The translations under genes were made by a program, and so were the position numbers. The notes below the pieces were generated by a model. The model was not told where the DNA came from. It saw nothing but the letters and a program-made list of their open reading frames with translations, and ran no database searches. 59,253 bases of DNA, taken from IMG/VR virus record IMGVR_UViG_3300025889_000131, positions 1-59,253 of that record, one strand, 5' to 3'. The DNA comes from a virus. The stretch's first letter is position 1. Every line of letters begins with the position of its first letter. Shown here piece by piece: positions 1 through 59,253 of this stretch.

Positions 1-625
1 TATAACGCTGCACGTCATTAATGATACCACGCCAATCTGGGTACTTTGCGATAATTAGCTGCTTTAGTACTTTTTCATCATACTCAGAAACATCCTCATT
101 CTCAAGAATAAATTTAATTCTCTTGAAGAACTTAGCAGCCAGAGCAGATGTTTCCTTTTTAGGAATAACAAAATTGACTTCAGTACATCTTGACTTAAGT
201 GCAGGAAGAATCTTGTTTACGTAATTGCAAGTAAGAATAAAACCACAATTCTTACTGAACTCTTCCATAAAACCACGAAGAGCTGGTTGTGTTGACTGTG
301 GATTTAGATAGTCAGCCTCATCAAGAATAACAAACTTACGTCCACCTGAAAATGACGCGGTTGATGCATAATCCTGAATGTCTGTTCGAAGTGTATCAAT
401 ATTTCCACGCATAGATCCATTGATTAGAATATAATCACAACCAACTTCTTCAAGCATGGCCTTGGCGACCGTTGTTTTACCAACACCCTGTGTTCCAGAA
501 AGAATTAAATTAGGCACACCTTTTTCTACAAATGATTCGAAGGTTTTACTCAATTCTTCTGGAAGAATACAGTCTGCAATTTTCTTAGGACGATACTTTT
601 CACACCAAAGAAATTCTTCACTCAT
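1..625 (-). CDS. 44: Sliding clamp loader ATPase subunit gp44 (3' end outside window)
   Basis: This is the N-terminal part of the AAA+ clamp-loader large subunit, which uses ATP to open the gp45 clamp and place it on primer-template DNA. The protein starts MSEEFLWCEKYRPKK, a typical RFC/gp44 start. It has a Walker A loop (GTQGVGKTT, about residues 40-48), a Walker B/DEAD-type motif (FVILDEAD) and a downstream LKSRC arginine-finger segment. The start is the ATG at 623-625 on the reverse strand, 14 bases after the gp45 stop codon. The adjacent clamp gene (gp45) is the expected T4 neighbour. The reading frame stays open to the left edge, so the C-terminal collar region is missing only because the window ends. 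Confidence 0.93.
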   Translation of the reverse strand, partial: MSEEFLWCEKYRPKKIADCILPEELSKTFESFVEKGVPNLILSGTQGVGKTTVAKAMLEEVGCDYILINGSMRGNIDTLRTDIQDYASTASFSGGRKFVILDEADYLNPQSTQPALRGFMEEFSKNCGFILTCNYVNKILPALKSRCTEVNFVIPKKETSALAAKFFKRIKFILENEDVSEYDEKVLKQLIIAKYPDWRGIINDVQRY

Positions 626-639
626 AATATAATGACTCC

Positions 640-1278
640 TTACTTACATGTAATCCAATATTTAGCAACTTCGCTTTCAAAGTAAACTGCTTGTTCGTAG
701 ACAGTTACTTTATAATCACCGGGTAGGAATGTCAACTTAGAAACATCGAGTACCGCTTCAAACTCTTTATCAGACTCACCAACTGTTTGATTGAACTGAT
801 TGGCTGTATTGTTCTTGCGATTTGTAACTTTTGCTGTTACGTTTTCTCCGTCACCAGAAAGAATAAAGTCTTCTGCGTTTAGTGTCCCAGCAGCCTTCTT
901 TGCTTTCGAAAAAACTTTTTCTGATACTGTAAATTCAGCAAGAGGATTTTCAAGTTTCAGATTTTTGTCAGGAGGAGAAATAATAGAGTCTGGATGCGCA
1001 AAGAAAAACGTGCCTTTGTTTGATCCATCATTGATAACAGCTTTCTTGTCTTCAATTTCGATTTCATAGTTTTCATCGAATAGACTCAGCATATTTAGAA
1101 AAGAGCTGATGTCATAGATACACATCTCACCATCGATACTTTGCTCAATTTCAAACTCTGCAAGAAAGTTCTTTTGTGGAGACATTGTACGAACAATGCT
1201 TCCTTCTTTAAGAAAAATGGATGGATTGATTAGTGATGCATTCTTAAGAATTTTAATAGTATCGCCACTCAATTGCAT
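640..1278 (-). CDS. 45: Sliding clamp gp45 (DNA polymerase processivity factor)
   Basis: This 212-residue protein is close to the 228 of T4 gp45 and begins MQLSGDTIKILKNASLINPS, the usual start of the clamp in T4-like phages. It forms the trimeric ring that tethers the polymerase and that also activates late transcription together with gp55. The reading frame is open further upstream, but the ATG at 1276-1278 is preferred because it has an AAAGGA ribosome binding site just before it and because the extra upstream residues are the out-of-frame shadow of the preceding gene. It lies directly before gp44, as in T4. Confidence 0.93.
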   Translation of the reverse strand: MQLSGDTIKILKNASLINPSIFLKEGSIVRTMSPQKNFLAEFEIEQSIDGEMCIYDISSFLNMLSLFDENYEIEIEDKKAVINDGSNKGTFFFAHPDSIISPPDKNLKLENPLAEFTVSEKVFSKAKKAAGTLNAEDFILSGDGENVTAKVTNRKNNTANQFNQTVGESDKEFEAVLDVSKLTFLPGDYKVTVYEQAVYFESEVAKYWITCK

Positions 1279-1282
1279 TTTA

Positions 1283-1567
1283 TTAGTCCTTTCGCTTATT
1301 TTTAGGAAATTTGATCTGATTTTTGGTCTTTGTTGCCAGATCATCAGCAACATGATAAAACAACATAGCTGTATCTTTGACTCCAAGATGCTGCTTATAA
1401 GCATCCGTTGTAGCAGCAAGAATTCCACCAAGAACAGCACTCGTAGCAATGGATTCTTCATTTACCATTGAGTCTAATTCTAATATATTCTCCGCCATGA
1501 TGTCAATAGTTTGTTTTTTAACTTTTTGGATTTGAAGTTTAATGAGAGCATCTTTACTAACTGGCAT
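1283..1567 (-). CDS. Unknown 94-residue protein upstream of gp45
   Basis: I do not recognise this family. The protein is 94 residues, with a lysine-rich N terminus, an alanine/glycine-rich central helix (around AVLGGILAATTDAYKQ) and a very basic C-terminal tail (KFPKNKRKD). No signal peptide or obvious catalytic motif is visible. The gene overlaps the preceding gene by 11 bases and stops 4 bases before the gp45 start, so it is translationally coupled within the clamp operon. Its position is where some T4-like phages carry a small RNA-polymerase-binding protein, but the sequence does not let me claim that function. Confidence 0.7.
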   Translation of the reverse strand: MPVSKDALIKLQIQKVKKQTIDIMAENILELDSMVNEESIATSAVLGGILAATTDAYKQHLGVKDTAMLFYHVADDLATKTKNQIKFPKNKRKD

Positions 1568-1988
1568 ATGAGATCTTTTGCTCCTCTTGTTTTAGATTTC
1601 TGGGAGATGTGTATTCTTTGAGATCTTCATGAACAGAATTAAGAGCAGACATATAATAATGTCTGATCCATTCATGATCAAGAATAACTCTTTCTGTTTT
1701 ACCATCGTTTTGAACACCCACAAGAAATTCAATATCACTGATAATATTTTGTTTTTCATGAAAACGCGGTTCAATGACAAATACATTTTTGAGAAGATGA
1801 CCTTTATCTGCTCTCGCAAAACTGTCTTCGACTGTTTTCTTATAATCATGAGAATGAACAATCATAATAGTGCGGCTGTTCATTTCTTCTACATGATGAG
1901 TAGATCTTCCTGTTCTTCGAGCACCCAAATCTATCATATTGAAAGAATGATTTATCATAAAGTCAAAATCGTCAATTGTCTCAAGCAT
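1557..1988 (-). CDS. Unknown 143-residue protein with a GARRTGRST segment
   Basis: I do not recognise this family. It has 143 residues; an N-terminal segment, GARRTGRSTHHVEEM (about residues 22-36), looks like a degenerate P-loop (the usual G-x4-GKS/T has R in place of K), followed by a hydrophobic strand with histidines (TIMIVHSHDY). The order loop, helix, strand is what a small nucleotide-binding domain would show, but no Walker B motif stands out. The ATG overlaps the stop codon of the preceding glycosyltransferase (TAATG) and its end overlaps the next gene, so it belongs to the same transcription unit. Function is open. Confidence 0.7.
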   Translation of the reverse strand: MLETIDDFDFMINHSFNMIDLGARRTGRSTHHVEEMNSRTIMIVHSHDYKKTVEDSFARADKGHLLKNVFVIEPRFHEKQNIISDIEFLVGVQNDGKTERVILDHEWIRHYYMSALNSVHEDLKEYTSPRNLKQEEQKISYAS

Positions 1989-2827
1989 TATTTTCTAACC
2001 TCCGCAGCATCAGCAGTTGCGGAAACTCCAACTTGAGCTAAAGCTTCCAGATTACCAGTAAAGTTGTATTTACCAGCATGAGATAATTTCATCCATGGAC
2101 ACATCCAGACTTTAATTCCGATATCTCTTGCCCAACGGCAGAACATGTAATCTTCGGAAAGATATCGATTCGATTTTTCATCAATGACAGTATCAAAGTA
2201 AGCCATGATCTGCCGTGTTCCATCAAAGTGTTTCGTGCGCACATGATCTGGCGTATAGAGTTGCTGTGGGTATGCTTCAGCGAATTTCTCAAATACTCGT
2301 CTTTGGATCATCATAAATCCAGTTCCGCCTTCAGATACTTCTGCTGGCTCATTAATCTTGATTTCACTAACTCCCTCAACTGGATTAAATACGTGATCAC
2401 CAACAAAATTCTCAAGTACATTTGGATTTTCGTCGGCAAATCCTTTATCTACAGCTTTCTTGATTTTCTCCCAGGAAATTGTCTTCTTTGGATAGGGTCC
2501 ACAAACGATATCCTTATCACTATCTGGATCAGCAATAGCAGCCAAAGTCAGAACATCATTAGCATCAAATTGAATATCAGCATCAATGAACATAAGATGG
2601 GTCATATCAGAACGAAGAAATTCATCAACTGTATAATTACGTGCGCGCGTAATAAGACTTTCGTTGAAAAGAAAGAACAGTCTCATATCAATTCCATAAC
2701 GTGTACAGATTGCGGAAAGATCAGCCACAGATTTTGTGTATGTGCCTTCACAAATCCCACCATACATTGGCGTGCCTAAAAAAATCTTTCGTTTTCTAAG
2801 TTCTTCTACTGTAATTTCCATTTCCAT
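1988..2827 (-). CDS. GT-A type glycosyltransferase-like protein
   Basis: A 279-residue protein with the fold signature of family-2-like (GT-A) nucleotide-sugar glycosyltransferases. After an N-terminal strand (KIFLGTPMYGG) comes the arrangement RARNYTVDEFL...THLMFIDADIQF, where DAD is the DxD metal/sugar-nucleotide site (about residues 82-84). A later acidic pair (LSEDYMFCRWARD) sits where the catalytic base loop usually lies. Related proteins occur in many marine T4-like phages. The acceptor is unknown: modified DNA bases, host surface sugars or a virion protein are all possible. The start ATG overlaps the peptide deformylase stop codon, so the two are co-translated. Confidence 0.75.
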   Translation of the reverse strand: MEMEITVEELRKRKIFLGTPMYGGICEGTYTKSVADLSAICTRYGIDMRLFFLFNESLITRARNYTVDEFLRSDMTHLMFIDADIQFDANDVLTLAAIADPDSDKDIVCGPYPKKTISWEKIKKAVDKGFADENPNVLENFVGDHVFNPVEGVSEIKINEPAEVSEGGTGFMMIQRRVFEKFAEAYPQQLYTPDHVRTKHFDGTRQIMAYFDTVIDEKSNRYLSEDYMFCRWARDIGIKVWMCPWMKLSHAGKYNFTGNLEALAQVGVSATADAAEVRK

Positions 2828-3351
2828 TATACTACTGCTCCAATTCTATCTCTTGCTTTATTAATTTTAACACGCTGTTTTAGTGCTTGTTGCTTATGAT
2901 AACGTGTTGCTCTTTTCAAGAAGTCAATGCCATTGATATGGTCATATTCATGCTGAATAACTCTAGCTGTCATTCCAGTAAAACGGCTGGCTTCAGGCTC
3001 ATTAAATTTGTTTGTCCAACGAAGACGAATACTTTCAGGCCGCTTGATTTTTAAGAATAAACCTGGAAATGATAGACAACCTTCTTCAATATAACATTTC
3101 TCTTCAGATTCATCAACTATTTTTGGATTAAAAATCATTCCAACATCACGTGTCTGATGATTTAAAATTGCAAAGACACTATAAGGATATCCAAGTTGAT
3201 TTGCTGATACTCCAAGAGCCCAGTTCTTTCCATAGAAACAGGACTTGAATGCTTCTTCAAGTTCTTCAATGGGAACCTGTGGATTATCGAAATCAAACGG
3301 TTCTGTTGGTTTATAAAGAATTGGATCTTTGGAATCAACTAATTTGGTCAT
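2827..3351 (-). CDS. def: Phage peptide deformylase
   Basis: This enzyme removes the formyl group from N-terminal methionine of new proteins. All three family motifs are visible: the GxGxAAxQ motif as GVSANQ (about residues 48-53), EGCLS with the metal-binding cysteine (C92), and HEYDH (134-138), which supplies the two metal histidines and the catalytic glutamate. The length (174 residues) is normal. The ATG at 3349-3351 was chosen over the TTG immediately before it. Phage deformylases are known from marine T4-like phages, where they are thought to raise deformylation capacity during heavy late protein synthesis; that role is inferred here. Confidence 0.92.
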   Translation of the reverse strand: MTKLVDSKDPILYKPTEPFDFDNPQVPIEELEEAFKSCFYGKNWALGVSANQLGYPYSVFAILNHQTRDVGMIFNPKIVDESEEKCYIEEGCLSFPGLFLKIKRPESIRLRWTNKFNEPEASRFTGMTARVIQHEYDHINGIDFLKRATRYHKQQALKQRVKINKARDRIGAVV

Positions 3352-3437
3352 CAATTTCTCTTAGCTTATCAAATATATCTTTGCCAAAAATTTCTTGCAT
3401 AAGAAATTCATATATGTAACGCCCATTATTAAATCTC

Positions 3438-4637
3438 CTATGCAAATTCAAGTTCAGTAATACTTTCGTCCCAGACCTCATGACGCTGTGTATTGTTATC
3501 CTGTAGAAGCTGAGTTGCTTTCATCATTGGAAGTTGACCTTCAAGATATTTCTTAATCTCTGTTGCCATATCTTTAGCTGTCGTCACTGGAACATTCTGA
3601 CAGACATGGTTTAAATTGCGTCTAGGATTGAGCAATTCAAAGTCTGAAGGAAGACCCATAATACCCATGCATTCACGGTATGTCAAAAATCTTTCTTCGA
3701 CTGGGTGAGTCATATTACGTGGAAGATGTCCGACGAAAGCTCCTGTGTAATTTTTAGGTACATAGAGAGCTCTCGTCATGATACCACCACCTGAGTCTAG
3801 TTTTTTCTGACGGCGTTCACATTTCTGAGCTTCTTTTTCATTTCCCTGTTCTCGGAAAAACTTAGCTAACTCTGGAAATGTAATTCCTTTTTTCCGAATA
3901 TATCCAGTCAATTCATATGACTTATCAAGAGATTCCACAAATTCAGCATGTGTCATCCCTGGATGCATTTTGTCCATAATAAAGCAGTAGTATGGATTAT
4001 CTCGAAGTTGTTTTTCGTTTGTCAGTTCTGTTTGAGTATTTCCTTTGAGATTGGAAAGGAATTCTTTGATTGGAGTATATGGACGAGAATAGTATCCCAT
4101 GGTAGGAACATGATCTTTCTCTTTCCAAAAGAAATAAAATGAACGTTGTCTATATTGTGGAAGACCATGAAGCAATGATTTTGTCTTATAGACTGTCATT
4201 GTATATCCGTTGTCTTTACCGATTTTGTAGATACGATCACGAATTTTCTTGCCGGTATTCCCAGCAAATGTAGGAGCGTTTTCACCCCAGAAGACTCTTG
4301 GCTTAATGTTTTCAAGTACATATTCAGCAGTGATAGCCATCCAATCATTTTTTGGATTGTCTGCACCAGAATGATGACTCATAGTACTGAGCCCTGCGCA
4401 TGGGCAAACAGTAGATACAACGTCAACCTCTTTTAGTTTTCTTGGAGGATCATCACCGTCAATGACTCGATACGGAATATCCAATGCTTTCCAGTTATTG
4501 TAGTAATTGATTAAGTGAGAGTCATTTGCTCCAAATGCTTCATATGATGCAATCCATTCTGGAGTTGAACCATAAACTTCATCTGATGCTAAAGAAATTC
4601 CACCAATAAGAGGGATGACACTTGCGTGTGTTATCAT
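3438..4637 (-). CDS. C5-cytosine DNA methyltransferase family protein
   Basis: A 399-residue member of the C5-cytosine methyltransferase family. The motifs run in the normal order: motif I-like SAM loop (PLIGGISLA, about 9-17), motif IV with the catalytic cysteine (CPCAGLS, C80), motif VI (WGENAP, 117-122), motif VIII (QYRQRSFY, 161-168) and a motif X-like C-terminal segment (QNVPVTTAKDMA). The long, lysine-rich stretch between VIII and X would be the target-recognition region. It overlaps the upstream TAGT-like glycosyltransferase gene by 4 bases (ATGA). The genome also encodes dCMP hydroxymethylase, which would block C5 methylation of its own cytosines, so the true substrate is unclear. Confidence 0.88.
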   Translation of the reverse strand: MITHASVIPLIGGISLASDEVYGSTPEWIASYEAFGANDSHLINYYNNWKALDIPYRVIDGDDPPRKLKEVDVVSTVCPCAGLSTMSHHSGADNPKNDWMAITAEYVLENIKPRVFWGENAPTFAGNTGKKIRDRIYKIGKDNGYTMTVYKTKSLLHGLPQYRQRSFYFFWKEKDHVPTMGYYSRPYTPIKEFLSNLKGNTQTELTNEKQLRDNPYYCFIMDKMHPGMTHAEFVESLDKSYELTGYIRKKGITFPELAKFFREQGNEKEAQKCERRQKKLDSGGGIMTRALYVPKNYTGAFVGHLPRNMTHPVEERFLTYRECMGIMGLPSDFELLNPRRNLNHVCQNVPVTTAKDMATEIKKYLEGQLPMMKATQLLQDNNTQRHEVWDESITELEFA

Positions 4638-5509
4638 TCAAACATTCCTTCCAGAGTTTTTACTGGCTCTTTTTTACTTGATTCATAAGCTTTCTTCCAT
4701 TGAATAACTGCTGCGAATTTATCCTGTCCACCCCATTCTCCCATCTTTGCAACCTTTGTTCTGATGGTTACAAATTCTGGAAACTTCCGAGCAAGTTGAG
4801 CCATTGATTTGTTATGGACTTCAAGTGTACGATATTCTGCACAACCACCTTCTGTTTGTGTCAAACCTGGACGCACGCGATATCTAAAACTGATTCGATT
4901 CTTGTATCCTTTGGTAAGCAACTGCAGCAAGATAAAATAATCCTGTGAGCATTTCAATGATGTGAAATCAATTTCTTCTTTTGGAAACGTCTTTCCATTA
5001 TAGAAATGAGCAATTGTCTGTCGCCAACAATCATCGTAATCTTGTTCACGAGGCATATTCCAGGTTGCTTCAAGACCACATGTAACAAACTCATCGAGCC
5101 AGTCGCTAATTTCTTTCATCATATTGTCAAAATAATCTTCGTATCCTTCGCGCTTGACATAATCATTGATTTCTGTATTGACGAGATTGTGCTGATCTTT
5201 TTCGGAGGGGCGTGATGTATAGACAAACTGCATAATGTCATCATCGAAAACAGCATACTTCTGATTACCGGCTTGATAAGCAATCCATTCACGAGTCGGA
5301 CTAAGACCATATTTAAGTGGATCTTCACCTTCTGGTTCTTTGCCTTGACACGGACAGACAAGAACAGGATATCCTTTTTCTTTGAGAGCTTCTTCTTCGT
5401 CAGCTGCAACGACAAGTACTGCTTTTTTCTTCCATTTTTCTGGAAGATAATCGTAAGTAAGTTGATTGTCTACGCGACGATAGGTGGGAATATAAAGAGT
5501 TTCAATCAT
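4634..5509 (-). CDS. TAGT-like (TET/JBP-associated type) glycosyltransferase
   Basis: The N terminus (MIETLYIPTYRRVDNQLTYDYLP) followed by a strand, a helix and a DDD metal-binding site (AVFDDDIMQF, residues 89-91) matches my recollection of the TET/JBP-associated glycosyltransferase (TAGT) family, whose phage members sit beside DNA-base-modifying enzymes. A further conserved-looking block SQDYFILLQLLTKGYKNRI lies in the second half. At 291 residues it is a compact single-domain enzyme. It is directly coupled to the C5-methyltransferase gene and lies two genes from dCMP deaminase and three from dCMP hydroxymethylase. The inferred role is transfer of a sugar to hydroxymethylcytosine in DNA; the family assignment is from memory and needs a profile search. 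Confidence 0.6.
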   Translation of the reverse strand: MIETLYIPTYRRVDNQLTYDYLPEKWKKKAVLVVAADEEEALKEKGYPVLVCPCQGKEPEGEDPLKYGLSPTREWIAYQAGNQKYAVFDDDIMQFVYTSRPSEKDQHNLVNTEINDYVKREGYEDYFDNMMKEISDWLDEFVTCGLEATWNMPREQDYDDCWRQTIAHFYNGKTFPKEEIDFTSLKCSQDYFILLQLLTKGYKNRISFRYRVRPGLTQTEGGCAEYRTLEVHNKSMAQLARKFPEFVTIRTKVAKMGEWGGQDKFAAVIQWKKAYESSKKEPVKTLEGMFE

Positions 5510-5511
5510 TG

Positions 5512-6015
5512 TTAATCATCCTTTGGTTCAAATACAACATCAATTTTTTTCTCGGCAGCACAGTAATTACAAACGACCTTTACATGATCTATATATGGGT
5601 GATCGAAGACAGTTTTAAATCCCCACGTTCTAATATCAATATCTTTGCCGTCTTTATATTTTATAACAATAGTTCCTCCGAGATGTACACTGTCATAAAA
5701 ATTTGGATCATTGACAAAACCAGATGATTTCTCTGTTCCATCTAAATCTGTCATTATAACATCTTCAACGGACTTCCAGTTTTTCCAGACATTCTTCATA
5801 TAATGAGTTACTTCTTGCTGAAAGATATCCATCCAATCCCAGACATAATTTACATCTTTCTGATATCTTTCAAGAGATTTACCAAGAATTTCTTCTATAT
5901 CTTTATCGAAATTATTTTCTAAAAATGTATAGTTGGAATCAGCAAATGCGGTTGTTCCAGTTGCCAAAGGAATTGATACAGCAACACCGCTAATCATAAA
6001 GTTACGTCTATTCAT
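5512..6015 (-). CDS. Tat-signal exported protein of unknown function
   Basis: A 167-residue protein whose first 25 residues form a textbook twin-arginine signal: NRRNFMI (the RRxF motif), a moderately hydrophobic stretch (SGVAVSIPLATG) and an AFA cleavage site before DS. The Tat route exports folded, often cofactor-bearing proteins to the periplasm. The mature part is acidic and aromatic (repeated W and Y), with a CNYC pair near the C terminus (VVCNYCAAEKK) that could bind metal. I do not recognise the mature domain. It is embedded between dCMP deaminase (2-base gap) and the TAGT-like gene, so it is expressed with the nucleotide-modification genes although it should act outside the cytoplasm. 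Confidence 0.75.
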   Translation of the reverse strand: MNRRNFMISGVAVSIPLATGTTAFADSNYTFLENNFDKDIEEILGKSLERYQKDVNYVWDWMDIFQQEVTHYMKNVWKNWKSVEDVIMTDLDGTEKSSGFVNDPNFYDSVHLGGTIVIKYKDGKDIDIRTWGFKTVFDHPYIDHVKVVCNYCAAEKKIDVVFEPKDD

Positions 6016-6016
6016 C

Positions 6017-6484
6017 TTAAAATTCTCCTAAAATCTCAACCTCAATACCAGTCTCTTCAAAATTCATAAGAGACTGCTTTAGTTTTATTGTCCAAATATT
6101 TTCTGGATCTAGATTTGATACAATGCTGGAAGGCATGATAACACGAGAGATTCCAACCTGAATAATTGCTTTAGAGCAACCGTCACAAATTGGACGACCA
6201 TGGACGTAAAGTACTGATCCTTTTAGCTTTACTCCATTGTATGTAGCATTATATATACAGTTCTCTTCTGCATGCACAGTAAGAGGATACTTTTTTTCTC
6301 TGTTCTCAAGTCTTTCTTGTGTGTCTGCAATTCCACGAGGAAATCCATTGTATCCAATAGACAGCACATAGTTGTCTTCTGGATTGACAGCAACAGCACC
6401 AACTTTTGATGAAGGATCTTTTGACCAAGTAGCTACATGAGCCGCAAGACCCATATATCTTTTATGCCAACTATCTGTAATCAT
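6017..6484 (-). CDS. cd: dCMP deaminase
   Basis: A 155-residue zinc-dependent deoxycytidylate deaminase that converts dCMP to dUMP, feeding dTMP synthesis. The zinc site is complete: HAEEN (H71, catalytic E73) and PICDGC (C100, C103). The N-terminal segment (DPSSKVGAVAVNPEDNYVLSIGYNGFPRG) is typical of the dCMP deaminase branch rather than of cytidine deaminases. The start overlaps the end of the dCMP hydroxymethylase gene by 14 bases. Together with gp42 next door it would split the dCMP pool between thymidine and hydroxymethylcytidine nucleotides, as in T4. Confidence 0.93.
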   Translation of the reverse strand: MITDSWHKRYMGLAAHVATWSKDPSSKVGAVAVNPEDNYVLSIGYNGFPRGIADTQERLENREKKYPLTVHAEENCIYNATYNGVKLKGSVLYVHGRPICDGCSKAIIQVGISRVIMPSSIVSNLDPENIWTIKLKQSLMNFEETGIEVEILGEF

Positions 6485-7190
6485 CTTTCACTTCATTCCA
6501 ATTCTTCTTAGTCATCAAATGATTTCCGGTTTTATACCAAGCCTCTACGCGCCAAAAATCACGTTCGTACACATGAAGACTACCAACCTGCCATGTGATG
6601 ATATATTTCTCAAGTTTCAACATATCAACCATAAGAGATGCAACATGTGATTGCCAAGCATAGTCATTACGATATCCAAACACAACATCATTGCTGCGCA
6701 TTTGCACAACAACTTCAAGTATATTGTTACGAATTAGATATTGCACAGCATTCGTACAGATAAAATCTGAACGACCATTTCTGCAATAATCATTATGCAT
6801 ACTCGGACGATTGTAAATCATTACAGCGCGCCGGCTGTTTGGATTCTTTCTGAGCTCTTCAATAACATTTAGATACTGATTTCCATTGTACTGAGACCAA
6901 ATAAGAAATCCATAGTTAGAATTGATAATGCCATCTTTATCTGCAACCTGCTCCCAGATTTCAGGTACCTTTCCAGGAATATCTTTGACATAAAGAGATT
7001 TTGACTGATACCAAGCCAATTCTCTCTCGATATAGTCATGATTGATCTTTCCGAAAATGGTTGGTTCATCGGCTACAAATGAAGCACCGACGATTTCAAG
7101 AGTCTTTACTCCAGTCTTATCGACAATAAATTCTTTTTCTTCTAAAAGATGACCAAACTCTTCTCTAATTTCGGCCACAAATTTTGTCAT
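6471..7190 (-). CDS. 42: dCMP hydroxymethylase gp42
   Basis: A 239-residue thymidylate-synthase-fold enzyme that adds a hydroxymethyl group to C5 of dCMP. It aligns almost throughout with my memory of T4 gp42 (246 residues): blocks VDKTGVKTLEIVGASFVADEP, YQSKSLYVKDIPG, SDFICTN (catalytic C145, T4 C148) and RSNDVVFGYRNDYAWQ. The Asp in RNDYAW (D176, equivalent to T4 D179) replaces the Asn of thymidylate synthases and marks specificity for dCMP. The open frame extends further upstream, but the ATG at 7188-7190 has a GAGG ribosome binding site and matches the family N terminus. It indicates that this phage makes hydroxymethylcytosine. Confidence 0.93.
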   Translation of the reverse strand: MTKFVAEIREEFGHLLEEKEFIVDKTGVKTLEIVGASFVADEPTIFGKINHDYIERELAWYQSKSLYVKDIPGKVPEIWEQVADKDGIINSNYGFLIWSQYNGNQYLNVIEELRKNPNSRRAVMIYNRPSMHNDYCRNGRSDFICTNAVQYLIRNNILEVVVQMRSNDVVFGYRNDYAWQSHVASLMVDMLKLEKYIITWQVGSLHVYERDFWRVEAWYKTGNHLMTKKNWNEVKDDYR

Positions 7191-7197
7191 TACTGCC

Positions 7198-7695
7198 TCA
7201 TTTAAATGTTCCGTACTGATTATTGAAAATGTCTCTGTTGTGTATGTCTTGTCCTTCCATCTCACCACGTAAATATGTTACTGCGAAAGAACAATAATTG
7301 ATGATGTCTTTATATGTATCCTCGATTCCTTCATGATTTGGTTCCTGAGTAGAACCATTTTCAGCAGCTTCAAGTAAACTGCGAGCTCGAAGTACTTTTT
7401 GCTCAATCATATCATGAATAGTAGAAATACCACGGCGATAATGCATGGCTTGTTTCACAGAAGATTTTGGATTTTGATAGTCTCGAGATTTACTGTTCTG
7501 CAGATCAATACATTCCTCAAGTACTATAACTGAATGTCTCTTTTCTGTGGCATAATCAGAATGTAGTCCCCCTCTTTCAGTAACTCCAATAACTTCCATT
7601 TGTCCAGAACCGTCATCTTGAATGGGTTCTTTTCGGATCCGCCAATATTGGTCTTTCCTTGGATATGTTGTGCCGTACGACATCTTTGCTGTCAT
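7198..7695 (-). CDS. Nmad1/DUF1599-like nucleotide-modification-associated protein
   Basis: A 165-residue protein. The C-terminal two thirds read as an all-alpha domain with the pattern LEECIDLQNSKSRDYQNP, then a helix with K/R (IHDMIEQKVLRARSLLE), then HEGIEDTYKDIINYCSFA. The order (K..DY..., a helix with a conserved basic residue, then E..DxxxDxxNYxxF) is what I recall for DUF1599, named nucleotide modification associated domain 1. Such proteins co-occur with enzymes making modified bases. Here it is sandwiched between a MazG-like enzyme (start ATG overlaps its stop) and dCMP hydroxymethylase. A pyrophosphohydrolase-like or nucleotide-binding role is inferred only. Confidence 0.5.
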   Translation of the reverse strand: MTAKMSYGTTYPRKDQYWRIRKEPIQDDGSGQMEVIGVTERGGLHSDYATEKRHSVIVLEECIDLQNSKSRDYQNPKSSVKQAMHYRRGISTIHDMIEQKVLRARSLLEAAENGSTQEPNHEGIEDTYKDIINYCSFAVTYLRGEMEGQDIHNRDIFNNQYGTFK

Positions 7696-8105
7696 TAATT
7701 GTTCTCCTCGAAAATTCCATGATTGCCTTTATGACTCGGTCCTTCCCAACCTTCAGGTTTAATAAGATCCGGCAGACCAAGTTTGTTTGGACGAGATTTA
7801 TTGACACCTCGTTTCTTGGCCATATTTGCTCTCAATACTTCGTCCCATGCTTTATTAGCATCTACATCCATTATATCAAGAGTTCCAATAGCGACAACAC
7901 ATAAATCAATCAATCCGTCAATAATTTCTTCAGGATCTTTCTCTTTAATAGCAGTCTCTGTTTCTTTCAACTCTTCTTTAAGAAAATTCAAACGAAACTT
8001 TAGATGTTCCCAAATCTTTTTCTGGTTATCTTCATCTTGAAGCCAATCATGTACTCCATAATGCTGATGCATGCTGAAAATATCTTGGTACCAATTGTAA
8101 CTCAT
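7695..8105 (-). CDS. MazG-like / phosphoribosyl-ATP pyrophosphohydrolase-like NTP hydrolase
   Basis: A 136-residue all-alpha NTP pyrophosphatase-type protein. The metal-binding helices are visible as FLKEELKETETAI (ExxE) and DPEEIIDGLIDLCVVAIGTLD (ExxD), the signature of the MazG/HisE superfamily. The C terminus (KPEGWEGPSH) is common in phage members. Likely substrates are (deoxy)nucleoside triphosphates; in a phage making hydroxymethylcytosine it could help lower the unmodified dCTP pool, but T4 uses gp56 for this and no gp56 is visible in the window. Its stop overlaps the next gene's start, and it directly follows gp46. Confidence 0.75.
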   Translation of the reverse strand: MSYNWYQDIFSMHQHYGVHDWLQDEDNQKKIWEHLKFRLNFLKEELKETETAIKEKDPEEIIDGLIDLCVVAIGTLDIMDVDANKAWDEVLRANMAKKRGVNKSRPNKLGLPDLIKPEGWEGPSHKGNHGIFEENN

Positions 8106-9820
8106 TACGCCTCCATTTCACTAAAATTCTTTACTTTTGAAAATTTGATTACGTTCTTAAATTTGTCTTGTAAGACATCGCCTTTGTGAGAGATTACGAA
8201 TACGTTTGTGTTCTTTCCAATATCATACAGCAACTTCAGAAAATCATCACATCCAGCATTATCAAGAGATGCATCAAAGACTTCGTCGAGAATAAGAAGG
8301 TTTGTGTTAGTACTATTCTTCATCTTCGCAATTGCTCTCCATGTCAACAGAAGAGCAAGATCGATACGCATCTTTTCTCCTTCACTGAAGGAACTGTACT
8401 GAAAACTGTCACGGTGCCGGGATTTGATTGTTTCATTGAACTCTTCATCAATCTCAAATTCAACGAAGAAATCCATCGATGTAAGATACTTATTGATCAG
8501 CTTATTCATAACAGGAATATACTGTTTAATGATTTGTGCTTTGACTCCTCGGTCTTTCAGCATTTCACCACAAACAGTCAATACACTTTTCTCATCAAGT
8601 ATTTCTTGTTTACGAGAATTCTTATTGGAAAGATCTGTCTTTAATAAATCAATATTTGCTTTTTCTGCCTGAATGTCAACTGATTTTTCATTAAGTTTAT
8701 CCATATCACTACGGACTGTTTCAATGTATCTTTCAAGAGAATTCTTTTGACTTCTATATTCAGATACTTTTTCTCTCAGTTCTGAGATTTTAGAAGAGAT
8801 CGTGCGGAAACTTTCTAACTTCTCTTCTAAGGTAGTAATACGCATTTCTGCCTTATTAAGTGCAGTTTCAGTCTTTGCTCGTTTTTTGGATAGAGAATCA
8901 CTTATTTTTAGAATAAAATTTTCATCTATGTCCTGTTTGCAGGTAGGACATTCCGTATTTTCACCGTAAAATGAAATTTCTTTATCCACTTTTCTAATAA
9001 CAGTAGAAAACTTAGATCTATACTGTTCTATCTGTCTAAGCTGTTCACTGAACTTATCTTTTTTAACCAAGAGTGCATTCAGAGAATCTATTTGTTCCTC
9101 TTTCTTATCAATCTTTTCTTCAAGCTTCTCAATGGATTCTTTACTCTCTTTAATCTTCTGTTCATAATCTTCTTTGAGACCTTTCTGGTCACTTTTAAGA
9201 TTATCAACATACTTTCTCTGAATACGAATCTTTTCTTCAAGAATTTCTATTTCGTTTCTAATGCTGTTCAAATTTTCTTTGTTTGATGCAAGCTTTTCTT
9301 TAAGAAGAATGTTCATAACAGAGAACATCTGAATATCTAAGAGATCCTCGATAATTTCACGGCGGCGCCATTTTGTCAACTGCATAAACGGAACAAACGT
9401 AGATGATCCAAGAATGACAATCTGTGTAAATGAATTGAAGTTCAGCTTAAGAATATTGTTCTCAAGAAATTTCTGATAATCTCTTGTAGCTGCGTCTTGA
9501 TTTTGGATATTATCATTACAGTAAATTTCAAATACACCAGGTTTGATACCACGACGAATAAAGTACTTGTTGCTTCCAATGGAGAACCAAACTTCAACTA
9601 TCAAGTTTTTCTTATTCACTGAATTTACAAGTTGGGGTTTATTGATATTACGGAATGGCTTACCAAAAAGCACAAAACACAATGCATCGAGCATAGTAGA
9701 TTTACCAGCTCCATTGTCTCCAACAATTAGTGTATTTGCGTGTGATGCTAAATCAATTTCTGTCCAAGAATTCCCAGTAGACAGAAAATTCTTATAACGA
9801 ATCTTCTCAAAGAAAATCAA
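8105..9820 (-). CDS. 46: Recombination endonuclease ATPase subunit gp46 (Rad50/SbcC-like)
   Basis: A 571-residue SMC-family ATPase, close to the 560 of T4 gp46. It has Walker A (GDNGAGKST, near residue 35-43), a long coiled coil broken by a zinc-hook CPTC motif near the middle, an ABC signature (SFSEGEKMRIDLALLL) and Walker B (NLLILDEVFD). With gp47 it resects double-strand ends for recombination-dependent replication and host DNA breakdown. The start codon is TTG at 9818-9820: an excellent TAGGAGA ribosome binding site lies 7 bases upstream, inside the gp47 stop region, and no ATG fits the conserved N terminus (FFEKIRYKNFLS). Confidence 0.95.
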   Translation of the reverse strand: MIFFEKIRYKNFLSTGNSWTEIDLASHANTLIVGDNGAGKSTMLDALCFVLFGKPFRNINKPQLVNSVNKKNLIVEVWFSIGSNKYFIRRGIKPGVFEIYCNDNIQNQDAATRDYQKFLENNILKLNFNSFTQIVILGSSTFVPFMQLTKWRRREIIEDLLDIQMFSVMNILLKEKLASNKENLNSIRNEIEILEEKIRIQRKYVDNLKSDQKGLKEDYEQKIKESKESIEKLEEKIDKKEEQIDSLNALLVKKDKFSEQLRQIEQYRSKFSTVIRKVDKEISFYGENTECPTCKQDIDENFILKISDSLSKKRAKTETALNKAEMRITTLEEKLESFRTISSKISELREKVSEYRSQKNSLERYIETVRSDMDKLNEKSVDIQAEKANIDLLKTDLSNKNSRKQEILDEKSVLTVCGEMLKDRGVKAQIIKQYIPVMNKLINKYLTSMDFFVEFEIDEEFNETIKSRHRDSFQYSSFSEGEKMRIDLALLLTWRAIAKMKNSTNTNLLILDEVFDASLDNAGCDDFLKLLYDIGKNTNVFVISHKGDVLQDKFKNVIKFSKVKNFSEMEA

Positions 9821-9830
9821 TCAGTATCTC

Positions 9831-10907
9831 CTACTCAACTGCAGTATATTCTTGAGCTTTATGGTAAAACTCTTCCATCTTTCGAGCAACCTGTTTTTTG
9901 AAATCATCGTCAAAATCTTCTGCTTCGATATAATTATGAACGATCGTCATAGTATCTTGTGTTTCTTCGAGAATATCTTCTTCTGATTGTTCATATACGT
10001 TGTGATGATCGTCTGTGATAGAAATAGACTGAGGATTGAATGAATAAAGTTTGTCCAACATCTGATCAAACAGACTCGGTTTTGATTTGTTGCTTACGAC
10101 AACCTTCACATATGTATTTGCATATGAAGAAAAATCTCTCTTAAGAATCTTTTCTCTTGAATCTATACTATCATTGTAAATGATCTTATGAAATAACTTA
10201 TATGGATTCTGCACGAAAGTCAACTCTTTTGTGGAACTATCGAAGATATGAAATCCGCGCGGATCATTATAATCAGACCATGTCATCTCATATGGAGAAC
10301 CTAAGTATTGAATATTCCCCTTCTTTGAACGATGATGAAAATGACCAGAACAAACAAGCTCAAATTTATCGAATAGAGAAGGTTCTGTTCCATCATAGCA
10401 TGCGATAGCATTACGATACATTGCAAAACCTTGAATTTCAAGATGACCGAAACAAACAGTTGCATCTGTGTCTTCGATAGTAGTCATTGATTCTTCAAAG
10501 TTGTCTGCACAAATCCATGGAAGTAATAGTATCTTACAATCGTCAAACTCTACAGTTTGTGGTCCTTCGTATACATGAATATTTTTGTATTCTCTGAAAA
10601 GAAGATCCATAGTATTTATTTTGTTTGTATTTTTATAATATGTCGTATGATTGCCAGCAATACTATGAAGTTTGATATTTTTTTCCCTCAATTTATCAAA
10701 CCACATTCCTTTAGATTCGGATAATGTTTTAAAGTTAACAAACTTTCTTCTATCAAATGTATCACCCAAATCAATAACTGTATCTATGTTTTTCTTTTCT
10801 AAATATGGAAAGAAAACATTACTATAAAATTTATCATAGTATTCATACATCACACCACTATCGTTTCTACTTCCAAAATGCTGATCCGTAATAAGAGCAA
10901 TTTTCAT
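9831..10907 (-). CDS. 47: Recombination endonuclease subunit gp47 (Mre11/SbcD-like)
   Basis: A 358-residue metallophosphoesterase nuclease, partner of gp46. The metal-site motifs are in order: DQHFG near the N terminus, DLGDTFDRR (about 45-53), AGNHTTYY, and a C-terminal half with CSGHFHHRS followed by GSPYEMTW. This set is diagnostic for Mre11/SbcD nucleases. The acidic C-terminal tail (EAEDFDDDFKKQ) is likely the gp46 contact region by analogy. The gene ends 10 bases before the gp46 TTG start, and its stop codon overlaps the gp46 ribosome binding site, giving tight coupling. Confidence 0.95.
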   Translation of the reverse strand: MKIALITDQHFGSRNDSGVMYEYYDKFYSNVFFPYLEKKNIDTVIDLGDTFDRRKFVNFKTLSESKGMWFDKLREKNIKLHSIAGNHTTYYKNTNKINTMDLLFREYKNIHVYEGPQTVEFDDCKILLLPWICADNFEESMTTIEDTDATVCFGHLEIQGFAMYRNAIACYDGTEPSLFDKFELVCSGHFHHRSKKGNIQYLGSPYEMTWSDYNDPRGFHIFDSSTKELTFVQNPYKLFHKIIYNDSIDSREKILKRDFSSYANTYVKVVVSNKSKPSLFDQMLDKLYSFNPQSISITDDHHNVYEQSEEDILEETQDTMTIVHNYIEAEDFDDDFKKQVARKMEEFYHKAQEYTAVE

Positions 10908-11284
10908 TATCGTCTAAGCCTATTGATTACTGCTGGTCCAACTTGAGTCCAATCGACATATGGTCTTTTACCATGAGCTACTTTAGAGAAATTCAGAGGA
11001 CAACCAAATGCAGCATCATCAATATAAATCTGTGCTTCTGCTTTTGGAGACTCTGACCAACGACTAATGCTCTGATTTACAGCATCAAATTCAATTCCAC
11101 GGTCAGAGCAATATTGAACAGCCTCAGCAAGTTCTTTTCCGTCTCTCATTGTCCAAAGAATAAGTTTGGCTCCCATTTCTCTGAATGCTGTCATGTACTC
11201 AATAGCATAAGAAACAGGGACACCAATATTTGGATATTCATGTTCAACTATAGTTCCGTCAAAGTCAATAGCAATTGTCAACAT
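10907..11284 (-). CDS. HAD-like hydrolase
   Basis: A 125-residue, capless HAD-superfamily protein. The catalytic motif DFDGT (nucleophile D7, acid/base D9) is at the N terminus, motif II is LILWTMRDG, and the C-terminal acidic motif is QIYIDDAAFG. Such short HAD proteins occur in many T4-like phages and act on small phosphorylated substrates, possibly nucleotides; the substrate cannot be told from the sequence. The start overlaps the preceding 64-residue gene by 7 bases, and its stop codon overlaps the gp47 start. Confidence 0.8.
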   Translation of the reverse strand: MLTIAIDFDGTIVEHEYPNIGVPVSYAIEYMTAFREMGAKLILWTMRDGKELAEAVQYCSDRGIEFDAVNQSISRWSESPKAEAQIYIDDAAFGCPLNFSKVAHGKRPYVDWTQVGPAVINRLRR

Positions 11285-11472
11285 TCATCTATCTCCCATG
11301 CCCAGTTTACGACAACCCAGTCATCAATACAATTTTCTCGACTGATCAAATGATCTCTATTTACCTTTCTCACTTTATCACACCAATAGTCCCAATATTC
11401 AGATATGATATCATCTTCAGATTTTATTATCAAATCATCTTGACCATATTCATGATAAGCATAATATTTCAT
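11278..11472 (-). CDS. Small conserved-looking 64-residue protein between gp55 and HAD genes
   Basis: I do not recognise the function. The 64-residue protein is strongly acidic and aromatic, with many W, Y and D residues (EYWDYWCDKVRKV, DDWVVVNWAWEID). The tight overlap with both neighbours (its start overlaps the gp55 stop region, its stop overlaps the HAD start) and the ATG in the expected position support a real gene. Position just after the late sigma factor makes an RNA-polymerase-related role conceivable but unsupported. Confidence 0.65.
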   Translation of the reverse strand: MKYYAYHEYGQDDLIIKSEDDIISEYWDYWCDKVRKVNRDHLISRENCIDDWVVVNWAWEIDEC

Positions 11473-12005
11473 TACAGACCTTTCTTTTTCTCGTAATCCT
11501 TTACGAATTGATTGATACCTTCGTCACTAAATTCTTTATACACAACCTGTGTACCAATATGGTCAAAAGCATCTGAACCCCATGTAAGTTTATCTGTTTC
11601 TTGTTTTGTAGAAGCTGCCATTTGTGAGTTTACATGGTCCGTGATTTTATGCTTGTTATAAGAGTACTTCTGTTCCTTTGCAATTTTTCTCCAAAAGGCC
11701 CATTTAGTAATTTGTGTGAAATATGAAAATGGACTCTTCGATTTTTGAGGATCAAAATTGTGAAAGTATCTAACACAATTCTCAATAGCATCAGACACCA
11801 TATCCTCTCGGAATGGATAGTTTCTATACTTGAGATCATATGAAAGTCTTTCTGCAATCTTATAAAGACACTCTCCAAGATAATGAGTAAGCGGAGGAGT
11901 TTCTTGTTTGTTTCTCTCTGCTTTATGAACGTCTTTATAATATTCTACGATTGCAGTATAAAATTCTTCATTGTCTACATAGTGTTCAGGATTTTGTTTA
12001 CTCAT
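11472..12005 (-). CDS. 55: Late-transcription sigma factor gp55
   Basis: A 177-residue T4 gp55-type sigma factor (T4: 185). The conserved core is PPLTHYLGECLYKIAERLSY, RNYPFREDMVSDAIENCVRYFHNFD and SPFSYFTQITKWAFWRKIAKEQ, corresponding to a shortened sigma region 2 that recognises the late -10 box TATAAATA. With gp33 and the gp45 clamp it redirects host RNA polymerase to late promoters. Exact TATAAATA boxes occur before many virion operons in this window, consistent with its function. The gene overlaps the downstream stop by one base and sits after the Sm-like gene. Confidence 0.93.
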   Translation of the reverse strand: MSKQNPEHYVDNEEFYTAIVEYYKDVHKAERNKQETPPLTHYLGECLYKIAERLSYDLKYRNYPFREDMVSDAIENCVRYFHNFDPQKSKSPFSYFTQITKWAFWRKIAKEQKYSYNKHKITDHVNSQMAASTKQETDKLTWGSDAFDHIGTQVVYKEFSDEGINQFVKDYEKKKGL

Positions 12006-12511
12006 TAGTTCAATTTGATAGAGTTATTTGATACAAGTGTCATCATAGCTTCAAAAATTTCTCTATTCTTTCCTTTCAATTCAGATAGTGCTTCACTTTC
12101 ATTGTCTTCATCAAAGTCATCTTCATGCTCATATTCACTTGTTCTATTAGTATACATCGAATATGTAGATTTAGCATATCCGTCTTGAATAGTAATATTA
12201 GGAGATTCTAACAGGACAACATGCTTCCTGTCAACTAAAAATGTCTCGGAATCAGAAAATGGCATCCACAAAGCAAGTCCATGCGCAACTATCATTCCAT
12301 TATTGAGAAATCGAATCTCTATTGGTCGATAAAGTTCTATCTTATCTGGGTCTTGCTGATCAACATAACTGATCAAAAGATCTCCTGATGTCAGTTTTAC
12401 TAACAAAATTTCATAGTCTTTATTCATAGGTTCATCAATCATATCTAACTCCGTTGTGAGAAATAAAATAAGAGAAAGTGCGAAAAGTAAAGGAAGCCAG
12501 AATTTAATCAT
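12005..12511 (-). CDS. Sm-like (LSm-type) protein with N-terminal membrane anchor
   Basis: A 168-residue protein. Residues 4-19 are hydrophobic (FWLPLLFALSLILFLT), suggesting a membrane anchor or uncleaved signal. The body looks like an Sm/Hfq-type beta barrel: ILLVKLTSGDLLISYVDQQ, then a strand (PIEIRFL) and a closing strand pair around LVDRKHVVLLESPNITIQD. An acidic linker (EHEDDFDEDNESEA) and a helix follow. The start ATG overlaps the UvsW stop codon (ATGA). An internal ATG (MNKDYEIL, about residue 29) would give a soluble form without the hydrophobic segment, so the membrane assignment depends on start choice. Homologues of unknown function are, as I recall, common in marine T4-like phages. 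Confidence 0.55.
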   Translation of the reverse strand: MIKFWLPLLFALSLILFLTTELDMIDEPMNKDYEILLVKLTSGDLLISYVDQQDPDKIELYRPIEIRFLNNGMIVAHGLALWMPFSDSETFLVDRKHVVLLESPNITIQDGYAKSTYSMYTNRTSEYEHEDDFDEDNESEALSELKGKNREIFEAMMTLVSNNSIKLN

Positions 12512-13989
12512 CTGATTGTCTTTACTTTATAGTCGAACTCCTCTTCAATGTAATACTGTACTCGCTTGAAAAAATGTTTTAGTGTGTAATTTGCACGGCC
12601 ATTCCATTTAAGATCGTCTACAATATCGAATATCTTTGCCATTGATTTTCCTTCCGCTAGTCGTAAGGCTCTGCCAATACTTTGAAGATTTCTAACACGA
12701 GACTTACTAGGACTACACAGGACCACATTGTGTAAATTACGAATGTTAACACCAGTAGAAAATACACCAACAGAAGCGACAATAATACAATCATCGTTGC
12801 TTTCACATAGTTTACGAACACGCTCCCTATCCTCTGAAGCAACTCTACCGGATACAAAAAATACTTTCCTGGCATCTCCTGCTCTTTCTCGTATCATGTC
12901 GAATAAAGGCTCGCCATGTTTTTCGACAAACTGAAATAGAAGAAGGGTATTGCCTTTGCACATCATTGAAAGATTTGTCAGCATTTGATTTCGTTTTGAA
13001 TTTGTGACAATCCAGTCGATCTCGTCATGATACTTCATTTTTGAAACGAGACGGCAGTCTTTTGGTGGATACTGCAATACTGTACAGAAAATCTTTAGAT
13101 TGGAAATATGCTCGGATTCGATAAGTTCTTTTGTTTTGACAAACTGCTTTACTTTTCCAAACAGTCCTTCCACAGATAGTTTGTGTGCACCTTCCGAATT
13201 ATCTTTAAGTGTTCCAGTAAATCCAAATCTTGCCGGGCATTTTTTAAGTCGTTCGAGAATTTTCTTGAGCGACTTGGCATCGTATAAATGGCATTCATCT
13301 CCTATAACACATCTATATTTATCAAAGTACTTCTTTGGTAGTTTTACGAGTGACTGCCATGTGGAAATAGTAATTGGACAATCAGATCTTGGATCAATTC
13401 CAGCCTGTACACAATGAATATTTTCTGACGGCATTCCATAATCAACGAAATCATCACGCATCTGATTCACAAGAGAAATTGTCGGTACAATAACAAGTAC
13501 TGGTTTCGACATATAAAATTTGGCTAATCCATAAATGATAAGTGATTTACCACTTGCTGTAGGACTTAGAATTGTAGCTCTTTGTTCGTTTATGCAATAA
13601 TGAAAGCTGTCAACTTGATAATCTCTGGGTTCGTACTTAGATATTCTTCTAAAATACTTCTCTGCGTCAGACCTAGATATTGCAGGATGGTCTGTACTTT
13701 TGTATTCAACATCGTATCCTCTTTGTTTTGCAAACACTTTGATATGAGGAAGTAATCCTTTATAGATTTTTCCTGTCTTTGTACTAAACAGACGAATCTT
13801 ACCGTCCCAAACTTTGTTTCTAAATCGTTTGTCCCATTTCTTATTTGGAGACTCGAAAGAAAAGAAGTCCGAAATCTCTTGTGTAATTCCGTTCTGAGCT
13901 TCTACTTTAATATGGACATGGTCTATATCAGTAATTTTTAGCATATTGTCTGGCACATCACTTTCACATACAGCGAAAAATGGATTCAT
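12508..13989 (-). CDS. uvsW: UvsW-type ATP-dependent helicase
   Basis: A 493-residue superfamily-2 helicase (T4 UvsW: 503). It has a UvsW-specific N-terminal domain (about 1-100), motif I (SPTASGKSL), motif II (GDECHLYD), motif III (FGFTGTL), and C-terminal helicase motifs with GRALRLAEGK. UvsW unwinds R-loops and branched DNA and regresses forks, shutting down origin-dependent replication late in infection. The gene ends with ATGA overlap onto the Sm-like gene, and its start is immediately after UvsY. Confidence 0.94.
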   Translation of the reverse strand: MNPFFAVCESDVPDNMLKITDIDHVHIKVEAQNGITQEISDFFSFESPNKKWDKRFRNKVWDGKIRLFSTKTGKIYKGLLPHIKVFAKQRGYDVEYKSTDHPAISRSDAEKYFRRISKYEPRDYQVDSFHYCINEQRATILSPTASGKSLIIYGLAKFYMSKPVLVIVPTISLVNQMRDDFVDYGMPSENIHCVQAGIDPRSDCPITISTWQSLVKLPKKYFDKYRCVIGDECHLYDAKSLKKILERLKKCPARFGFTGTLKDNSEGAHKLSVEGLFGKVKQFVKTKELIESEHISNLKIFCTVLQYPPKDCRLVSKMKYHDEIDWIVTNSKRNQMLTNLSMMCKGNTLLLFQFVEKHGEPLFDMIRERAGDARKVFFVSGRVASEDRERVRKLCESNDDCIIVASVGVFSTGVNIRNLHNVVLCSPSKSRVRNLQSIGRALRLAEGKSMAKIFDIVDDLKWNGRANYTLKHFFKRVQYYIEEEFDYKVKTIR

Positions 13990-14429
13990 TACCCTCCGAA
14001 GTTAGTCATCTTATGCCATTCGATTGCGGCTTTAATTTGAAAGCCTCTATTATTTATTGCTTTTAGAATATATTCTAATGTGTGTACTTTTTCCTCAGCA
14101 AGACCAATTCTTGTTGTGAGTGCAATCATGTCATCATCAGCATCTATATAAGAATTAAGATCTCCTTTAAGCACAACTTTCTTAAATGGTTCTCTATTAA
14201 TCTCCGCAAGATCTTCTGGATTGTTCAGATCACCAGAATAATAATCACGCAAAAGAGCAGTCAACTTCTTTTTCTCAGCCCGTAGCTTAAGAAGTCGAAT
14301 TCTTTCGTCTCCGTAATACTTTAGATATTTTCCATGAAGATACGGAATGTTTAGACTTTCATCTCCAAGTTCAGTATCATTCACTTTGCAGTCGGCTTGC
14401 CACTGCTCAATAATTGTTTCATACTTCAT
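13989..14429 (-). CDS. uvsY: UvsY recombination mediator
   Basis: A 146-residue mediator (T4 UvsY: 137) that loads the UvsX recombinase onto gp32-coated single strands. Recognisable segments are IPYLHGKYLKYY, the YYSGDL block, FKKVVLKGDLNSYIDADDDMI, and the C-terminal AEEKVHTLEYILKAINNRGFQIKAAI... pattern. It is highly charged and helical, as expected for the hexameric mediator. It adjoins UvsW and follows the gp3-like gene, the standard marine T4-like order. Confidence 0.9.
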   Translation of the reverse strand: MKYETIIEQWQADCKVNDTELGDESLNIPYLHGKYLKYYGDERIRLLKLRAEKKKLTALLRDYYSGDLNNPEDLAEINREPFKKVVLKGDLNSYIDADDDMIALTTRIGLAEEKVHTLEYILKAINNRGFQIKAAIEWHKMTNFGG

Positions 14430-14435
14430 AAATGA

Positions 14436-14978
14436 TTATAATGTCTCCAATGTAAATTTACGATAACGAAAAGACGCCGTTGCTTCGAGATATTCAATGT
14501 CTGGATTTCTTGTATCAAAATCAAGAGAGTTGAGAGAAACAGGAAACATATCCTGAAATTGAATGCGAATATTTGCATTCTGATGACTTGTATAAATCAG
14601 TAAAGATGCATCCGAATAGTATTGTTTTTCGTTTGGTTTGCTTGTTTGAATAGAAGAATTTGATGTTGCAGGAAATGTTTTGTATTGTTCATAATTATCA
14701 GGAAACGTTATTCCAATCAACCAATTATAGATCTCATTGTAGTTTTGCATATCTTCATCAACAGCAAAACGAATATCCAAAGGCTCAAAACTGATCTTCG
14801 TTGGTGTATGAGGCAGACGATTAAATGGATTGTCTGATAATACTTCTTGAGAAACCATGCTCGGCAAAGAAGCACCTTGACAGAAATAGGTCAATAATGG
14901 TGCTCTCTTTAGAGTAAAAATAAAACTGAGAGGACTGAGAAAATTTTTATTCTCAGGTACGCCTGGAATTTGTGCCAT
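14436..14978 (-). CDS. 3: gp3-like tail completion / gp19-fold tail protein
   Basis: A 180-residue virion protein. It begins with NKNFLSPLSFIFTLKRAP and contains FEPLDIRFAVDEDMQNYNEI followed by YNWLIGITFP, a pattern shared with the T4 gp19/gp54 tail-tube-fold family. Size (T4 gp3: 176) and position between gp23 and uvsY match the gene called gp3 (tail completion and sheath stabiliser) in marine T4-like phages. It has its own exact TATAAATA late box 15 bases before the ATG, so it is expressed late although its neighbours are early. The gp3 name rests on position; the fold class rests on sequence. Confidence 0.65.
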   Translation of the reverse strand: MAQIPGVPENKNFLSPLSFIFTLKRAPLLTYFCQGASLPSMVSQEVLSDNPFNRLPHTPTKISFEPLDIRFAVDEDMQNYNEIYNWLIGITFPDNYEQYKTFPATSNSSIQTSKPNEKQYYSDASLLIYTSHQNANIRIQFQDMFPVSLNSLDFDTRNPDIEYLEATASFRYRKFTLETL

Positions 14979-14988
14979 AGATTCTCCT

Positions 14989-15642
14989 TTATCTATTTAT
15001 ACACTCTTCATTCCAAACTTTCTGTAGTGTCACATACGGAACAAAAATGGTGTACTCTTCGTTCAGTAGATTGAAGTATCTTTGAATAGGATAAATGTCT
15101 TTTGGAACTCCCATAATGATTCCAAGGATTGCATTGTCAACCAGAGATACCACAGCACCGCCAGACATTCCTTCTAAAACGCGTCCAGTTCCAATCCAGA
15201 AATCGGATCTTTTTTCACCCTTCCATGATAAATTTATTGACTCAAGAGTAAATCCACGTGATCTGATATTTACTTCCATCTCAGTTCCAAAATCTAAAAT
15301 AGAATCTTCATGAGGAATGAATACCGTCATTTTAGCACGATATTCCACAGGTTCATCTTTATTTGGATCTCTCCACAGAACAGAATTTATATTTTCATCT
15401 CTAACAAATTTAACATCAAGAATTTCATTGGAACAGATTTCTTGTGAAAGAGTTTTATTAATATGTGCACTTGTAGCAACAATATTATCGTCCCAAGGAG
15501 TAGCATTTTGTTCATACATCCGTACTTTAATGAGAGACGTCATAATATCTCTCATTGAGTCACCTTCTACAACCTCATTTGAATATACAGTTGAAGAGAA
15601 AAACAGTAATACCAAAACAGTATTCAGCAAAAACCTAATCAT
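14989..15642 (-). CDS. Sec-exported trypsin-like serine protease
   Basis: A 217-residue protein with an N-terminal signal peptide (positive IR, then LLNTVLVLLFFSST, cleavage near VYS). The mature part carries a chymotrypsin/trypsin-like catalytic triad in the right order: H60 in ATSAHIN, D113 in HEDSILDF and S160 in GMSGGAV (the GxSGG motif). The expected place of action is the periplasm or membrane. It is not the prohead protease (gp21 is separate). The gene has its own sigma-70-type promoter (15683-15711) and an AGGA ribosome binding site, and lies just beyond the gp23 terminator, so it is likely made early. The natural substrate is unknown; interference with the cell envelope or exclusion of other phages is possible. 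Confidence 0.75.
   Translation of the reverse strand: MIRFLLNTVLVLLFFSSTVYSNEVVEGDSMRDIMTSLIKVRMYEQNATPWDDNIVATSAHINKTLSQEICSNEILDVKFVRDENINSVLWRDPNKDEPVEYRAKMTVFIPHEDSILDFGTEMEVNIRSRGFTLESINLSWKGEKRSDFWIGTGRVLEGMSGGAVVSLVDNAILGIIMGVPKDIYPIQRYFNLLNEEYTIFVPYVTLQKVWNEECINR
14994..15001 (-). promoter_or_regulatory. Late promoter box for the gp3-like gene
   Basis: Exact TATAAATA on the minus strand, followed by an AAAGGAG ribosome binding site and the ATG at 14978. The very short leader is compatible with transcription starting just downstream of the box. Confidence 0.7.
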
Positions 15643-15682
15643 ATCTAAGTCCTATTTACAGTTCAACGAAGGTACAAGCTAG

Positions 15683-15711
15683 ACTATAAACCAAAAAAAC
15701 ACTTTCGTCAA
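15683..15711 (-). promoter_or_regulatory. Host-type sigma-70 promoter before the exported protease
   Basis: On the minus strand TTGACG (15706-15711) and TATAGT (15683-15688) are separated by exactly 17 bases, giving 5/6 matches at both elements. Transcription would start near 15676, about 35 bases before the protease ATG. It is the clearest host-type promoter I found and likely drives the early block beginning with the protease. Confidence 0.65.
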
Positions 15712-15722
15712 TCCAAAAACAG

Positions 15723-15752
15723 AAAAAAAAGAGGAGGACCGAAGCCCTCCTC
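15723..15752 (-). terminator. Intrinsic terminator after gp23 with UUCG tetraloop
   Basis: On the minus strand GAGGAGG pairs with CCTCCTC; a G-U pair and a C-G pair extend the stem to nine pairs closing a UUCG tetraloop, and eight T residues follow. It lies 24 bases after the gp23 stop codon and should end the head-operon transcript. Confidence 0.9.
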
Positions 15753-15775
15753 AGTTTGTTTATATATGCCTGATT

Positions 15776-17146
15776 TTACATCAGGTTCTTAACAGTAACA
15801 ATACGGTAGTAAATGTTGCTGTTTGCAGCGCTAACTACACCGTTTGCAGCAGTTGTTGCGAACGGATTGGCAACCAGACCATAACGAGTCTTGAAGCCAA
15901 TTTTCGGCTGAAACGTCTGTTCCCCGATAGCGCGAGCCATCTGCAGAGGCACGTATGGGCAGTAGAACAGACCAGCGTCGTAAGGTGAAGAACCTTTGTA
16001 GCCGATCGTGTAGTACTCGTTACCTGAAGCAGACGCGAAGTAAGGATCAATATAAACCTTGATCTTACCGAACAGAACGCCGGCAAACGTGTTGCCTGTG
16101 TCGTCTGTTTGCAGGTTGCTTGACAGAGCAGGGCTGTAGTCCAGAAGACCAGCAGCGTTCAACGCAGTAGCTACGTCGGAACCACAGATCAGGACGTTAC
16201 CCTTACCGCGACGAGTCGACTTAGAGATCTGGTTGGCATCGCGGTCGATCTGAACCATCAGGCCCTTAAATCGTTCCACAGACCAACGTCCGTTAGAGTC
16301 AACGTCGAGGTCAAAAGTACCAGCATTCTGAGTGTTCAGCTGAGCACCCGCAGTAGCAGTACCGTTGATTGCGCGAATAACTTCACGGTTGATTTCCGCC
16401 AGAATTTCAGCAGAAAGAATGTTGCTGAGTTCTGTTTCCGCGTCCAGTCCGTGAACCGCTTTCAGATCCTGTGCAAGTTCGGTTGAGTATTCAGCCTTCA
16501 GTGCACGAGTTTCAGCAGTTACGGTAACCTTCTCGATTGAGAACGCCATTTCCTGGAAGTAGTTGTCAGCTGCATCGCCGAGAGATTCAGCAATGGCAGT
16601 TGTCATACCACCTGGGAAGCCGTAGTTAGCTCCTGTCGGATCAGAACCGTAAGTTGTCGACAGCTGCGAGTTAGCTGTGACGTAAGCTGTGTTACCAGCC
16701 ATGATAGCAGAGAAGCCAACGTTCGCTTCGTTGTAAAGCGCTTCTTTACCAGACTGGTTAGTATAACGCGGACGGATAGCAAAGATCAAGCCCGTCGGAC
16801 CTGACATTGGCTGAACGCCGGCAACGTCATACGAAATTAGGTTCGGCATAGAACGACGAACCAGTGAGATAAGTACCGGGTCAAAAATATCGACGGCACC
16901 ATCGCCAGCAGTCGAGCTGGATGCACCCATTGAGTTGTTTGGCGCAGCTTCCGACAGAAGCCCCGTACCAGACGCAAGAGCACGTTCCGTACGTGAGAAC
17001 TTTTCCTGGTTTTCTAGCATTTGAGCAACAATGTTCTTTTTGTACGTTCCCTTGATCGGCTCAAGGTCTTCGTGCTCAAGGACAGGCTGCCACTTTTTTA
17101 CCAGATGATCAGCAAAGCTCTCATTGAAAAATTCTGGATTCAACAT
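15776..17146 (-). CDS. 23: Major capsid protein gp23
   Basis: A 456-residue HK97-fold major capsid protein of the T4 type. The N-terminal region (MLNPEFFNESFADHLVKKWQ) is a delta domain to be removed; a gp21 cleavage site is visible at LLSE/A after E66, nearly the same position as in T4 (65). Downstream landmarks are FDPVLISLVRRSMPNLISYD, YDAGLFYCPYVPLQMARAIG and the C-terminal QPKIGFKTRYGL. The gene is clearly richer in G+C than its surroundings, which fits codon selection for the most abundant virion protein. Ribosome binding site AAGGAG. It shares the gp22 transcript and ends at a strong terminator. Confidence 0.96.
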   Translation of the reverse strand: MLNPEFFNESFADHLVKKWQPVLEHEDLEPIKGTYKKNIVAQMLENQEKFSRTERALASGTGLLSEAAPNNSMGASSSTAGDGAVDIFDPVLISLVRRSMPNLISYDVAGVQPMSGPTGLIFAIRPRYTNQSGKEALYNEANVGFSAIMAGNTAYVTANSQLSTTYGSDPTGANYGFPGGMTTAIAESLGDAADNYFQEMAFSIEKVTVTAETRALKAEYSTELAQDLKAVHGLDAETELSNILSAEILAEINREVIRAINGTATAGAQLNTQNAGTFDLDVDSNGRWSVERFKGLMVQIDRDANQISKSTRRGKGNVLICGSDVATALNAAGLLDYSPALSSNLQTDDTGNTFAGVLFGKIKVYIDPYFASASGNEYYTIGYKGSSPYDAGLFYCPYVPLQMARAIGEQTFQPKIGFKTRYGLVANPFATTAANGVVSAANSNIYYRIVTVKNLM

Positions 17147-17166
17147 AACTTTATAACTCCTTATTC

Positions 17167-18363
17167 TTATTCTTTACGAGCTGAGCGGCCAATTGCATTG
17201 ACGTATGCACTCATTGCGCCCGTTGGTGTTGTTACTTCTTCTTCAATCGGTCCTTCATAATCCAGTTCTTCGTTGAGTGAACCGATTTCACTATCTGAAT
17301 TATCAAAATAACTTTCTTTGATAGTTTCAAGTTTTTCTCGGTAGCTGTCTGAATCTTCAAATGCTACAGCTTCTGCGAGATCTTTAAATTTAGCAGCATC
17401 CGTATCAGTCAAATCTTCTGACAGTTCTTCAAAAATGTCTTCTTTTTCTCCATCCTTTACTTGTTTGCGAGCTTCAACAAGCTTGTTGTGTGTTTCATCA
17501 AGTTGAGCCTGAAGATCTTCAGTGTGTGCAACAAGTTCTTCCACAATGTCGACTTTATCTTCAGGAATTTCAACGTAATGCTCGACAAACAGATTCTTTA
17601 GACCACCAAGGAAGTTTTCAACCATTTCCTGGCGAATACCTCTTTCAATGGCGACCTTATTTTCTTCAACGTATTCAGCAGCAATATACTCGAGATATTC
17701 GTCGAGCTTTTCTGCCAGGTCATTGTAGATTTCTTCTTTTGCTTCAGCAAGTTCTGCTTCTTGTTCAGCAGCAATGTTTTCAAGAATTTGATTGACCTTG
17801 GAAACAACAGCTGCTTCAAAGATTGTAGTTGCTTTGTCTTTAAATTCTTCCGTTAGGTCTGATTCGTTTTTGAAGATAGCATTCAGATCTTCTTCAAGAT
17901 TAATATCTTCGGCCGAAACTGAGCGAACGGTATATTTTTCTTCGTTGATTTCTTTACCATCTTCTTCAGTATATTCTTTCTGAAGAGCGGCAAGCAAACT
18001 ATCAAAAGAAGAAACAAGAGAGCTACGATCCATGCTCTGCATCTTTTCGACCATGGCATTGATAACGCCAACCTTTGTCTTAACTTTTTGAGGAGCTTTA
18101 TCTCCATTGCGCTTATCACCACGACGTGGCTTTGTTTGACCTTTAACTGGATCAGGAGCCATTGAAGGATCACCCATAGAAGCGTCAACTTCGTCTAGGT
18201 CATCATCTTCTTCGTCCTCATCATCGTCGTCATCAGATGAATGAGCCTTGTCGTCTTCTTCATCGTCATATTCCTCAGTCTTTTTGCCTTCCTCGAGTTC
18301 TTCTTCATCGAGGAATTCGTCTTCCATTTCTAATTCTTCTTCGTTAAGACGATCTGTTGACAT
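17167..18363 (-). CDS. 22: Prohead scaffold core protein gp22
   Basis: A 398-residue, strongly acidic, helical scaffold protein that forms the prohead core and is later degraded by gp21. The N-terminal third is nearly all D and E, with a basic patch (KGQTKPRRGDKRN); the rest is glutamate-rich coiled helix with repeated LxE motifs suitable for gp21 cleavage. It is longer than T4 gp22 (269). Position directly between gp21 and gp23 and the size and charge pattern support the call. It has an exact late box upstream at 18400-18407 and an AAGGAG ribosome binding site. Confidence 0.88.
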   Translation of the reverse strand: MSTDRLNEEELEMEDEFLDEEELEEGKKTEEYDDEEDDKAHSSDDDDDEDEEDDDLDEVDASMGDPSMAPDPVKGQTKPRRGDKRNGDKAPQKVKTKVGVINAMVEKMQSMDRSSLVSSFDSLLAALQKEYTEEDGKEINEEKYTVRSVSAEDINLEEDLNAIFKNESDLTEEFKDKATTIFEAAVVSKVNQILENIAAEQEAELAEAKEEIYNDLAEKLDEYLEYIAAEYVEENKVAIERGIRQEMVENFLGGLKNLFVEHYVEIPEDKVDIVEELVAHTEDLQAQLDETHNKLVEARKQVKDGEKEDIFEELSEDLTDTDAAKFKDLAEAVAFEDSDSYREKLETIKESYFDNSDSEIGSLNEELDYEGPIEEEVTTPTGAMSAYVNAIGRSARKE

Positions 18364-18399
18364 CTTGAATCTCCTTGTTTATAAAGATTATCTTCATAT

Positions 18400-18407
18400 T
18401 ATTTATA
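18400..18407 (-). promoter_or_regulatory. Late promoter box for gp22-gp23
   Basis: Exact TATAAATA on the minus strand, 36 bases before the gp22 ATG, in the short gap after gp21. It should drive gp22 and gp23 together. Confidence 0.8.
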
Positions 18408-18433
18408 AATTTCATTTCTCTAAGAACTATTTC

Positions 18434-19081
18434 TTAAAGGTTATTGATGAAATCCTCAAATGCTTGCATTTTTACTTCAGCAAGGTTTCTTTTACTTGCT
18501 TTTTTGACTTTGTTTTTGACCTTTTCAGATAGCCAAATCTTACGTTCTGTATCGTAATACCATTCCACTCCTTCCATTACACCTTCAACGAAGGCATTAG
18601 GAGCAGAAGGATCAGCAACAATATCACCCGCTGTTGCAAGTTGAAAATCTTTTTGTACTTCAGCAACGCCACGGTTATTTTTAAGTGTACCCATTCCACG
18701 TGAGGAAACACCAAGCTGACATTCTTCATCGATAAGATTTTTAACAATCTTACCCATCGGTGTATCCATAATTTTGGCTTTCCCGATGAAGTTGTTGCCT
18801 TCTTGTTTCAACTCAACGATTTTATGTGATACGCGATGCAGATTGATAACAGGTCCATCTGGGTGACCGAGTTCTCCGTAAGCCTTATTCTTGTTTACGC
18901 TTTCTTTGACATAACGATTGCATTCGTTTGCAAGAACATCTACTGGATACACACGTCCGTTTCTGTTCTTGATACCACCCTGCATAAAGATACCTTTGAT
19001 ATAGTAGTCTTTACCAGCGGTACCTTCTTTAGCCTCTGTGAGAATTTCTACATCTTCGATTGTTTCAGTGATTAGCTTCAT
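18434..19081 (-). CDS. 21: Prohead core protease gp21
   Basis: A 215-residue maturation protease (T4 gp21: 212). Family landmarks are IFMQGGIKNRNGRVYP, the histidine motif GELGHPDGP (H73) and the serine motif LGVSSRGMG (S126/S127); the spacing of about 54 residues agrees with the T4 catalytic pair. It cleaves gp23 and the scaffold after LxE-type sites, and such a site is visible in this phage's gp23. It follows an unknown 120-residue protein with a 4-base overlap. Confidence 0.94.
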   Translation of the reverse strand: MKLITETIEDVEILTEAKEGTAGKDYYIKGIFMQGGIKNRNGRVYPVDVLANECNRYVKESVNKNKAYGELGHPDGPVINLHRVSHKIVELKQEGNNFIGKAKIMDTPMGKIVKNLIDEECQLGVSSRGMGTLKNNRGVAEVQKDFQLATAGDIVADPSAPNAFVEGVMEGVEWYYDTERKIWLSEKVKNKVKKASKRNLAEVKMQAFEDFINNL

Positions 19082-19440
19082 GAAACAGAACCTTTCTTGT
19101 GAATCTTAAGTAATAGATTTCCGGTTCCATTAGCAAGAGTAAATACAACGTTTGCTGTACGGTCTCCAGTAGAAACTTCTATAGGTGTTCCTTCAAGTTG
19201 GAAATCAATACTTCCAGTTTGACCATAACACGTCCAAACAGTATTTGCACCACGAGCAATTGCCCATGAAGCATTATTTGATACATTCGACCAAATGGCT
19301 TTGGAGATAACCATTTCCGAAACAGTTTCTCCAGCGGCATTTGCTGGGTTTGTTCCACCGTTCAGATTAAGATATCCAGAAGCATCTGTACGAATTACAA
19401 TATAACCGCGTTTCTGATTTGATGTTGTCTGCTGAGCCAT
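19078..19440 (-). CDS. Unknown 120-residue virion-type protein in the head operon
   Basis: I recognise the type (small beta-rich proteins near the prohead genes of marine T4-like phages) but not a function. The sequence starts MAQQTTSNQKRGYIVIRTDA, then predicted strands rich in N, G, T and A, including ISKAIWSNVSNNASWAIARG and GNLLLKIHKKG at the end. There is no cysteine-rich or catalytic motif. It overlaps the gp21 start by 4 bases, so it is co-translated with the protease. A decoration or internal head role is possible. Confidence 0.7.
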   Translation of the reverse strand: MAQQTTSNQKRGYIVIRTDASGYLNLNGGTNPANAAGETVSEMVISKAIWSNVSNNASWAIARGANTVWTCYGQTGSIDFQLEGTPIEVSTGDRTANVVFTLANGTGNLLLKIHKKGSVS

Positions 19441-19450
19441 GTATTACTCC

Positions 19451-20080
19451 TTAAGAAGCAGAATCAGCGAAGTTCAGCATCTTCATAAATTCTGATTTAC
19501 CTTTACCAAGATTAGCCGCAAACTTTTTAGCATTAGCTGGTTTGAGTGCTTCATAAACATTCATAAGAATACTTGCTGATTTCTTATCGACACTCATCGA
19601 ACTTCCATTCTTGAATGTAATCTTTTGCTTTGACCCAGAAGAAACAATTTTCTTAAGTGTATCAATGACGTTGACTTCTTCCGTAATAAGTGTTTCTGCC
19701 GATTCCAGATTTTCTTCTTTGACTCCTTGAGCCTTTGTTGCATTACGATTTGCAGCCGTTTTAGACTGCTTCATATTTAGTTTTTTCATAAAGTTTGAAA
19801 TCTTTGGAGAACTACCCTGCTGATTGGGTTTGTGTTCACCTCCAGTAACTTTACGGTTTGGATCAACACTATCGTTGGAATTGACCGTACCTTTGAACTG
19901 ACTTCTTTCAGCATTAGGATGTTCGTTTTTCTCAACCTCATGCTTCTTTTTAAGTTCTTTTTCTTTTTTAGAAGAAGTTTCTTCTCCTTTGCCTTCATCG
20001 TCCGTTTGTTTGTTCGGAGTCAGATCATCAGCAGGAGAATTTCCTTTTGCTTCTGAAAATAGTTCACTGAAGGTTTTCAT
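19451..20080 (-). CDS. Putative prohead core component (gp68 position)
   Basis: A 209-residue, lysine- and glutamate-rich protein. The ATG at 20078-20080 (MKTFSELFSEAKG) is preferred over the longer open frame because the extra residues overlap the small gp67-like gene. Residues 20-110 are low complexity and charged; the C-terminal 80 residues look folded (VIDTLKKIVSSGS, ITFKNGSSMSVDKKSASILM, FMKMLNFADSAS). Position between the gp67-like gene and gp21 is where T4 has gp68, another core protein, but direct sequence similarity is not evident to me. Confidence 0.6.
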   Translation of the reverse strand: MKTFSELFSEAKGNSPADDLTPNKQTDDEGKGEETSSKKEKELKKKHEVEKNEHPNAERSQFKGTVNSNDSVDPNRKVTGGEHKPNQQGSSPKISNFMKKLNMKQSKTAANRNATKAQGVKEENLESAETLITEEVNVIDTLKKIVSSGSKQKITFKNGSSMSVDKKSASILMNVYEALKPANAKKFAANLGKGKSEFMKMLNFADSAS

Positions 20081-20084
20081 TTGT

Positions 20085-20261
20085 TTAGTCCTCTGATTCT
20101 TCTTCGTTTGTAGATTCATCAAACAAAGATTGACCAATTTCAACGCGTTTTAGATCAACATATTCTTTAGCGTGATCATGAATTTTGTTTTCCACACCTC
20201 GCTTGAAATCATTAGTGCGACCTGCTACAAGATGGTCAATAAGTTCTCGGGAATTAGACAT
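20085..20261 (-). CDS. 67: gp67-like small prohead core protein
   Basis: A 58-residue protein. It starts MSNSRELIDHLVAGRTNDFK, continues with a helix (VENKIHDHAKEYVDLKRVEIG) and ends in an acidic tail (DESTNEEESED). This is the organisation of T4 gp67, an 80-residue internal head peptide precursor with a similar helix followed by an acidic tail. It is the first gene after an exact late box at 20287-20294 and has a GGAGAAG ribosome binding site. The next gene starts 4 bases after its stop codon. Confidence 0.65.
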   Translation of the reverse strand: MSNSRELIDHLVAGRTNDFKRGVENKIHDHAKEYVDLKRVEIGQSLFDESTNEEESED

Positions 20262-20286
20262 AATTACTTCTCCGTCTGTTTACTAT

Positions 20287-20294
20287 TATTTATA
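20287..20294 (-). promoter_or_regulatory. Late promoter box for the gp67-gp21 group
   Basis: Exact TATAAATA on the minus strand in the 46-base gap between the 411-residue virion protein gene and the gp67-like gene, 25 bases before the ATG at 20261. Confidence 0.8.
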
Positions 20295-20307
20295 AAAGAG
20301 AATTCTT

Positions 20308-21543
20308 CTACCATTCTTCTCTAATACGAAAGATGCCTGCTACAGTTCCGGAACCACCATCAAGCGTCTGTACTGCAATTGTCACAGGTTGATTCTCAGG
20401 AATAGTGATAAACAGGCCACCTTTATCGGTTGATTCTGATGTTTGGTTTCTATTGGTCGACGAAGTAACAATTTCAGTGTAAATACAATGTCCATCAGTG
20501 ATTTCGTTGTTAGCAGTTATATCGAAAATTGTGGAAACCTCACTGTTTGCATGTAATGCGGGTACTTGAAAATTAGCAGTGTTTGAAATTGTTGAGTTAA
20601 CCATAACTCTAACGAGGATGTCTTTATTGACAGGAAACAGTTCAAAACCTTCAATCTTCTTAGCAATTGATCGGTCTTTCTCTGTATTTTTGCTTTGAGC
20701 ACTAAGCAAAGGTCTCAATGTACCATCTGTTCCTTTACTAGCAACATAATCAGAAACAATACGCGTATCTGGACTGAATGGACCAACAACTGAAAATTGA
20801 CGGCCGGCAACATACACTACATTGTTAGATGTAGAGTTGCCATTTGACAAGAGGACACCGATCGGAAGATTAGGAAACTTTAAGCTAGTCTGTTGTGAAG
20901 GTTTATATACATGACAGATAATTTTACGCTGCCGTAATGTGCTAGGATCCTGAATAACTACACCCCATTCAACCACACCATACCCATACCACGTAAAATC
21001 AATGTGATAAATGTTCCCAGTATTCAAGTCCAGTTGATATCCGGATGGTCCAGTCCCATCAAGTCTATCTAAATTCCAAGCTGTTTGATATGTTTTTTCA
21101 ACAGCAATACCATCTCGTGTAACCTTAACGTAAGTTCCTCCAGAATCTCTTCCGAACACAAGACCATTTTCAGGTTCAATTCCCGTTTCTTGGTGTTCAT
21201 ATCCCCACTCAAGATACGCACCGTTTGTAAACTGTGGATCTGCGTTTGCAAAACGGATACCAACACCAACCTGTGCACCGTATCCAGGCATATAACGTCC
21301 ACGTTCTGCCGTATGTAACTCAACAACACTATTAGCTGTACTTCCTGTATATAAAACAATTTCTGCTGTATTACCATCAACAGCATTTGCTGTACCTGTT
21401 TTTTCAACAATGTCTCGAATAGCACTGACTCCTTTGAATGGAATCACCTCAAGAATTGGTGTTCGCTGGACAACGTGAATTTCATCATAACCAGAAACTT
21501 GTTCATGGTCGATTAAAACTCTATTATTGAATGTGTATGACAT
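20308..21543 (-). CDS. Large beta-rich virion protein of unknown function in the head module
   Basis: A 411-residue protein with a motif I have seen in structural proteins of several large marine phages: RLDGTGPSGYQLDLNTGNIY, followed by a strand with HIDFTWYGYGVVEWGV (about residues 178-215). The rest is beta-rich and without catalytic motifs; the end (GSGTVAGIFRIREEW) resembles fibre C termini. It is not part of the T4 head module. It is directly linked to the collagen-like gene upstream (start next to its stop codon), so the two may form one appendage, for instance a head fibre and its base. Function is not established. Confidence 0.65.
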   Translation of the reverse strand: MSYTFNNRVLIDHEQVSGYDEIHVVQRTPILEVIPFKGVSAIRDIVEKTGTANAVDGNTAEIVLYTGSTANSVVELHTAERGRYMPGYGAQVGVGIRFANADPQFTNGAYLEWGYEHQETGIEPENGLVFGRDSGGTYVKVTRDGIAVEKTYQTAWNLDRLDGTGPSGYQLDLNTGNIYHIDFTWYGYGVVEWGVVIQDPSTLRQRKIICHVYKPSQQTSLKFPNLPIGVLLSNGNSTSNNVVYVAGRQFSVVGPFSPDTRIVSDYVASKGTDGTLRPLLSAQSKNTEKDRSIAKKIEGFELFPVNKDILVRVMVNSTISNTANFQVPALHANSEVSTIFDITANNEITDGHCIYTEIVTSSTNRNQTSESTDKGGLFITIPENQPVTIAVQTLDGGSGTVAGIFRIREEW

Positions 21544-22668
21544 TTAGATTATGCTCCATTCCACGCCATCATAAACCATCAAGATAGACGCGTTGTTAAG
21601 TTGAAGTTTGTAAAATGCTGCACTGTCAACCCCATCAGTTGGTGTTACTGTAATTGGGTTGTTAACCGCATTTCCTGATGCATCTTTGATATGAACCTTT
21701 GTTCCAATTTCGAAGTTTCCTCCGATAGAAAGTGCTGTATTGTTTGTTGGATTATTGACCTTTACTAAACATTCGGCTGTCGTGAAAGATGTGTTTGATA
21801 ATGTATATGTATTAGATGTTACATCAATTCTAGTGAACAAAACTCTATTTAAATTCTGATGTCTGTATTTCTGAATATTAGAATCAAAAATAAGAGCAGC
21901 ATTATTTGCAATTTCACTAAGAGGTAGATAGTTTAGATCATCATTTTGATGTAAATTGACAGATCCGCCTCCACCACCAGAAGATATAACACCTTGACGA
22001 ACAGATTTTTTTAACTCATTGAAGTCTTTTTCGAATTGTTTGATAATTGGAGCGACATTCGCACTTGCTCCAGGATCTCCCTTTGGGCCTCTGGGTCCAG
22101 TTTTACCAGGAGTTCCAGAATCTCCCTTGTCACCCTTTGGGCCTCTGGGTCCAGTTTTACCTGGGTCTCCCTTGTCACCTTTTGGACCTCTAGGTCCTGT
22201 TTTTCCAGGAGGTCCAGGTAATCCTCTATCGCCGTCATTGCCTTTTTCGCCTTTGAGCCCACGTTCGCCACGATCACCTTTGAGTCCGCGTTCGCCACGA
22301 TCACCTTTTGGTCCTTGTTTACCATCACGACCTGGTTCTCCTTGAGGACCGGATTCGCCACGATCTCCATCCCGGCCAGGGTCACCTTTTTCTCCGGGTT
22401 CTCCTTTTTCTCCTTGAGGACCAATTTCTCCTTGGGGCCCCTGTTCTCCGTCTTTTCCATCTCTTCCAGGATTCCCCTGTGGTCCTTGAGGACCTCTTTC
22501 ACCAATCGGTCCCTGCTTTCCTTGCTCACCTCTATCACCCTTTTCTCCTTTTGGTCTTTCAATAACCTTAATTTCGGAAAGAATTTCAGCTTTGATCTGT
22601 TTAGATTTTTTCTCAACAATAGCAATCATTGCTGCTAAAGTTGGAGCATTTTCCAGAAGATTTTTCAT
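21544..22668 (-). CDS. Collagen-like fibre protein between portal and head genes
   Basis: A 374-residue protein. After a helical N-terminal 40 residues ([20 protein letters not shown]) comes a run of roughly 50 Gly-X-Y triplets (about residues 40-200) with three near-identical copies of [12 protein letters not shown] linker then leads to a globular beta C terminus ending [13 protein letters not shown], typical of phage fibre tips. Collagen-like triplets in phages form rigid trimeric stalks. Location in the portal-gp21 interval suggests a head-associated or whisker-like fibre rather than a tail fibre. The DNA encoding the triplets is itself repetitive, which invites length variation. Confidence 0.8.
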
Positions 22669-22671
22669 TTT

Positions 22672-24447
22672 TTACTCCGCAATAGGAGCTGTATTTCCAT
22701 GATCCACAATGTGATTGAGATCTCCGTCAAAATACTTTGTCATACTCTTAATCAGTTTCTTTTCATCTTCTGTTAATTCTTTAGGAGGAATGAATTCTTC
22801 TTTTTTATTGTCTTCATCCTCTTCGTCTGGAACAGGAGTCGGTGTGTTATTCGCGAATGGATTTTCCTTTTTCTTTGGAGGAAACCCTCCGAAATCATTA
22901 CCATCATCATCTTGCTGACCAAATGCTGAATTGTCTTCTTGATCGAATGGATCCTGAATTTCTCCAGATGACTTTTCTTTCTCAATACGTTCTTTTTCTA
23001 TTTTAATTTCTTCATCTGTCATTCTAAGAATTTTCTTACGTGCATACTCCATCGAGAAGTATTTACCAACAAACTGATCAACTTCTCCAAGCAAACCAAT
23101 ACGATCACGAAGAATTTCTGTCTCTTTAAGTTCTACATATTCGTTATCTGTTGCAAAGTCATATGTGATAAACTCTTTGATTTTACGAAAATCATTGCGA
23201 TGCATAATACCGCGAAGTGCAAGATGAATTTCTAACAGTTCATCAAATAGAATTGCAAATCGATTACGGAGTCTTTTAACAAACTTCGTAAATTTGACTT
23301 CGTCTCTATCAATTTCTTGTGAACGACCAATATTAAACGTGTTCTCTGATTCCATACGTGAAATAGGAACATTCAACGCTTTATAAAGTCTACGGCGAAA
23401 ATAATCGACATCTTCCATTTCACCAAGATTTTGTCCACCTTCAAGAGTACTGATTTCAGTTCCTCTTCCACCTTCACGTCGAGGCAACCAGAAATCTTCA
23501 AGCATATTCATATACTTGCGATCATCTCTGATTTCGCCTGTATTAGCATCATACACGACTTTATTCTTGTAGCGCACCATCATGTCGCGAAGATGTTGTT
23601 CAGCTTTGATCTTTGGGAGGTTACCAACATCAATGTAGAATACTCTACGCTCAGGCGCACGAGAGATACGATAAATAACAACCGCATCTTCAAGCATTCT
23701 TAACTGATTGATTGGCTTAATAGCTTTGTGAATATTAGAAAGAACTAATGTATTTGTTTCGTCAAAGATACCAGATGTTGTATAGATAACACTGTCTTTT
23801 GAAAGTTTGACACCCTTTTCTCCAGATGAATTGATGAATCCATCCTTATTGAAAAGATAATACTGACGATATCCTTTGATGATTTCGGCGCTAGTACGTG
23901 GATCTTTTTCTTTGACTCCTTCTTTGACCTTCTTGATTTTACGAGGGTCAATCATTCGGAGTTGACGAATGCCTTTACGTGAGTTCTTCTTATCAATGAG
24001 AATATGATAATATAGACGGCCATCGACATACCATCTCTTGAAGATTTCATAACCTTCATTGGAGAAATTAAGCACTGACAATAGATAATCAAATTCTTTT
24101 CGAATTTTTTCTTTGATTGAGTCGTCTAAAGATTCAAGCTTATCAAGAACAATAGACACAGATTGGTCATCACTATCAATAGTGATTGCTTCGTTGACGA
24201 TGTCTTGAATAGCTACATCTGGTTCTGGTTGAGCAGCGAGATTACGATATTTTGTAATAAGTTGTGCTTCATTCTTGAACTTACCTTCGAAATCAACATA
24301 AGATCCGAAAGCCTGTCCTGAAACACCAATTCCAGAAGAAATTTCAATTGCACCATCTTCTTCTTTGGGCACAATTGACGGAGTAAGATCTTCACTCTTA
24401 TTCGTTTTTTTCTCGATTTTCCAACCAAGCAACTCAAAGCCGGCCAT
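22672..24447 (-). CDS. 20: Portal vertex protein gp20
   Basis: A 591-residue portal (T4 gp20: 524) that forms the dodecameric ring for DNA entry and tail attachment. Conserved blocks include DIVNEAITIDSDDQSV, FKRWYVDGRLYYHILID, RMLEDAVVIYRISRAPERRV, FYIDVGNLPK and EDFWLPRREGGRGTEI. The C-terminal 100 residues are an acidic low-complexity extension beyond the T4 length. The start ATG has AAGGAG upstream. It is followed by the collagen-like gene after a 3-base gap. Confidence 0.95.
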   Translation of the reverse strand: MAGFELLGWKIEKKTNKSEDLTPSIVPKEEDGAIEISSGIGVSGQAFGSYVDFEGKFKNEAQLITKYRNLAAQPEPDVAIQDIVNEAITIDSDDQSVSIVLDKLESLDDSIKEKIRKEFDYLLSVLNFSNEGYEIFKRWYVDGRLYYHILIDKKNSRKGIRQLRMIDPRKIKKVKEGVKEKDPRTSAEIIKGYRQYYLFNKDGFINSSGEKGVKLSKDSVIYTTSGIFDETNTLVLSNIHKAIKPINQLRMLEDAVVIYRISRAPERRVFYIDVGNLPKIKAEQHLRDMMVRYKNKVVYDANTGEIRDDRKYMNMLEDFWLPRREGGRGTEISTLEGGQNLGEMEDVDYFRRRLYKALNVPISRMESENTFNIGRSQEIDRDEVKFTKFVKRLRNRFAILFDELLEIHLALRGIMHRNDFRKIKEFITYDFATDNEYVELKETEILRDRIGLLGEVDQFVGKYFSMEYARKKILRMTDEEIKIEKERIEKEKSSGEIQDPFDQEDNSAFGQQDDDGNDFGGFPPKKKENPFANNTPTPVPDEEDEDNKKEEFIPPKELTEDEKKLIKSMTKYFDGDLNHIVDHGNTAPIAE

Positions 24448-24489
24448 AAGAACTCCTTTTCATTATAAAGCTATATATTGCTTGGAGAG

Positions 24490-25041
24490 TTAGGAACCTC
24501 CAGCGTTTCCTGTGACACCACCAATAACTTTCCAGTAATCATAGACGAATGTGCACTGGAATTCTTCGACTGTATCTCCACCTTCCCAATTCAGTTCAAT
24601 TGGTGAAATGGTCTGTGGGAACATTCCTATAAATTGATACGTACGAAGAGCAGTACCATCTTTACCGAAGTGAGTTACTGTTGCTTGTGATTTGTACTGA
24701 ACCTGAGAAGAACTTCCGGTTGTTCGAAGGTTGCCCTCAAAGCTGTTGATCGCATTTGACCATTCTTCAAGTGCATTTCGAATAGCGAAGTCTTCGTCAT
24801 TGAGAATTGTTACTTCCCATTCGGCGAATGTTCTGTTACCAGCAAGTTTGATTTCGCGACCAAAGTATTTTACTGGAATAACTCCAAGTTCTGCTCCTGG
24901 AATAGCAGCGGCTCGACAAAGTAGAGGTACTTTAACATCTGCAGTTCCATTGATAGGATTCTGAATCTCTACCTGGAAGAGAGAATTGCGAGCACCGCCA
25001 GCGGCAAGTCCTGCTGAAAACTCGTTAACATTGAAAGACAT
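24490..25041 (-). CDS. 19: Tail tube protein gp19
   Basis: A 183-residue tube subunit (T4: 163) that stacks in hexameric rings inside the sheath. The N terminus (FSAGLAAGGARNSLFQVEIQ), the block PLLCRAAAIPGAELGVIPVKYFGREIKLAGNRTF (seen in pieces) and ISPIELNWEGGDTVEEFQCTFVYDYW are characteristic. It follows the sheath gene by an 18-base gap and precedes the portal, the T4 order. Confidence 0.95.
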   Translation of the reverse strand: MSFNVNEFSAGLAAGGARNSLFQVEIQNPINGTADVKVPLLCRAAAIPGAELGVIPVKYFGREIKLAGNRTFAEWEVTILNDEDFAIRNALEEWSNAINSFEGNLRTTGSSSQVQYKSQATVTHFGKDGTALRTYQFIGMFPQTISPIELNWEGGDTVEEFQCTFVYDYWKVIGGVTGNAGGS

Positions 25042-25059
25042 TATGCTTTACTCCTTTTC

Positions 25060-27006
25060 TTAGAACGAGCCAACTACTTCAGTGAATTCAACGCCAGTGC
25101 GGACTCCAATAAAGTTCAGTTTAATGAAGTTGATTGAACGTGTCGGTTTGATGTAAATATCACAGACAAATTCGTTTCTGTCAATTACTTCGCCTGTATT
25201 ATTTGTTCCGTCACAAACAACTACAAAGTCCGTAATACCTCTGCGTCCCTGTACGTCGCGCAAGAACGGTTCTACAAGATTGCGGAACTGAGTTCTTGTT
25301 GTGTCGTCATTCTGTTCAAACAACGTGAAGTTAGCTGCAAGTTCAATTGCTTTTTCAAGTGTAATAAACAGACGACGTACGTTGATTCGATCAAAGGCAC
25401 TTGGATTAGACAACATTGTCTTATCTCCAAGAAGAACAGTTCCCTGGCCAGCCTCTGAAACAACGGGATTGATTCCGTTTTTGTAAAGCTGATCACGATG
25501 TGACTTTTTAGGATTGTATGCAAGACGCTTAACGTTCTTGATGTTTCCTCTATTGTAGCCAGCAGGTGAGAACCATGGATCTCTAACCGCATCTGTACGA
25601 ACCATTAGGCCGCCAATATCTCCGTTTAGAGGTATGTAACGATCGACATCATTGTACTTATCGTACTGCAATTTCCAACCACTGTCCATGACTGCGTATG
25701 AAGTTGACGGCAGCAGATTGCGATATGTGATAATATCGTCCATTTGAGCTGTTTCGTACGCGTCATTTCCAACAACATCTGCTTGTCTCGGTGAGATACA
25801 TGCTACACAGTCCTTGCGAACTTCGGCAATGTTATTGATAATATGTAATGCACGAGTCTGATTTGCACCAGCACCAAGCAAGATAGAAACGTCAATTTCT
25901 TTCTTATCGTTGAATTTATCCCATCCAGTATTGTAATTAGAGTCAGAAGGTGTTACACCATCTTTACCCCAAACAAAACTTGTCGTATCTGGAGTTGCAG
26001 GACCAGTGAATGTAAATGAAGCCTTCGATCCGAAATTTGTTGTCCCAGAAGGATGACCTGTCCACCAAGCCCATTCAGATCTACGATTGATTGCATCTTT
26101 ATAGTAATTTGTTGATCCGTCAGGTGCTTTTGCATCAGATGCAGCAGACAGCCCTTCGAAGATTTCAAGAATTTCACCACGTGTTCCTGTGATTTCGCCA
26201 TCCTCGTCGACGATAGCAAGGTGAAGTTCATCACCACTACCACCAACTGTATTAGCATAATCTGTAGTTCCGGGTGCTTTCTTGACGTAATCGTAGTATT
26301 CCCAGCGGCGTTCAATACTTGCAGATCCACTTGTGTGATTTGAGTTTGAAGAAGCAGCCGCAGTCGTGTTACCAGTATACTTACTTGATAGTATCAAATA
26401 CGTTGCGTTTGTAACAGCGGATACTTTAACAACTTCTTTATCTTGACCAGCAACAAGCAAGTCACCAGATACAAGTTCATTGGCAAAATCAGTACCCAAC
26501 CCAGTTACGACAGTACTGTTAGAAGTAAAAGTCAAGTTACCAGAAAGAGTACTTGAATAAGCATTACCAGTCAAGCATAATGAATACTTGAGAGAATTAC
26601 CAAGTTCTCCTGGATACTTAGCAACAAGAGGACCAACACCAGAAATTCCAGAGCTGTAATTGTCGTCGTAATCGTTATCTGATTTGATTAATGTTTTTAC
26701 AGTATTGGCAGACGCCGTAATAGCATTTTGAGCATTTGCGCCACTTTCCTCAACTACACGGACAGTATATAACTGATTTCCATAAGCTAGGAAGTTAGCT
26801 CCAGTGAAGAAATCAACATATGTATTAGCATTCGGTTCGCGAAATGTATTTACCAATCCATTTTCATCAGAAATCAAAATTGGTTTCTGAACCGGACCCC
26901 AACGAAAGTGCCCAACCAATGCTCCTGTACTAGTAGAAACATTTGGAACTGACGTTGTAAGATCGCGTTCGCTGATTGTGATGCCTGGAGAAACCTGCAG
27001 AGCCAT
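25060..27006 (-). CDS. 18: Contractile tail sheath protein gp18
   Basis: A 648-residue sheath subunit (T4: 659). It begins with the typical VSPGITISERDLTTSVPNVS and ends with the conserved sheath C-terminal domain (INVRRLFITLEKAIE, FEQNDDTTRTQF, and VCDGTNNTGEVIDRNEFVC). The middle is a variable surface domain (about 90-330). The gene has its own late box (27046-27053) and an AAGGAG site. Sheath and tube are the two most abundant tail proteins and share this transcript. Confidence 0.96.
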   Translation of the reverse strand: MALQVSPGITISERDLTTSVPNVSTSTGALVGHFRWGPVQKPILISDENGLVNTFREPNANTYVDFFTGANFLAYGNQLYTVRVVEESGANAQNAITASANTVKTLIKSDNDYDDNYSSGISGVGPLVAKYPGELGNSLKYSLCLTGNAYSSTLSGNLTFTSNSTVVTGLGTDFANELVSGDLLVAGQDKEVVKVSAVTNATYLILSSKYTGNTTAAASSNSNHTSGSASIERRWEYYDYVKKAPGTTDYANTVGGSGDELHLAIVDEDGEITGTRGEILEIFEGLSAASDAKAPDGSTNYYKDAINRRSEWAWWTGHPSGTTNFGSKASFTFTGPATPDTTSFVWGKDGVTPSDSNYNTGWDKFNDKKEIDVSILLGAGANQTRALHIINNIAEVRKDCVACISPRQADVVGNDAYETAQMDDIITYRNLLPSTSYAVMDSGWKLQYDKYNDVDRYIPLNGDIGGLMVRTDAVRDPWFSPAGYNRGNIKNVKRLAYNPKKSHRDQLYKNGINPVVSEAGQGTVLLGDKTMLSNPSAFDRINVRRLFITLEKAIELAANFTLFEQNDDTTRTQFRNLVEPFLRDVQGRRGITDFVVVCDGTNNTGEVIDRNEFVCDIYIKPTRSINFIKLNFIGVRTGVEFTEVVGSF

Positions 27007-27045
27007 CTTATGATCTCCTTGTTAAAAATAAAATTCGTTTCATAT

Positions 27046-27053
27046 TATTTATA
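27046..27053 (-). promoter_or_regulatory. Late promoter box for gp18-gp19
   Basis: Exact TATAAATA on the minus strand in the 59-base gap after gp17, 39 bases before the gp18 ATG. Confidence 0.8.
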
Positions 27054-27065
27054 AAAACGGAATTC

Positions 27066-28697
27066 TTAGTATCTACCGTCAAAGTCCCAGCGAGCACCAT
27101 ACTTATCCATGAACTCTTCCTGCTCATCTTTCTGTTCAAAGTAATCGACTCCATCGTCGATAATACCAAATGGCATAAGATCTTCTTCGATAAGACGTTC
27201 GTTGTCTTTCTGAAACTGTGCTCTAAAGTCAGTATTTGTTATTTCTTTGAAGTATTCCTGCTTAACAAGCCAAGAGAATAAAACAAGACACATAACCAAG
27301 TCATCAGTTCCAGTATCAGCTTCATAAGAATCTTTAATAGAAACAAAATTAGACAGTTCAGTGATAGTATCAAAGTCCTGAATGATCAGCTTGTCTCCTT
27401 CAATCAAATCTTTTAAAGTTGAACAACCAATACGTTTAACCTGTTTAGTTGTACGAACACCTTTAGATACATTTGCTCCAAAACCAGATCCAATTTTTTG
27501 GCCACTGCGGCCGCGCATGGTTGTCATAAGAATGTTTTCGTATTCGTAGTCGTAATGAAGAATGTCTGCTACCTGCTCACCAATATCATTGACTTCTACA
27601 AGTACATATGCTTGGTTGTATTTGTAGCATGTGCTGTAAATAATTTCAGGATAGAGAGATGGTGAAATCTTATTACTTCTATATCGTGCAACCATTTTAT
27701 ACGGCATTTCTGTAATATCAATAACCGTAAATGCAGAATTATCTAAATGGACACCTCTCGAAACATCGACAACAGTTACGTATTCATGTCCTTTGATTGG
27801 ATCTTCAAAAATAGCAAGATGTTCATTGGGATACTTGGGTTTTACCCACGGCAGGTTTTGCAGTTTTTTAGGACTAATGAGAGTATTAGTACTTCCAAGA
27901 AACTCAACCTCAAACTCTTGTCTAAACTGTTCTTCGCTTGTGTTCGCAATTGTTTCTTCTTTCCAAGCCTCATCACGTCCTGGAACATCTGACCAATGTA
28001 CATCGATTGGAATATAGTTATTGTTTCTCTCAACAGCATTGGTATAAATTTTATAGAAGTGATTCATTCCTTTTGGAGTAGAAACGATAATAATCTTTGT
28101 CGTTTTACCAGAAGAAATTGTGGGATACACGGATGCGAAGAATTCTTCTGCGATATTGTCTCCAATAAACGCAAACTCGTCAAGGAAAATTAAATTGTAT
28201 GATCCACCACGAATAGCGTCGGACGACGTGGCCGCAGCAATAACTTTACTCTGGTTTTCAAGTTCAATACTTCCTTTATTCCATTCGACAACACCTTGCT
28301 GAATCCATTTTGGAAGATACTGATAAGCTAGTCGAATTTTACCAAGAAGATCTTGTGCTAATCTCTCTTTGTTAGCCAGAATAGCAATATTCTGATCACC
28401 GTGAAACAGAACTACCCAAAGAATATAGCCAGTAACAGTTACAGACTTTCCAGCCTGCCGTGGAAGTTTACAGATAACAAAACGGTTGTCTTTGAAAGTA
28501 TGTACCATTTTTTTCTGGTATTCATACATACGAAAAGGAACAAGCCCATGGTCAACGTTAATAATCTTAACATAGTTCTCAATAAAGTATTCCGGATCTT
28601 GAACACATTTGATATACTCTTGCATCTGCTCACGTGTATACTCAACATCTACGTTGACAGCTTTAAGATTTTTATTTCTTAGGTATGTATCTGCCAT
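27066..28697 (-). CDS. 17: Terminase large subunit gp17
   Basis: A 543-residue DNA-packaging motor (T4: 610). The ATPase half has Walker A (LPRQAGKSV, about 78-86), Walker B with the catalytic glutamate (NLIFLDEFAF) and coupling motif (IIVSTPKGMNHF). The nuclease half has the RNase H-fold acidic residues (VTVVDVSRGVHLDNSAF, VLVEVNDIGEQVAD, DDLVMCLVLFSWL). It packages concatemeric DNA into proheads by the headful mechanism. gp16 lies upstream across a 59-base gap, the only substantial gap in this part of the late region. Confidence 0.97.
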   Translation of the reverse strand: MADTYLRNKNLKAVNVDVEYTREQMQEYIKCVQDPEYFIENYVKIINVDHGLVPFRMYEYQKKMVHTFKDNRFVICKLPRQAGKSVTVTGYILWVVLFHGDQNIAILANKERLAQDLLGKIRLAYQYLPKWIQQGVVEWNKGSIELENQSKVIAAATSSDAIRGGSYNLIFLDEFAFIGDNIAEEFFASVYPTISSGKTTKIIIVSTPKGMNHFYKIYTNAVERNNNYIPIDVHWSDVPGRDEAWKEETIANTSEEQFRQEFEVEFLGSTNTLISPKKLQNLPWVKPKYPNEHLAIFEDPIKGHEYVTVVDVSRGVHLDNSAFTVIDITEMPYKMVARYRSNKISPSLYPEIIYSTCYKYNQAYVLVEVNDIGEQVADILHYDYEYENILMTTMRGRSGQKIGSGFGANVSKGVRTTKQVKRIGCSTLKDLIEGDKLIIQDFDTITELSNFVSIKDSYEADTGTDDLVMCLVLFSWLVKQEYFKEITNTDFRAQFQKDNERLIEEDLMPFGIIDDGVDYFEQKDEQEEFMDKYGARWDFDGRY

Positions 28698-28704
28698 TTT
28701 TCTA

Positions 28705-28733
28705 TTGACATCCGTTCATTTTGATGTTAGATT
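28705..28733 (+). promoter_or_regulatory. Possible antisense sigma-70-like promoter in the gp16-gp17 gap
   Basis: On the plus strand TTGACA (28705-28710) and TAGATT (28728-28733) are 17 bases apart. It would transcribe rightward, antisense to gp16 and gp15. There is no coding gene downstream on that strand, so it may be fortuitous. Confidence 0.25.
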
Positions 28734-28756
28734 AGTATCTGTCCGGTTCGATAATA

Positions 28757-29245
28757 CTAATTAGAGTCTTCTGATGGTTGGTCGGTAGGCACATTACCAT
28801 TTTTAATCATCTGTTGCAATTCTTTAGTAGAACCTACAAACAGTGCATTAGTAACAGTTTTAGCATTTCCATCAGATTTATTCTCACCGACAGTCATACC
28901 AGATAGTTCATTAGACTGTTTCTTCAAATCAAGTAGATCTTTGTTACTTTCAACAAGAATTTTAATCAACTGACCAATAACTTCAAAGGCACGTGGATGT
29001 TGACTGATTTGTGCAATTCCAATAAGACTGTCAAGGGCACCCGCTCCTTGATCGATGATCATTTTTAGATTTTGTCTAGCGTATGCATAATCTTCTCTGA
29101 TTTCTTTATCTGGTGCTGGAGTATTTGTTTGTGGAGGAAGTACTTCTTGTTTTTTGTCTTCATTAAGAATTTCTATAAGAGCATCGGCACCTTTGATGTT
29201 GAAAATCTTATCTAGATTCTGTTCCATATTTGATTTTGCGGCCAT
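28757..29245 (-). CDS. 16: Terminase small subunit gp16
   Basis: A 162-residue small terminase (T4: 164). It is helical, with a central coiled-coil-like segment (YAYARQNLKMIIDQGAGALDSLIGIAQ in pieces, then HPRAFEVIGQLIKILVESNKDLLDLKK) matching the gp16 oligomerisation core that stimulates gp17. Low-complexity N- and C-terminal tails agree with the family. The start overlaps the gp15 stop codon; gp17 follows. Confidence 0.9.
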   Translation of the reverse strand: MAAKSNMEQNLDKIFNIKGADALIEILNEDKKQEVLPPQTNTPAPDKEIREDYAYARQNLKMIIDQGAGALDSLIGIAQISQHPRAFEVIGQLIKILVESNKDLLDLKKQSNELSGMTVGENKSDGNAKTVTNALFVGSTKELQQMIKNGNVPTDQPSEDSN

Positions 29246-30090
29246 TATGTGTCACTCCCAGTTTCAGGATTATATTTCAATCCATCAGTGAAGAAAAATA
29301 GATCATCCGCAAATCCATAATCACTATTAGCAGAAATTTGTGAGATCGCAATAGATGCAGATGAATTGGTTGTTGGTGCTCCATTCGCAAGCAATCCAGG
29401 AGTTGCAATAATACGAGAATTGCGAGCACTTCCAACAATATTATTAGCATGAAAGTCAATTTGTGCTCTCTTAATAGTCTTTCCTGTAGTAACAGGTCCA
29501 AATACATATCCGCGAATTGTAAAGTTTAGATTCCAAATTAATGATCGTCTTGTAATAAAATCACCTTCATACGTGTCTTCAATATTGATGTCATTAAGAA
29601 TAATTGGTGTATCAAATGTAAGACTCATTTCAGGAATCATTCTTACAGCCGTTGTAAATTCTGGACGAAAGTAAGGAATGATCTGTTCTACAATTTGTGC
29701 AGCATCATCAGCGTTTTTGGTAAAAATAGACAAAACAATCTGAATGTCATAGGGAACTGGAACATATTGTGTTTTCAAAATTCCAGTATCGGAACTAGAA
29801 ATCGTTTTATTCTTGAGAGTACTTGAAAGCTTTCTTCGCCCATCATATGTCATTCCAGTAATCTCAAATCCAATTCTTGGAACCTGAACCATTACATCCT
29901 TTTCCAGATTTGGATCTGCTCCAATGCGTGCTAAGAATGACTCTTTTGGTCCATAAGCTATAGGAACAGAAATAGACTGAACGCGGTTTCCACTGCTGTC
30001 TAATCTCTGCACTACGATATCATTGAAAAGATTTCCAAATGCAATGATGTATTTGCGAATACTCTGATGATAAAACTGATCTCCAAACAT
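29245..30090 (-). CDS. 15: Tail sheath stabiliser / tail terminator gp15
   Basis: A 281-residue protein (T4: 272) that caps the completed tail and joins it to the neck. The N-terminal signature FGDQFYHQSIRKYIIAFGNLFNDI and the segment VPIAYGPKESFLARIGADPN followed by VPRIGFEITGMTYD are diagnostic of gp15. It overlaps gp14 and gp16 by single bases, forming a tight gp13-gp17 unit. Confidence 0.95.
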   Translation of the reverse strand: MFGDQFYHQSIRKYIIAFGNLFNDIVVQRLDSSGNRVQSISVPIAYGPKESFLARIGADPNLEKDVMVQVPRIGFEITGMTYDGRRKLSSTLKNKTISSSDTGILKTQYVPVPYDIQIVLSIFTKNADDAAQIVEQIIPYFRPEFTTAVRMIPEMSLTFDTPIILNDINIEDTYEGDFITRRSLIWNLNFTIRGYVFGPVTTGKTIKRAQIDFHANNIVGSARNSRIIATPGLLANGAPTTNSSASIAISQISANSDYGFADDLFFFTDGLKYNPETGSDT

Positions 30091-30941
30091 TAGTATCTAT
30101 CCCTTTCAGAGAATGGATTCTGTTCACTGAAATCAATAATATTGTCAGCTTCAGTTTGGAAGAATTCGTTGTTAGCAGATGCATCTGTATCTTCAATTCT
30201 GTATTCCTGAATAATAGAGTCTCCATCTTCAGCAAGAAGCTGATCACCTTCTTCCGTAAGCAATTCGTAAACCAAAATATCATTGCTGTAGGTTGTATCA
30301 ATAGCATCAATTTCTGTGTTTCCAGTTGCAAAATCTTCGCTGCTGTATTTGAACAATTCACAACGAAGTTCATACATTTGCACGCGCCCAAGTTGATAAA
30401 ACGGAATTTCGTGTTCAACGTGTTTAATTTCGAAGATCTTACCATTTAATGGGAAGTAAATAAGATCACCCTCAAGTGGTCTTTCAGAACTTATAGAGTA
30501 ATCGTCGTATCCTTCAAGTACAAATGAAGCAGTATTGCCACTTCCAGAAGAAATAAATTGTCTACTTGGAGTAGTTGTACTTCCACTTTCAAGTATTAGA
30601 TTGAAACCACTCTCTGTCATAAGTTTCTCAGAACGAATCTGCTCAAATCTTTTCTTTGCAATGACCAATGTCATTTCATCTCGAATTTCTAAATTGAATC
30701 GAGATAGAAAATCACCCTCTCCCTCAAATCCTTCTACGTTTTTCACATATACTTCAAGGGCGGCTGCAACATTGAATGTAGATAGTGTGTCTTCTCCAAA
30801 TAGATTATCCTCACGAACAAGAGTACGAGGCAGATACTTAGCATCAATACCATGACTCTTAATAGATTCAATCACGAGATCTTCTATAAGATCCTGTTCT
30901 CTTGAATATGTTGAATGAGGAAAAAATGGATTTACTGACAC
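30090..30941 (-). CDS. 14: Neck protein gp14
   Basis: A 283-residue neck (head-completion) protein (T4: 256). The start SVNPFFPHSTYSREQDLIED and YLPRTLVREDNLFGED are family hallmarks; the C-terminal PFSERDRY tail is also common in this group. The start codon is GTG at 30939-30941: no in-frame ATG lies before the conserved N terminus, and the gp13 stop is only a few bases upstream, so translation is probably coupled. It joins with gp13 to form the connector below the portal. Confidence 0.92.
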   Translation of the reverse strand: MSVNPFFPHSTYSREQDLIEDLVIESIKSHGIDAKYLPRTLVREDNLFGEDTLSTFNVAAALEVYVKNVEGFEGEGDFLSRFNLEIRDEMTLVIAKKRFEQIRSEKLMTESGFNLILESGSTTTPSRQFISSGSGNTASFVLEGYDDYSISSERPLEGDLIYFPLNGKIFEIKHVEHEIPFYQLGRVQMYELRCELFKYSSEDFATGNTEIDAIDTTYSNDILVYELLTEEGDQLLAEDGDSIIQEYRIEDTDASANNEFFQTEADNIIDFSEQNPFSERDRY

Positions 30942-30946
30942 TACAC

Positions 30947-31693
30947 TTAGCCAATCATGTCAGCTACTGGAAGTGAGTAGCTGTTAATCATTTCTTCTTC
31001 AAGCTTATTGATTTCTTCCTTGGCATCTTCAAGAATCTGACGACCATTAAATGTAACACCACCTGGAAGTTGTAGACCCTCAAACTTGCTTAGGTTTTCG
31101 CCCCATTGTTTTTTCATTAGAGCAGTTGCATATCTTTTCAACCACCAATCATCCCACACATCCGTATATACATTAGGATCAACAATTTGATAAGCATCAA
31201 TAATGATATAATCTCCAGTGGTGATTTTATCCCAGTCCATATCAATATGAAGACGATCTACTTTACGATTCCATCTGACAATCTGCTCACCGGTAAGTAA
31301 TTCCTGGAGCATATCAATATGTCTCATAGCTAAATAGTATGGCACCATACTTGTATTTGAGAAATCGAAGAAATCATTAAGTTGAATTTGATATCTTACA
31401 GAAAAAAGTGAAGATGATGCAGTAGTACCGCTATCAAATATTGGAAGTATATGCTGAATACCGATAATGCTCTCATCGGTTGTGATATACTTATTTGTTT
31501 TATCTGCTGCTGTAACTTGGTGACGAATAAGTACACGTTGTGTCCCATCATGGTGGTAATCATGATAATAATCCAATGCTTCATCTACACGATCATCAAC
31601 CTGATCATCAGAAATATTGATATCTAACACCGGATATCCGAGTTTTCTCAGACAATAGTCTTTAAATTCTTGTTTGGTTGTTGGACGAGCCAT
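30947..31693 (-). CDS. 13: Neck protein gp13
   Basis: A 248-residue neck protein (T4: 309). The N-terminal ARPTTKQEFKDYCLRKLGYP and the acidic helix DDQVDDRVDEALDYYHDYH are typical for marine T4-like gp13; WDDWWLKRYATALMKKQWGE lies in the conserved C-terminal part. It opens the gp13-gp14-gp15-gp16-gp17 group. An exact late box at 31716-31723 and an AGGA ribosome binding site precede it. Confidence 0.94.
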   Translation of the reverse strand: MARPTTKQEFKDYCLRKLGYPVLDINISDDQVDDRVDEALDYYHDYHHDGTQRVLIRHQVTAADKTNKYITTDESIIGIQHILPIFDSGTTASSSLFSVRYQIQLNDFFDFSNTSMVPYYLAMRHIDMLQELLTGEQIVRWNRKVDRLHIDMDWDKITTGDYIIIDAYQIVDPNVYTDVWDDWWLKRYATALMKKQWGENLSKFEGLQLPGGVTFNGRQILEDAKEEINKLEEEMINSYSLPVADMIG

Positions 31694-31700
31694 GGAGTAT

Positions 31701-31732
31701 TCCTCTGTTTATTTTTATTTATAAGCAGAGGA
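31701..31732. repeat. Imperfect inverted repeat enclosing the gp13 late promoter
   Basis: TCCTCTGTTTAT and ATAAGCAGAGGA are inverted copies of 12 bases with one mismatch, separated by 8 bases. The late box TATAAATA (31716-31723, minus) lies partly in the loop and right arm. Confidence 0.6.
31716..31723 (-). promoter_or_regulatory. Late promoter box for gp13-gp17
   Basis: Exact TATAAATA on the minus strand, 22 bases before the gp13 ATG at 31693. Confidence 0.8.
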
Positions 31733-31739
31733 TTTACTC

Positions 31740-31871
31740 TTAAAATATAGCGCCGACAATTCCTGCAATAAAGATAGCCGCAAATGCTGCAATGATAACC
31801 TGCTTTGGCCATGGCTGAGCAAGATACCAATCCCGTGCTATACCATAGTACTCTTTAGTTTTATTACTCAT
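31740..31871 (-). CDS. Small single-pass membrane protein (43 residues)
   Basis: A 43-residue protein. It starts MSNKTKEYYGIARDWYLAQP and then has one hydrophobic stretch (residues 25-43, VIIAAFAAIFIAGIVGAIF) that ends at the stop codon, a tail-anchor-like layout with a soluble N-terminal part. The ATG at 31871 follows the DUF4376-like gene by 5 bases, so it is likely co-transcribed with it. It has no recognisable enzymatic motif. Function unknown; small phage membrane proteins in late operons may act in lysis timing or in envelope interaction. Confidence 0.6.
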   Translation of the reverse strand: MSNKTKEYYGIARDWYLAQPWPKQVIIAAFAAIFIAGIVGAIF

Positions 31872-31876
31872 TATTC

Positions 31877-32509
31877 TTATCCTATCTGGTTGTTTGGCCA
31901 GCCACCAGAAACATTGATTGTTTCTACGGCAGACACCGTGTTTGCATTGTTGATTTGATCTTTTAGATCATGAGAATGACGAATACAATTAGCTCCATAT
32001 GCATACGCCGACACAAATAACGAAATTACTTCCTGATCATTAAATGGTACCTTTGTATTATCTTTACTTCTCCAATAACCCCCATGAGCATTTGCAATCC
32101 CGGAAGAAATTACAGAAAGCGTGTCTGACATATTTTTACGACCACCGTTTCCCAATTGAAAAGCATTGTTTTCATGATAAACGTCACCGTTTATTCTCAT
32201 AGAAAGTTCTGCTGCAACTTCTGTTTTTTTCTTTTCTTTTAATCTTGAAATTACAGTATCACTTGGAAGATTTTGTACTTCCCATTGCTGAATCCAAGCA
32301 CCATTTTGTTTAATTGGTGTAACTTCTACAACCTTCTGATCTGTATTTGCGGACGGTTTAGAAGTTTTGCTGTACTTGATATATTGCCCAATTTGATATT
32401 GATAAGGAAGATTTATTGGAAACGAAACATTAGGAAAAAGCTTACGAACATTAACTTCGTTAAGACTAAATTCTTCTACTGTATTATCTTCTGCAAGTTT
32501 AAGAAACAT
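31877..32509 (-). CDS. DUF4376-like protein at the end of the fibre cassette
   Basis: A 210-residue protein. The C-terminal half has the pattern AELSMRINGDVYHENNAFQ, then DNTKVPFNDQEVISLFVSAYAYGANCIRHSH and DQINNANTVSA, which I associate with DUF4376, a domain found in phage fibre-region proteins and in some fibre-assembly or fibre-tip proteins. The N-terminal half is beta-rich and may bind the fibre. Position immediately after the LamG adhesin gene fits a fibre-associated role. A near-match late box (AATAAATA) lies upstream at 32530-32537. Confidence 0.65.
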   Translation of the reverse strand: MFLKLAEDNTVEEFSLNEVNVRKLFPNVSFPINLPYQYQIGQYIKYSKTSKPSANTDQKVVEVTPIKQNGAWIQQWEVQNLPSDTVISRLKEKKKTEVAAELSMRINGDVYHENNAFQLGNGGRKNMSDTLSVISSGIANAHGGYWRSKDNTKVPFNDQEVISLFVSAYAYGANCIRHSHDLKDQINNANTVSAVETINVSGGWPNNQIG

Positions 32510-32529
32510 CTTTTATTCCTTCTTTTTCC

Positions 32530-32537
32530 TATTTATT
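32530..32537 (-). promoter_or_regulatory. Near-match late promoter box before the DUF4376-like gene
   Basis: AATAAATA on the minus strand (one mismatch to TATAAATA), 20 bases before the ATG at 32509. It overlaps the end of the LamG gene. Confidence 0.4.
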
Positions 32538-34554
32538 ATCCACTTTTCGGGAAAGATCTGTCCGGCGGCGTGAAAGCTGCAGTATATCGCTGAACCCCAG
32601 CAGTAAGCCGAAAATCCTCAATACGCCCGTCAATTGAATTTGCATCACCAAGTATAATTTGTGCGGATACACCAGGAAACACATTTCCAATATATGTATC
32701 TGCTGAAGTCCCATTCATCCATAGTGTTGATGTTGTTCCGTCATAAGTCACAGCAACATGTATCCACGTGCCAGTGCTTAATGCACCTGATCCATTCAAC
32801 CTAACACCTGATCCAAATTGCTGAATTTGGAGGTCGGCGTTTGAACCTCCGGCGCCACCACCACCTTCGATTGCGCCATAAGTTATTCCACCACTAATGT
32901 ACCGAAAGAATCGTGCTTCGTTAGCTAACGAATCTAAGTATGTCCAGAACTCAACAGTGTACGCAGGACCTAAACCTAATAATTCAGTTGCTGGTGTTGC
33001 AGCAGTGTCACTGGTTCCATCTAGCTCAATAGATGCGCCCGCAAATTTTACAACACCAGTGTCCGTTTGTGTATTACCGGTCAGAGTAATGTTGTGCTTT
33101 GCAGAAGCATCATAAATACCAGCATTGGTGAAGTTTACGAGTAGTTTAGTGTCTGTGACTGCTGTAGGCGGGGCTGTCGGAGGAGTAAAGCTACCTGTAC
33201 CTGTCGTTAAAGCTGTTCCTACTATTAAACGAACACTGCTGATATATCCCTGAAACGGGTCAGCGCCACCATCACCAATTAGAACTGGCTCTGTGGTGTT
33301 ATGTAATGATCCAAGAACAACGCCATCTTCGTGAACTCCGTTTATATAAATCCGATGTGTTGTGCCGTCGTAGGTTACTCGTATGTGTGTCCAAGCATTT
33401 AGAATAGGCGTGCTCGTCCCATCTATAGTTGTCTGAGCAAGGCCATCTGTTGACAGAGCAACATACCAGCCCGCGGGGCGTTGTCTGACTTCAAAACTTC
33501 TTTGATTGGTGGCTGCATTATGATGAGAATAAACGGTGTGAGAGGCGGCGCCATTGCCGCCCTGCGCTGTTGGATATACCCAAGCATCGAACGTGTAATC
33601 TGTATTTTGTGTGAAATCCGCATTGTCTGCGATTGATAGATAATCACCAGTCCCATCAAAGTAACCAGAACCACCGTGATCAGCAGCAGTCCAAGGAACT
33701 GTTGAGGGGAAAAGAGAGTGTGGCACGAGTGCGCAATTCGATCCGCTGAATGCTACAGTTTGATCTTGTCCACTGTTGTCTATTAAACGGTTGTCTTGGA
33801 GCGTTAGTAACTGAGTATTAGTGACTGCAGTTAGCGGAGCCGTTGGTGGAGTAAAACCAGTTGTGTAAACAGTTGAGCCAATCACCACTCTAAAGTCAGA
33901 GAAAAAACTAGGGTCGCAGTTACCACTTGAGTTGGAGTTGGCACCAAGCACTAGGTTTGCAGAGCTTGCGTGAACCGTGACACCGACCCTGGTCGCGTTC
34001 ACACCTTCAACGCCATTAATGAATAGCAGGAAGTCATCACCGCTTCTGCAAACAGCAACGTGGTTCCATTCTTTTAGGACTAAACTTTCGGTGGAGGCGG
34101 TGTTAATTGACCAGGTACTTCCGTTAACTGAGACTAACAAAGACGGTGTTAGTCCCGCTGACGCGAAGTAAACCAGCACGCCACTGACGACGCCGCCATT
34201 TAATCGCTTAGAGAGTAAACCGTCGCCTACTTTATAGTCTTCGGTGGGAAAAACCCAAAATTCAAACGTAAATTCACTAGAACTAACGTCTAAACTGGCA
34301 TCATGTGTAACGCTAAGAAAACCAGAGGTGTCTTTGTATAGGGACCAACCATTAGGACTGAACGGGCTAAAAGTTCCCTGCGTCGCATCGCCATTTGTTG
34401 TGATGGTATGATTAGAGGTGCTCTCATCGTCAAAAGATTGGTTCTGCTGCGCATCCACGTTCTGCTGGTTAAGTAGCAGAACCACCTTCTCCCAATATTC
34501 ATCAGTAAAAGTTGCGCCTGCTGGTTTAAGAGCAGCCATTGAAATTAAATCCAT
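32536..34554 (-). CDS. Three-domain LamG/concanavalin A-like adhesin
   Basis: A 672-residue protein. After about 65 N-terminal residues it contains three successive laminin-G/concanavalin A-like lectin domains, each with the pattern FTFEFWVFPTE or YTFDAWVYPTAQ or YTVEFWTYLDS, then a WNHVAVCRSGD / WTHIRVTYDGT / WIHVAVTYDGT strand and a DFRVVIG / SVRLIVG / DFRLTAG strand. The first two are followed by a TPPTAPLTAV-type spacer. Such domains bind sugars; in phages they sit at receptor-binding tips. Base composition is richer in G+C than the flanking fibre genes, suggesting separate acquisition. Confidence 0.82.
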   Translation of the reverse strand: MDLISMAALKPAGATFTDEYWEKVVLLLNQQNVDAQQNQSFDDESTSNHTITTNGDATQGTFSPFSPNGWSLYKDTSGFLSVTHDASLDVSSSEFTFEFWVFPTEDYKVGDGLLSKRLNGGVVSGVLVYFASAGLTPSLLVSVNGSTWSINTASTESLVLKEWNHVAVCRSGDDFLLFINGVEGVNATRVGVTVHASSANLVLGANSNSSGNCDPSFFSDFRVVIGSTVYTTGFTPPTAPLTAVTNTQLLTLQDNRLIDNSGQDQTVAFSGSNCALVPHSLFPSTVPWTAADHGGSGYFDGTGDYLSIADNADFTQNTDYTFDAWVYPTAQGGNGAASHTVYSHHNAATNQRSFEVRQRPAGWYVALSTDGLAQTTIDGTSTPILNAWTHIRVTYDGTTHRIYINGVHEDGVVLGSLHNTTEPVLIGDGGADPFQGYISSVRLIVGTALTTGTGSFTPPTAPPTAVTDTKLLVNFTNAGIYDASAKHNITLTGNTQTDTGVVKFAGASIELDGTSDTAATPATELLGLGPAYTVEFWTYLDSLANEARFFRYISGGITYGAIEGGGGAGGSNADLQIQQFGSGVRLNGSGALSTGTWIHVAVTYDGTTSTLWMNGTSADTYIGNVFPGVSAQIILGDANSIDGRIEDFRLTAGVQRYTAAFTPPDRSFPKSG

Positions 34555-34557
34555 AAC

Positions 34558-35349
34558 TTACCTACTGTCAATTGATGATTCAATTCCGCGCCAAACAGTT
34601 CCGTTATTTCTTGTAAGAAATACTAAGATATCTGTTTGACCTGATGTTAGTGTTGGCGCAGTTTGTGCAGCCCATTTAACATTCGTCGGCCAAGTAATAG
34701 TATGATCTCCTGCACCATCCATTTCAAGAATAAATCCGCATGCATTTCCAGAAACAGCTGAATTGGCAAAAGAATAAGTTACATCTGCATCAATAGTATG
34801 ATAGAAATAATTACCAGCATTCAAGTTAAGTGTAATAGAACCAGCAGTATTACCTAGATTTACTCCAGTAACTCCATGCCCCTTGAGCATTCCGTTTTCA
34901 ATTGCGTTGTTACCAAAGTTTACATCTCCAGTAAATGTTCCACCAGACAGAGGAATATATGTAGCAGAAGCATTTGCAACTTGAAGTCTATCTGCAATAG
35001 CAAGATTTGTATTTGCAAGATTACTTTGAATCCAAGAATTTGTATTTGCAAGATTACTTTGAATCCAAGAATTTGTATTAGAGAGAACTGATTGTAATTG
35101 TGTGTTAGTTGCAATACGAGCACCACCAACAGTAAATGTTCCAGTTACAGATGTATTTTGACCAGAAAATGTTGCATTTGCACTAACATTAGCAGTACCC
35201 TTTACGGAAAGAATTGAAAGAGTACCATGATTGAGACCTGTCGTATTGGCAAATAAACTAAGTTCATCTGCAAGCAAGTTATGATCAGTTCTCAACTGAC
35301 CGATTGTATTTGCTGTAGTTACTGTATTAAATTTTGATCCGACTGCCAT
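34558..35349 (-). CDS. Tail fibre protein with WPxxVKWA-type tip domain
   Basis: A 263-residue fibre protein. The N-terminal 60 residues (TANTIGQLRTDHNLLADEL) are followed by repetitive TFSGQNTSVTGTFTVGG-type beta turns, then a tandem 11-residue repeat NTNSWIQSNLA, a stalk, the common phage fibre motif YIPLSGGTFTGDVNF, and a C-terminal globular domain (TITWPTNVKWAAQTAPTLTS, LVFLTRNNGTVWRGI). The same C-terminal domain occurs in the neighbouring 324-residue fibre gene. Two overlapping near-match late boxes (AATAAATA) precede it at 35366-35377. Confidence 0.78.
   Translation of the reverse strand: MAVGSKFNTVTTANTIGQLRTDHNLLADELSLFANTTGLNHGTLSILSVKGTANVSANATFSGQNTSVTGTFTVGGARIATNTQLQSVLSNTNSWIQSNLANTNSWIQSNLANTNLAIADRLQVANASATYIPLSGGTFTGDVNFGNNAIENGMLKGHGVTGVNLGNTAGSITLNLNAGNYFYHTIDADVTYSFANSAVSGNACGFILEMDGAGDHTITWPTNVKWAAQTAPTLTSGQTDILVFLTRNNGTVWRGIESSIDSR
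35006..35078. repeat. 33-bp tandem repeat within a fibre gene
   Basis: Two near-identical 33-bp units begin at 35006 and 35039 and a partial third begins at 35072. They encode the 11-residue repeat NTNSWIQSNLA on the minus strand. Confidence 0.85.
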
Positions 35350-35365
35350 TTCTTTTTCCTTAGTT

Positions 35366-35377
35366 TATTTATTTATT
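35366..35377 (-). promoter_or_regulatory. Overlapping near-match late boxes before a fibre gene
   Basis: The minus strand reads AATAAATAAATA, which contains two overlapping copies of AATAAATA (one mismatch each to TATAAATA), 17 bases before the ATG at 35349. Confidence 0.35.
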
Positions 35378-36272
35378 AAGCGCGCCAATCTAAACCAAGA
35401 ATTCCTCCAGCGCCTGTTCCACCTGTTCCTGCACCTGATCCTGTTCCACCGCCACCGCCGCCGCCACCGCCGCCGGCAACAGAATTCTGTCCATCCAATT
35501 TTTTTCCGCCGCGTGTACCAAAGTTAATACCACCTGCTCCGCCACCGCCGCCGCCATAGAAATCTCCGGTTGGAGATCCACCATTAGCCTTAGCTACTGG
35601 AACAATACCTGTAGTATCAGATGGATTACCACTGGTTGCTGCAGATCCACCTGTTCCTGAACTATCCCCTGAACCATTACCACCAGGAGCCCCAGGCGTG
35701 GCCGGGCTGTTGTCACCATATCCACCTCCACCGCCGCCTCCATTTGGAGAAATACCAGGAGAACCTCCACCAAAGCGCCCACCTCCTGAGCCGCCATTTC
35801 CACCTGCTGTACCGTCACCTCCAGAACCACCAGCTCCACCTGTAATTAAATTAGTGTCAGAACCAGCATTCAAACGAAAGACGTCAGACGAAAGACTGTC
35901 TTGAATATAAGTATCTTCTCCTGCACCACCAACAACCATTGTATATTCTTCACCAGGAGTTACAGTAATATTAAATGCTTCTCCGAAATCAGAAAGAATA
36001 TGTTCGCCGCCACCACCGCCACCTCCACCGCCATTACTTACGGAGTTTGCAGAACCGGTTCCGCCGCCAGCAGAACCAAAGACATAAATTTTAGTTGTCT
36101 TAGATCCAGGTGTAAGTTTGTAGCTGCCAGGTTTTGTAAGAAGCAATGCATCGTCAATAAGGTCATATGTCCCATTATAATTTGTTCCACCAGATACACT
36201 GATAGGTTCAATCGCTACTTCATATGGACTGATAGCAGAGTTAACCCTGCGCATAACTCTACCAATTTGCAT
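35376..36272 (-). CDS. Glycine-rich fibre-tip/adhesin-like protein
   Basis: A 298-residue protein. The first 95 residues are a beta domain (YELIDDALLL-like strands around GTYDLIDDALLLTKPG, then TTKIYVFGSAGGG). The C-terminal two thirds contain at least six glycine-rich segments (GGGGGGGGGEH, GGAGGSGGDGTAGG, GGGGGGGYGD, GGGGGGAGGINFG, GGGGGGGGGGTGSG). Polyglycine segments of this type build the packed PGII-helix core of T-even gp38 adhesins and of similar tips. It sits between two fibre genes, so a receptor-binding tip is likely; the fold is inferred. Confidence 0.65.
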   Translation of the reverse strand: MQIGRVMRRVNSAISPYEVAIEPISVSGGTNYNGTYDLIDDALLLTKPGSYKLTPGSKTTKIYVFGSAGGGTGSANSVSNGGGGGGGGGEHILSDFGEAFNITVTPGEEYTMVVGGAGEDTYIQDSLSSDVFRLNAGSDTNLITGGAGGSGGDGTAGGNGGSGGGRFGGGSPGISPNGGGGGGGYGDNSPATPGAPGGNGSGDSSGTGGSAATSGNPSDTTGIVPVAKANGGSPTGDFYGGGGGGAGGINFGTRGGKKLDGQNSVAGGGGGGGGGGTGSGAGTGGTGAGGILGLDWRA

Positions 36273-37246
36273 TAATAAAATTCCTGGCCAGACGGGAATC
36301 CGTAATAAGTTGTTCCACCATTACGAGTAAAGAAGGAAAGAAAATCAACAGCTTCGTTACGTGAAGACATTGTTGGAATTGAATTTCCTGCCCATTTTAC
36401 AGAAGAAGGCCATGTAATTTGACGTTCCGTTCCGTCACATGTAAAGATAAGAGTAAATGAAAATGCATTTGCTCCGGCTGGCGGATTGTTGAAGTTTACA
36501 GTATCAACAGTTGCAGTCAAATCAATTCCAAAGTTCTGTGCTGAACTTAAATCAAGTGTAATCGTATTGGATGAAATTGATGCTGTTGTATATGTCTCAC
36601 GATATGTCTTTGCTTTAACAAAATTATTGAATGTAGTATTACCATTGACAGTGTGTGTATCACCGGAAAGAACAGTATTAGAAGTAATAAGTGTATTTTT
36701 TGAACGGATAACTGTATTGGAACTATTCTTAAGTACTTCGAAATTACCCTTAACTACTGCTCTTCCTACAGTATGAAGTGCACCAGCAATATTTGTATTT
36801 GCACCACTTAGAGAAGTATTAGACAAAACATAAAATCTTCCGCCGCGAATATCAGTATTCGCACCTTGTAATTCAGTATTAGCTTTAAGATAAACATCAT
36901 TGCCAATAAAGTTAGTATTAGCACCGCGGAATGTTGTTTTCTTTACAAAGTTAGTATTGGCTCCATTAAACACAGTGTTGGAAACAACAAGTAATGTTCC
37001 TCCATCTATGTTAGTATTAGCACCATCCATGACAACAGTATTTGAGAATCGACTGTGAGCAGCTGTAACATATAAATTTGCCCCGCTTACACGTGTATTA
37101 CCAGTACCACTAAGATTTACTGAAGTAACAGATGGAATACCAGTTGTGTTCGCCATTTTATTGACAAATGAACTGATCAAATTGGTGTTAATGCGCCATG
37201 TATCAAATGTGTTTGTAATTGCTGTATTAGATAACTGTTGCGGCAT
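36272..37246 (-). CDS. Tail fibre protein with GANTN repeat stalk
   Basis: A 324-residue fibre protein. After an N-terminal attachment region (LSNTAITNTFDTWRINTNLI) the central part repeats a short unit with GANTN or SNTV every 13-16 residues (VVMDGANTNIDGG, VFNGANTNFVKK, TFRGANTNFIGN, ELQGANTDIRGG, SLSGANTNIAG), as expected for a triple-stranded beta stalk. The C terminus (TWPSSVKWAGNSIPTMSS, FFTRNGGTTYYGF) is a globular domain shared with the 263-residue fibre. Its stop overlaps the glycine-rich gene start. Confidence 0.75.
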   Translation of the reverse strand: MPQQLSNTAITNTFDTWRINTNLISSFVNKMANTTGIPSVTSVNLSGTGNTRVSGANLYVTAAHSRFSNTVVMDGANTNIDGGTLLVVSNTVFNGANTNFVKKTTFRGANTNFIGNDVYLKANTELQGANTDIRGGRFYVLSNTSLSGANTNIAGALHTVGRAVVKGNFEVLKNSSNTVIRSKNTLITSNTVLSGDTHTVNGNTTFNNFVKAKTYRETYTTASISSNTITLDLSSAQNFGIDLTATVDTVNFNNPPAGANAFSFTLIFTCDGTERQITWPSSVKWAGNSIPTMSSRNEAVDFLSFFTRNGGTTYYGFPSGQEFY

Positions 37247-37467
37247 TAGTTAGTTCCTATATTTGCGATATGCTCAAGAATTTTCTCTGTTCTTTCAAGC
37301 GTTCTTTCAAGTCTTTCCATTCGTTCATGAAGATCATCAATTTTTTCAGACTGTTTACGTCGAGCTCTATAGGCTCTAAGACCATCGCTGTCTACATTTA
37401 ATAGAGCACCCGTTGTTTTATCTTTAACGAGATCTTCTCTTCCAACAATTTTCTCTTTGTTTTCCAT
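37246..37467 (-). CDS. Small coiled-coil protein between baseplate and fibre genes
   Basis: A 73-residue protein. The C-terminal half (KIDDLHERMERLERTLERTEKIL) has regular hydrophobic heptads and should form a coiled coil; the N-terminal half is charged and ends with a basic RARRK patch. It overlaps single bases with both the giant baseplate protein gene and the first fibre gene, so it is tightly coupled. A role as a trimerisation or linking factor for fibres is an inference from its position and coiled coil. Confidence 0.65.
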   Translation of the reverse strand: MENKEKIVGREDLVKDKTTGALLNVDSDGLRAYRARRKQSEKIDDLHERMERLERTLERTEKILEHIANIGTN

Positions 37468-40400
37468 TATTTCTGCAGTGCAATTGCTCTAAAGTTACGA
37501 ACTCTTGGCGGATTAACTGTCGTTGATGACAGAAGAACAAGCTTAACTTTCAGATATTTATATCTCGAGAAAGCAACTCTTGAATTATTAGTATACTGAA
37601 TAATTCCGGTCGTTGTATTTGCTCCAGATTTATATGTGTCTGACCAATTAGGAACCGTATACTTTCTTTCTGTAAAGTCATTACGGTTTTCCGTAGACGA
37701 AACAACCAGATTAGAAGTTGCATCCGTCATTGGTACCCAACCGCGATCTTCAAGAGCATCATCATCTTCACGATTGAGAATCTTATAGTATGCTTTAATC
37801 TGTGAATCGTTTGGAGTATAACCGTCAAGATAGATAAGTAAATCTTCAGCATCCTGTCCATCTTCAAGTACAACTGTTTTTGTGATATATCTTGATTTTG
37901 CATTACCACCAGTTGTGTTTGCAGCTGGACCATTGACCCATTCACTGTCTTCATTTGAAGAGTCAGCGTTAATCATGTTCTCGATATTTACGAGATAGGT
38001 ACGATCAATATCGATAGCAGGAGATACTCTATCATTACGTGAGAACATATTGATGATTGCTTCTCCTGTCGGCGGCAACGACTGATCTCTTTCTGATGAT
38101 TTAGAGAGAATAAATCTGCGTGACTGATTTACTGTTGTTTCACCAACAGTAAAGTCAGTACTATCTACTTCAAACGCATTTGTTGCAGATGCAAACTTAC
38201 TTGATGACAGAATACGTGTGTCATTAAGATCAAGATAATCAGACCATAACATGAATGAATCTTGATTTAGTACATCACGACTTACAACATTTGCTGTATA
38301 TCCATTAACTCTTGATGTAAGTGTTGTATTTGCAACGAACTGAGCAGATGCGTTGGTAGTGACTCCACTTGGTGTTTCATATACTCCAGTTGTGTTTGAT
38401 ACGTAGAGGTATGAGTTTGAGTAGTTGGTACTATCATAGTAGTACAGTTTACCAGTTGCATAGTTTTTAGCATGAATAACCGCTGTTTGCCCGGTAGCAA
38501 CACTCGTATCAGAGAACTTGAACGTAAGCGTTTCACCAATTTGGAAATCAGTTCCTGTAGTGATTTTTGTGACCACAATGTCATTGGCTGACGCGTTGAT
38601 TCCAGTGTTGGAGTCCGGGCCAATTCTCGAAACCGTACCGATTGCTCCAGACGTTCCTCCAACAACAAATTCTTGGCCTGCTCCATTTGCGATCGGAGGT
38701 GTGCCAGAGACTGATGTAGTAAGTGTAATTCGCTGTGGTCCATGTATCACCTCTCCAAATTTTGTAAAGTAATCCTGTGAAGTAGAACTTGGTACTCCGT
38801 TAGAAACATTGTCGACCGTAAAGAAGTCAACATTTGCTTTCTTGAGTACTGCAGTTCCTGTAGCATTTGTAGTAAACTTAGCCAAGTAAACAGTAAACTT
38901 CAGATCTTCTTCCTGAATTGCGGTATACTGACGATCATTAGAAGATGCATGAAGCATTCCAATTGCAGGCTGTTTACTTACACGATTTCCTGTAACCGTA
39001 TCTACTTCACCAAGCCTTGAGCACCAGATATTATAGTTCGGATTGTTTGCAGCAGGACGAACAACGAGTGCATATTCTCTTGATCCAACTAAGTAAATTG
39101 GAGTAGAGAATGTAAACGGTGTTGGTTTGCTTCCATCGTCACTTAGGTTGACATCTGCGCTGTTGACAGTAACTTGGCTGAATGGAACAATCTTACTTGT
39201 AATTGCGTTGCTTGTTTTATCAACTTCTCTAATTTCAACAGATACTGGATAGTTAGCATCTTTTGACTGGAAGTACAGATCAATCTTAGTTAAGAAAGCA
39301 CCGGATGATGACGCACCGCTAAGACCAACATCTGCAAGAGTAAATGTTTGTGCTAACGGATCTTCTGCGCAGGCTCCACCTGATACAGATAGAGATGCAC
39401 TGTAAGCATTTAGTGCAGCCTGTGTATCAAACAGACCAGTTGGATTGATGACTCCGGTAAATTGACCGTTCCAGAGAAGTCCACTTTCTCCAAGTTCTGG
39501 TGCATCTACGGAATACTGAATTGGAACGGGTGCATTTGGATTTGTAGTAATCGGAGGCTGTGCACTACCAGAACCAACAGCTGCTGTATTTGCTGTACCA
39601 GGCTGTGGTGATGCTTCGTATGCTTCTCCACCAGGAAGTACGTTAACAACATCATGTCTATCCTGTTTCCATCCACTGTATTCTGAAACGGCTTCATTGC
39701 GAATTTCAGGAATACGCGTAGTAACGATCGTATCTTGTACAGACTTAGTTGTCCCAGATGAAGTAAAGAATGCATCAGCTGAAGTAGTTGTTTCGTTAAG
39801 TCTCGGAATATTTTTCGGACTGTCTGTAATACGGAATACTTTAGTACCAGTTGTGAACTTCAAGCTTGCATCGTTTGGAATACGGAAGAGACCATATACA
39901 TTTCCATTAGCATCTGATGTCAGCGATCCACCTTCATTAGCCGTATTTGCATAGCTGCTGTTTGTTGGTGTGACATAAGAACTGACATAACGATTATCAA
40001 AGTAAGCATAAAGCTTAGTATTAGGTTTCATTCCAATTGCATTGAATTTAACAATACGCGAACGCATGTATTTCGAAACACTAACGCCAACAACGTTTGT
40101 ATTGCGTGTCGTCTTGATTGTATCTGGAAGACGTTTGATCTGAACACCAGATCTTTGGAAACGATAATCCGTTACAGCAATACTACGCTCAACATCATGT
40201 AAGAATTCTCTACCAGCTCCATTGATAACAACCTCTTTTGAAACGGTTGGATCTGTGTAGTATTCATTTCTTGATGAATCATCTACTTCCCAATCGCCCC
40301 ATTCTGTTGTGATAACTTTTTCTTCAAAGTAGTTGTCATTGTTATTATCAAAGTTCTGATTGACATCTGGAAGCTGAATAACACTTTCCCACGTATCATT

Positions 40401-43400
40401 GTCTGGGTCAAGAGTCATTGTTCCGCGGAAGTTATAAAACAATCCAGCAAGATTACGAGTATGTGTAGAATACGGATTCTTGAATGTTTGATCGTGTTCA
40501 TACTTAAGTGTAACCAATTTTCCAACAGGAGGATTTGCAACAGTTTGAATTTTAGAGATACTCCCTGAGGTACCTCCAGTTACTGTTTCTCCTGCAGTAA
40601 ATGATCCAGAAGTAATAGTTTCAATATAGAGCTTATTGTCTACTTGATAAACAAGTGTTCCTGTGGCTCCGCCAGCGCCAGTAATTGTTTCACCTGCAGT
40701 GAATGTATTACCTGTAAGATTAGTATTACTCAGTGTTGAATTGATATAAAGTGTTAGCTTAGAATCGCGTGGCTTATTGAGAACATTAGTGCTATTCGCA
40801 GAATGATAGTTCATTTCTACATGGTCAACCTTAACTGGTGGACGCATTTCATTCTTTGTTCTATCAATTGAGATAGAATAATCATCATCGGCTGGATCAC
40901 CAACTCCATGACCGGTAAATCCATCTACAATAATTCCGTTCTTGAAACGATCAATACCAGAAGAGTCTGCAATAAATCGACCAGCAGTTTCTCTTTCAAG
41001 CTGATTTAGAGCAACATAGTATTCAAGGCGACTGATACGTTCATCAAGAGCACCAATGTCTTTCATTTTATATCCGCGTTGTGATGTAGGAGTCATCTTG
41101 ACAGCAAGATCACGACGCTTGTTTGGAGTCAGTTTGTTTGCTTCACTTAGAGGAATTGAAGGATACGGAGGAATATGCAGAGTTGCCAAAATCATAGCAT
41201 CTGCTGGACTACGAGGAGGCTGAGGAGCCTCAGAAGGAACACCGCGAACCGTACGGAATGATCCCTTTGAGTCGATCACAAGAAGATCTATACGACCAAG
41301 ATAATTCTGGTAATCAAACAAGAAATTAGCATTCGGAGGTGAATAGTGCAATCCGCTTGCAATAGTCGAAATTGTAGTATTTGTCGGAGGATTGGTTGTG
41401 ATATTTGTCAGTGATGTAACATTATTTGCTGTATCACTAATACGTGGACGAATGTCAATACAATCTCTCAGATCAAGTACTTTACCGTCTGTTGGAGAAA
41501 TAAACAGAGGAATTTCTTCTGTTTTGATTGAAGTATTACTTGGATTGCTATCATTGATAGGATAACTGTCAACACTGAAGTAACCAATACCAGATGATGT
41601 ATCATGTTCGAAGAAATCATACTTAACAAGCAGATAATCTGATGTTGTCAGAGTCAATGGCTTGAAAGGATTGCGCTTAAGTTTACCATGATTGTAAAGA
41701 TTGTCTCTTTGTCCGTTATCAAGAACAAAGTTTTCTGTCACATCTACTCCATCCGTAAGAGCAGAGAATGCAGATCCTTTACGACGAACCTGTGTAATCT
41801 TATGAATGTCGGATACACCGAGATTCCATGGACCAAGAATTCCTCCATTAGCAGAGGAAAGATTCAGTTGTACGTAACGATTCTTTCGAATTGTTTTGTC
41901 AATCTGTGCTCCGTCAACTCTTTTCTGCTTAGAAATTACAGTTGCCGAAACAGATCCAGTTGTGTTGAAACCTTCTTTGAGATCAAAACGAACAGACGTT
42001 GATGATGATGAACCTACAAGACGACCAGTAGCTGTGTTAGATCCAGCAGCACCAGTACCAGTCAGATCAACAGCCTGCCCGGCGAAGATAACTTTGTGAT
42101 GATTTTGTGATCCACCGGTTGACCAGTTCTTCGTATTAGAAATGATTAGATTTGTGTCATTCTGAATGGTAAGAATGCGTTCACCTTGAGTTCCATTACC
42201 AAAATGAATGTATTCACCGACATTATATTCTGATGCAAAGTCAGTTCCTGAACCAGCTACGTTTGCACCTGTTACAGTTACTGTTCCTGTGTGATGTGCC
42301 GTAGAAGTATTTGCTGTGGTATTAAAGAATAAATGATAATTATCACGAATTTGAGAAGCTGTAAGTGTCCCGGTTCCGTGATTGATCTGTCCTGTTCCAG
42401 ATGCAGCAGAAGTAGTAATAGTAAAGACACCAGTATTCGAAATGTTTACTGACTCTCTCTTCAAGTAACGATGATCAAGATCAAGTGTTCCGCTTGCGTC
42501 TGTAAGTTGTTTGACACCCCTTGATCCAATTGGATACACACCTCTAACAAACCCAGGCTCCTGAATTGAGGCTACTCCGTTAGAGAGAACCACATCAGCA
42601 ATTGAGTTAGCAGCTGAACCTGACGTCCAGTTATCCAAGAAGACACTGCGTACATTAGCAAAATTAGCTGATGACATCTGAATATCATAGAGATATAGAT
42701 TATATAGTGCGTTGTTACTTCCAGGTGTTCCTGATACATACTCGAGAGCACGGGCACGCGCAGTACCAATCTCTGAACCAACCGCAACACCCGTCTTATT
42801 ATTTCCACCAATACCACCTGTATGTACATAAGTATTGGCAGCACTGTTTCTGAGACTGATTACACTGTGCTTATTAAAGTCCCATGAGCCAGCAACACCA
42901 TAAACCTGTACATAATTTCCGTAATTGGTAGAAACTGTTGCATCATTATATGTCTTTGTGTCAATTCCTTTCGGTGTTTCTACGTATGTAGTTCCAGATG
43001 TTTTATGATCGTATCCGCGAACATAAGCTTTACCACTTTCAACACCAAGCATGAGAAGGTTGTTATTCCCGCGAGATGATGATGAAAGAATACCATTGTT
43101 ATTACCGGTCTTTAGATGTTCATGAACTCTAACACCCATACCTTCTGTTACGTAATCACCTTCATTATCGAAGGCTCTGCGTGCTACATAGTCACGAAGT
43201 TTGTTATACGTAGATGCATCACGCTTAAGCTCCATAGCTCCATTTTTGATTTGGAGAAGTTCTACAAAGTTACTGTTTGCTCCAAATGAAGATGTCGTTG
43301 ATCTCGTTGTAAGAATCGGATCAAGTTTAAGTCTATCTGCCCCAACAGCACTGTAATTCTTAGCTCCACTTGCAGGATCAAGTAATGATAAATCCTGTGA

Positions 43401-44093
43401 AGAAGTGACAACATTCTCCGCAATATCAAATCCTACGCGAACTGTTGGGAATCGTGAACGTTTACCGACAATAACGCTCTGCTCAGGAACTCTAATAAAG
43501 TGATCCTTCGCAAAAATAATACCTTCACGAACTGTCATGCGCGCTGAATAACCAGTAGCATTAGCCTGAGAAACAACATTTGCAGAAAGTCCGCTGTTAG
43601 CTACTAGCTGTTCTCCTGCAGACGATGCATCTCCAACAAAGATCTTCTGAATATTGTTTGAACTTGAGCTCGTGTATTTAACGAACAGTGTTTTAGTATC
43701 CAAACCGTCTGCTTCTGACCCGTCTTCAGATCCAACAACATATGCTGTAATTCCAGATGTCTGTCCTGTAATTGATGTTCCCACAAGAGCAGCTGCATTT
43801 ACAGTCGATCCAGTATTAGCACTATCGCGAATACGAACAAAACCAACCTGCTGATCATAAAGAATTTCACAGCCTTTAACAACCGCTCCTTCTTTAAGAA
43901 TATGCTCTCCAAATCGATCAATTTGATTTTGAAGAAGTGTTTGAAGCTGAGTTAATTCTCTGCCTTGAACAGCACGTCCTGGACGAAACAGAAATCTATG
44001 AAAATTCTTTGTTTCATCAAAGTCATCATAATAAGGATCAACATTGAAATCTGTTGATAGTGTGTTTGTATTAGATACTGAAACGTCTGCCAT
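37467..44093 (-). CDS. Giant 2208-residue baseplate/fibre-base structural protein (DUF4815-type N terminus)
   Basis: The largest gene in the window. Its N terminus (NVDPYYDDFDETKNFHRFLF, then RPGRAVQGRELTQLQTLLQNQIDRFGEHI) matches the DUF4815 domain typical of large baseplate-associated proteins in marine T4-like phages. The body is beta-rich with many N, T and S residues and several small modules of the type FTAGETITGAGGATG and FTAGETVTGGTSG. A C-terminal region (WNGQFTGVINPTGLFDTQ, then ACAEDPLAQTFTLAD) resembles phage baseplate sugar/fibre-binding segments. It lies between gp8 and the fibre genes, so it probably links wedges to the fibres, the place occupied by gp9-gp12 in T4. Confidence 0.85.
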   Translation of the reverse strand: MADVSVSNTNTLSTDFNVDPYYDDFDETKNFHRFLFRPGRAVQGRELTQLQTLLQNQIDRFGEHILKEGAVVKGCEILYDQQVGFVRIRDSANTGSTVNAAALVGTSITGQTSGITAYVVGSEDGSEADGLDTKTLFVKYTSSSSNNIQKIFVGDASSAGEQLVANSGLSANVVSQANATGYSARMTVREGIIFAKDHFIRVPEQSVIVGKRSRFPTVRVGFDIAENVVTSSQDLSLLDPASGAKNYSAVGADRLKLDPILTTRSTTSSFGANSNFVELLQIKNGAMELKRDASTYNKLRDYVARRAFDNEGDYVTEGMGVRVHEHLKTGNNNGILSSSSRGNNNLLMLGVESGKAYVRGYDHKTSGTTYVETPKGIDTKTYNDATVSTNYGNYVQVYGVAGSWDFNKHSVISLRNSAANTYVHTGGIGGNNKTGVAVGSEIGTARARALEYVSGTPGSNNALYNLYLYDIQMSSANFANVRSVFLDNWTSGSAANSIADVVLSNGVASIQEPGFVRGVYPIGSRGVKQLTDASGTLDLDHRYLKRESVNISNTGVFTITTSAASGTGQINHGTGTLTASQIRDNYHLFFNTTANTSTAHHTGTVTVTGANVAGSGTDFASEYNVGEYIHFGNGTQGERILTIQNDTNLIISNTKNWSTGGSQNHHKVIFAGQAVDLTGTGAAGSNTATGRLVGSSSSTSVRFDLKEGFNTTGSVSATVISKQKRVDGAQIDKTIRKNRYVQLNLSSANGGILGPWNLGVSDIHKITQVRRKGSAFSALTDGVDVTENFVLDNGQRDNLYNHGKLKRNPFKPLTLTTSDYLLVKYDFFEHDTSSGIGYFSVDSYPINDSNPSNTSIKTEEIPLFISPTDGKVLDLRDCIDIRPRISDTANNVTSLTNITTNPPTNTTISTIASGLHYSPPNANFLFDYQNYLGRIDLLVIDSKGSFRTVRGVPSEAPQPPRSPADAMILATLHIPPYPSIPLSEANKLTPNKRRDLAVKMTPTSQRGYKMKDIGALDERISRLEYYVALNQLERETAGRFIADSSGIDRFKNGIIVDGFTGHGVGDPADDDYSISIDRTKNEMRPPVKVDHVEMNYHSANSTNVLNKPRDSKLTLYINSTLSNTNLTGNTFTAGETITGAGGATGTLVYQVDNKLYIETITSGSFTAGETVTGGTSGSISKIQTVANPPVGKLVTLKYEHDQTFKNPYSTHTRNLAGLFYNFRGTMTLDPDNDTWESVIQLPDVNQNFDNNNDNYFEEKVITTEWGDWEVDDSSRNEYYTDPTVSKEVVINGAGREFLHDVERSIAVTDYRFQRSGVQIKRLPDTIKTTRNTNVVGVSVSKYMRSRIVKFNAIGMKPNTKLYAYFDNRYVSSYVTPTNSSYANTANEGGSLTSDANGNVYGLFRIPNDASLKFTTGTKVFRITDSPKNIPRLNETTTSADAFFTSSGTTKSVQDTIVTTRIPEIRNEAVSEYSGWKQDRHDVVNVLPGGEAYEASPQPGTANTAAVGSGSAQPPITTNPNAPVPIQYSVDAPELGESGLLWNGQFTGVINPTGLFDTQAALNAYSASLSVSGGACAEDPLAQTFTLADVGLSGASSSGAFLTKIDLYFQSKDANYPVSVEIREVDKTSNAITSKIVPFSQVTVNSADVNLSDDGSKPTPFTFSTPIYLVGSREYALVVRPAANNPNYNIWCSRLGEVDTVTGNRVSKQPAIGMLHASSNDRQYTAIQEEDLKFTVYLAKFTTNATGTAVLKKANVDFFTVDNVSNGVPSSTSQDYFTKFGEVIHGPQRITLTTSVSGTPPIANGAGQEFVVGGTSGAIGTVSRIGPDSNTGINASANDIVVTKITTGTDFQIGETLTFKFSDTSVATGQTAVIHAKNYATGKLYYYDSTNYSNSYLYVSNTTGVYETPSGVTTNASAQFVANTTLTSRVNGYTANVVSRDVLNQDSFMLWSDYLDLNDTRILSSSKFASATNAFEVDSTDFTVGETTVNQSRRFILSKSSERDQSLPPTGEAIINMFSRNDRVSPAIDIDRTYLVNIENMINADSSNEDSEWVNGPAANTTGGNAKSRYITKTVVLEDGQDAEDLLIYLDGYTPNDSQIKAYYKILNREDDDALEDRGWVPMTDATSNLVVSSTENRNDFTERKYTVPNWSDTYKSGANTTTGIIQYTNNSRVAFSRYKYLKVKLVLLSSTTVNPPRVRNFRAIALQK

Positions 44094-44102
44094 GGATTAC
44101 CT

Positions 44103-45641
44103 TTAGAATGTAAAGACGAGTTTGAAGTTTTCATCTTGATCACGCGCGCGTGAAATAGCTTGTCTATTTTCTATATATATGACTTCACCTGAGTATGGTT
44201 TAAGATCAGCGGCAGTAATACTGTCAATAATGCCGTTAGCTCCTGAACTTGTAACTGTTTCACCTGTGGAAAAAGCAATATTAGAAGAGACAAGTACTAC
44301 ATGCAAATTGCCTGCAGTATTCGATGAATTTGTATTTGAAAAACGAACAATTCGACCAGTAGCCCCTGAAGTTTCTCCAGTAACAACACTATCAAGTACA
44401 AATGAACCACTTGAACTTACAGAGCTAAGATTGAGTTTTGTTGTTTGTGATACAGTTGTTGTAGTACAAAGAGATCCGTTTGCCCATTTCGGGTTAAGAA
44501 TCAATCCAAATCGACGATAGTCATTGACGATTGGAAGTGTATTTGCTTCATCTCTTTCAAGCGTAACATTAAACATGAGATTCTTGCCGTTAAGCTCTTG
44601 TACTGGATTAGAACCATGTCCTCCGTTTTGGGGAATGTATGCTGTGGCAACTGCACCGGATCCACTATTAGCTGTAATTACAACATTAGCTGTTGAATAA
44701 TCAGATCCTTCGTTGATAATATTCACATATGAAATTGCTCCAGCAACCACGTTTGAATATGCTGTTGCTCCTGTTCCGTCTCCATAAATTGTTACCTTTG
44801 GAGAAATAAGATATGCAGAAGACGTATTTGGAAGTGATGTGAATGCAGCATTAACAGTTGCTGTTCGTGTGGATCCAACATAGTTAATAATTTCTCTTTG
44901 CTGACCAGATCCAGCACTACCTGTGATACGAAGAACACTTCCGTTGTAAATATCATCTGTACCAGACGCATTTGATCTAAGTACAAGAGTGGTTGAATTT
45001 GAAACCGCATTGAAACCAAGAGTATTGGACGTAAACACATATCCAGATCCTCCGGTCGTCACATCGATAACTTGAATAGATCCATTAACTGCGGCCTGCT
45101 GTACATCCCATTGAAGAGAACTATCATCTGCTGTAAGTGTTTTTACTGGGATATAATTCGTAGAAACAAAATCTGTAATGTCATCAGAAGAAAGTGAATA
45201 CATGAATTTCCATTTGTATCCATCGGCAGTTGTGAGAACAGATGTACTTGTTCCTGTTGGTTCTACTGTTGAATTCGCTCCACTATTATTGAATAAACAC
45301 TTATAAACATTGTTTGCACTTGAAAGAACGAAGTATTGAGAAGAAAAAATGTTTGTATCTGTGTGATCATATTCGGTAAAAAGAGTATTATTTGACCAGT
45401 TGTATCTATTTGTTGCTAAAGAAATACCACCAGGAATAATTCTCTTAAGACCGAACATATCTCTCCAAACATCATAGTCAACATTGCCGACGTAATTTGA
45501 TTGTGCTGGAACTGACTGTTCGTTTGCCCAAGGCTCAATTCTTCCAATGAAGAGATATAGATAATCATCTTCACTATCAAGTGCTGCTTTAAACTTTTTA
45601 GCAGTTTCGATGCTGAAATTGTATGTTACGATTCCTGACAT
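44103..45641 (-). CDS. 8: Baseplate wedge protein gp8
   Basis: A 512-residue protein, longer than T4 gp8 (334). The conserved part is N-terminal: LYLFIGRIEPWANE, YDVWRDMFGLKRIIPGGISL, NVYKCLFNNSGANSTVEPTG and the TADGYKWKFMYSLSS block, all typical gp8 wedge features. The C-terminal half carries GRIVRFSN / FSTGETVTSSGANG beta modules like those in the giant baseplate protein. It has its own exact late box at 45664-45671, so it heads the transcript for the giant protein and fibres. Confidence 0.9.
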   Translation of the reverse strand: MSGIVTYNFSIETAKKFKAALDSEDDYLYLFIGRIEPWANEQSVPAQSNYVGNVDYDVWRDMFGLKRIIPGGISLATNRYNWSNNTLFTEYDHTDTNIFSSQYFVLSSANNVYKCLFNNSGANSTVEPTGTSTSVLTTADGYKWKFMYSLSSDDITDFVSTNYIPVKTLTADDSSLQWDVQQAAVNGSIQVIDVTTGGSGYVFTSNTLGFNAVSNSTTLVLRSNASGTDDIYNGSVLRITGSAGSGQQREIINYVGSTRTATVNAAFTSLPNTSSAYLISPKVTIYGDGTGATAYSNVVAGAISYVNIINEGSDYSTANVVITANSGSGAVATAYIPQNGGHGSNPVQELNGKNLMFNVTLERDEANTLPIVNDYRRFGLILNPKWANGSLCTTTTVSQTTKLNLSSVSSSGSFVLDSVVTGETSGATGRIVRFSNTNSSNTAGNLHVVLVSSNIAFSTGETVTSSGANGIIDSITAADLKPYSGEVIYIENRQAISRARDQDENFKLVFTF

Positions 45642-45663
45642 TTTCTCTCTTTCGGCTACAAAT

Positions 45664-45671
45664 TATTTATA
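45664..45671 (-). promoter_or_regulatory. Late promoter box for gp8 and downstream fibre genes
   Basis: Exact TATAAATA on the minus strand, 22 bases before the gp8 ATG at 45641 and just upstream of the gp7-like stop region. Confidence 0.78.
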
Positions 45672-45673
45672 AG

Positions 45674-47668
45674 CTAATTATAGATGATATCGATTAAAGA
45701 ATAATATTGTCCGTTAGAAACATAAGAAGTTTCACTATTTCCGGCATATGAAGGATCAATTCTCATTGACTCTGCTCCGTAAACAGTAATGGCTCTAACG
45801 TCAGTATTTCCAAGTGGTGTTGGAGCAGAAATAGCATTATCCGTTTGAATAAGGATAGAAGTATTTCCTGGAACAATTGCGCTTGAATTGTTGAAGAAAG
45901 TATTGTTTCCGTATAGCAAACTATCCGTTCCAACATAAAGCATTGGTGTATTTGAGAAACGGTTTAGCATATATGGATCTGTCTCCCAGAAACTCAATGA
46001 TGTAGTATTTGCAACAAAGACTCCACCAACTCCAAGTACCCACGCTGTATTTGGTTGTTCAATTGTTTCTCCAACGGTCACAGAAGAAGCTGTTGACTCA
46101 GAAGTAATAAGTTTAGTGCCAAACCTTTTGAAACCAGCTGGATGAAGTAGATCGTTCACGGCCTGTCTATACTCTCGTGTATTCATAGTACTTTTAATAA
46201 CATAAGAGTAATCTTGATAGTAATCATTATCTTGTAACTTCATATTACTTGACAAGAATCCACGAGTATCAGTATATCCGCCTTCTCCAATAATAAATCC
46301 AGAAGTAACTGTCGTTCCAATAGCATTTACTGTTCTAAGTGTATTATTTACTGTATTTGCTCTACTTGAATCGTTTGCCGCTGATTGGTTGTAAATTTGT
46401 GCTGATCTATCACGAGTATAAAGAGACCCCTGTTCGTTTATAGCAATTGTACTAATGGATCCGGGAGCATGTGCCACAGAAATAACAGCGTTATTTCCAA
46501 GTCCGTTTAGTTGTAATTCAGCTACATTCTCCTGAGTAACAATAACAGATGGAAGTATAGAGTATCCAGTCCCAAAATTGGTAATGTAAATTCCAGTAAT
46601 TGCACCAACACTTATATTACTAAATACAAGAGAAGATTGAAGAGTACTATTGACATTTGCTGTTTGTAAATTTGCACTTCCGTTAACAGTATTGCCACCA
46701 GCACCACCAAATGCTGTATTACTATTGATGTTTAGTGGAACATGAGAAAAGTTATTGATAGTATCTGTGTTGATCGATACAACACCAGAATTAGATACAC
46801 TTGAAATATAGAAGCTTGCACCAGTACCAGAACCACCGGCAATAGTGATTGATGCATTTGTAGTATATCCATTTCCTCCATCTTCAATAGCAAAAACTAC
46901 TGCTTCTGTATCAGATGTTGTGAGAACATATCCGTTAGCACCGGAACCAGTGCCATGATCTGAGAATGTAATATGATCTCCAACTCTATGATAAGCTCCA
47001 CCAAAAGTAATATCAAGATTAGCAAGAGGACCAGTTCCGGTATAGATTGTTCCAGAAAAATCAGAATCGGAAGTACTAATAACTTCATCATTTTTAAATG
47101 TACCATTGATACGCGACAGATTATAATTGAACACCTCAATACCAAATTCTCTCGTAGCAGAAATTGATTCTACACGCGCCTGCGCACCAGACTCTCTACC
47201 AAGTATTGTTTGTCCGCCCTGTGCATATGCATTACCAGAAGTAACATTTACACGAATATACTGATCTTTTTCCCAGACACCATCACTCACACGAAGTATA
47301 TTGTCTGCTGGATAGTAAATATCAATTTCTTCATTATACAATGCTCTAAACAGAAGCTTGTATGATTCTTTAGATCCTTTTGCTCTATAAAGATCAAGAA
47401 CATTTTTTATGAAAGTACGTTCGTTTGCACTAATTGATTTTGGAACATTGACGAGATATTCTCTTTTAAACCAATCAAGATATTCACTCGTTGTATTATC
47501 AATGTCTGTATAGTTCAAAAGATTTTTAGATCTTTCAATAACTTTACCATCTTGCTCAATAGATTCATAATAAGCTTTGACAAATTTCACAAGCAAAGGC
47601 CCTTCTTGTTTGATAAAAGAAGGGAACTGATCCTCAATAAGAACAGATATTTTTTTGTTAGTAGACAT
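45674..47668 (-). CDS. 7: Baseplate wedge protein of gp7 type
   Basis: A 664-residue protein. The N-terminal domain (FPSFIKQEGPLLVKFVKAYYE, then DIDNTTSEYLDWFKREYLVN and DLYRAKGSKESYKLLFRALY) is the conserved part of the marine T4-like protein called gp7. The middle contains repeated beta modules with GGSGTGASF and GYTTNASI patterns; near the end is REYRQAVNDLLHPAGFKRFG, also conserved. Much shorter than T4 gp7 (about 1030), as in marine relatives. It lies between gp6 and gp8, exactly as expected. Confidence 0.82.
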   Translation of the reverse strand: MSTNKKISVLIEDQFPSFIKQEGPLLVKFVKAYYESIEQDGKVIERSKNLLNYTDIDNTTSEYLDWFKREYLVNVPKSISANERTFIKNVLDLYRAKGSKESYKLLFRALYNEEIDIYYPADNILRVSDGVWEKDQYIRVNVTSGNAYAQGGQTILGRESGAQARVESISATREFGIEVFNYNLSRINGTFKNDEVISTSDSDFSGTIYTGTGPLANLDITFGGAYHRVGDHITFSDHGTGSGANGYVLTTSDTEAVVFAIEDGGNGYTTNASITIAGGSGTGASFYISSVSNSGVVSINTDTINNFSHVPLNINSNTAFGGAGGNTVNGSANLQTANVNSTLQSSLVFSNISVGAITGIYITNFGTGYSILPSVIVTQENVAELQLNGLGNNAVISVAHAPGSISTIAINEQGSLYTRDRSAQIYNQSAANDSSRANTVNNTLRTVNAIGTTVTSGFIIGEGGYTDTRGFLSSNMKLQDNDYYQDYSYVIKSTMNTREYRQAVNDLLHPAGFKRFGTKLITSESTASSVTVGETIEQPNTAWVLGVGGVFVANTTSLSFWETDPYMLNRFSNTPMLYVGTDSLLYGNNTFFNNSSAIVPGNTSILIQTDNAISAPTPLGNTDVRAITVYGAESMRIDPSYAGNSETSYVSNGQYYSLIDIIYN

Positions 47669-49539
47669 TATGCTTTATATACTGTTACACCAGTTTCGTT
47701 ACTTCCAGTCGTCAGTGTTGAACCCTGTGTAGTAACTGTTGAAACGCCAAAGTTTGTCGAAGTTCTTTCATCAATCATCGTAATTTTTGTATCACTGAAA
47801 AGAAGTAATTCGTTTGTTTCTGCTCTCACATCTTCTGTTTTTGGTGATACATAAAGACTGATAAAGGATCCAAAATATGCTGTTGGTCTGAAACTGTTGA
47901 TTTTTACGATTCCCTGAGCATAATCAATTGTGCCGATATTATCATCAAGATAAATTCTCTGAGATCCTTTAGCATAATAAATTCTAACAGTTCCTTCTCC
48001 ATCATCATCAAAAAATGCTGTTTTGCCTTCATATGTAAAGGAGCTTGAAGAAAGCGTTCCTGGAATTCCATCTTCAATATGAGCATGCCTTTGTTCAAGA
48101 GAATTATTAAAGTTCAGTGTATATGTAAATGTAGCTGACAGAATTGGAGTAAATCTTTTCTCGAGACCAATGGTTGTAATATTTCCAAGTATAGATGCAT
48201 CCGTATCATCAATTTTTCTAGTAAAACTGGAGTATCTAAATAAATTATTATCAAATGTTCCGAGTTTACTTGTTTCAAACGAAGTAATTGAGTTTTCTAC
48301 TTTTTCTCTAAGTGCACTTGCCGACAATACTGTAAGATCACTGTCATATTTAACAGTAATCGTTGGATTGATATAAAGATATGTTGCGTCCACAAATTCT
48401 GTTTCTACACCAACAATACTGTATTGTTTAAGATGATTTTTGATAACATTTTTTCTTTGATCTGATAAAAATAGAGCAGTAGATGGTTTTGCTGCTATAA
48501 AGACACGACCTGGAGTAGAGGGAATATTATTCTCTCCACCCCAAGCACGCAGGCTGCTAATTTCTGGAAAGTCTCTTTTAATAATGCGCTCATAGTCTTT
48601 TGCATTAACGGCGCGATTCTGTGTCTGATAGTTACGAGGTGCACTGAATTTAATGCTTTCAATTGTCTCTGTATTTGCACCACCTTCAGCTGCTGTTTGG
48701 ACAGTAAAGCTATAATTTGAATATCCTCCTAGTGTAGAAGGACCAGAGAATGTATTTGCACCATTAAGATCACTTCCGTGACAGACACGATATCCAATGA
48801 TAACAATGTTGCCATTATCCAATTCTTGTCCAAGAACATCATCACCGAAGATCAATTCATATTCTTCATTCTCGTTTTCTTGCAGGAAGTAAATTTTACT
48901 GTTAGCATAAACATTGCGTAAATCTGTAGCTCTCGTAAATGTTCTTGTGGTACTATTAGAAGAACTAGTTTGTACTTCTACAGTAAGAGATGTTGTATCA
49001 ACATTCTTGTTTGGAATATTAAATCTTTGATTGGTACTGTTCACGTCAACAGTATAACGATGAGTCAGCGGTTCACCTTCTACAATATTCAAGTTAGCAC
49101 TGTATGTATTACTTGAAGGAAGAATAGTATAAGATTGAGGAGTTACAAATTTATAAGTAATTCCGTCAACATCACTTGTGAATACTGTATTCTTATCAAC
49201 TGTGATAGATGCAGGAGAATCATTTGGAACTACTGTTACTTGAACAACCGCGGTAGCTCCACGAGCAGAAGTTGGTGTGTATCCAAGCGCTTTTGCTTTA
49301 CTGACAACATTATTGCGAATCTGAGCAGAGTCAAGAAAAGATTCATTGGTTGCCATATTTATATAAATGGCATTCATATAAGTATTATAAGCAAGCATAT
49401 CAATGAGGTTAGCCATAGCTGAACCTTCAAAGTCATGATCGCTGAAATCGCCGACAGAACTGATGTAGTTCTTAATGTTATTACGAATAGTCGTAAAATT
49501 AAGAGATGTTACGTTCAGAACATTATTGGAAAGAGCCAT
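47668..49539 (-). CDS. 6: Baseplate wedge protein gp6
   Basis: A 623-residue gp6 (T4: 660), the wedge protein that links wedges into the ring around the hub. The N-terminal FEGSAMANLIDMLAYNTYMN and SAQIRNNVVSKAKALGYTPTSARGA (in pieces) plus the central APRNYQTQNRAVNAKDYERI are diagnostic (J-like domain). It starts one base from the gp25 stop and its stop overlaps the gp7-like start. Confidence 0.95.
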   Translation of the reverse strand: MALSNNVLNVTSLNFTTIRNNIKNYISSVGDFSDHDFEGSAMANLIDMLAYNTYMNAIYINMATNESFLDSAQIRNNVVSKAKALGYTPTSARGATAVVQVTVVPNDSPASITVDKNTVFTSDVDGITYKFVTPQSYTILPSSNTYSANLNIVEGEPLTHRYTVDVNSTNQRFNIPNKNVDTTSLTVEVQTSSSNSTTRTFTRATDLRNVYANSKIYFLQENENEEYELIFGDDVLGQELDNGNIVIIGYRVCHGSDLNGANTFSGPSTLGGYSNYSFTVQTAAEGGANTETIESIKFSAPRNYQTQNRAVNAKDYERIIKRDFPEISSLRAWGGENNIPSTPGRVFIAAKPSTALFLSDQRKNVIKNHLKQYSIVGVETEFVDATYLYINPTITVKYDSDLTVLSASALREKVENSITSFETSKLGTFDNNLFRYSSFTRKIDDTDASILGNITTIGLEKRFTPILSATFTYTLNFNNSLEQRHAHIEDGIPGTLSSSSFTYEGKTAFFDDDGEGTVRIYYAKGSQRIYLDDNIGTIDYAQGIVKINSFRPTAYFGSFISLYVSPKTEDVRAETNELLLFSDTKITMIDERTSTNFGVSTVTTQGSTLTTGSNETGVTVYKA

Positions 49540-49934
49540 TATCGAATTCTTTCTACTGAGATAGTTGTTGTGACTGCATCTGTAAGATTGCGAATAAGAA
49601 ACGTGATTGTAACCTCAAGAGAATTAATATCTGGTGTTTCATCAACTTTCACTTCAAGAATTTCAACCCTTGGTTCATAGTTTCTAATTGCAACTCTGAT
49701 ATCTTCTTTGATCTCATAAGAAATATTTGGACCAAAGTTTTCAAATAGCTTTTGACGAATGCTACTACCCAAAAGAGGCTTGTAAAAACGTTCATATCTA
49801 TTAGTTAATACAATAGACTTAAGTGCTTGTTTGACTGCTCTTTCGTTCTTCACAATTGACAGATTCTTAGTTACAGGATGTGCTGCAAACGACAAATCTA
49901 AATCAGAGTACTGTATTGAATTGGGTACTGGCAT
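49539..49934 (-). CDS. 25: Baseplate wedge protein gp25
   Basis: A 131-residue gp25 (T4: 132), the lysozyme-like-fold protein at the sheath-baseplate interface that starts sheath assembly. Visible signatures are NERAVKQALKSIVLTNRYER, the FYKPLLGSSIRQKLFENFGP block and RNYEPRVEILEVKV. It has an exact late box at 49953-49960 and starts the gp25-gp6-gp7 group. Confidence 0.95.
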   Translation of the reverse strand: MPVPNSIQYSDLDLSFAAHPVTKNLSIVKNERAVKQALKSIVLTNRYERFYKPLLGSSIRQKLFENFGPNISYEIKEDIRVAIRNYEPRVEILEVKVDETPDINSLEVTITFLIRNLTDAVTTTISVERIR

Positions 49935-49952
49935 TCGCCCCTCTTTTCTTTA

Positions 49953-49960
49953 TATTTATA
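49953..49960 (-). promoter_or_regulatory. Late promoter box for gp25-gp6-gp7
   Basis: Exact TATAAATA on the minus strand, 18 bases before the gp25 ATG; it overlaps the stop codon region of the preceding gene. Confidence 0.75.
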
Positions 49961-50594
49961 ACTCTGATTCTCTTTTTACTTTAGAACTCTCAGGAATAGA
50001 CAGTCCATTTTCAAGATTAGACTGCAATTTATTCATTGCAGAGGTGATATTTTCATCAGTTTTAGAAGCAAGATCAATAGATTTACTTAGCTCTTCTTCC
50101 GTTTTATTTAATGCTTTATCAATAAGTGCTGCTGCATTTTCTGTTGGAACAGTAATTGGATTTCCTTTAATGATCTCTACACCGTCAAAGATTTGTAGAT
50201 TAGGAACATCTTTACATGGATCAAAATTCTCGAAGTCTTCTATGAGACTGTCAATGTATCCGTTGACATCAATTCCAGTATACTTACTCTGAATATCGGA
50301 AATGAGAGCAGCGAAAGCAACCGGGTTTCTCTGTTTCAAATTGGTTTTTAATGCACCTTTAAGAGCTATAAAATCTTGTTGGAGACTCTCATCTGGAATT
50401 AGATCTCCAGGAATAAGACTCTCAAGGTTATTTTTAAACGCTTTGATTTGACTTGATACGGCTGACTCAAGACTATCAATTGCTGCTGTGATACCATTTG
50501 TTACATCATCAATTTGTGAGTTGACGATATTCTTCAGCTTCTTAGCTTCATCTTCGAGTTTCTGAATGGATTGAGAAATACCACAAAGAGACAT
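49956..50594 (-). CDS. Unknown helical virion-type protein between gp5 and gp25
   Basis: A 212-residue protein of predicted helical, partly coiled-coil character (ISQSIQKLEDEAKKLKNIV, then repeated I/L heptads through residue 70). A central motif (DFENFDPCKDVPNLQI) contains one of its two cysteines. A protein of this size and position occurs in marine T4-like phages, without known function. It is coupled to gp5 (start overlaps its stop codon) and could be a hub-associated or spike-associated assembly factor. Confidence 0.65.
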   Translation of the reverse strand: MSLCGISQSIQKLEDEAKKLKNIVNSQIDDVTNGITAAIDSLESAVSSQIKAFKNNLESLIPGDLIPDESLQQDFIALKGALKTNLKQRNPVAFAALISDIQSKYTGIDVNGYIDSLIEDFENFDPCKDVPNLQIFDGVEIIKGNPITVPTENAAALIDKALNKTEEELSKSIDLASKTDENITSAMNKLQSNLENGLSIPESSKVKRESEL

Positions 50595-51982
50595 TACTGA
50601 GGAGCTCCTGTATCTTGTTGTGTATCACTACCGCTATCATCATCCTGTGGATGTGTATGATTGACAAGACTGATATTTGAACCACCACCAAGCACGTCTG
50701 TAGATGCATCAACAGTACCAGTCACGTTTGTGTTATTGTTAATGTTCAATGTAGTTGCTGTCATGTTACTGTCTTGAAGAGATTTAACATTGAATTTAAG
50801 AGCAGCTGCAAGGTTGACATTCTTTAGTGCACCAATATCAAAAGAACCAAAGGTTACAAACGATGTATTTCCACTAATAATACTTGAGGAATTCTTAAGT
50901 ACAGTTTGCCTCATGTTTTTACTTACGGAAACGGAGTAATTTTTACCAATAGAAGTAGATACATTTTTCCCGAAGTAATAACGTGAATCTTCTCCTGCTC
51001 TTTGATTTATTCCACCATCGATTTGTTCTGATACATCACTTTTTACTTCTTTGACATCATTACCACCAATCTTTGTTACTCTATCTCCATGAACGGTTAG
51101 AAAATAATCGCCATCAACTTCTTCGACTCTATTTCCCTTTGTTAGAATATGTGTATCACCTTCAACAGTAATATTGACCGCTCCTTTAACGTAGACATTC
51201 TTGCCAGACAGATGCATTTCATATGTTTCACCGACAACTTTGGTAACCTTCGTTCCATCTGGTTGAATTTCTTCAAATGTTCCAGCCGTATGATAATTGT
51301 GAATACGTTCTGCGCTCGGTGTATCATCAACCTCAAATACGTGCCCGGATTCCGTTTTTCTCACATGGTTATATGGATATGTAGAGACAATTGGATCTTC
51401 TTGATTTCCATATCTAGGTTTTGGCTCGTCATAACTATTACGTTCAAAGAGTGCATTATCTTTATTAGATGTGTCAAGTACTGTGTCTACTCTTGAAGCA
51501 ACTGCTTTCTGTATTTCAAGAAGCCGTGCTTCTCTTTTGCCTTTCAATGATTGATCTTCAGAAGCTTCTATTTCTCCTCGTGCAAGCGTAGGAGTATCAG
51601 GCACATTATTGGCATATGGATAAATATTCCTTGGATCTCTAAATGCATCTCCAAGTACTTCTCCGCTTGGAATTCCTGCAAAGGAACCAAAGATAACTGG
51701 AAACTGAGCAGACTCTCCATCCATGAAAAATCCAAAGACCCATGAACCTTCGAGCAATCCAGTAGCAGATGTACCAATACCAGATAATGCTCCAGAAGTT
51801 ATTGGTTGAATAGGAATAGCCCATGGAAGATCATCTGTGGGTAGCACATCTCTATTTTCATCATGCCAACCCATGCATCGAACTTTACATCGACCAATCT
51901 GCAATGGATCATAACGGCTTTCTACTACACCAAACCACCAGATAAAACCATCAAGTCCAAGGAATTCTTTATTCTTAGCCAT
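50594..51982 (-). CDS. 5: Baseplate hub spike protein gp5 without a lysozyme domain
   Basis: A 462-residue gp5 homologue (T4: 575). The N-terminal OB-fold is clear (FIWWFGVVESRYDPLQIGRC, then LPWAIPIQPITSG and GSWVFGFFMDGESAQFPVIFGSFAG in pieces). The C-terminal half is a beta-helix spike (YHTAGTFEEIQPDGTKVTKV, YEMHLSGKNVYVKGAVNITV) ending in NHTHPQDDD, an HxH metal-binding tip typical of contractile spikes. The lysozyme domain that T4 gp5 carries between these parts is absent; the linker region is instead charged and helical. Its start overlaps the gp27-like stop. Confidence 0.9.
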   Translation of the reverse strand: MAKNKEFLGLDGFIWWFGVVESRYDPLQIGRCKVRCMGWHDENRDVLPTDDLPWAIPIQPITSGALSGIGTSATGLLEGSWVFGFFMDGESAQFPVIFGSFAGIPSGEVLGDAFRDPRNIYPYANNVPDTPTLARGEIEASEDQSLKGKREARLLEIQKAVASRVDTVLDTSNKDNALFERNSYDEPKPRYGNQEDPIVSTYPYNHVRKTESGHVFEVDDTPSAERIHNYHTAGTFEEIQPDGTKVTKVVGETYEMHLSGKNVYVKGAVNITVEGDTHILTKGNRVEEVDGDYFLTVHGDRVTKIGGNDVKEVKSDVSEQIDGGINQRAGEDSRYYFGKNVSTSIGKNYSVSVSKNMRQTVLKNSSSIISGNTSFVTFGSFDIGALKNVNLAAALKFNVKSLQDSNMTATTLNINNNTNVTGTVDASTDVLGGGSNISLVNHTHPQDDDSGSDTQQDTGAPQ

Positions 51983-53357
51983 TACTTAACCTATCACCTT
52001 CAGTTTGAATCTTACTTGCATAAGAGTTTTTGACACATTCAAACGTCGTTGCAAATGAGTTGTTATCGAACTTAAATGTATGTGTCAATGAGGTTACAAG
52101 AAACTTGGCATTTCTTACACCATTTGCGTCTGCCTTTTCTCCGCCATAGAATATATTGTAGATCTTAGAAAACTCTTCATCATTCGAATCCTGTGAAACA
52201 AATATATTCACAACACTTCCAACATGAAGATCGGATGCACCAGAAATAGTACATTGCAACTTAATTGCATTCAGAAGTTCGCGGCTAGCTACATCAAGAT
52301 GCGCAAAACGATTTCTTCTTCTATAATAGAAATACTGTTTGTCTGTCTCTTCCGTGATGTGTTCTCTAACATAATCATTAAGTACAGTGGCTCGTAAAAA
52401 TCTTTCATGAACAGATGATTCCACATCACGATAAAGAGATACTTCTGGAATGATTTTTTCTGATCCAAGCATCTTCAATTGATCTGTTTCACCATACTTG
52501 AAATCTTTCTGTGCATATGTTTTCGTCACGGGATCAAAACATTTAACAGCATTACGATAACCGCCAGTTATAGATGTCTTCAATGTGTCTGGAATTCCAT
52601 CAATCTGAAGATCCAAAATAACTTTATAGTCATGAACCGTATCACTCTCTGATCTCTCGTTTCTTTTAAGAGAAGCAGCATCTGCATAATAATAACTCTC
52701 AAAAACATCAGAGTCAATCATTTCGTCAATAGTCTTGAAATAGAATTTACGCTCAAGTGTTTCATAAAAAGTAAAATTGGATGCTGGATAATCTGGAGAT
52801 TCAGCCTCTTTTGCAATCTTTCTAATGAAATTAAATGGTGTTTCTCCTACACCTACGAAATGCTGTGTTCCTAGAGTATCAGAGGCAACAACCTCCTTAG
52901 ATCTTGGGAATAGGTCACCATCAGTAAAGTGTGTGTGGAATATGTTTTTTACTATGTCTTTACAAGTACCCGTATGAGAATTTCTTACTTCTCTAAGTAC
53001 ATTCACCCTTTGTTCTGGAGAAACTCCAAATAAAACATATGACCTTGATCTTTCACCGTTTTTAACGATTGGAGAGGTTTTATACAGATCAAACTCCATT
53101 TCTACATATTCTTCTAATGATGGAGTTCTAAATGAGATACCAATTTTCTCATCACCTACAATTGGGAATCTCTCAATAAGTCCTTTTGCATCTTCAATGA
53201 TAATCTCTATTGCAACAAAATGAGAGAAGATGCTTTCGTATACATGAAACTCCATGCAAAGAGGTTTGATGTCAATAATCTGCGAACGATCATATGGCGT
53301 TAAGAGAACACTCTTTACGTCAAGAGAAAGGTGTTCATAAGTATTCGGGTTTTGCAT
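51975..53357 (-). CDS. 27: Baseplate hub protein gp27-like
   Basis: A 460-residue hub protein. The strands near IDIKPLCMEFHVYESIFSHF and VAIEIIIEDAKGLIERFPIVGDE correspond to the gp27 tube-like domains, and the middle segment GETPFNFIRKIAKEAESPDY plus KFYFKTIDEM is typical for gp27/gpD-type hub proteins. It forms the trimeric base onto which the gp5 spike fits. It is directly followed by gp5 with an 8-base overlap and preceded by gp53. Confidence 0.85.
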   Translation of the reverse strand: MQNPNTYEHLSLDVKSVLLTPYDRSQIIDIKPLCMEFHVYESIFSHFVAIEIIIEDAKGLIERFPIVGDEKIGISFRTPSLEEYVEMEFDLYKTSPIVKNGERSRSYVLFGVSPEQRVNVLREVRNSHTGTCKDIVKNIFHTHFTDGDLFPRSKEVVASDTLGTQHFVGVGETPFNFIRKIAKEAESPDYPASNFTFYETLERKFYFKTIDEMIDSDVFESYYYADAASLKRNERSESDTVHDYKVILDLQIDGIPDTLKTSITGGYRNAVKCFDPVTKTYAQKDFKYGETDQLKMLGSEKIIPEVSLYRDVESSVHERFLRATVLNDYVREHITEETDKQYFYYRRRNRFAHLDVASRELLNAIKLQCTISGASDLHVGSVVNIFVSQDSNDEEFSKIYNIFYGGEKADANGVRNAKFLVTSLTHTFKFDNNSFATTFECVKNSYASKIQTEGDRLSNG

Positions 53358-53923
53358 TAGTCAAAAACACCTCTTACAGAAGCAAGAATATCGGTAACAT
53401 ATGCACTATCAAGAAGATAGATATTCCTGCGACCATCATTAAGATTAAGCTCATAATCGTACGCAGATACCAGTCTTCTTGAACCCGATGAAAGAGTTTC
53501 ATAGGTTGTTTCATCTACTACTACGGTTCTTTCTGGGATAATGGTTCCATCATATAATTTACTCTGAGGATTTAAGATCTTTTCATAATGATGTACCTCA
53601 GCTCTGGCAGCAGAAACACTGCCATATTTTTTCCGAATGAAGTTTTCGAAGGCCTGTGAATCGAGAGGCCATTCGAAGAGAGGATCGATAATATCATTCA
53701 CAAGTATCACAAGCCAATCGAGGTACGTATCTTTATAATAGATATCTGCAATAACATCCGGTCGATCACCATCTTGTACTTCATATGTATAATAAACAAC
53801 CTTTCTTGATTGGAGTGCTTGTTGAATTTTAAAACGCACAGTAATATTTGTCAGAAGAACAGGATTGTCATTCTTCTTAATGTCATATTGTACTTTGGGA
53901 AATGGTGAAAAGTATTCAGCCAT
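53357..53923 (-). CDS. 53: Baseplate wedge protein gp53
   Basis: A 188-residue gp53 (T4: 196), the last wedge component, required for ring closure. The signature EYFSPFPKVQYDIKKND and the LysM-like segment DGDRPDVIADIYYKDTYLDW, LVILVNDIIDPLFEWPLDSQ are conserved in T4-like phages. The start lies directly at the end of the gp48 gene (single-base overlap). Confidence 0.95.
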   Translation of the reverse strand: MAEYFSPFPKVQYDIKKNDNPVLLTNITVRFKIQQALQSRKVVYYTYEVQDGDRPDVIADIYYKDTYLDWLVILVNDIIDPLFEWPLDSQAFENFIRKKYGSVSAARAEVHHYEKILNPQSKLYDGTIIPERTVVVDETTYETLSSGSRRLVSAYDYELNLNDGRRNIYLLDSAYVTDILASVRGVFD

Positions 53924-54837
53924 TATGCTCCATCCTTATCGATTTCTTTCTTGGTAACAATACGAGTTTCCGTAAAGCTCATATCGATAGTGACACTCAC
54001 AGGTGCTTCTTCATCTCCAACGGTATGATAAAATGGTCCACCTTCTCCATGGTAATTGACACTGAAAGATGTAAGAACACTCTGGTTTAACTTGAATAGA
54101 TACTTGTCTTTATTGAATCCAATATGAAACTGATTCGGATAAGCAAAAATGTGATTCTCTGCTCTGTATTCTGGTGCCTGTGCTCTCTTGAAAAGATAAA
54201 TGATATTTCTAATAGTGTCTGATTCTTTTTGATTATTGGCGATCAGTTTGTAATTGAAAGAGTGTGTTCTAAATCCAATACCTTTAAACAAAACAGCCAT
54301 ATGAGGGTTACGCGTAATTCCCTTTCCAGCAAGTGCTCCTGTTGCAACCTGTTGCGCACCGGCAGATATACCTGCGAGAGCACCTGCGGCGGCAGTTCCT
54401 CCAAGAGCATTACCAAGAAGAGCGGATACGAGAGGAGCCGCCTGTGTTTCAGCAGCTTGCAAGCCAAGGCCTTTAAGTGCATCTTGATTGACTACTTTCT
54501 CTCTTGTTCCCGCGAGAAAGTCTGATACACTTTGAACGGAAAAATCAAGATCTCCAGCAGATTGAGCAGCAGCCTGTCCTAAAATTCCCATTTCTTCTTG
54601 TGCATAATCTACATTATATCCTGTCTGTAAATTTCCTGGAAGAGGCAGAATGATACGCTGAGAGATCTTCTGTTTTTCGTTAAGGTCTCTCTGATACTGA
54701 TAGTCTTCAAAGATACTGAACACAACAAACTGACCCATCTGTTCCATCTCGTTTGGAAAGACAAGTGTTCCACTTCTATTTCTATCTACAAGTTCTTTAA
54801 GTTGTGATCGTGTTTCTTTTAGATCTAAAGAGGCCAT
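53923..54837 (-). CDS. 48: Baseplate tail-tube cap protein gp48
   Basis: A 304-residue member of the gp48/gp54 tube-initiator family. It has RIILPLPGNLQTGYNVDYAQ, an Ala/Gly-rich middle (about residues 125-170: GGTAAAGALAGISAGAQQ) and the conserved C terminus NPHMAVLFKGIGFRTHSFNY, FAYPNQFHIGFNKDKYLFKL, with AEGGPFYHTVGDE-like motif (GEGGPFYHTVGDEEAPVSVT). gp48 sits on the hub and starts the tail tube; gp54 lies on the opposite strand nearby. Its ATG is overlapped by the opposing late box for gp4. Confidence 0.85.
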   Translation of the reverse strand: MASLDLKETRSQLKELVDRNRSGTLVFPNEMEQMGQFVVFSIFEDYQYQRDLNEKQKISQRIILPLPGNLQTGYNVDYAQEEMGILGQAAAQSAGDLDFSVQSVSDFLAGTREKVVNQDALKGLGLQAAETQAAPLVSALLGNALGGTAAAGALAGISAGAQQVATGALAGKGITRNPHMAVLFKGIGFRTHSFNYKLIANNQKESDTIRNIIYLFKRAQAPEYRAENHIFAYPNQFHIGFNKDKYLFKLNQSVLTSFSVNYHGEGGPFYHTVGDEEAPVSVTIDMSFTETRIVTKKEIDKDGA

Positions 54838-54844
54838 ATAAATA
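54837..54844 (+). promoter_or_regulatory. Plus-strand late promoter box for gp4 and the hub operon
   Basis: Exact TATAAATA on the plus strand, overlapping the gp48 start codon by one base; 28 bases before the gp4 ATG at 54873. Confidence 0.75.
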
Positions 54845-54861
54845 TCCTTGGATTTACCAAC

Positions 54862-54869
54862 TATTTATA
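54862..54869 (-). promoter_or_regulatory. Minus-strand late promoter box for gp48 and the baseplate operon
   Basis: Exact TATAAATA on the minus strand, 24 bases before the gp48 ATG, facing the plus-strand box at 54837-54844. Confidence 0.78.
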
Positions 54870-54872
54870 ACT

Positions 54873-55331
54873 ATGCCAGAATACTACCAAGGAAAATATA
54901 GACCAAAAAACCCTCATAAGTACAAAGGAAACCCAAACGAAATCTACTTTCGTAGTTCTTGGGAAGCTAAAGCTATGATGTACTTTGACTTAAGAGAAGA
55001 AGTCATACAGTGGTCCAGCGAAGAAATTATTGTTCCATATAGATCTAAACTTGACGGTAAAAAGCATCGTTACTTTCCAGACTTTGTTATTACGGTAATT
55101 GACAAGAATGGAAAGAAAAAAACATATATGGTTGAAGTAAAACCGTATAAGCAGACAATAGAACCAAAACCACAAAAGAGAATGACAAAAAAGTACTTAA
55201 GAGAAGTCCAAACCTACGTTATAAATAAATCAAAATGGGAATATGCAGAAGAATTCTGTAAAGACCGCGGTTGGGAATTTACTACAATCACAGAGAAAGA
55301 TTTATTCGGAAGTGCCGGCATCAACCTTTGA
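54873..55331 (+). CDS. 4: Head completion protein gp4 (gp50)
   Basis: A 152-residue protein (T4: 150). The start PEYYQGKYRPKNPHKYKGNP and the nuclease-like core IYFRSSWEAKAMMYFDLREE, then EIIVPYRSKLDGKKHRYFPD, then TYMVEVKPYKQT agree with gp4, a head completion protein with an endonuclease-like fold required before tail joining. The open frame extends upstream, but the ATG at 54873 matches the family start and follows the plus-strand late box. It is the first gene of the rightward late operon. Confidence 0.93.
   Translation: MPEYYQGKYRPKNPHKYKGNPNEIYFRSSWEAKAMMYFDLREEVIQWSSEEIIVPYRSKLDGKKHRYFPDFVITVIDKNGKKKTYMVEVKPYKQTIEPKPQKRMTKKYLREVQTYVINKSKWEYAEEFCKDRGWEFTTITEKDLFGSAGINL
55220..55227 (+). 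promoter_or_regulatory. Internal plus-strand TATAAATA inside gp4
   Basis: Exact TATAAATA on the plus strand within the gp4 coding region, 85 bases before the GTG of the next gene. It could be an internal late promoter or a chance match in AT-rich DNA. Confidence 0.35.
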
Positions 55332-55899
55332 CCAAATATTAGCTAAAGGAGCTCGACAGGGTATTCTTCCTGCACGCACAGCAGACGCGCGTCGTTGGTT
55401 TAGAGATCAAGCAAAGAGATCCAATGTTACAGCCGAAAAGCTTCATGCTGAATCTAAAGCTGCGTTCACAAAATCTGTTTCTGTTGGGCGAATGTATATG
55501 TTTTTCTATGATCCGAAACATAAAAAGACACTTCCATATTATGACAGATTTCCGCTGATATTTCCTTTCAAAGGAGAATCAGATGGATTCTATGGAATCA
55601 ATCTTCATTACCTTCCACCAAAACTAAGAGCTATGCTGATGGATGGTTTGTATGATCTGCTTTCTAATAAGAAATATGACGAAACAACAAAGCTTCGTTT
55701 GAGCTATAATGTTCTTAATGGTGCTTCTAAATATAAATGGTTTAAACCTTGTGTTAAGAGATATCTATCACGGCATGTAAGATCTCGATTTATTGAAGTG
55801 AATGTGAATGAATGGGACATGGCACTCATGCTTCCAACACAGAAATTCCAAGGAGCTTCAACAGCAAAAGTCTGGAGAGATAGCAGAAATGCCGTTTAA
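55312..55899 (+). CDS. Candidate gp2-like DNA end protector / conserved virion protein
   Basis: A 195-residue protein from the GTG at 55312 (an ATG at 55243 would add 23 residues but overlap gp4 by 89 bases). The conserved-looking core is FDQILAKGARQGILPARTAD, then GRMYMFFYDPKHKKTLPYYD, FPLIFPFKGESDGFYGINLH and YLPPKLRAMLMDGLYDLL. I associate this core with marine T4-like proteins annotated as DNA end protector (gp2), and gp2 next to gp4 is the T4 order (2, 4, 53). Function rests on that association. gp2 binds DNA ends in the head and shields them from RecBCD. Confidence 0.5.
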   Translation: MPASTFDQILAKGARQGILPARTADARRWFRDQAKRSNVTAEKLHAESKAAFTKSVSVGRMYMFFYDPKHKKTLPYYDRFPLIFPFKGESDGFYGINLHYLPPKLRAMLMDGLYDLLSNKKYDETTKLRLSYNVLNGASKYKWFKPCVKRYLSRHVRSRFIEVNVNEWDMALMLPTQKFQGASTAKVWRDSRNAV

Positions 55900-56662
55900 A
55901 ATTAACGAGTTTACAAGTTCTATCAGCGCAACTGGTGTTTCTAAACAGGATCGGTTTGAGGTTCGTATTACACCTCCTTCACCCGGTGGTTCTGGAGAGT
56001 CAGCATTGAGTCGTCTTATCTCTGCATTATCCAGCGTGGGTGGTACCGTAGGACAGATTGCTGGTATTATTGACGGATTTGGAGGAGTCGACTCACAACA
56101 CTTAGCTCTTCGTGCATCTGAAGCTGAACTTCCAGGACGTTCAACACAGACAATAGAAAACAGATACTATGGCCCAGTTCAGAAAACTGGATATCAGGGA
56201 AATTACGTAGATACGCAGATTACGTTTATCTGTAGTGAAGATCTTCGTGAAAAGTTATTCTTCGAGAAATGGCAAGATCTTATCTTTGGAGATCATCGTA
56301 CAGGACCGAACAATCTCACTATGAAGAACTACAATGCTGGATACTATGATGACTATATCTCTACAATCGAGATTTTTCAGTATAATGAGAACAACGATAA
56401 AACGTATCAAATCAAACTACTTGAAGCCTTTCCTATTAATGTCAATCCATTGTCACTTTCCTGGGGAGCAGACGACATTCACAAATTGCAAGTTAGCTTC
56501 GCATTTAGATCATTTGAAGATAAATCTAACGGATTGTCTAAATTTGCTGCCGGTGCTTTCAATCTTAACAATGCACTTGGTGGAGGAAGCGGGAGAGAAG
56601 TTGGTGGAATTAATACATCGAACGTGCGACGTGGAATTCGTTTCTTAAATAGAATTTTTTAA
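55889..56662 (+). CDS. 54: Baseplate tail-tube initiator gp54-like
   Basis: A 257-residue protein of the gp19/gp54 tube family. The ATG at 55889 was chosen because PFKINEFTSSISATGVSKQD is the family start; the longer open frame is an out-of-frame overlap with the previous gene. Family motifs: RASEAELPGRSTQTIENRYY, GPVQKTGYQGNYVDTQITFI, the EDLREKLFFEKWQDLIFG block and INVNPLSLSWGADDIHKLQV. gp54 starts tube polymerisation on gp48. The gene overlaps the previous one by 11 bases. Confidence 0.85.
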   Translation: MPFKINEFTSSISATGVSKQDRFEVRITPPSPGGSGESALSRLISALSSVGGTVGQIAGIIDGFGGVDSQHLALRASEAELPGRSTQTIENRYYGPVQKTGYQGNYVDTQITFICSEDLREKLFFEKWQDLIFGDHRTGPNNLTMKNYNAGYYDDYISTIEIFQYNENNDKTYQIKLLEAFPINVNPLSLSWGADDIHKLQVSFAFRSFEDKSNGLSKFAAGAFNLNNALGGGSGREVGGINTSNVRRGIRFLNRIF

Positions 56663-56678
56663 CTGAATTGGAGTAACT

Positions 56679-57392
56679 ATGCCTTTACCATCATTAGCAA
56701 CACCTGAGTTTTTTACCAAGATTCCTTCAACACAGAAAGAAATCAAATTCCGTCCTTTTCTTGTTAAGGAAGAGAAGCTTCTCTATATAGCATTAGAAAG
56801 CAAAAACAATAAAGATATCGTCAATGCAGTTAAGCAGATTTTGCATAATTGTATTCTTGATGATATCGACATTGACGAACTGACATCATTCGATTTTGAA
56901 TATCTGTTTCTGCAGCTACGTGGAAAGTCAGTCGGTGAAGTTATCGAATTGATTGTTTCTCATGATCCAGAAAAGAACGACTGTAAACACAAAACACCAG
57001 TTGCCGTTAATATTGAAGACATTAAAGTTAATGTTCCAGAAAAGAATACTAAAACGGTGGAGCTAACATCAGATATTGGTATAGAACTACACTATCCAAA
57101 TATCGAAAAGCTTTCGAATGTGACAAACATTAAGACAGACGAATTCGATGCTCTTATTGATGTTATGGCATCATGCATTAAAAAGGTGTATCAGGGAGAT
57201 GAAGTTATTACAGATTTCAGCCATAAAGAAATGAAGGACTGGATTCTAACAATGAATAAAACACAGCGTGAAAGCATTTATGATTTCATTAAAGATATGC
57301 CGACTATTACACATAAAATTGAATGGACATGCCCGGCCTGTGGAAAGGATGATTTTGTAGAAGTACGAGGGCTTCAAGGTTTTTTTACCTAA
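56679..57392 (+). CDS. 26: Baseplate hub protein gp26 (0-frame product)
   Basis: A 237-residue hub protein (T4 gp26: 208). Conserved segments are KIPSTQKEIKFRPFLVKEEK, LLYIALESKNNKDIVNAVKQ, FDFEYLFLQLRGKSVGEVIE and EMKDWILTMNKTQRESIYDF; a zinc-ribbon-like CPACGKDD pair lies near the C terminus. The last codons before the stop are GGT TTT TTT ACC, which form the slippery sequence at 57380-57386. The ribosome binding site is GGAG. By T4 order it is a hub factor; its relation to frameshifting tail chaperones is discussed in the findings. Confidence 0.88.
   Translation: MPLPSLATPEFFTKIPSTQKEIKFRPFLVKEEKLLYIALESKNNKDIVNAVKQILHNCILDDIDIDELTSFDFEYLFLQLRGKSVGEVIELIVSHDPEKNDCKHKTPVAVNIEDIKVNVPEKNTKTVELTSDIGIELHYPNIEKLSNVTNIKTDEFDALIDVMASCIKKVYQGDEVITDFSHKEMKDWILTMNKTQRESIYDFIKDMPTITHKIEWTCPACGKDDFVEVRGLQGFFT
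57380..57386 (+). promoter_or_regulatory. Slippery heptamer U_UUU_UUU at the gp26 stop (candidate -1 frameshift site)
   Basis: Seven T residues in the correct phase (GGT TTT TTT ACC TAA) just before the gp26 stop. A one-base backward slip continues into an open frame that runs to 57565. Confidence 0.65.
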
Positions 57393-57565
57393 GTCTTTCT
57401 CATAATACACTACAGAACTATTATCGAAGCACTTTCGCAATGATGCAACATCATAAATATAGTTTGACAGAACTAGAAAATATGATTCCTTGGGAAAGAC
57501 AGATATATCAGACTATGCTTATTCAATATATTGAAGAAGAAAACGAAAGGCGCAATAAAAAGTAA
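57386..57565 (+). CDS. 51: gp51-like hub assembly segment, probably made as a gp26 -1 frameshift extension
   Basis: In the -1 frame relative to gp26, 59 codons follow the slippery site: YLSLSHNTLQNYYRSTF, then AMMQHHKYSLTELENMIPWE, RQIYQTMLIQYIEEENE. I associate this sequence with the gp51 (hub assembly catalyst) of marine T4-like phages. No ATG, GTG or TTG precedes the conserved start in that frame; the first ATG (57440) has no ribosome binding site and would lose a third of it. The fusion would be 295 residues. Its stop codon overlaps the next ATG (TAATG). Free translation from 57440 remains the alternative. Confidence 0.65.
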   Translation, partial: YLSLSHNTLQNYYRSTFAMMQHHKYSLTELENMIPWERQIYQTMLIQYIEEENERRNKK

Positions 57566-59193
57566 TGGCACTTCCTGCACTCAATAATGATGAATCAGAA
57601 ACACTCATCATAGAAGGATCGATGATGATCGACGATAGTATTCAGGCTGTCGGAGACAAAATCGTGAATGTACTAAAGGCTATTGAATATACTATGTCTA
57701 TGACTATGATAAATGTTATGCAGGAAATGATTGATCAGAATACACAGATTATAGGTCTTCTTAAGAAAGAATACAATGCTGATGAAGCTGAACGAGACAG
57801 AGTCGAATCAGAAAAAGACACGTCTGCATTTGCTGCTGATGAGGCAGAAGCGGAGGCTGCAAGATCTCAGCCAACAGAAAAACTTATCAATACAGATAAA
57901 CTTAAAGCTTTTGGATCTAAATTAACAAACAGTCTTTTTAGTATACTCGGCGGTGCCGCCGCCCTTGGATTTCTGTATTTCCTTCCTGAAATTCTAGACA
58001 GTAAGTTTTTTAAAGAAGGCCTAAAGTTCATGAAAGAAACTTTGTGGCCTGCACTTGTTTCTCTTTGGGATGACTATTTGCTTCCAATTGTTCAATGGCT
58101 TGGTAATAGTCTTGGTGATCTCTTTGAGGACTTCAATGATCCAAATAAAACCGGTCTTGATATTCTTAAAGAGAACTTTGGTATTATTGCGCTAGTCATT
58201 GGTGGTATTGCCGCAAAGATTATTGGTTTATCAACTATTTTGAGTGGTGTTGGCCCAGCATTGGCTTCTGCTGGTGCATTGATATCTGCTCCAGTTGCTT
58301 TGTTTGCTGCAGGTGCAGCTGCTTTTGTGACTGGGATGATTGGTGCAACAGAAGCTCTTGAAAATGGCAAAGAAATACTCGATAAAGAAAAACTATCACT
58401 AACTGATAAGATCTCTCTTGCAATTGGAGGGTTTATTGGTGGTGTTCTTGGAATCTTTGATTGGATAGCCGGTCTTTTTGGAATAGAAACAAACTTCAAA
58501 GAAACAGCAACGAAAGGAATTTCTAACTTCATTGCAGATCTATTTGACAGTCTTAAAATTCTCATTGTTGATGCTTTACCTGCAGTCTTTCAAGATAAAG
58601 CAGCAGAAATGCTAGGTGTTGATACAGATTTGAGAGAAAGACAAAGAGATAGACAGATCACTGACAATGAAAATAAACTTCAGGAACTCGAAAAAGCAAA
58701 AACACGTATAGAAGAAAGTAACATTGGTGAGACAACCAAACAAATCAAACTGTCACAAATTGAAAAACAGATTGAAGAAATTACAGAACAGAACAAAATA
58801 AACAAACTGCAGAAACAGATTGGCACAATCGACGTTACAACATCACAAAGAACAGAAGAAATTCCTGGTGTGTTGGATAAAATTTTTGGTAAATCTGGAG
58901 AAGATGCTTATAGATCTGCTATAGGAGAAGATACAGAAGAAATTCCTGGTGTGTCGGATAGATTTTTTGGTAAATCTGGAGGAGATGTTTATAGCTCTGC
59001 TTCTAATATCGGAGAAGATATTGATATGAAATCAAGAGAAATTGACAGAGCTGGTACAAACGTAGTAACCATCGTTGATAATTCTACTAAGAATCAGAGC
59101 AGCATGCAAAACAACATCACAAATAGAAATGGAGGGTCAGCTGTTAGACCGAAGTCTGAAGAGCCGACCCTCAGTGCCATGGCTGGTTTGTAA
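57565..59193 (+). CDS. 29: Tail hub / tape-measure candidate (gp29-like)
   Basis: A 542-residue protein (T4 gp29: 590). It has a helical, charged N terminus, an acidic linker (about 75-105), several hydrophobic stretches (SILGGAAALGFLYFLPEIL near 125-143, then FGIIALVIGGIAAKIIG, ISAPVALFAAGAAAFVTGMI, IGGFIGGVLGIFDWIAGLFG), a coiled coil (about 365-425) and a 27-residue tandem repeat starting TEEIPGV. Membrane-like segments plus coiled coil are typical of tape-measure proteins, which fix tail length and help DNA entry. The place after gp26/gp51 is also right. Direct similarity to T4 gp29 is not obvious to me. Confidence 0.55.
   Translation: MALPALNNDESETLIIEGSMMIDDSIQAVGDKIVNVLKAIEYTMSMTMINVMQEMIDQNTQIIGLLKKEYNADEAERDRVESEKDTSAFAADEAEAEAARSQPTEKLINTDKLKAFGSKLTNSLFSILGGAAALGFLYFLPEILDSKFFKEGLKFMKETLWPALVSLWDDYLLPIVQWLGNSLGDLFEDFNDPNKTGLDILKENFGIIALVIGGIAAKIIGLSTILSGVGPALASAGALISAPVALFAAGAAAFVTGMIGATEALENGKEILDKEKLSLTDKISLAIGGFIGGVLGIFDWIAGLFGIETNFKETATKGISNFIADLFDSLKILIVDALPAVFQDKAAEMLGVDTDLRERQRDRQITDNENKLQELEKAKTRIEESNIGETTKQIKLSQIEKQIEEITEQNKINKLQKQIGTIDVTTSQRTEEIPGVLDKIFGKSGEDAYRSAIGEDTEEIPGVSDRFFGKSGGDVYSSASNIGEDIDMKSREIDRAGTNVVTIVDNSTKNQSSMQNNITNRNGGSAVRPKSEEPTLSAMAGL
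58852..59001. repeat. Imperfect 81-bp tandem duplication in the tape-measure candidate
   Basis: Unit 1 (58852-58932) and unit 2 (58933 to about 59001) encode TEEIPGVLDKIFGKSGEDAY and TEEIPGVSDRFFGKSGGDVY. The units are in frame and 27 codons apart. Confidence 0.85.
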
Positions 59194-59253
59194 TTAGTCT
59201 TCGTCGTCGATCATTGACTCAAAGTCAGAGAGATCAAAATCCCCATCATCATC
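59194..59253 (-). CDS. C-terminal end of a convergent gene with an acidic tail (rest outside window)
   Basis: Nineteen codons plus the stop are visible on the minus strand: DDDGDFDLSDFESMIDDED. The stop codon touches the stop of the tape-measure candidate, so the genes converge with no gap. An acidic, aromatic C-terminal tail of this kind is common to single-strand DNA-binding proteins such as gp32 and to some transcription factors, but 19 residues are not enough to name it. Confidence 0.55.
   Translation of the reverse strand, partial: DDDGDFDLSDFESMIDDED

Follow-up and report, generated by a model that had tools for sequence, protein, structure and literature searches.

Comparative sequence analysis of a T4-like phage genome, represented here by a 59,253-nucleotide stretch of DNA (the window), indicated that a -1 programmed frameshift near the 3' end of the gp26-like gene very probably yields two tail assembly chaperones, a short form (gp26) and a long form (gp26-gp51). 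Positions of the features involved are given in Table 1.

Table 1. Features of the putative frameshift locus in the window.
Feature	Position	Strand	Description
gp26-like ORF	56679..57392	+	237 aa; short form (TAC-N), putative tail assembly chaperone
Shine-Dalgarno-like GAGGG	57367..57371	+	8 nt upstream of heptamer; 9 nt in most relatives
Slippery heptamer T_TTT_TTT	57380..57386	+	T_TTT_TTN in 91/93 loci
-1 frame extension	57386..57565	+	59 codons + TAA; gp51-like C-terminal part (TAC-C) of predicted 295-aa long form
Next gene, tape-measure-like	57565..59193	+	542 aa; start overlaps extension stop (TAATG)

Organization of the gp26-like locus

The window carries a T4-like gene set that includes major head protein, portal, sheath, terminase, baseplate wedge and gp5-like genes, and its capsid protein was closest to that of Methylophilales phage Melnitz (63.5%). 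One product of the baseplate region (37467-44093) is a 2208-aa member of phrog_358, a family of unknown function. Ahead of the gp26-like gene, ORFs for a gp4-like head closure protein, a gp2-like DNA end protector and a tail-tube-like protein (54804-55331, 55243-55899 and 55808-56662, respectively) show long listed overlaps, and their true starts probably lie internally.

The gp26-like ORF matched the profiles PF12322 (T4_baseplate, E 9e-59) and phrog_150 (baseplate hub, E 4.5e-63), the former being the family that marks the TAC-N protein of the T4-like pair. Its 3' end reads CGA GGG CTT CAA GGT TTT TTT ACC TAA, with the last five codons at 57378-57392 and U_UUU_UUU in phase, two codons ahead of the stop. 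From the heptamer onward the -1 frame is open and encodes YLSLSHNTLQNYYRSTFAMMQHHKYSLTELENMIPWERQIYQTMLIQYIEEENERRNKK, after which it ends in a TAA (57563-57565), whose last A is the first base of the ATG of the next ORF. A fusion of the two reading frames would comprise 236 + 59 = 295 residues. The phase of the slippery site, the open -1 frame, the TAATG overlap and the length of the fusion had been noted in an earlier, sequence-only reading of the window and were confirmed. So was its observation that start codons are absent ahead of the conserved part of the extension: there is no ATG, GTG or TTG there, and the -1 frame has no ATG before position 57440, which lies within a conserved NFALMQHH-type motif. 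The extension matched positions 58-114 of phrog_634 (baseplate hub assembly catalyst) with an E of 1.5e-25. Homology to the C-terminus of T4 gp51, the feature that identifies TAC-C, was likewise found, residues 147-246 of T4 gp51 corresponding to phrog_634 positions 2-103.

A scan of both strands of the window for in-phase T_TTT_TTN sequences, limited to ORFs with at least 100 aa, detected eight. The gp26 site alone was located within the last few codons of its ORF, and no other had a long -1 extension behind it (59 codons at gp26, vs 0-15 elsewhere). The gene that follows matched phrog_305 (tail length tape measure) with an E of 6e-7, a weak assignment, and gave no match in tblastn of the phage collection. 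The protein that it encodes contains an imperfect internal repeat (EEIPGVLDKIFGKSGEDAYRSA / EEIPGVSDRFFGKSGGDVYSSA; window 58850-59015).

Under the proposed mechanism, the majority of ribosomes would terminate at 57392 and release the 237-residue short form. A minority, paused by pairing of GAGGG with 16S rRNA and with two tRNA-Phe on TTT TTT, would slip one base back and continue in the -1 frame, which would give a 295-residue form with the junction GLQGFFYLSLSH and a gp51-like C-terminal segment. Slip efficiency would then fix the ratio of short to long form, and the two would constitute a TAC-N and TAC-NC pair.

Conservation of the heptamer and reading frame

By tblastn of phage records, gp26 was found in 1201 and the extension in 586. 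A single-protein search of IMG/VR gave no match and an alignment-based search was used instead; the 80 IMG/VR loci were retrieved with internal gp26 motifs, far from the gp26 3' end. Together with the window and 12 phage records, these made up a set of 93 loci, which are related by descent, so that the counts below are not independent. An in-phase NNT_TTT_TTN ended gp26 in 91 of the 93, the exceptions being Vibrio K413 and Kuja. The extension was in the -1 frame in all of the 91 heptamer loci but S-SCSM1, and in the 84 loci where it was readable, a P[WF]ER-type motif followed the slip at a distance of 33-36 residues, nearly always 34.

Clustering of the 91 heptamer loci at 80% nucleotide identity left 76 representatives, with TTTTTTC in 51, TTTTTTT in 23, and TTTTTTA and TTTTTTG in one each. 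The residue preceding the slip codons varied (S, D, N, G, A), and the third base of its codon was T in 76/76. From codon usage, this invariance has a log10 probability of -30, a value that treats the clusters as independent though they are kin and is a guide only. When 230 gp26 columns were ranked by synonymous constraint, the first slip codon came first and the codon preceding the slip came third; other FF pairs within gp26 were canonical in 5 of 75 cases. Selection thus acts on the slippery nucleotides themselves. Alignment of the gp26-gp51 junctions, which the sequence-only reading had suggested as a check, showed conservation of heptamer, frame, synonymous codons and spacing, and a conserved in-phase -1 slippery sequence near the TAC-N 3' end is a mark of the TAC-N/TAC-NC pair in T4-like phages.

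Transcriptional slippage along the T's, or a sequencing or assembly error, could also give rise to a change of frame, and the window does have a run of seven T's. However, most relatives have six T's followed by C, which is too short for typical polymerase slippage, and both the preceding third base and the run's phase have been kept in the way that the logic of tRNA re-pairing predicts, TTTTTTA included. Nor can an assembly error repeat across 91 loci drawn from isolates and metagenomes. In view of the predominance of T6C and this recurrence both explanations were rejected, and we regard either as extremely improbable.

Canonical sites were present in Kyanoviridae, KVP40, Aeromonas Ah1, Delftia PhiW-14, Stenotrophomonas Mendera, Pelagibacter Mosig and Rhizobium phages (TTTTTTG in the last). 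Non-canonical sites occurred in Ackermannviridae (Kuttervirus, Limestonevirus, Taipeivirus, VAP7, Kuja and phiA8-29). In these, and in Vibrio VPALA and Vibrio K413, the extension was still in the -1 frame and the T-rich stretch was ATTTTC, CTTTTC, GTTTTTC or similar, at which one Phe tRNA only is able to re-pair. In S-SCSM1 (locus L008, 3700-3760), heptamer and GAGGG were intact and an indel past the gp26 stop had moved the extension out of the -1 frame; an ATG lies close upstream of it, in the other frame. The indel reflects either a mistake in sequencing or a genuine change of the extension into a gene of its own. An extension in another frame, the pattern that had been named as speaking against the frameshift, was accordingly absent in all but one of the 91 heptamer loci and present once.

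Candidate start codons of the extension

In many records the extension is annotated as gp51, a small gene apart from gp26, and such a gene, with its own start and translationally coupled to gp26, would be an alternative to the frameshift. P-SSM2, KVP40, RL38J1 and many cyanophages do have an ATG a few codons from the gp26 stop, and S-SCSM1 apparently requires an ATG start of its own. Against this explanation, 16 of 84 loci, the window among them, had no ATG, GTG or TTG able to start the conserved extension, and 29 of the 76 representatives had no ATG in the -1 frame within 10 codons past the slip. Where candidate ATGs were found, their mean anti-SD energy was -1.57, vs -4.00 at gp26 starts. 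Heptamer and GAGGG were kept with or without an ATG; GAGGG itself lies some 25 nt away from the ATG that is the usual candidate, too distant for initiation, and homology reaches the slip site, 5' of any ATG. An independent gp51 start was rejected on account of missing start codons and weak ribosome binding, and a separate coupled gene is very unlikely. A start of its own with a good ribosome binding site, the other pattern that had been held to argue against frameshifting, was not seen at candidate ATGs, which were weak or missing; the gp51 of S-SCSM1 is ATG-started.

Signals flanking the heptamer

The GAGGG element upstream of the heptamer is likely to act as a stimulator of -1 slippage, judging from codon choice and predicted pairing. 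Glu codons at the GAGGG site were GAG in 51 of 63 cases, vs 30% across gp26 and 13 of 49 cases where E-G occurs elsewhere; a conserved E/R-G motif dictates part of GAGGG, and the codon choice exceeds what the motif requires. For the 76 representatives, the anti-SD duplex had a mean energy of -7.49 kcal/mol, vs -5.41 (sd 0.19) under synonymous recoding, and the window duplex was at -6.4. In Escherichia coli dnaX, an SD-like element lies about 10 nt upstream of the slippery heptamer. An SD-like element about 10 nt upstream that is selected beyond the protein code, as at dnaX-type sites, was thus present in the phage family as well.

Downstream RNA was more stable at TTTTTTC sites (mean z -2.28) than at TTTTTTT sites (-0.64; approximate values, from single-base shuffles). 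In one cyanophage group an 11-bp stem begins 5 nt past the heptamer. Changes on both sides of the stem were seen in 5 pairs (9 cells), vs 0-3 pairs and 0-6 cells in slid controls, a covariation signal that is bounded by the overlapping codons. In the window, a downstream hairpin of the dnaX type was absent (z 0.15), and no Rfam element was found downstream of the heptamer. The arrangement resembles dnaX in its upstream SD-like element and, in some T4-like relatives, in a downstream hairpin. It differs in that dnaX uses A AAA AAG and has a shifted product that is shorter, whereas the predicted shifted product of the window is longer and has no hairpin associated with it. A second cyanophage group (loci such as L039, L042, L052, L058, L073 and L094) carries short palindromes, for example GGTCCATATGGACC / GATCCATATGGATC, about 10 nt past the heptamer, possibly an alternative stimulator.

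Tentatively, and with slightly more doubt than confidence, we propose that T4-like phages may tune the chaperone ratio by a signal of three parts, which combines a codon-selected SD-like element 8-9 nt upstream with T_TTT_TTY and a choice made by lineage: either the slipperier TTTTTTT and no hairpin, the state of the window, or TTTTTTC together with a covarying hairpin, the state of some cyanophages. T4 would have swapped the signal for two paralogous genes. The SD-like and hairpin stimulators may not have been described previously.

Relation to known tail assembly chaperones

The abstract of a 2022 paper by Vladimirov, Gautam and Davidson reportedly names genes 26 and 51 and describes frameshifting as retained in several T4-like groups. 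Poly-T -1 signals in T4-like TAC-N genes are attributed to that paper (Virology 566:9-15) in a passage of PMC12846349, and the PRFect article (PMC10885494) contains a passage crediting Vladimirov 2022 with the finding that some T4-like phages have, in place of the frameshift, one short gene and a second, long gene that is already fused. As far as these passages go, the core idea of a T4-like TAC frameshift is already published and the window phage is a further member. It shares with the TAC-N/TAC-NC pairs outlined there the gp26 family, a gp51-like extension and a poly-T -1 site near the TAC-N end; our description of the likely SD-like stimulator and of the cyanophage hairpin is drawn from sequence, and this analysis may add to the published finding.

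In its predicted short and long products the locus also resembles gpG/gpGT of lambda and E/E' of P2. There, -1 slippage close to the 3' end of a single gene, which precedes the tape measure gene, gives the two products. Lambda gpG is about 140 aa long and lambda slips on G GGA AAG, whereas gp26 of the window has 237 aa and carries a C-terminal zinc-ribbon-like CPxCG segment. In lambda, the part common to gpG and gpGT attaches to the tape measure, and tail tube subunits are brought in by the extension (PMC5009743). By analogy with gpG/gpGT, the part shared by both forms would coat the tape measure protein of the adjoining gene, and the extension would recruit tail tube subunits.

The AlphaFold model of gp26 was of high confidence (pLDDT 90.6). 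A PDB fold search with gp26 gave no significant match; chains A and B of the HK97 chaperone 2OB9 appeared at ranks 4 and 11, with E of 1.6 and 3.3 and probabilities of 0.20 and 0.33, which is not significant and a hint only. When gp26 and the extension were compared by sequence with solved structures, nothing significant was returned, and NCBIfam gave no match above cut-off. A BFVD search retrieved gp26-family proteins from many large myoviruses.

Following the classical reading of T4 gp26 and gp51, the frameshift could be real and its product a baseplate hub assembly factor without a role in relation to the tape measure. T4 gp26 and gp51 have been placed among the hub proteins or the chaperones of hub assembly (PMC3004832), in Ackermannviridae and some other phages the next annotated gene is of hub/lysozyme type with no obvious tape measure, and the lack of a significant match between gp26 and known chaperone folds would fit as well. 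We nevertheless consider this unlikely: a short and long pair made by a -1 shift ahead of a tape-measure-like gene is a hallmark of tail chaperones, T4 gp51 is needed for assembly and missing from the final particle (PMC3004832), and independent authors, in the passages referred to above, call these genes TACs. Hub and chaperone roles may moreover be one, since the T4 tape measure gp29 is a hub component. Of the points in the sequence-only reading, the frameshift is strongly supported by conservation, and the suggestion that gp26 and gp51 form a chaperone pair agrees with published T4-like work and with the adjoining tape-measure-like gene; as an idea it was not new.

Genes 26 and 51 in T4 and annotation of gp51

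In T4, PF12322 was matched end to end by both gp26 (residues 1-206) and gp51 (residues 1-201), and gp51 additionally matched phrog_634. In a two-sequence BLAST search the two proteins showed weak similarity (E about 4e-6). These profile matches imply that T4 encodes its two forms as separate genes, the short one as gp26 and the long one, extension included, as gp51. T4 differs from the window in that genes 26 and 51 are separate, divergently oriented and without a slippery site. Its gp26 ends in GAG TTC TTT GAG TTA CTA TAA, and in T4, T6 and Aeromonas PS49 neither the slip site nor an extension past gp26 was found. By homology, gp51 stands as a gene in its own right in T4 and the phages nearest to it, where it joins a gp26 paralogue to the extension.

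To call separate gp26 and gp51 genes a misreading is consequently correct for cyanophages, for KVP40-like phages and for others of this sort. T4, T6 and the phages closest to them, with their genuine paralogous gp51 gene, are exceptions. There is strong comparative evidence that abundant marine T4-like phages produce gp26 and 'gp51' as a single frameshifted chaperone pair, and if so, many annotations of a 'baseplate hub assembly catalyst' as a separate gene, or its omission, are wrong in product. An older review had set T4 apart ('except T4'; PMC5009743); this gap would now be closed, as Vladimirov et al. had argued according to the passages that cite them.

Cyanophage gp51 has been described as lacking the first ~200 residues and as ~20% of T4 gp51, and gp51 was thought to be missing in Aeromonas phage Aeh1 (PMC3037559). 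The cyanophage protein is short by comparison because T4 gp51 is the long form, gp26-like part included. In the related Aeromonas phage Ah1 (locus L013, 3678-3887), an unannotated -1 extension follows GAT TTT TTC GAC TGA, which may account for the reported lack of gp51 in Aeh1.
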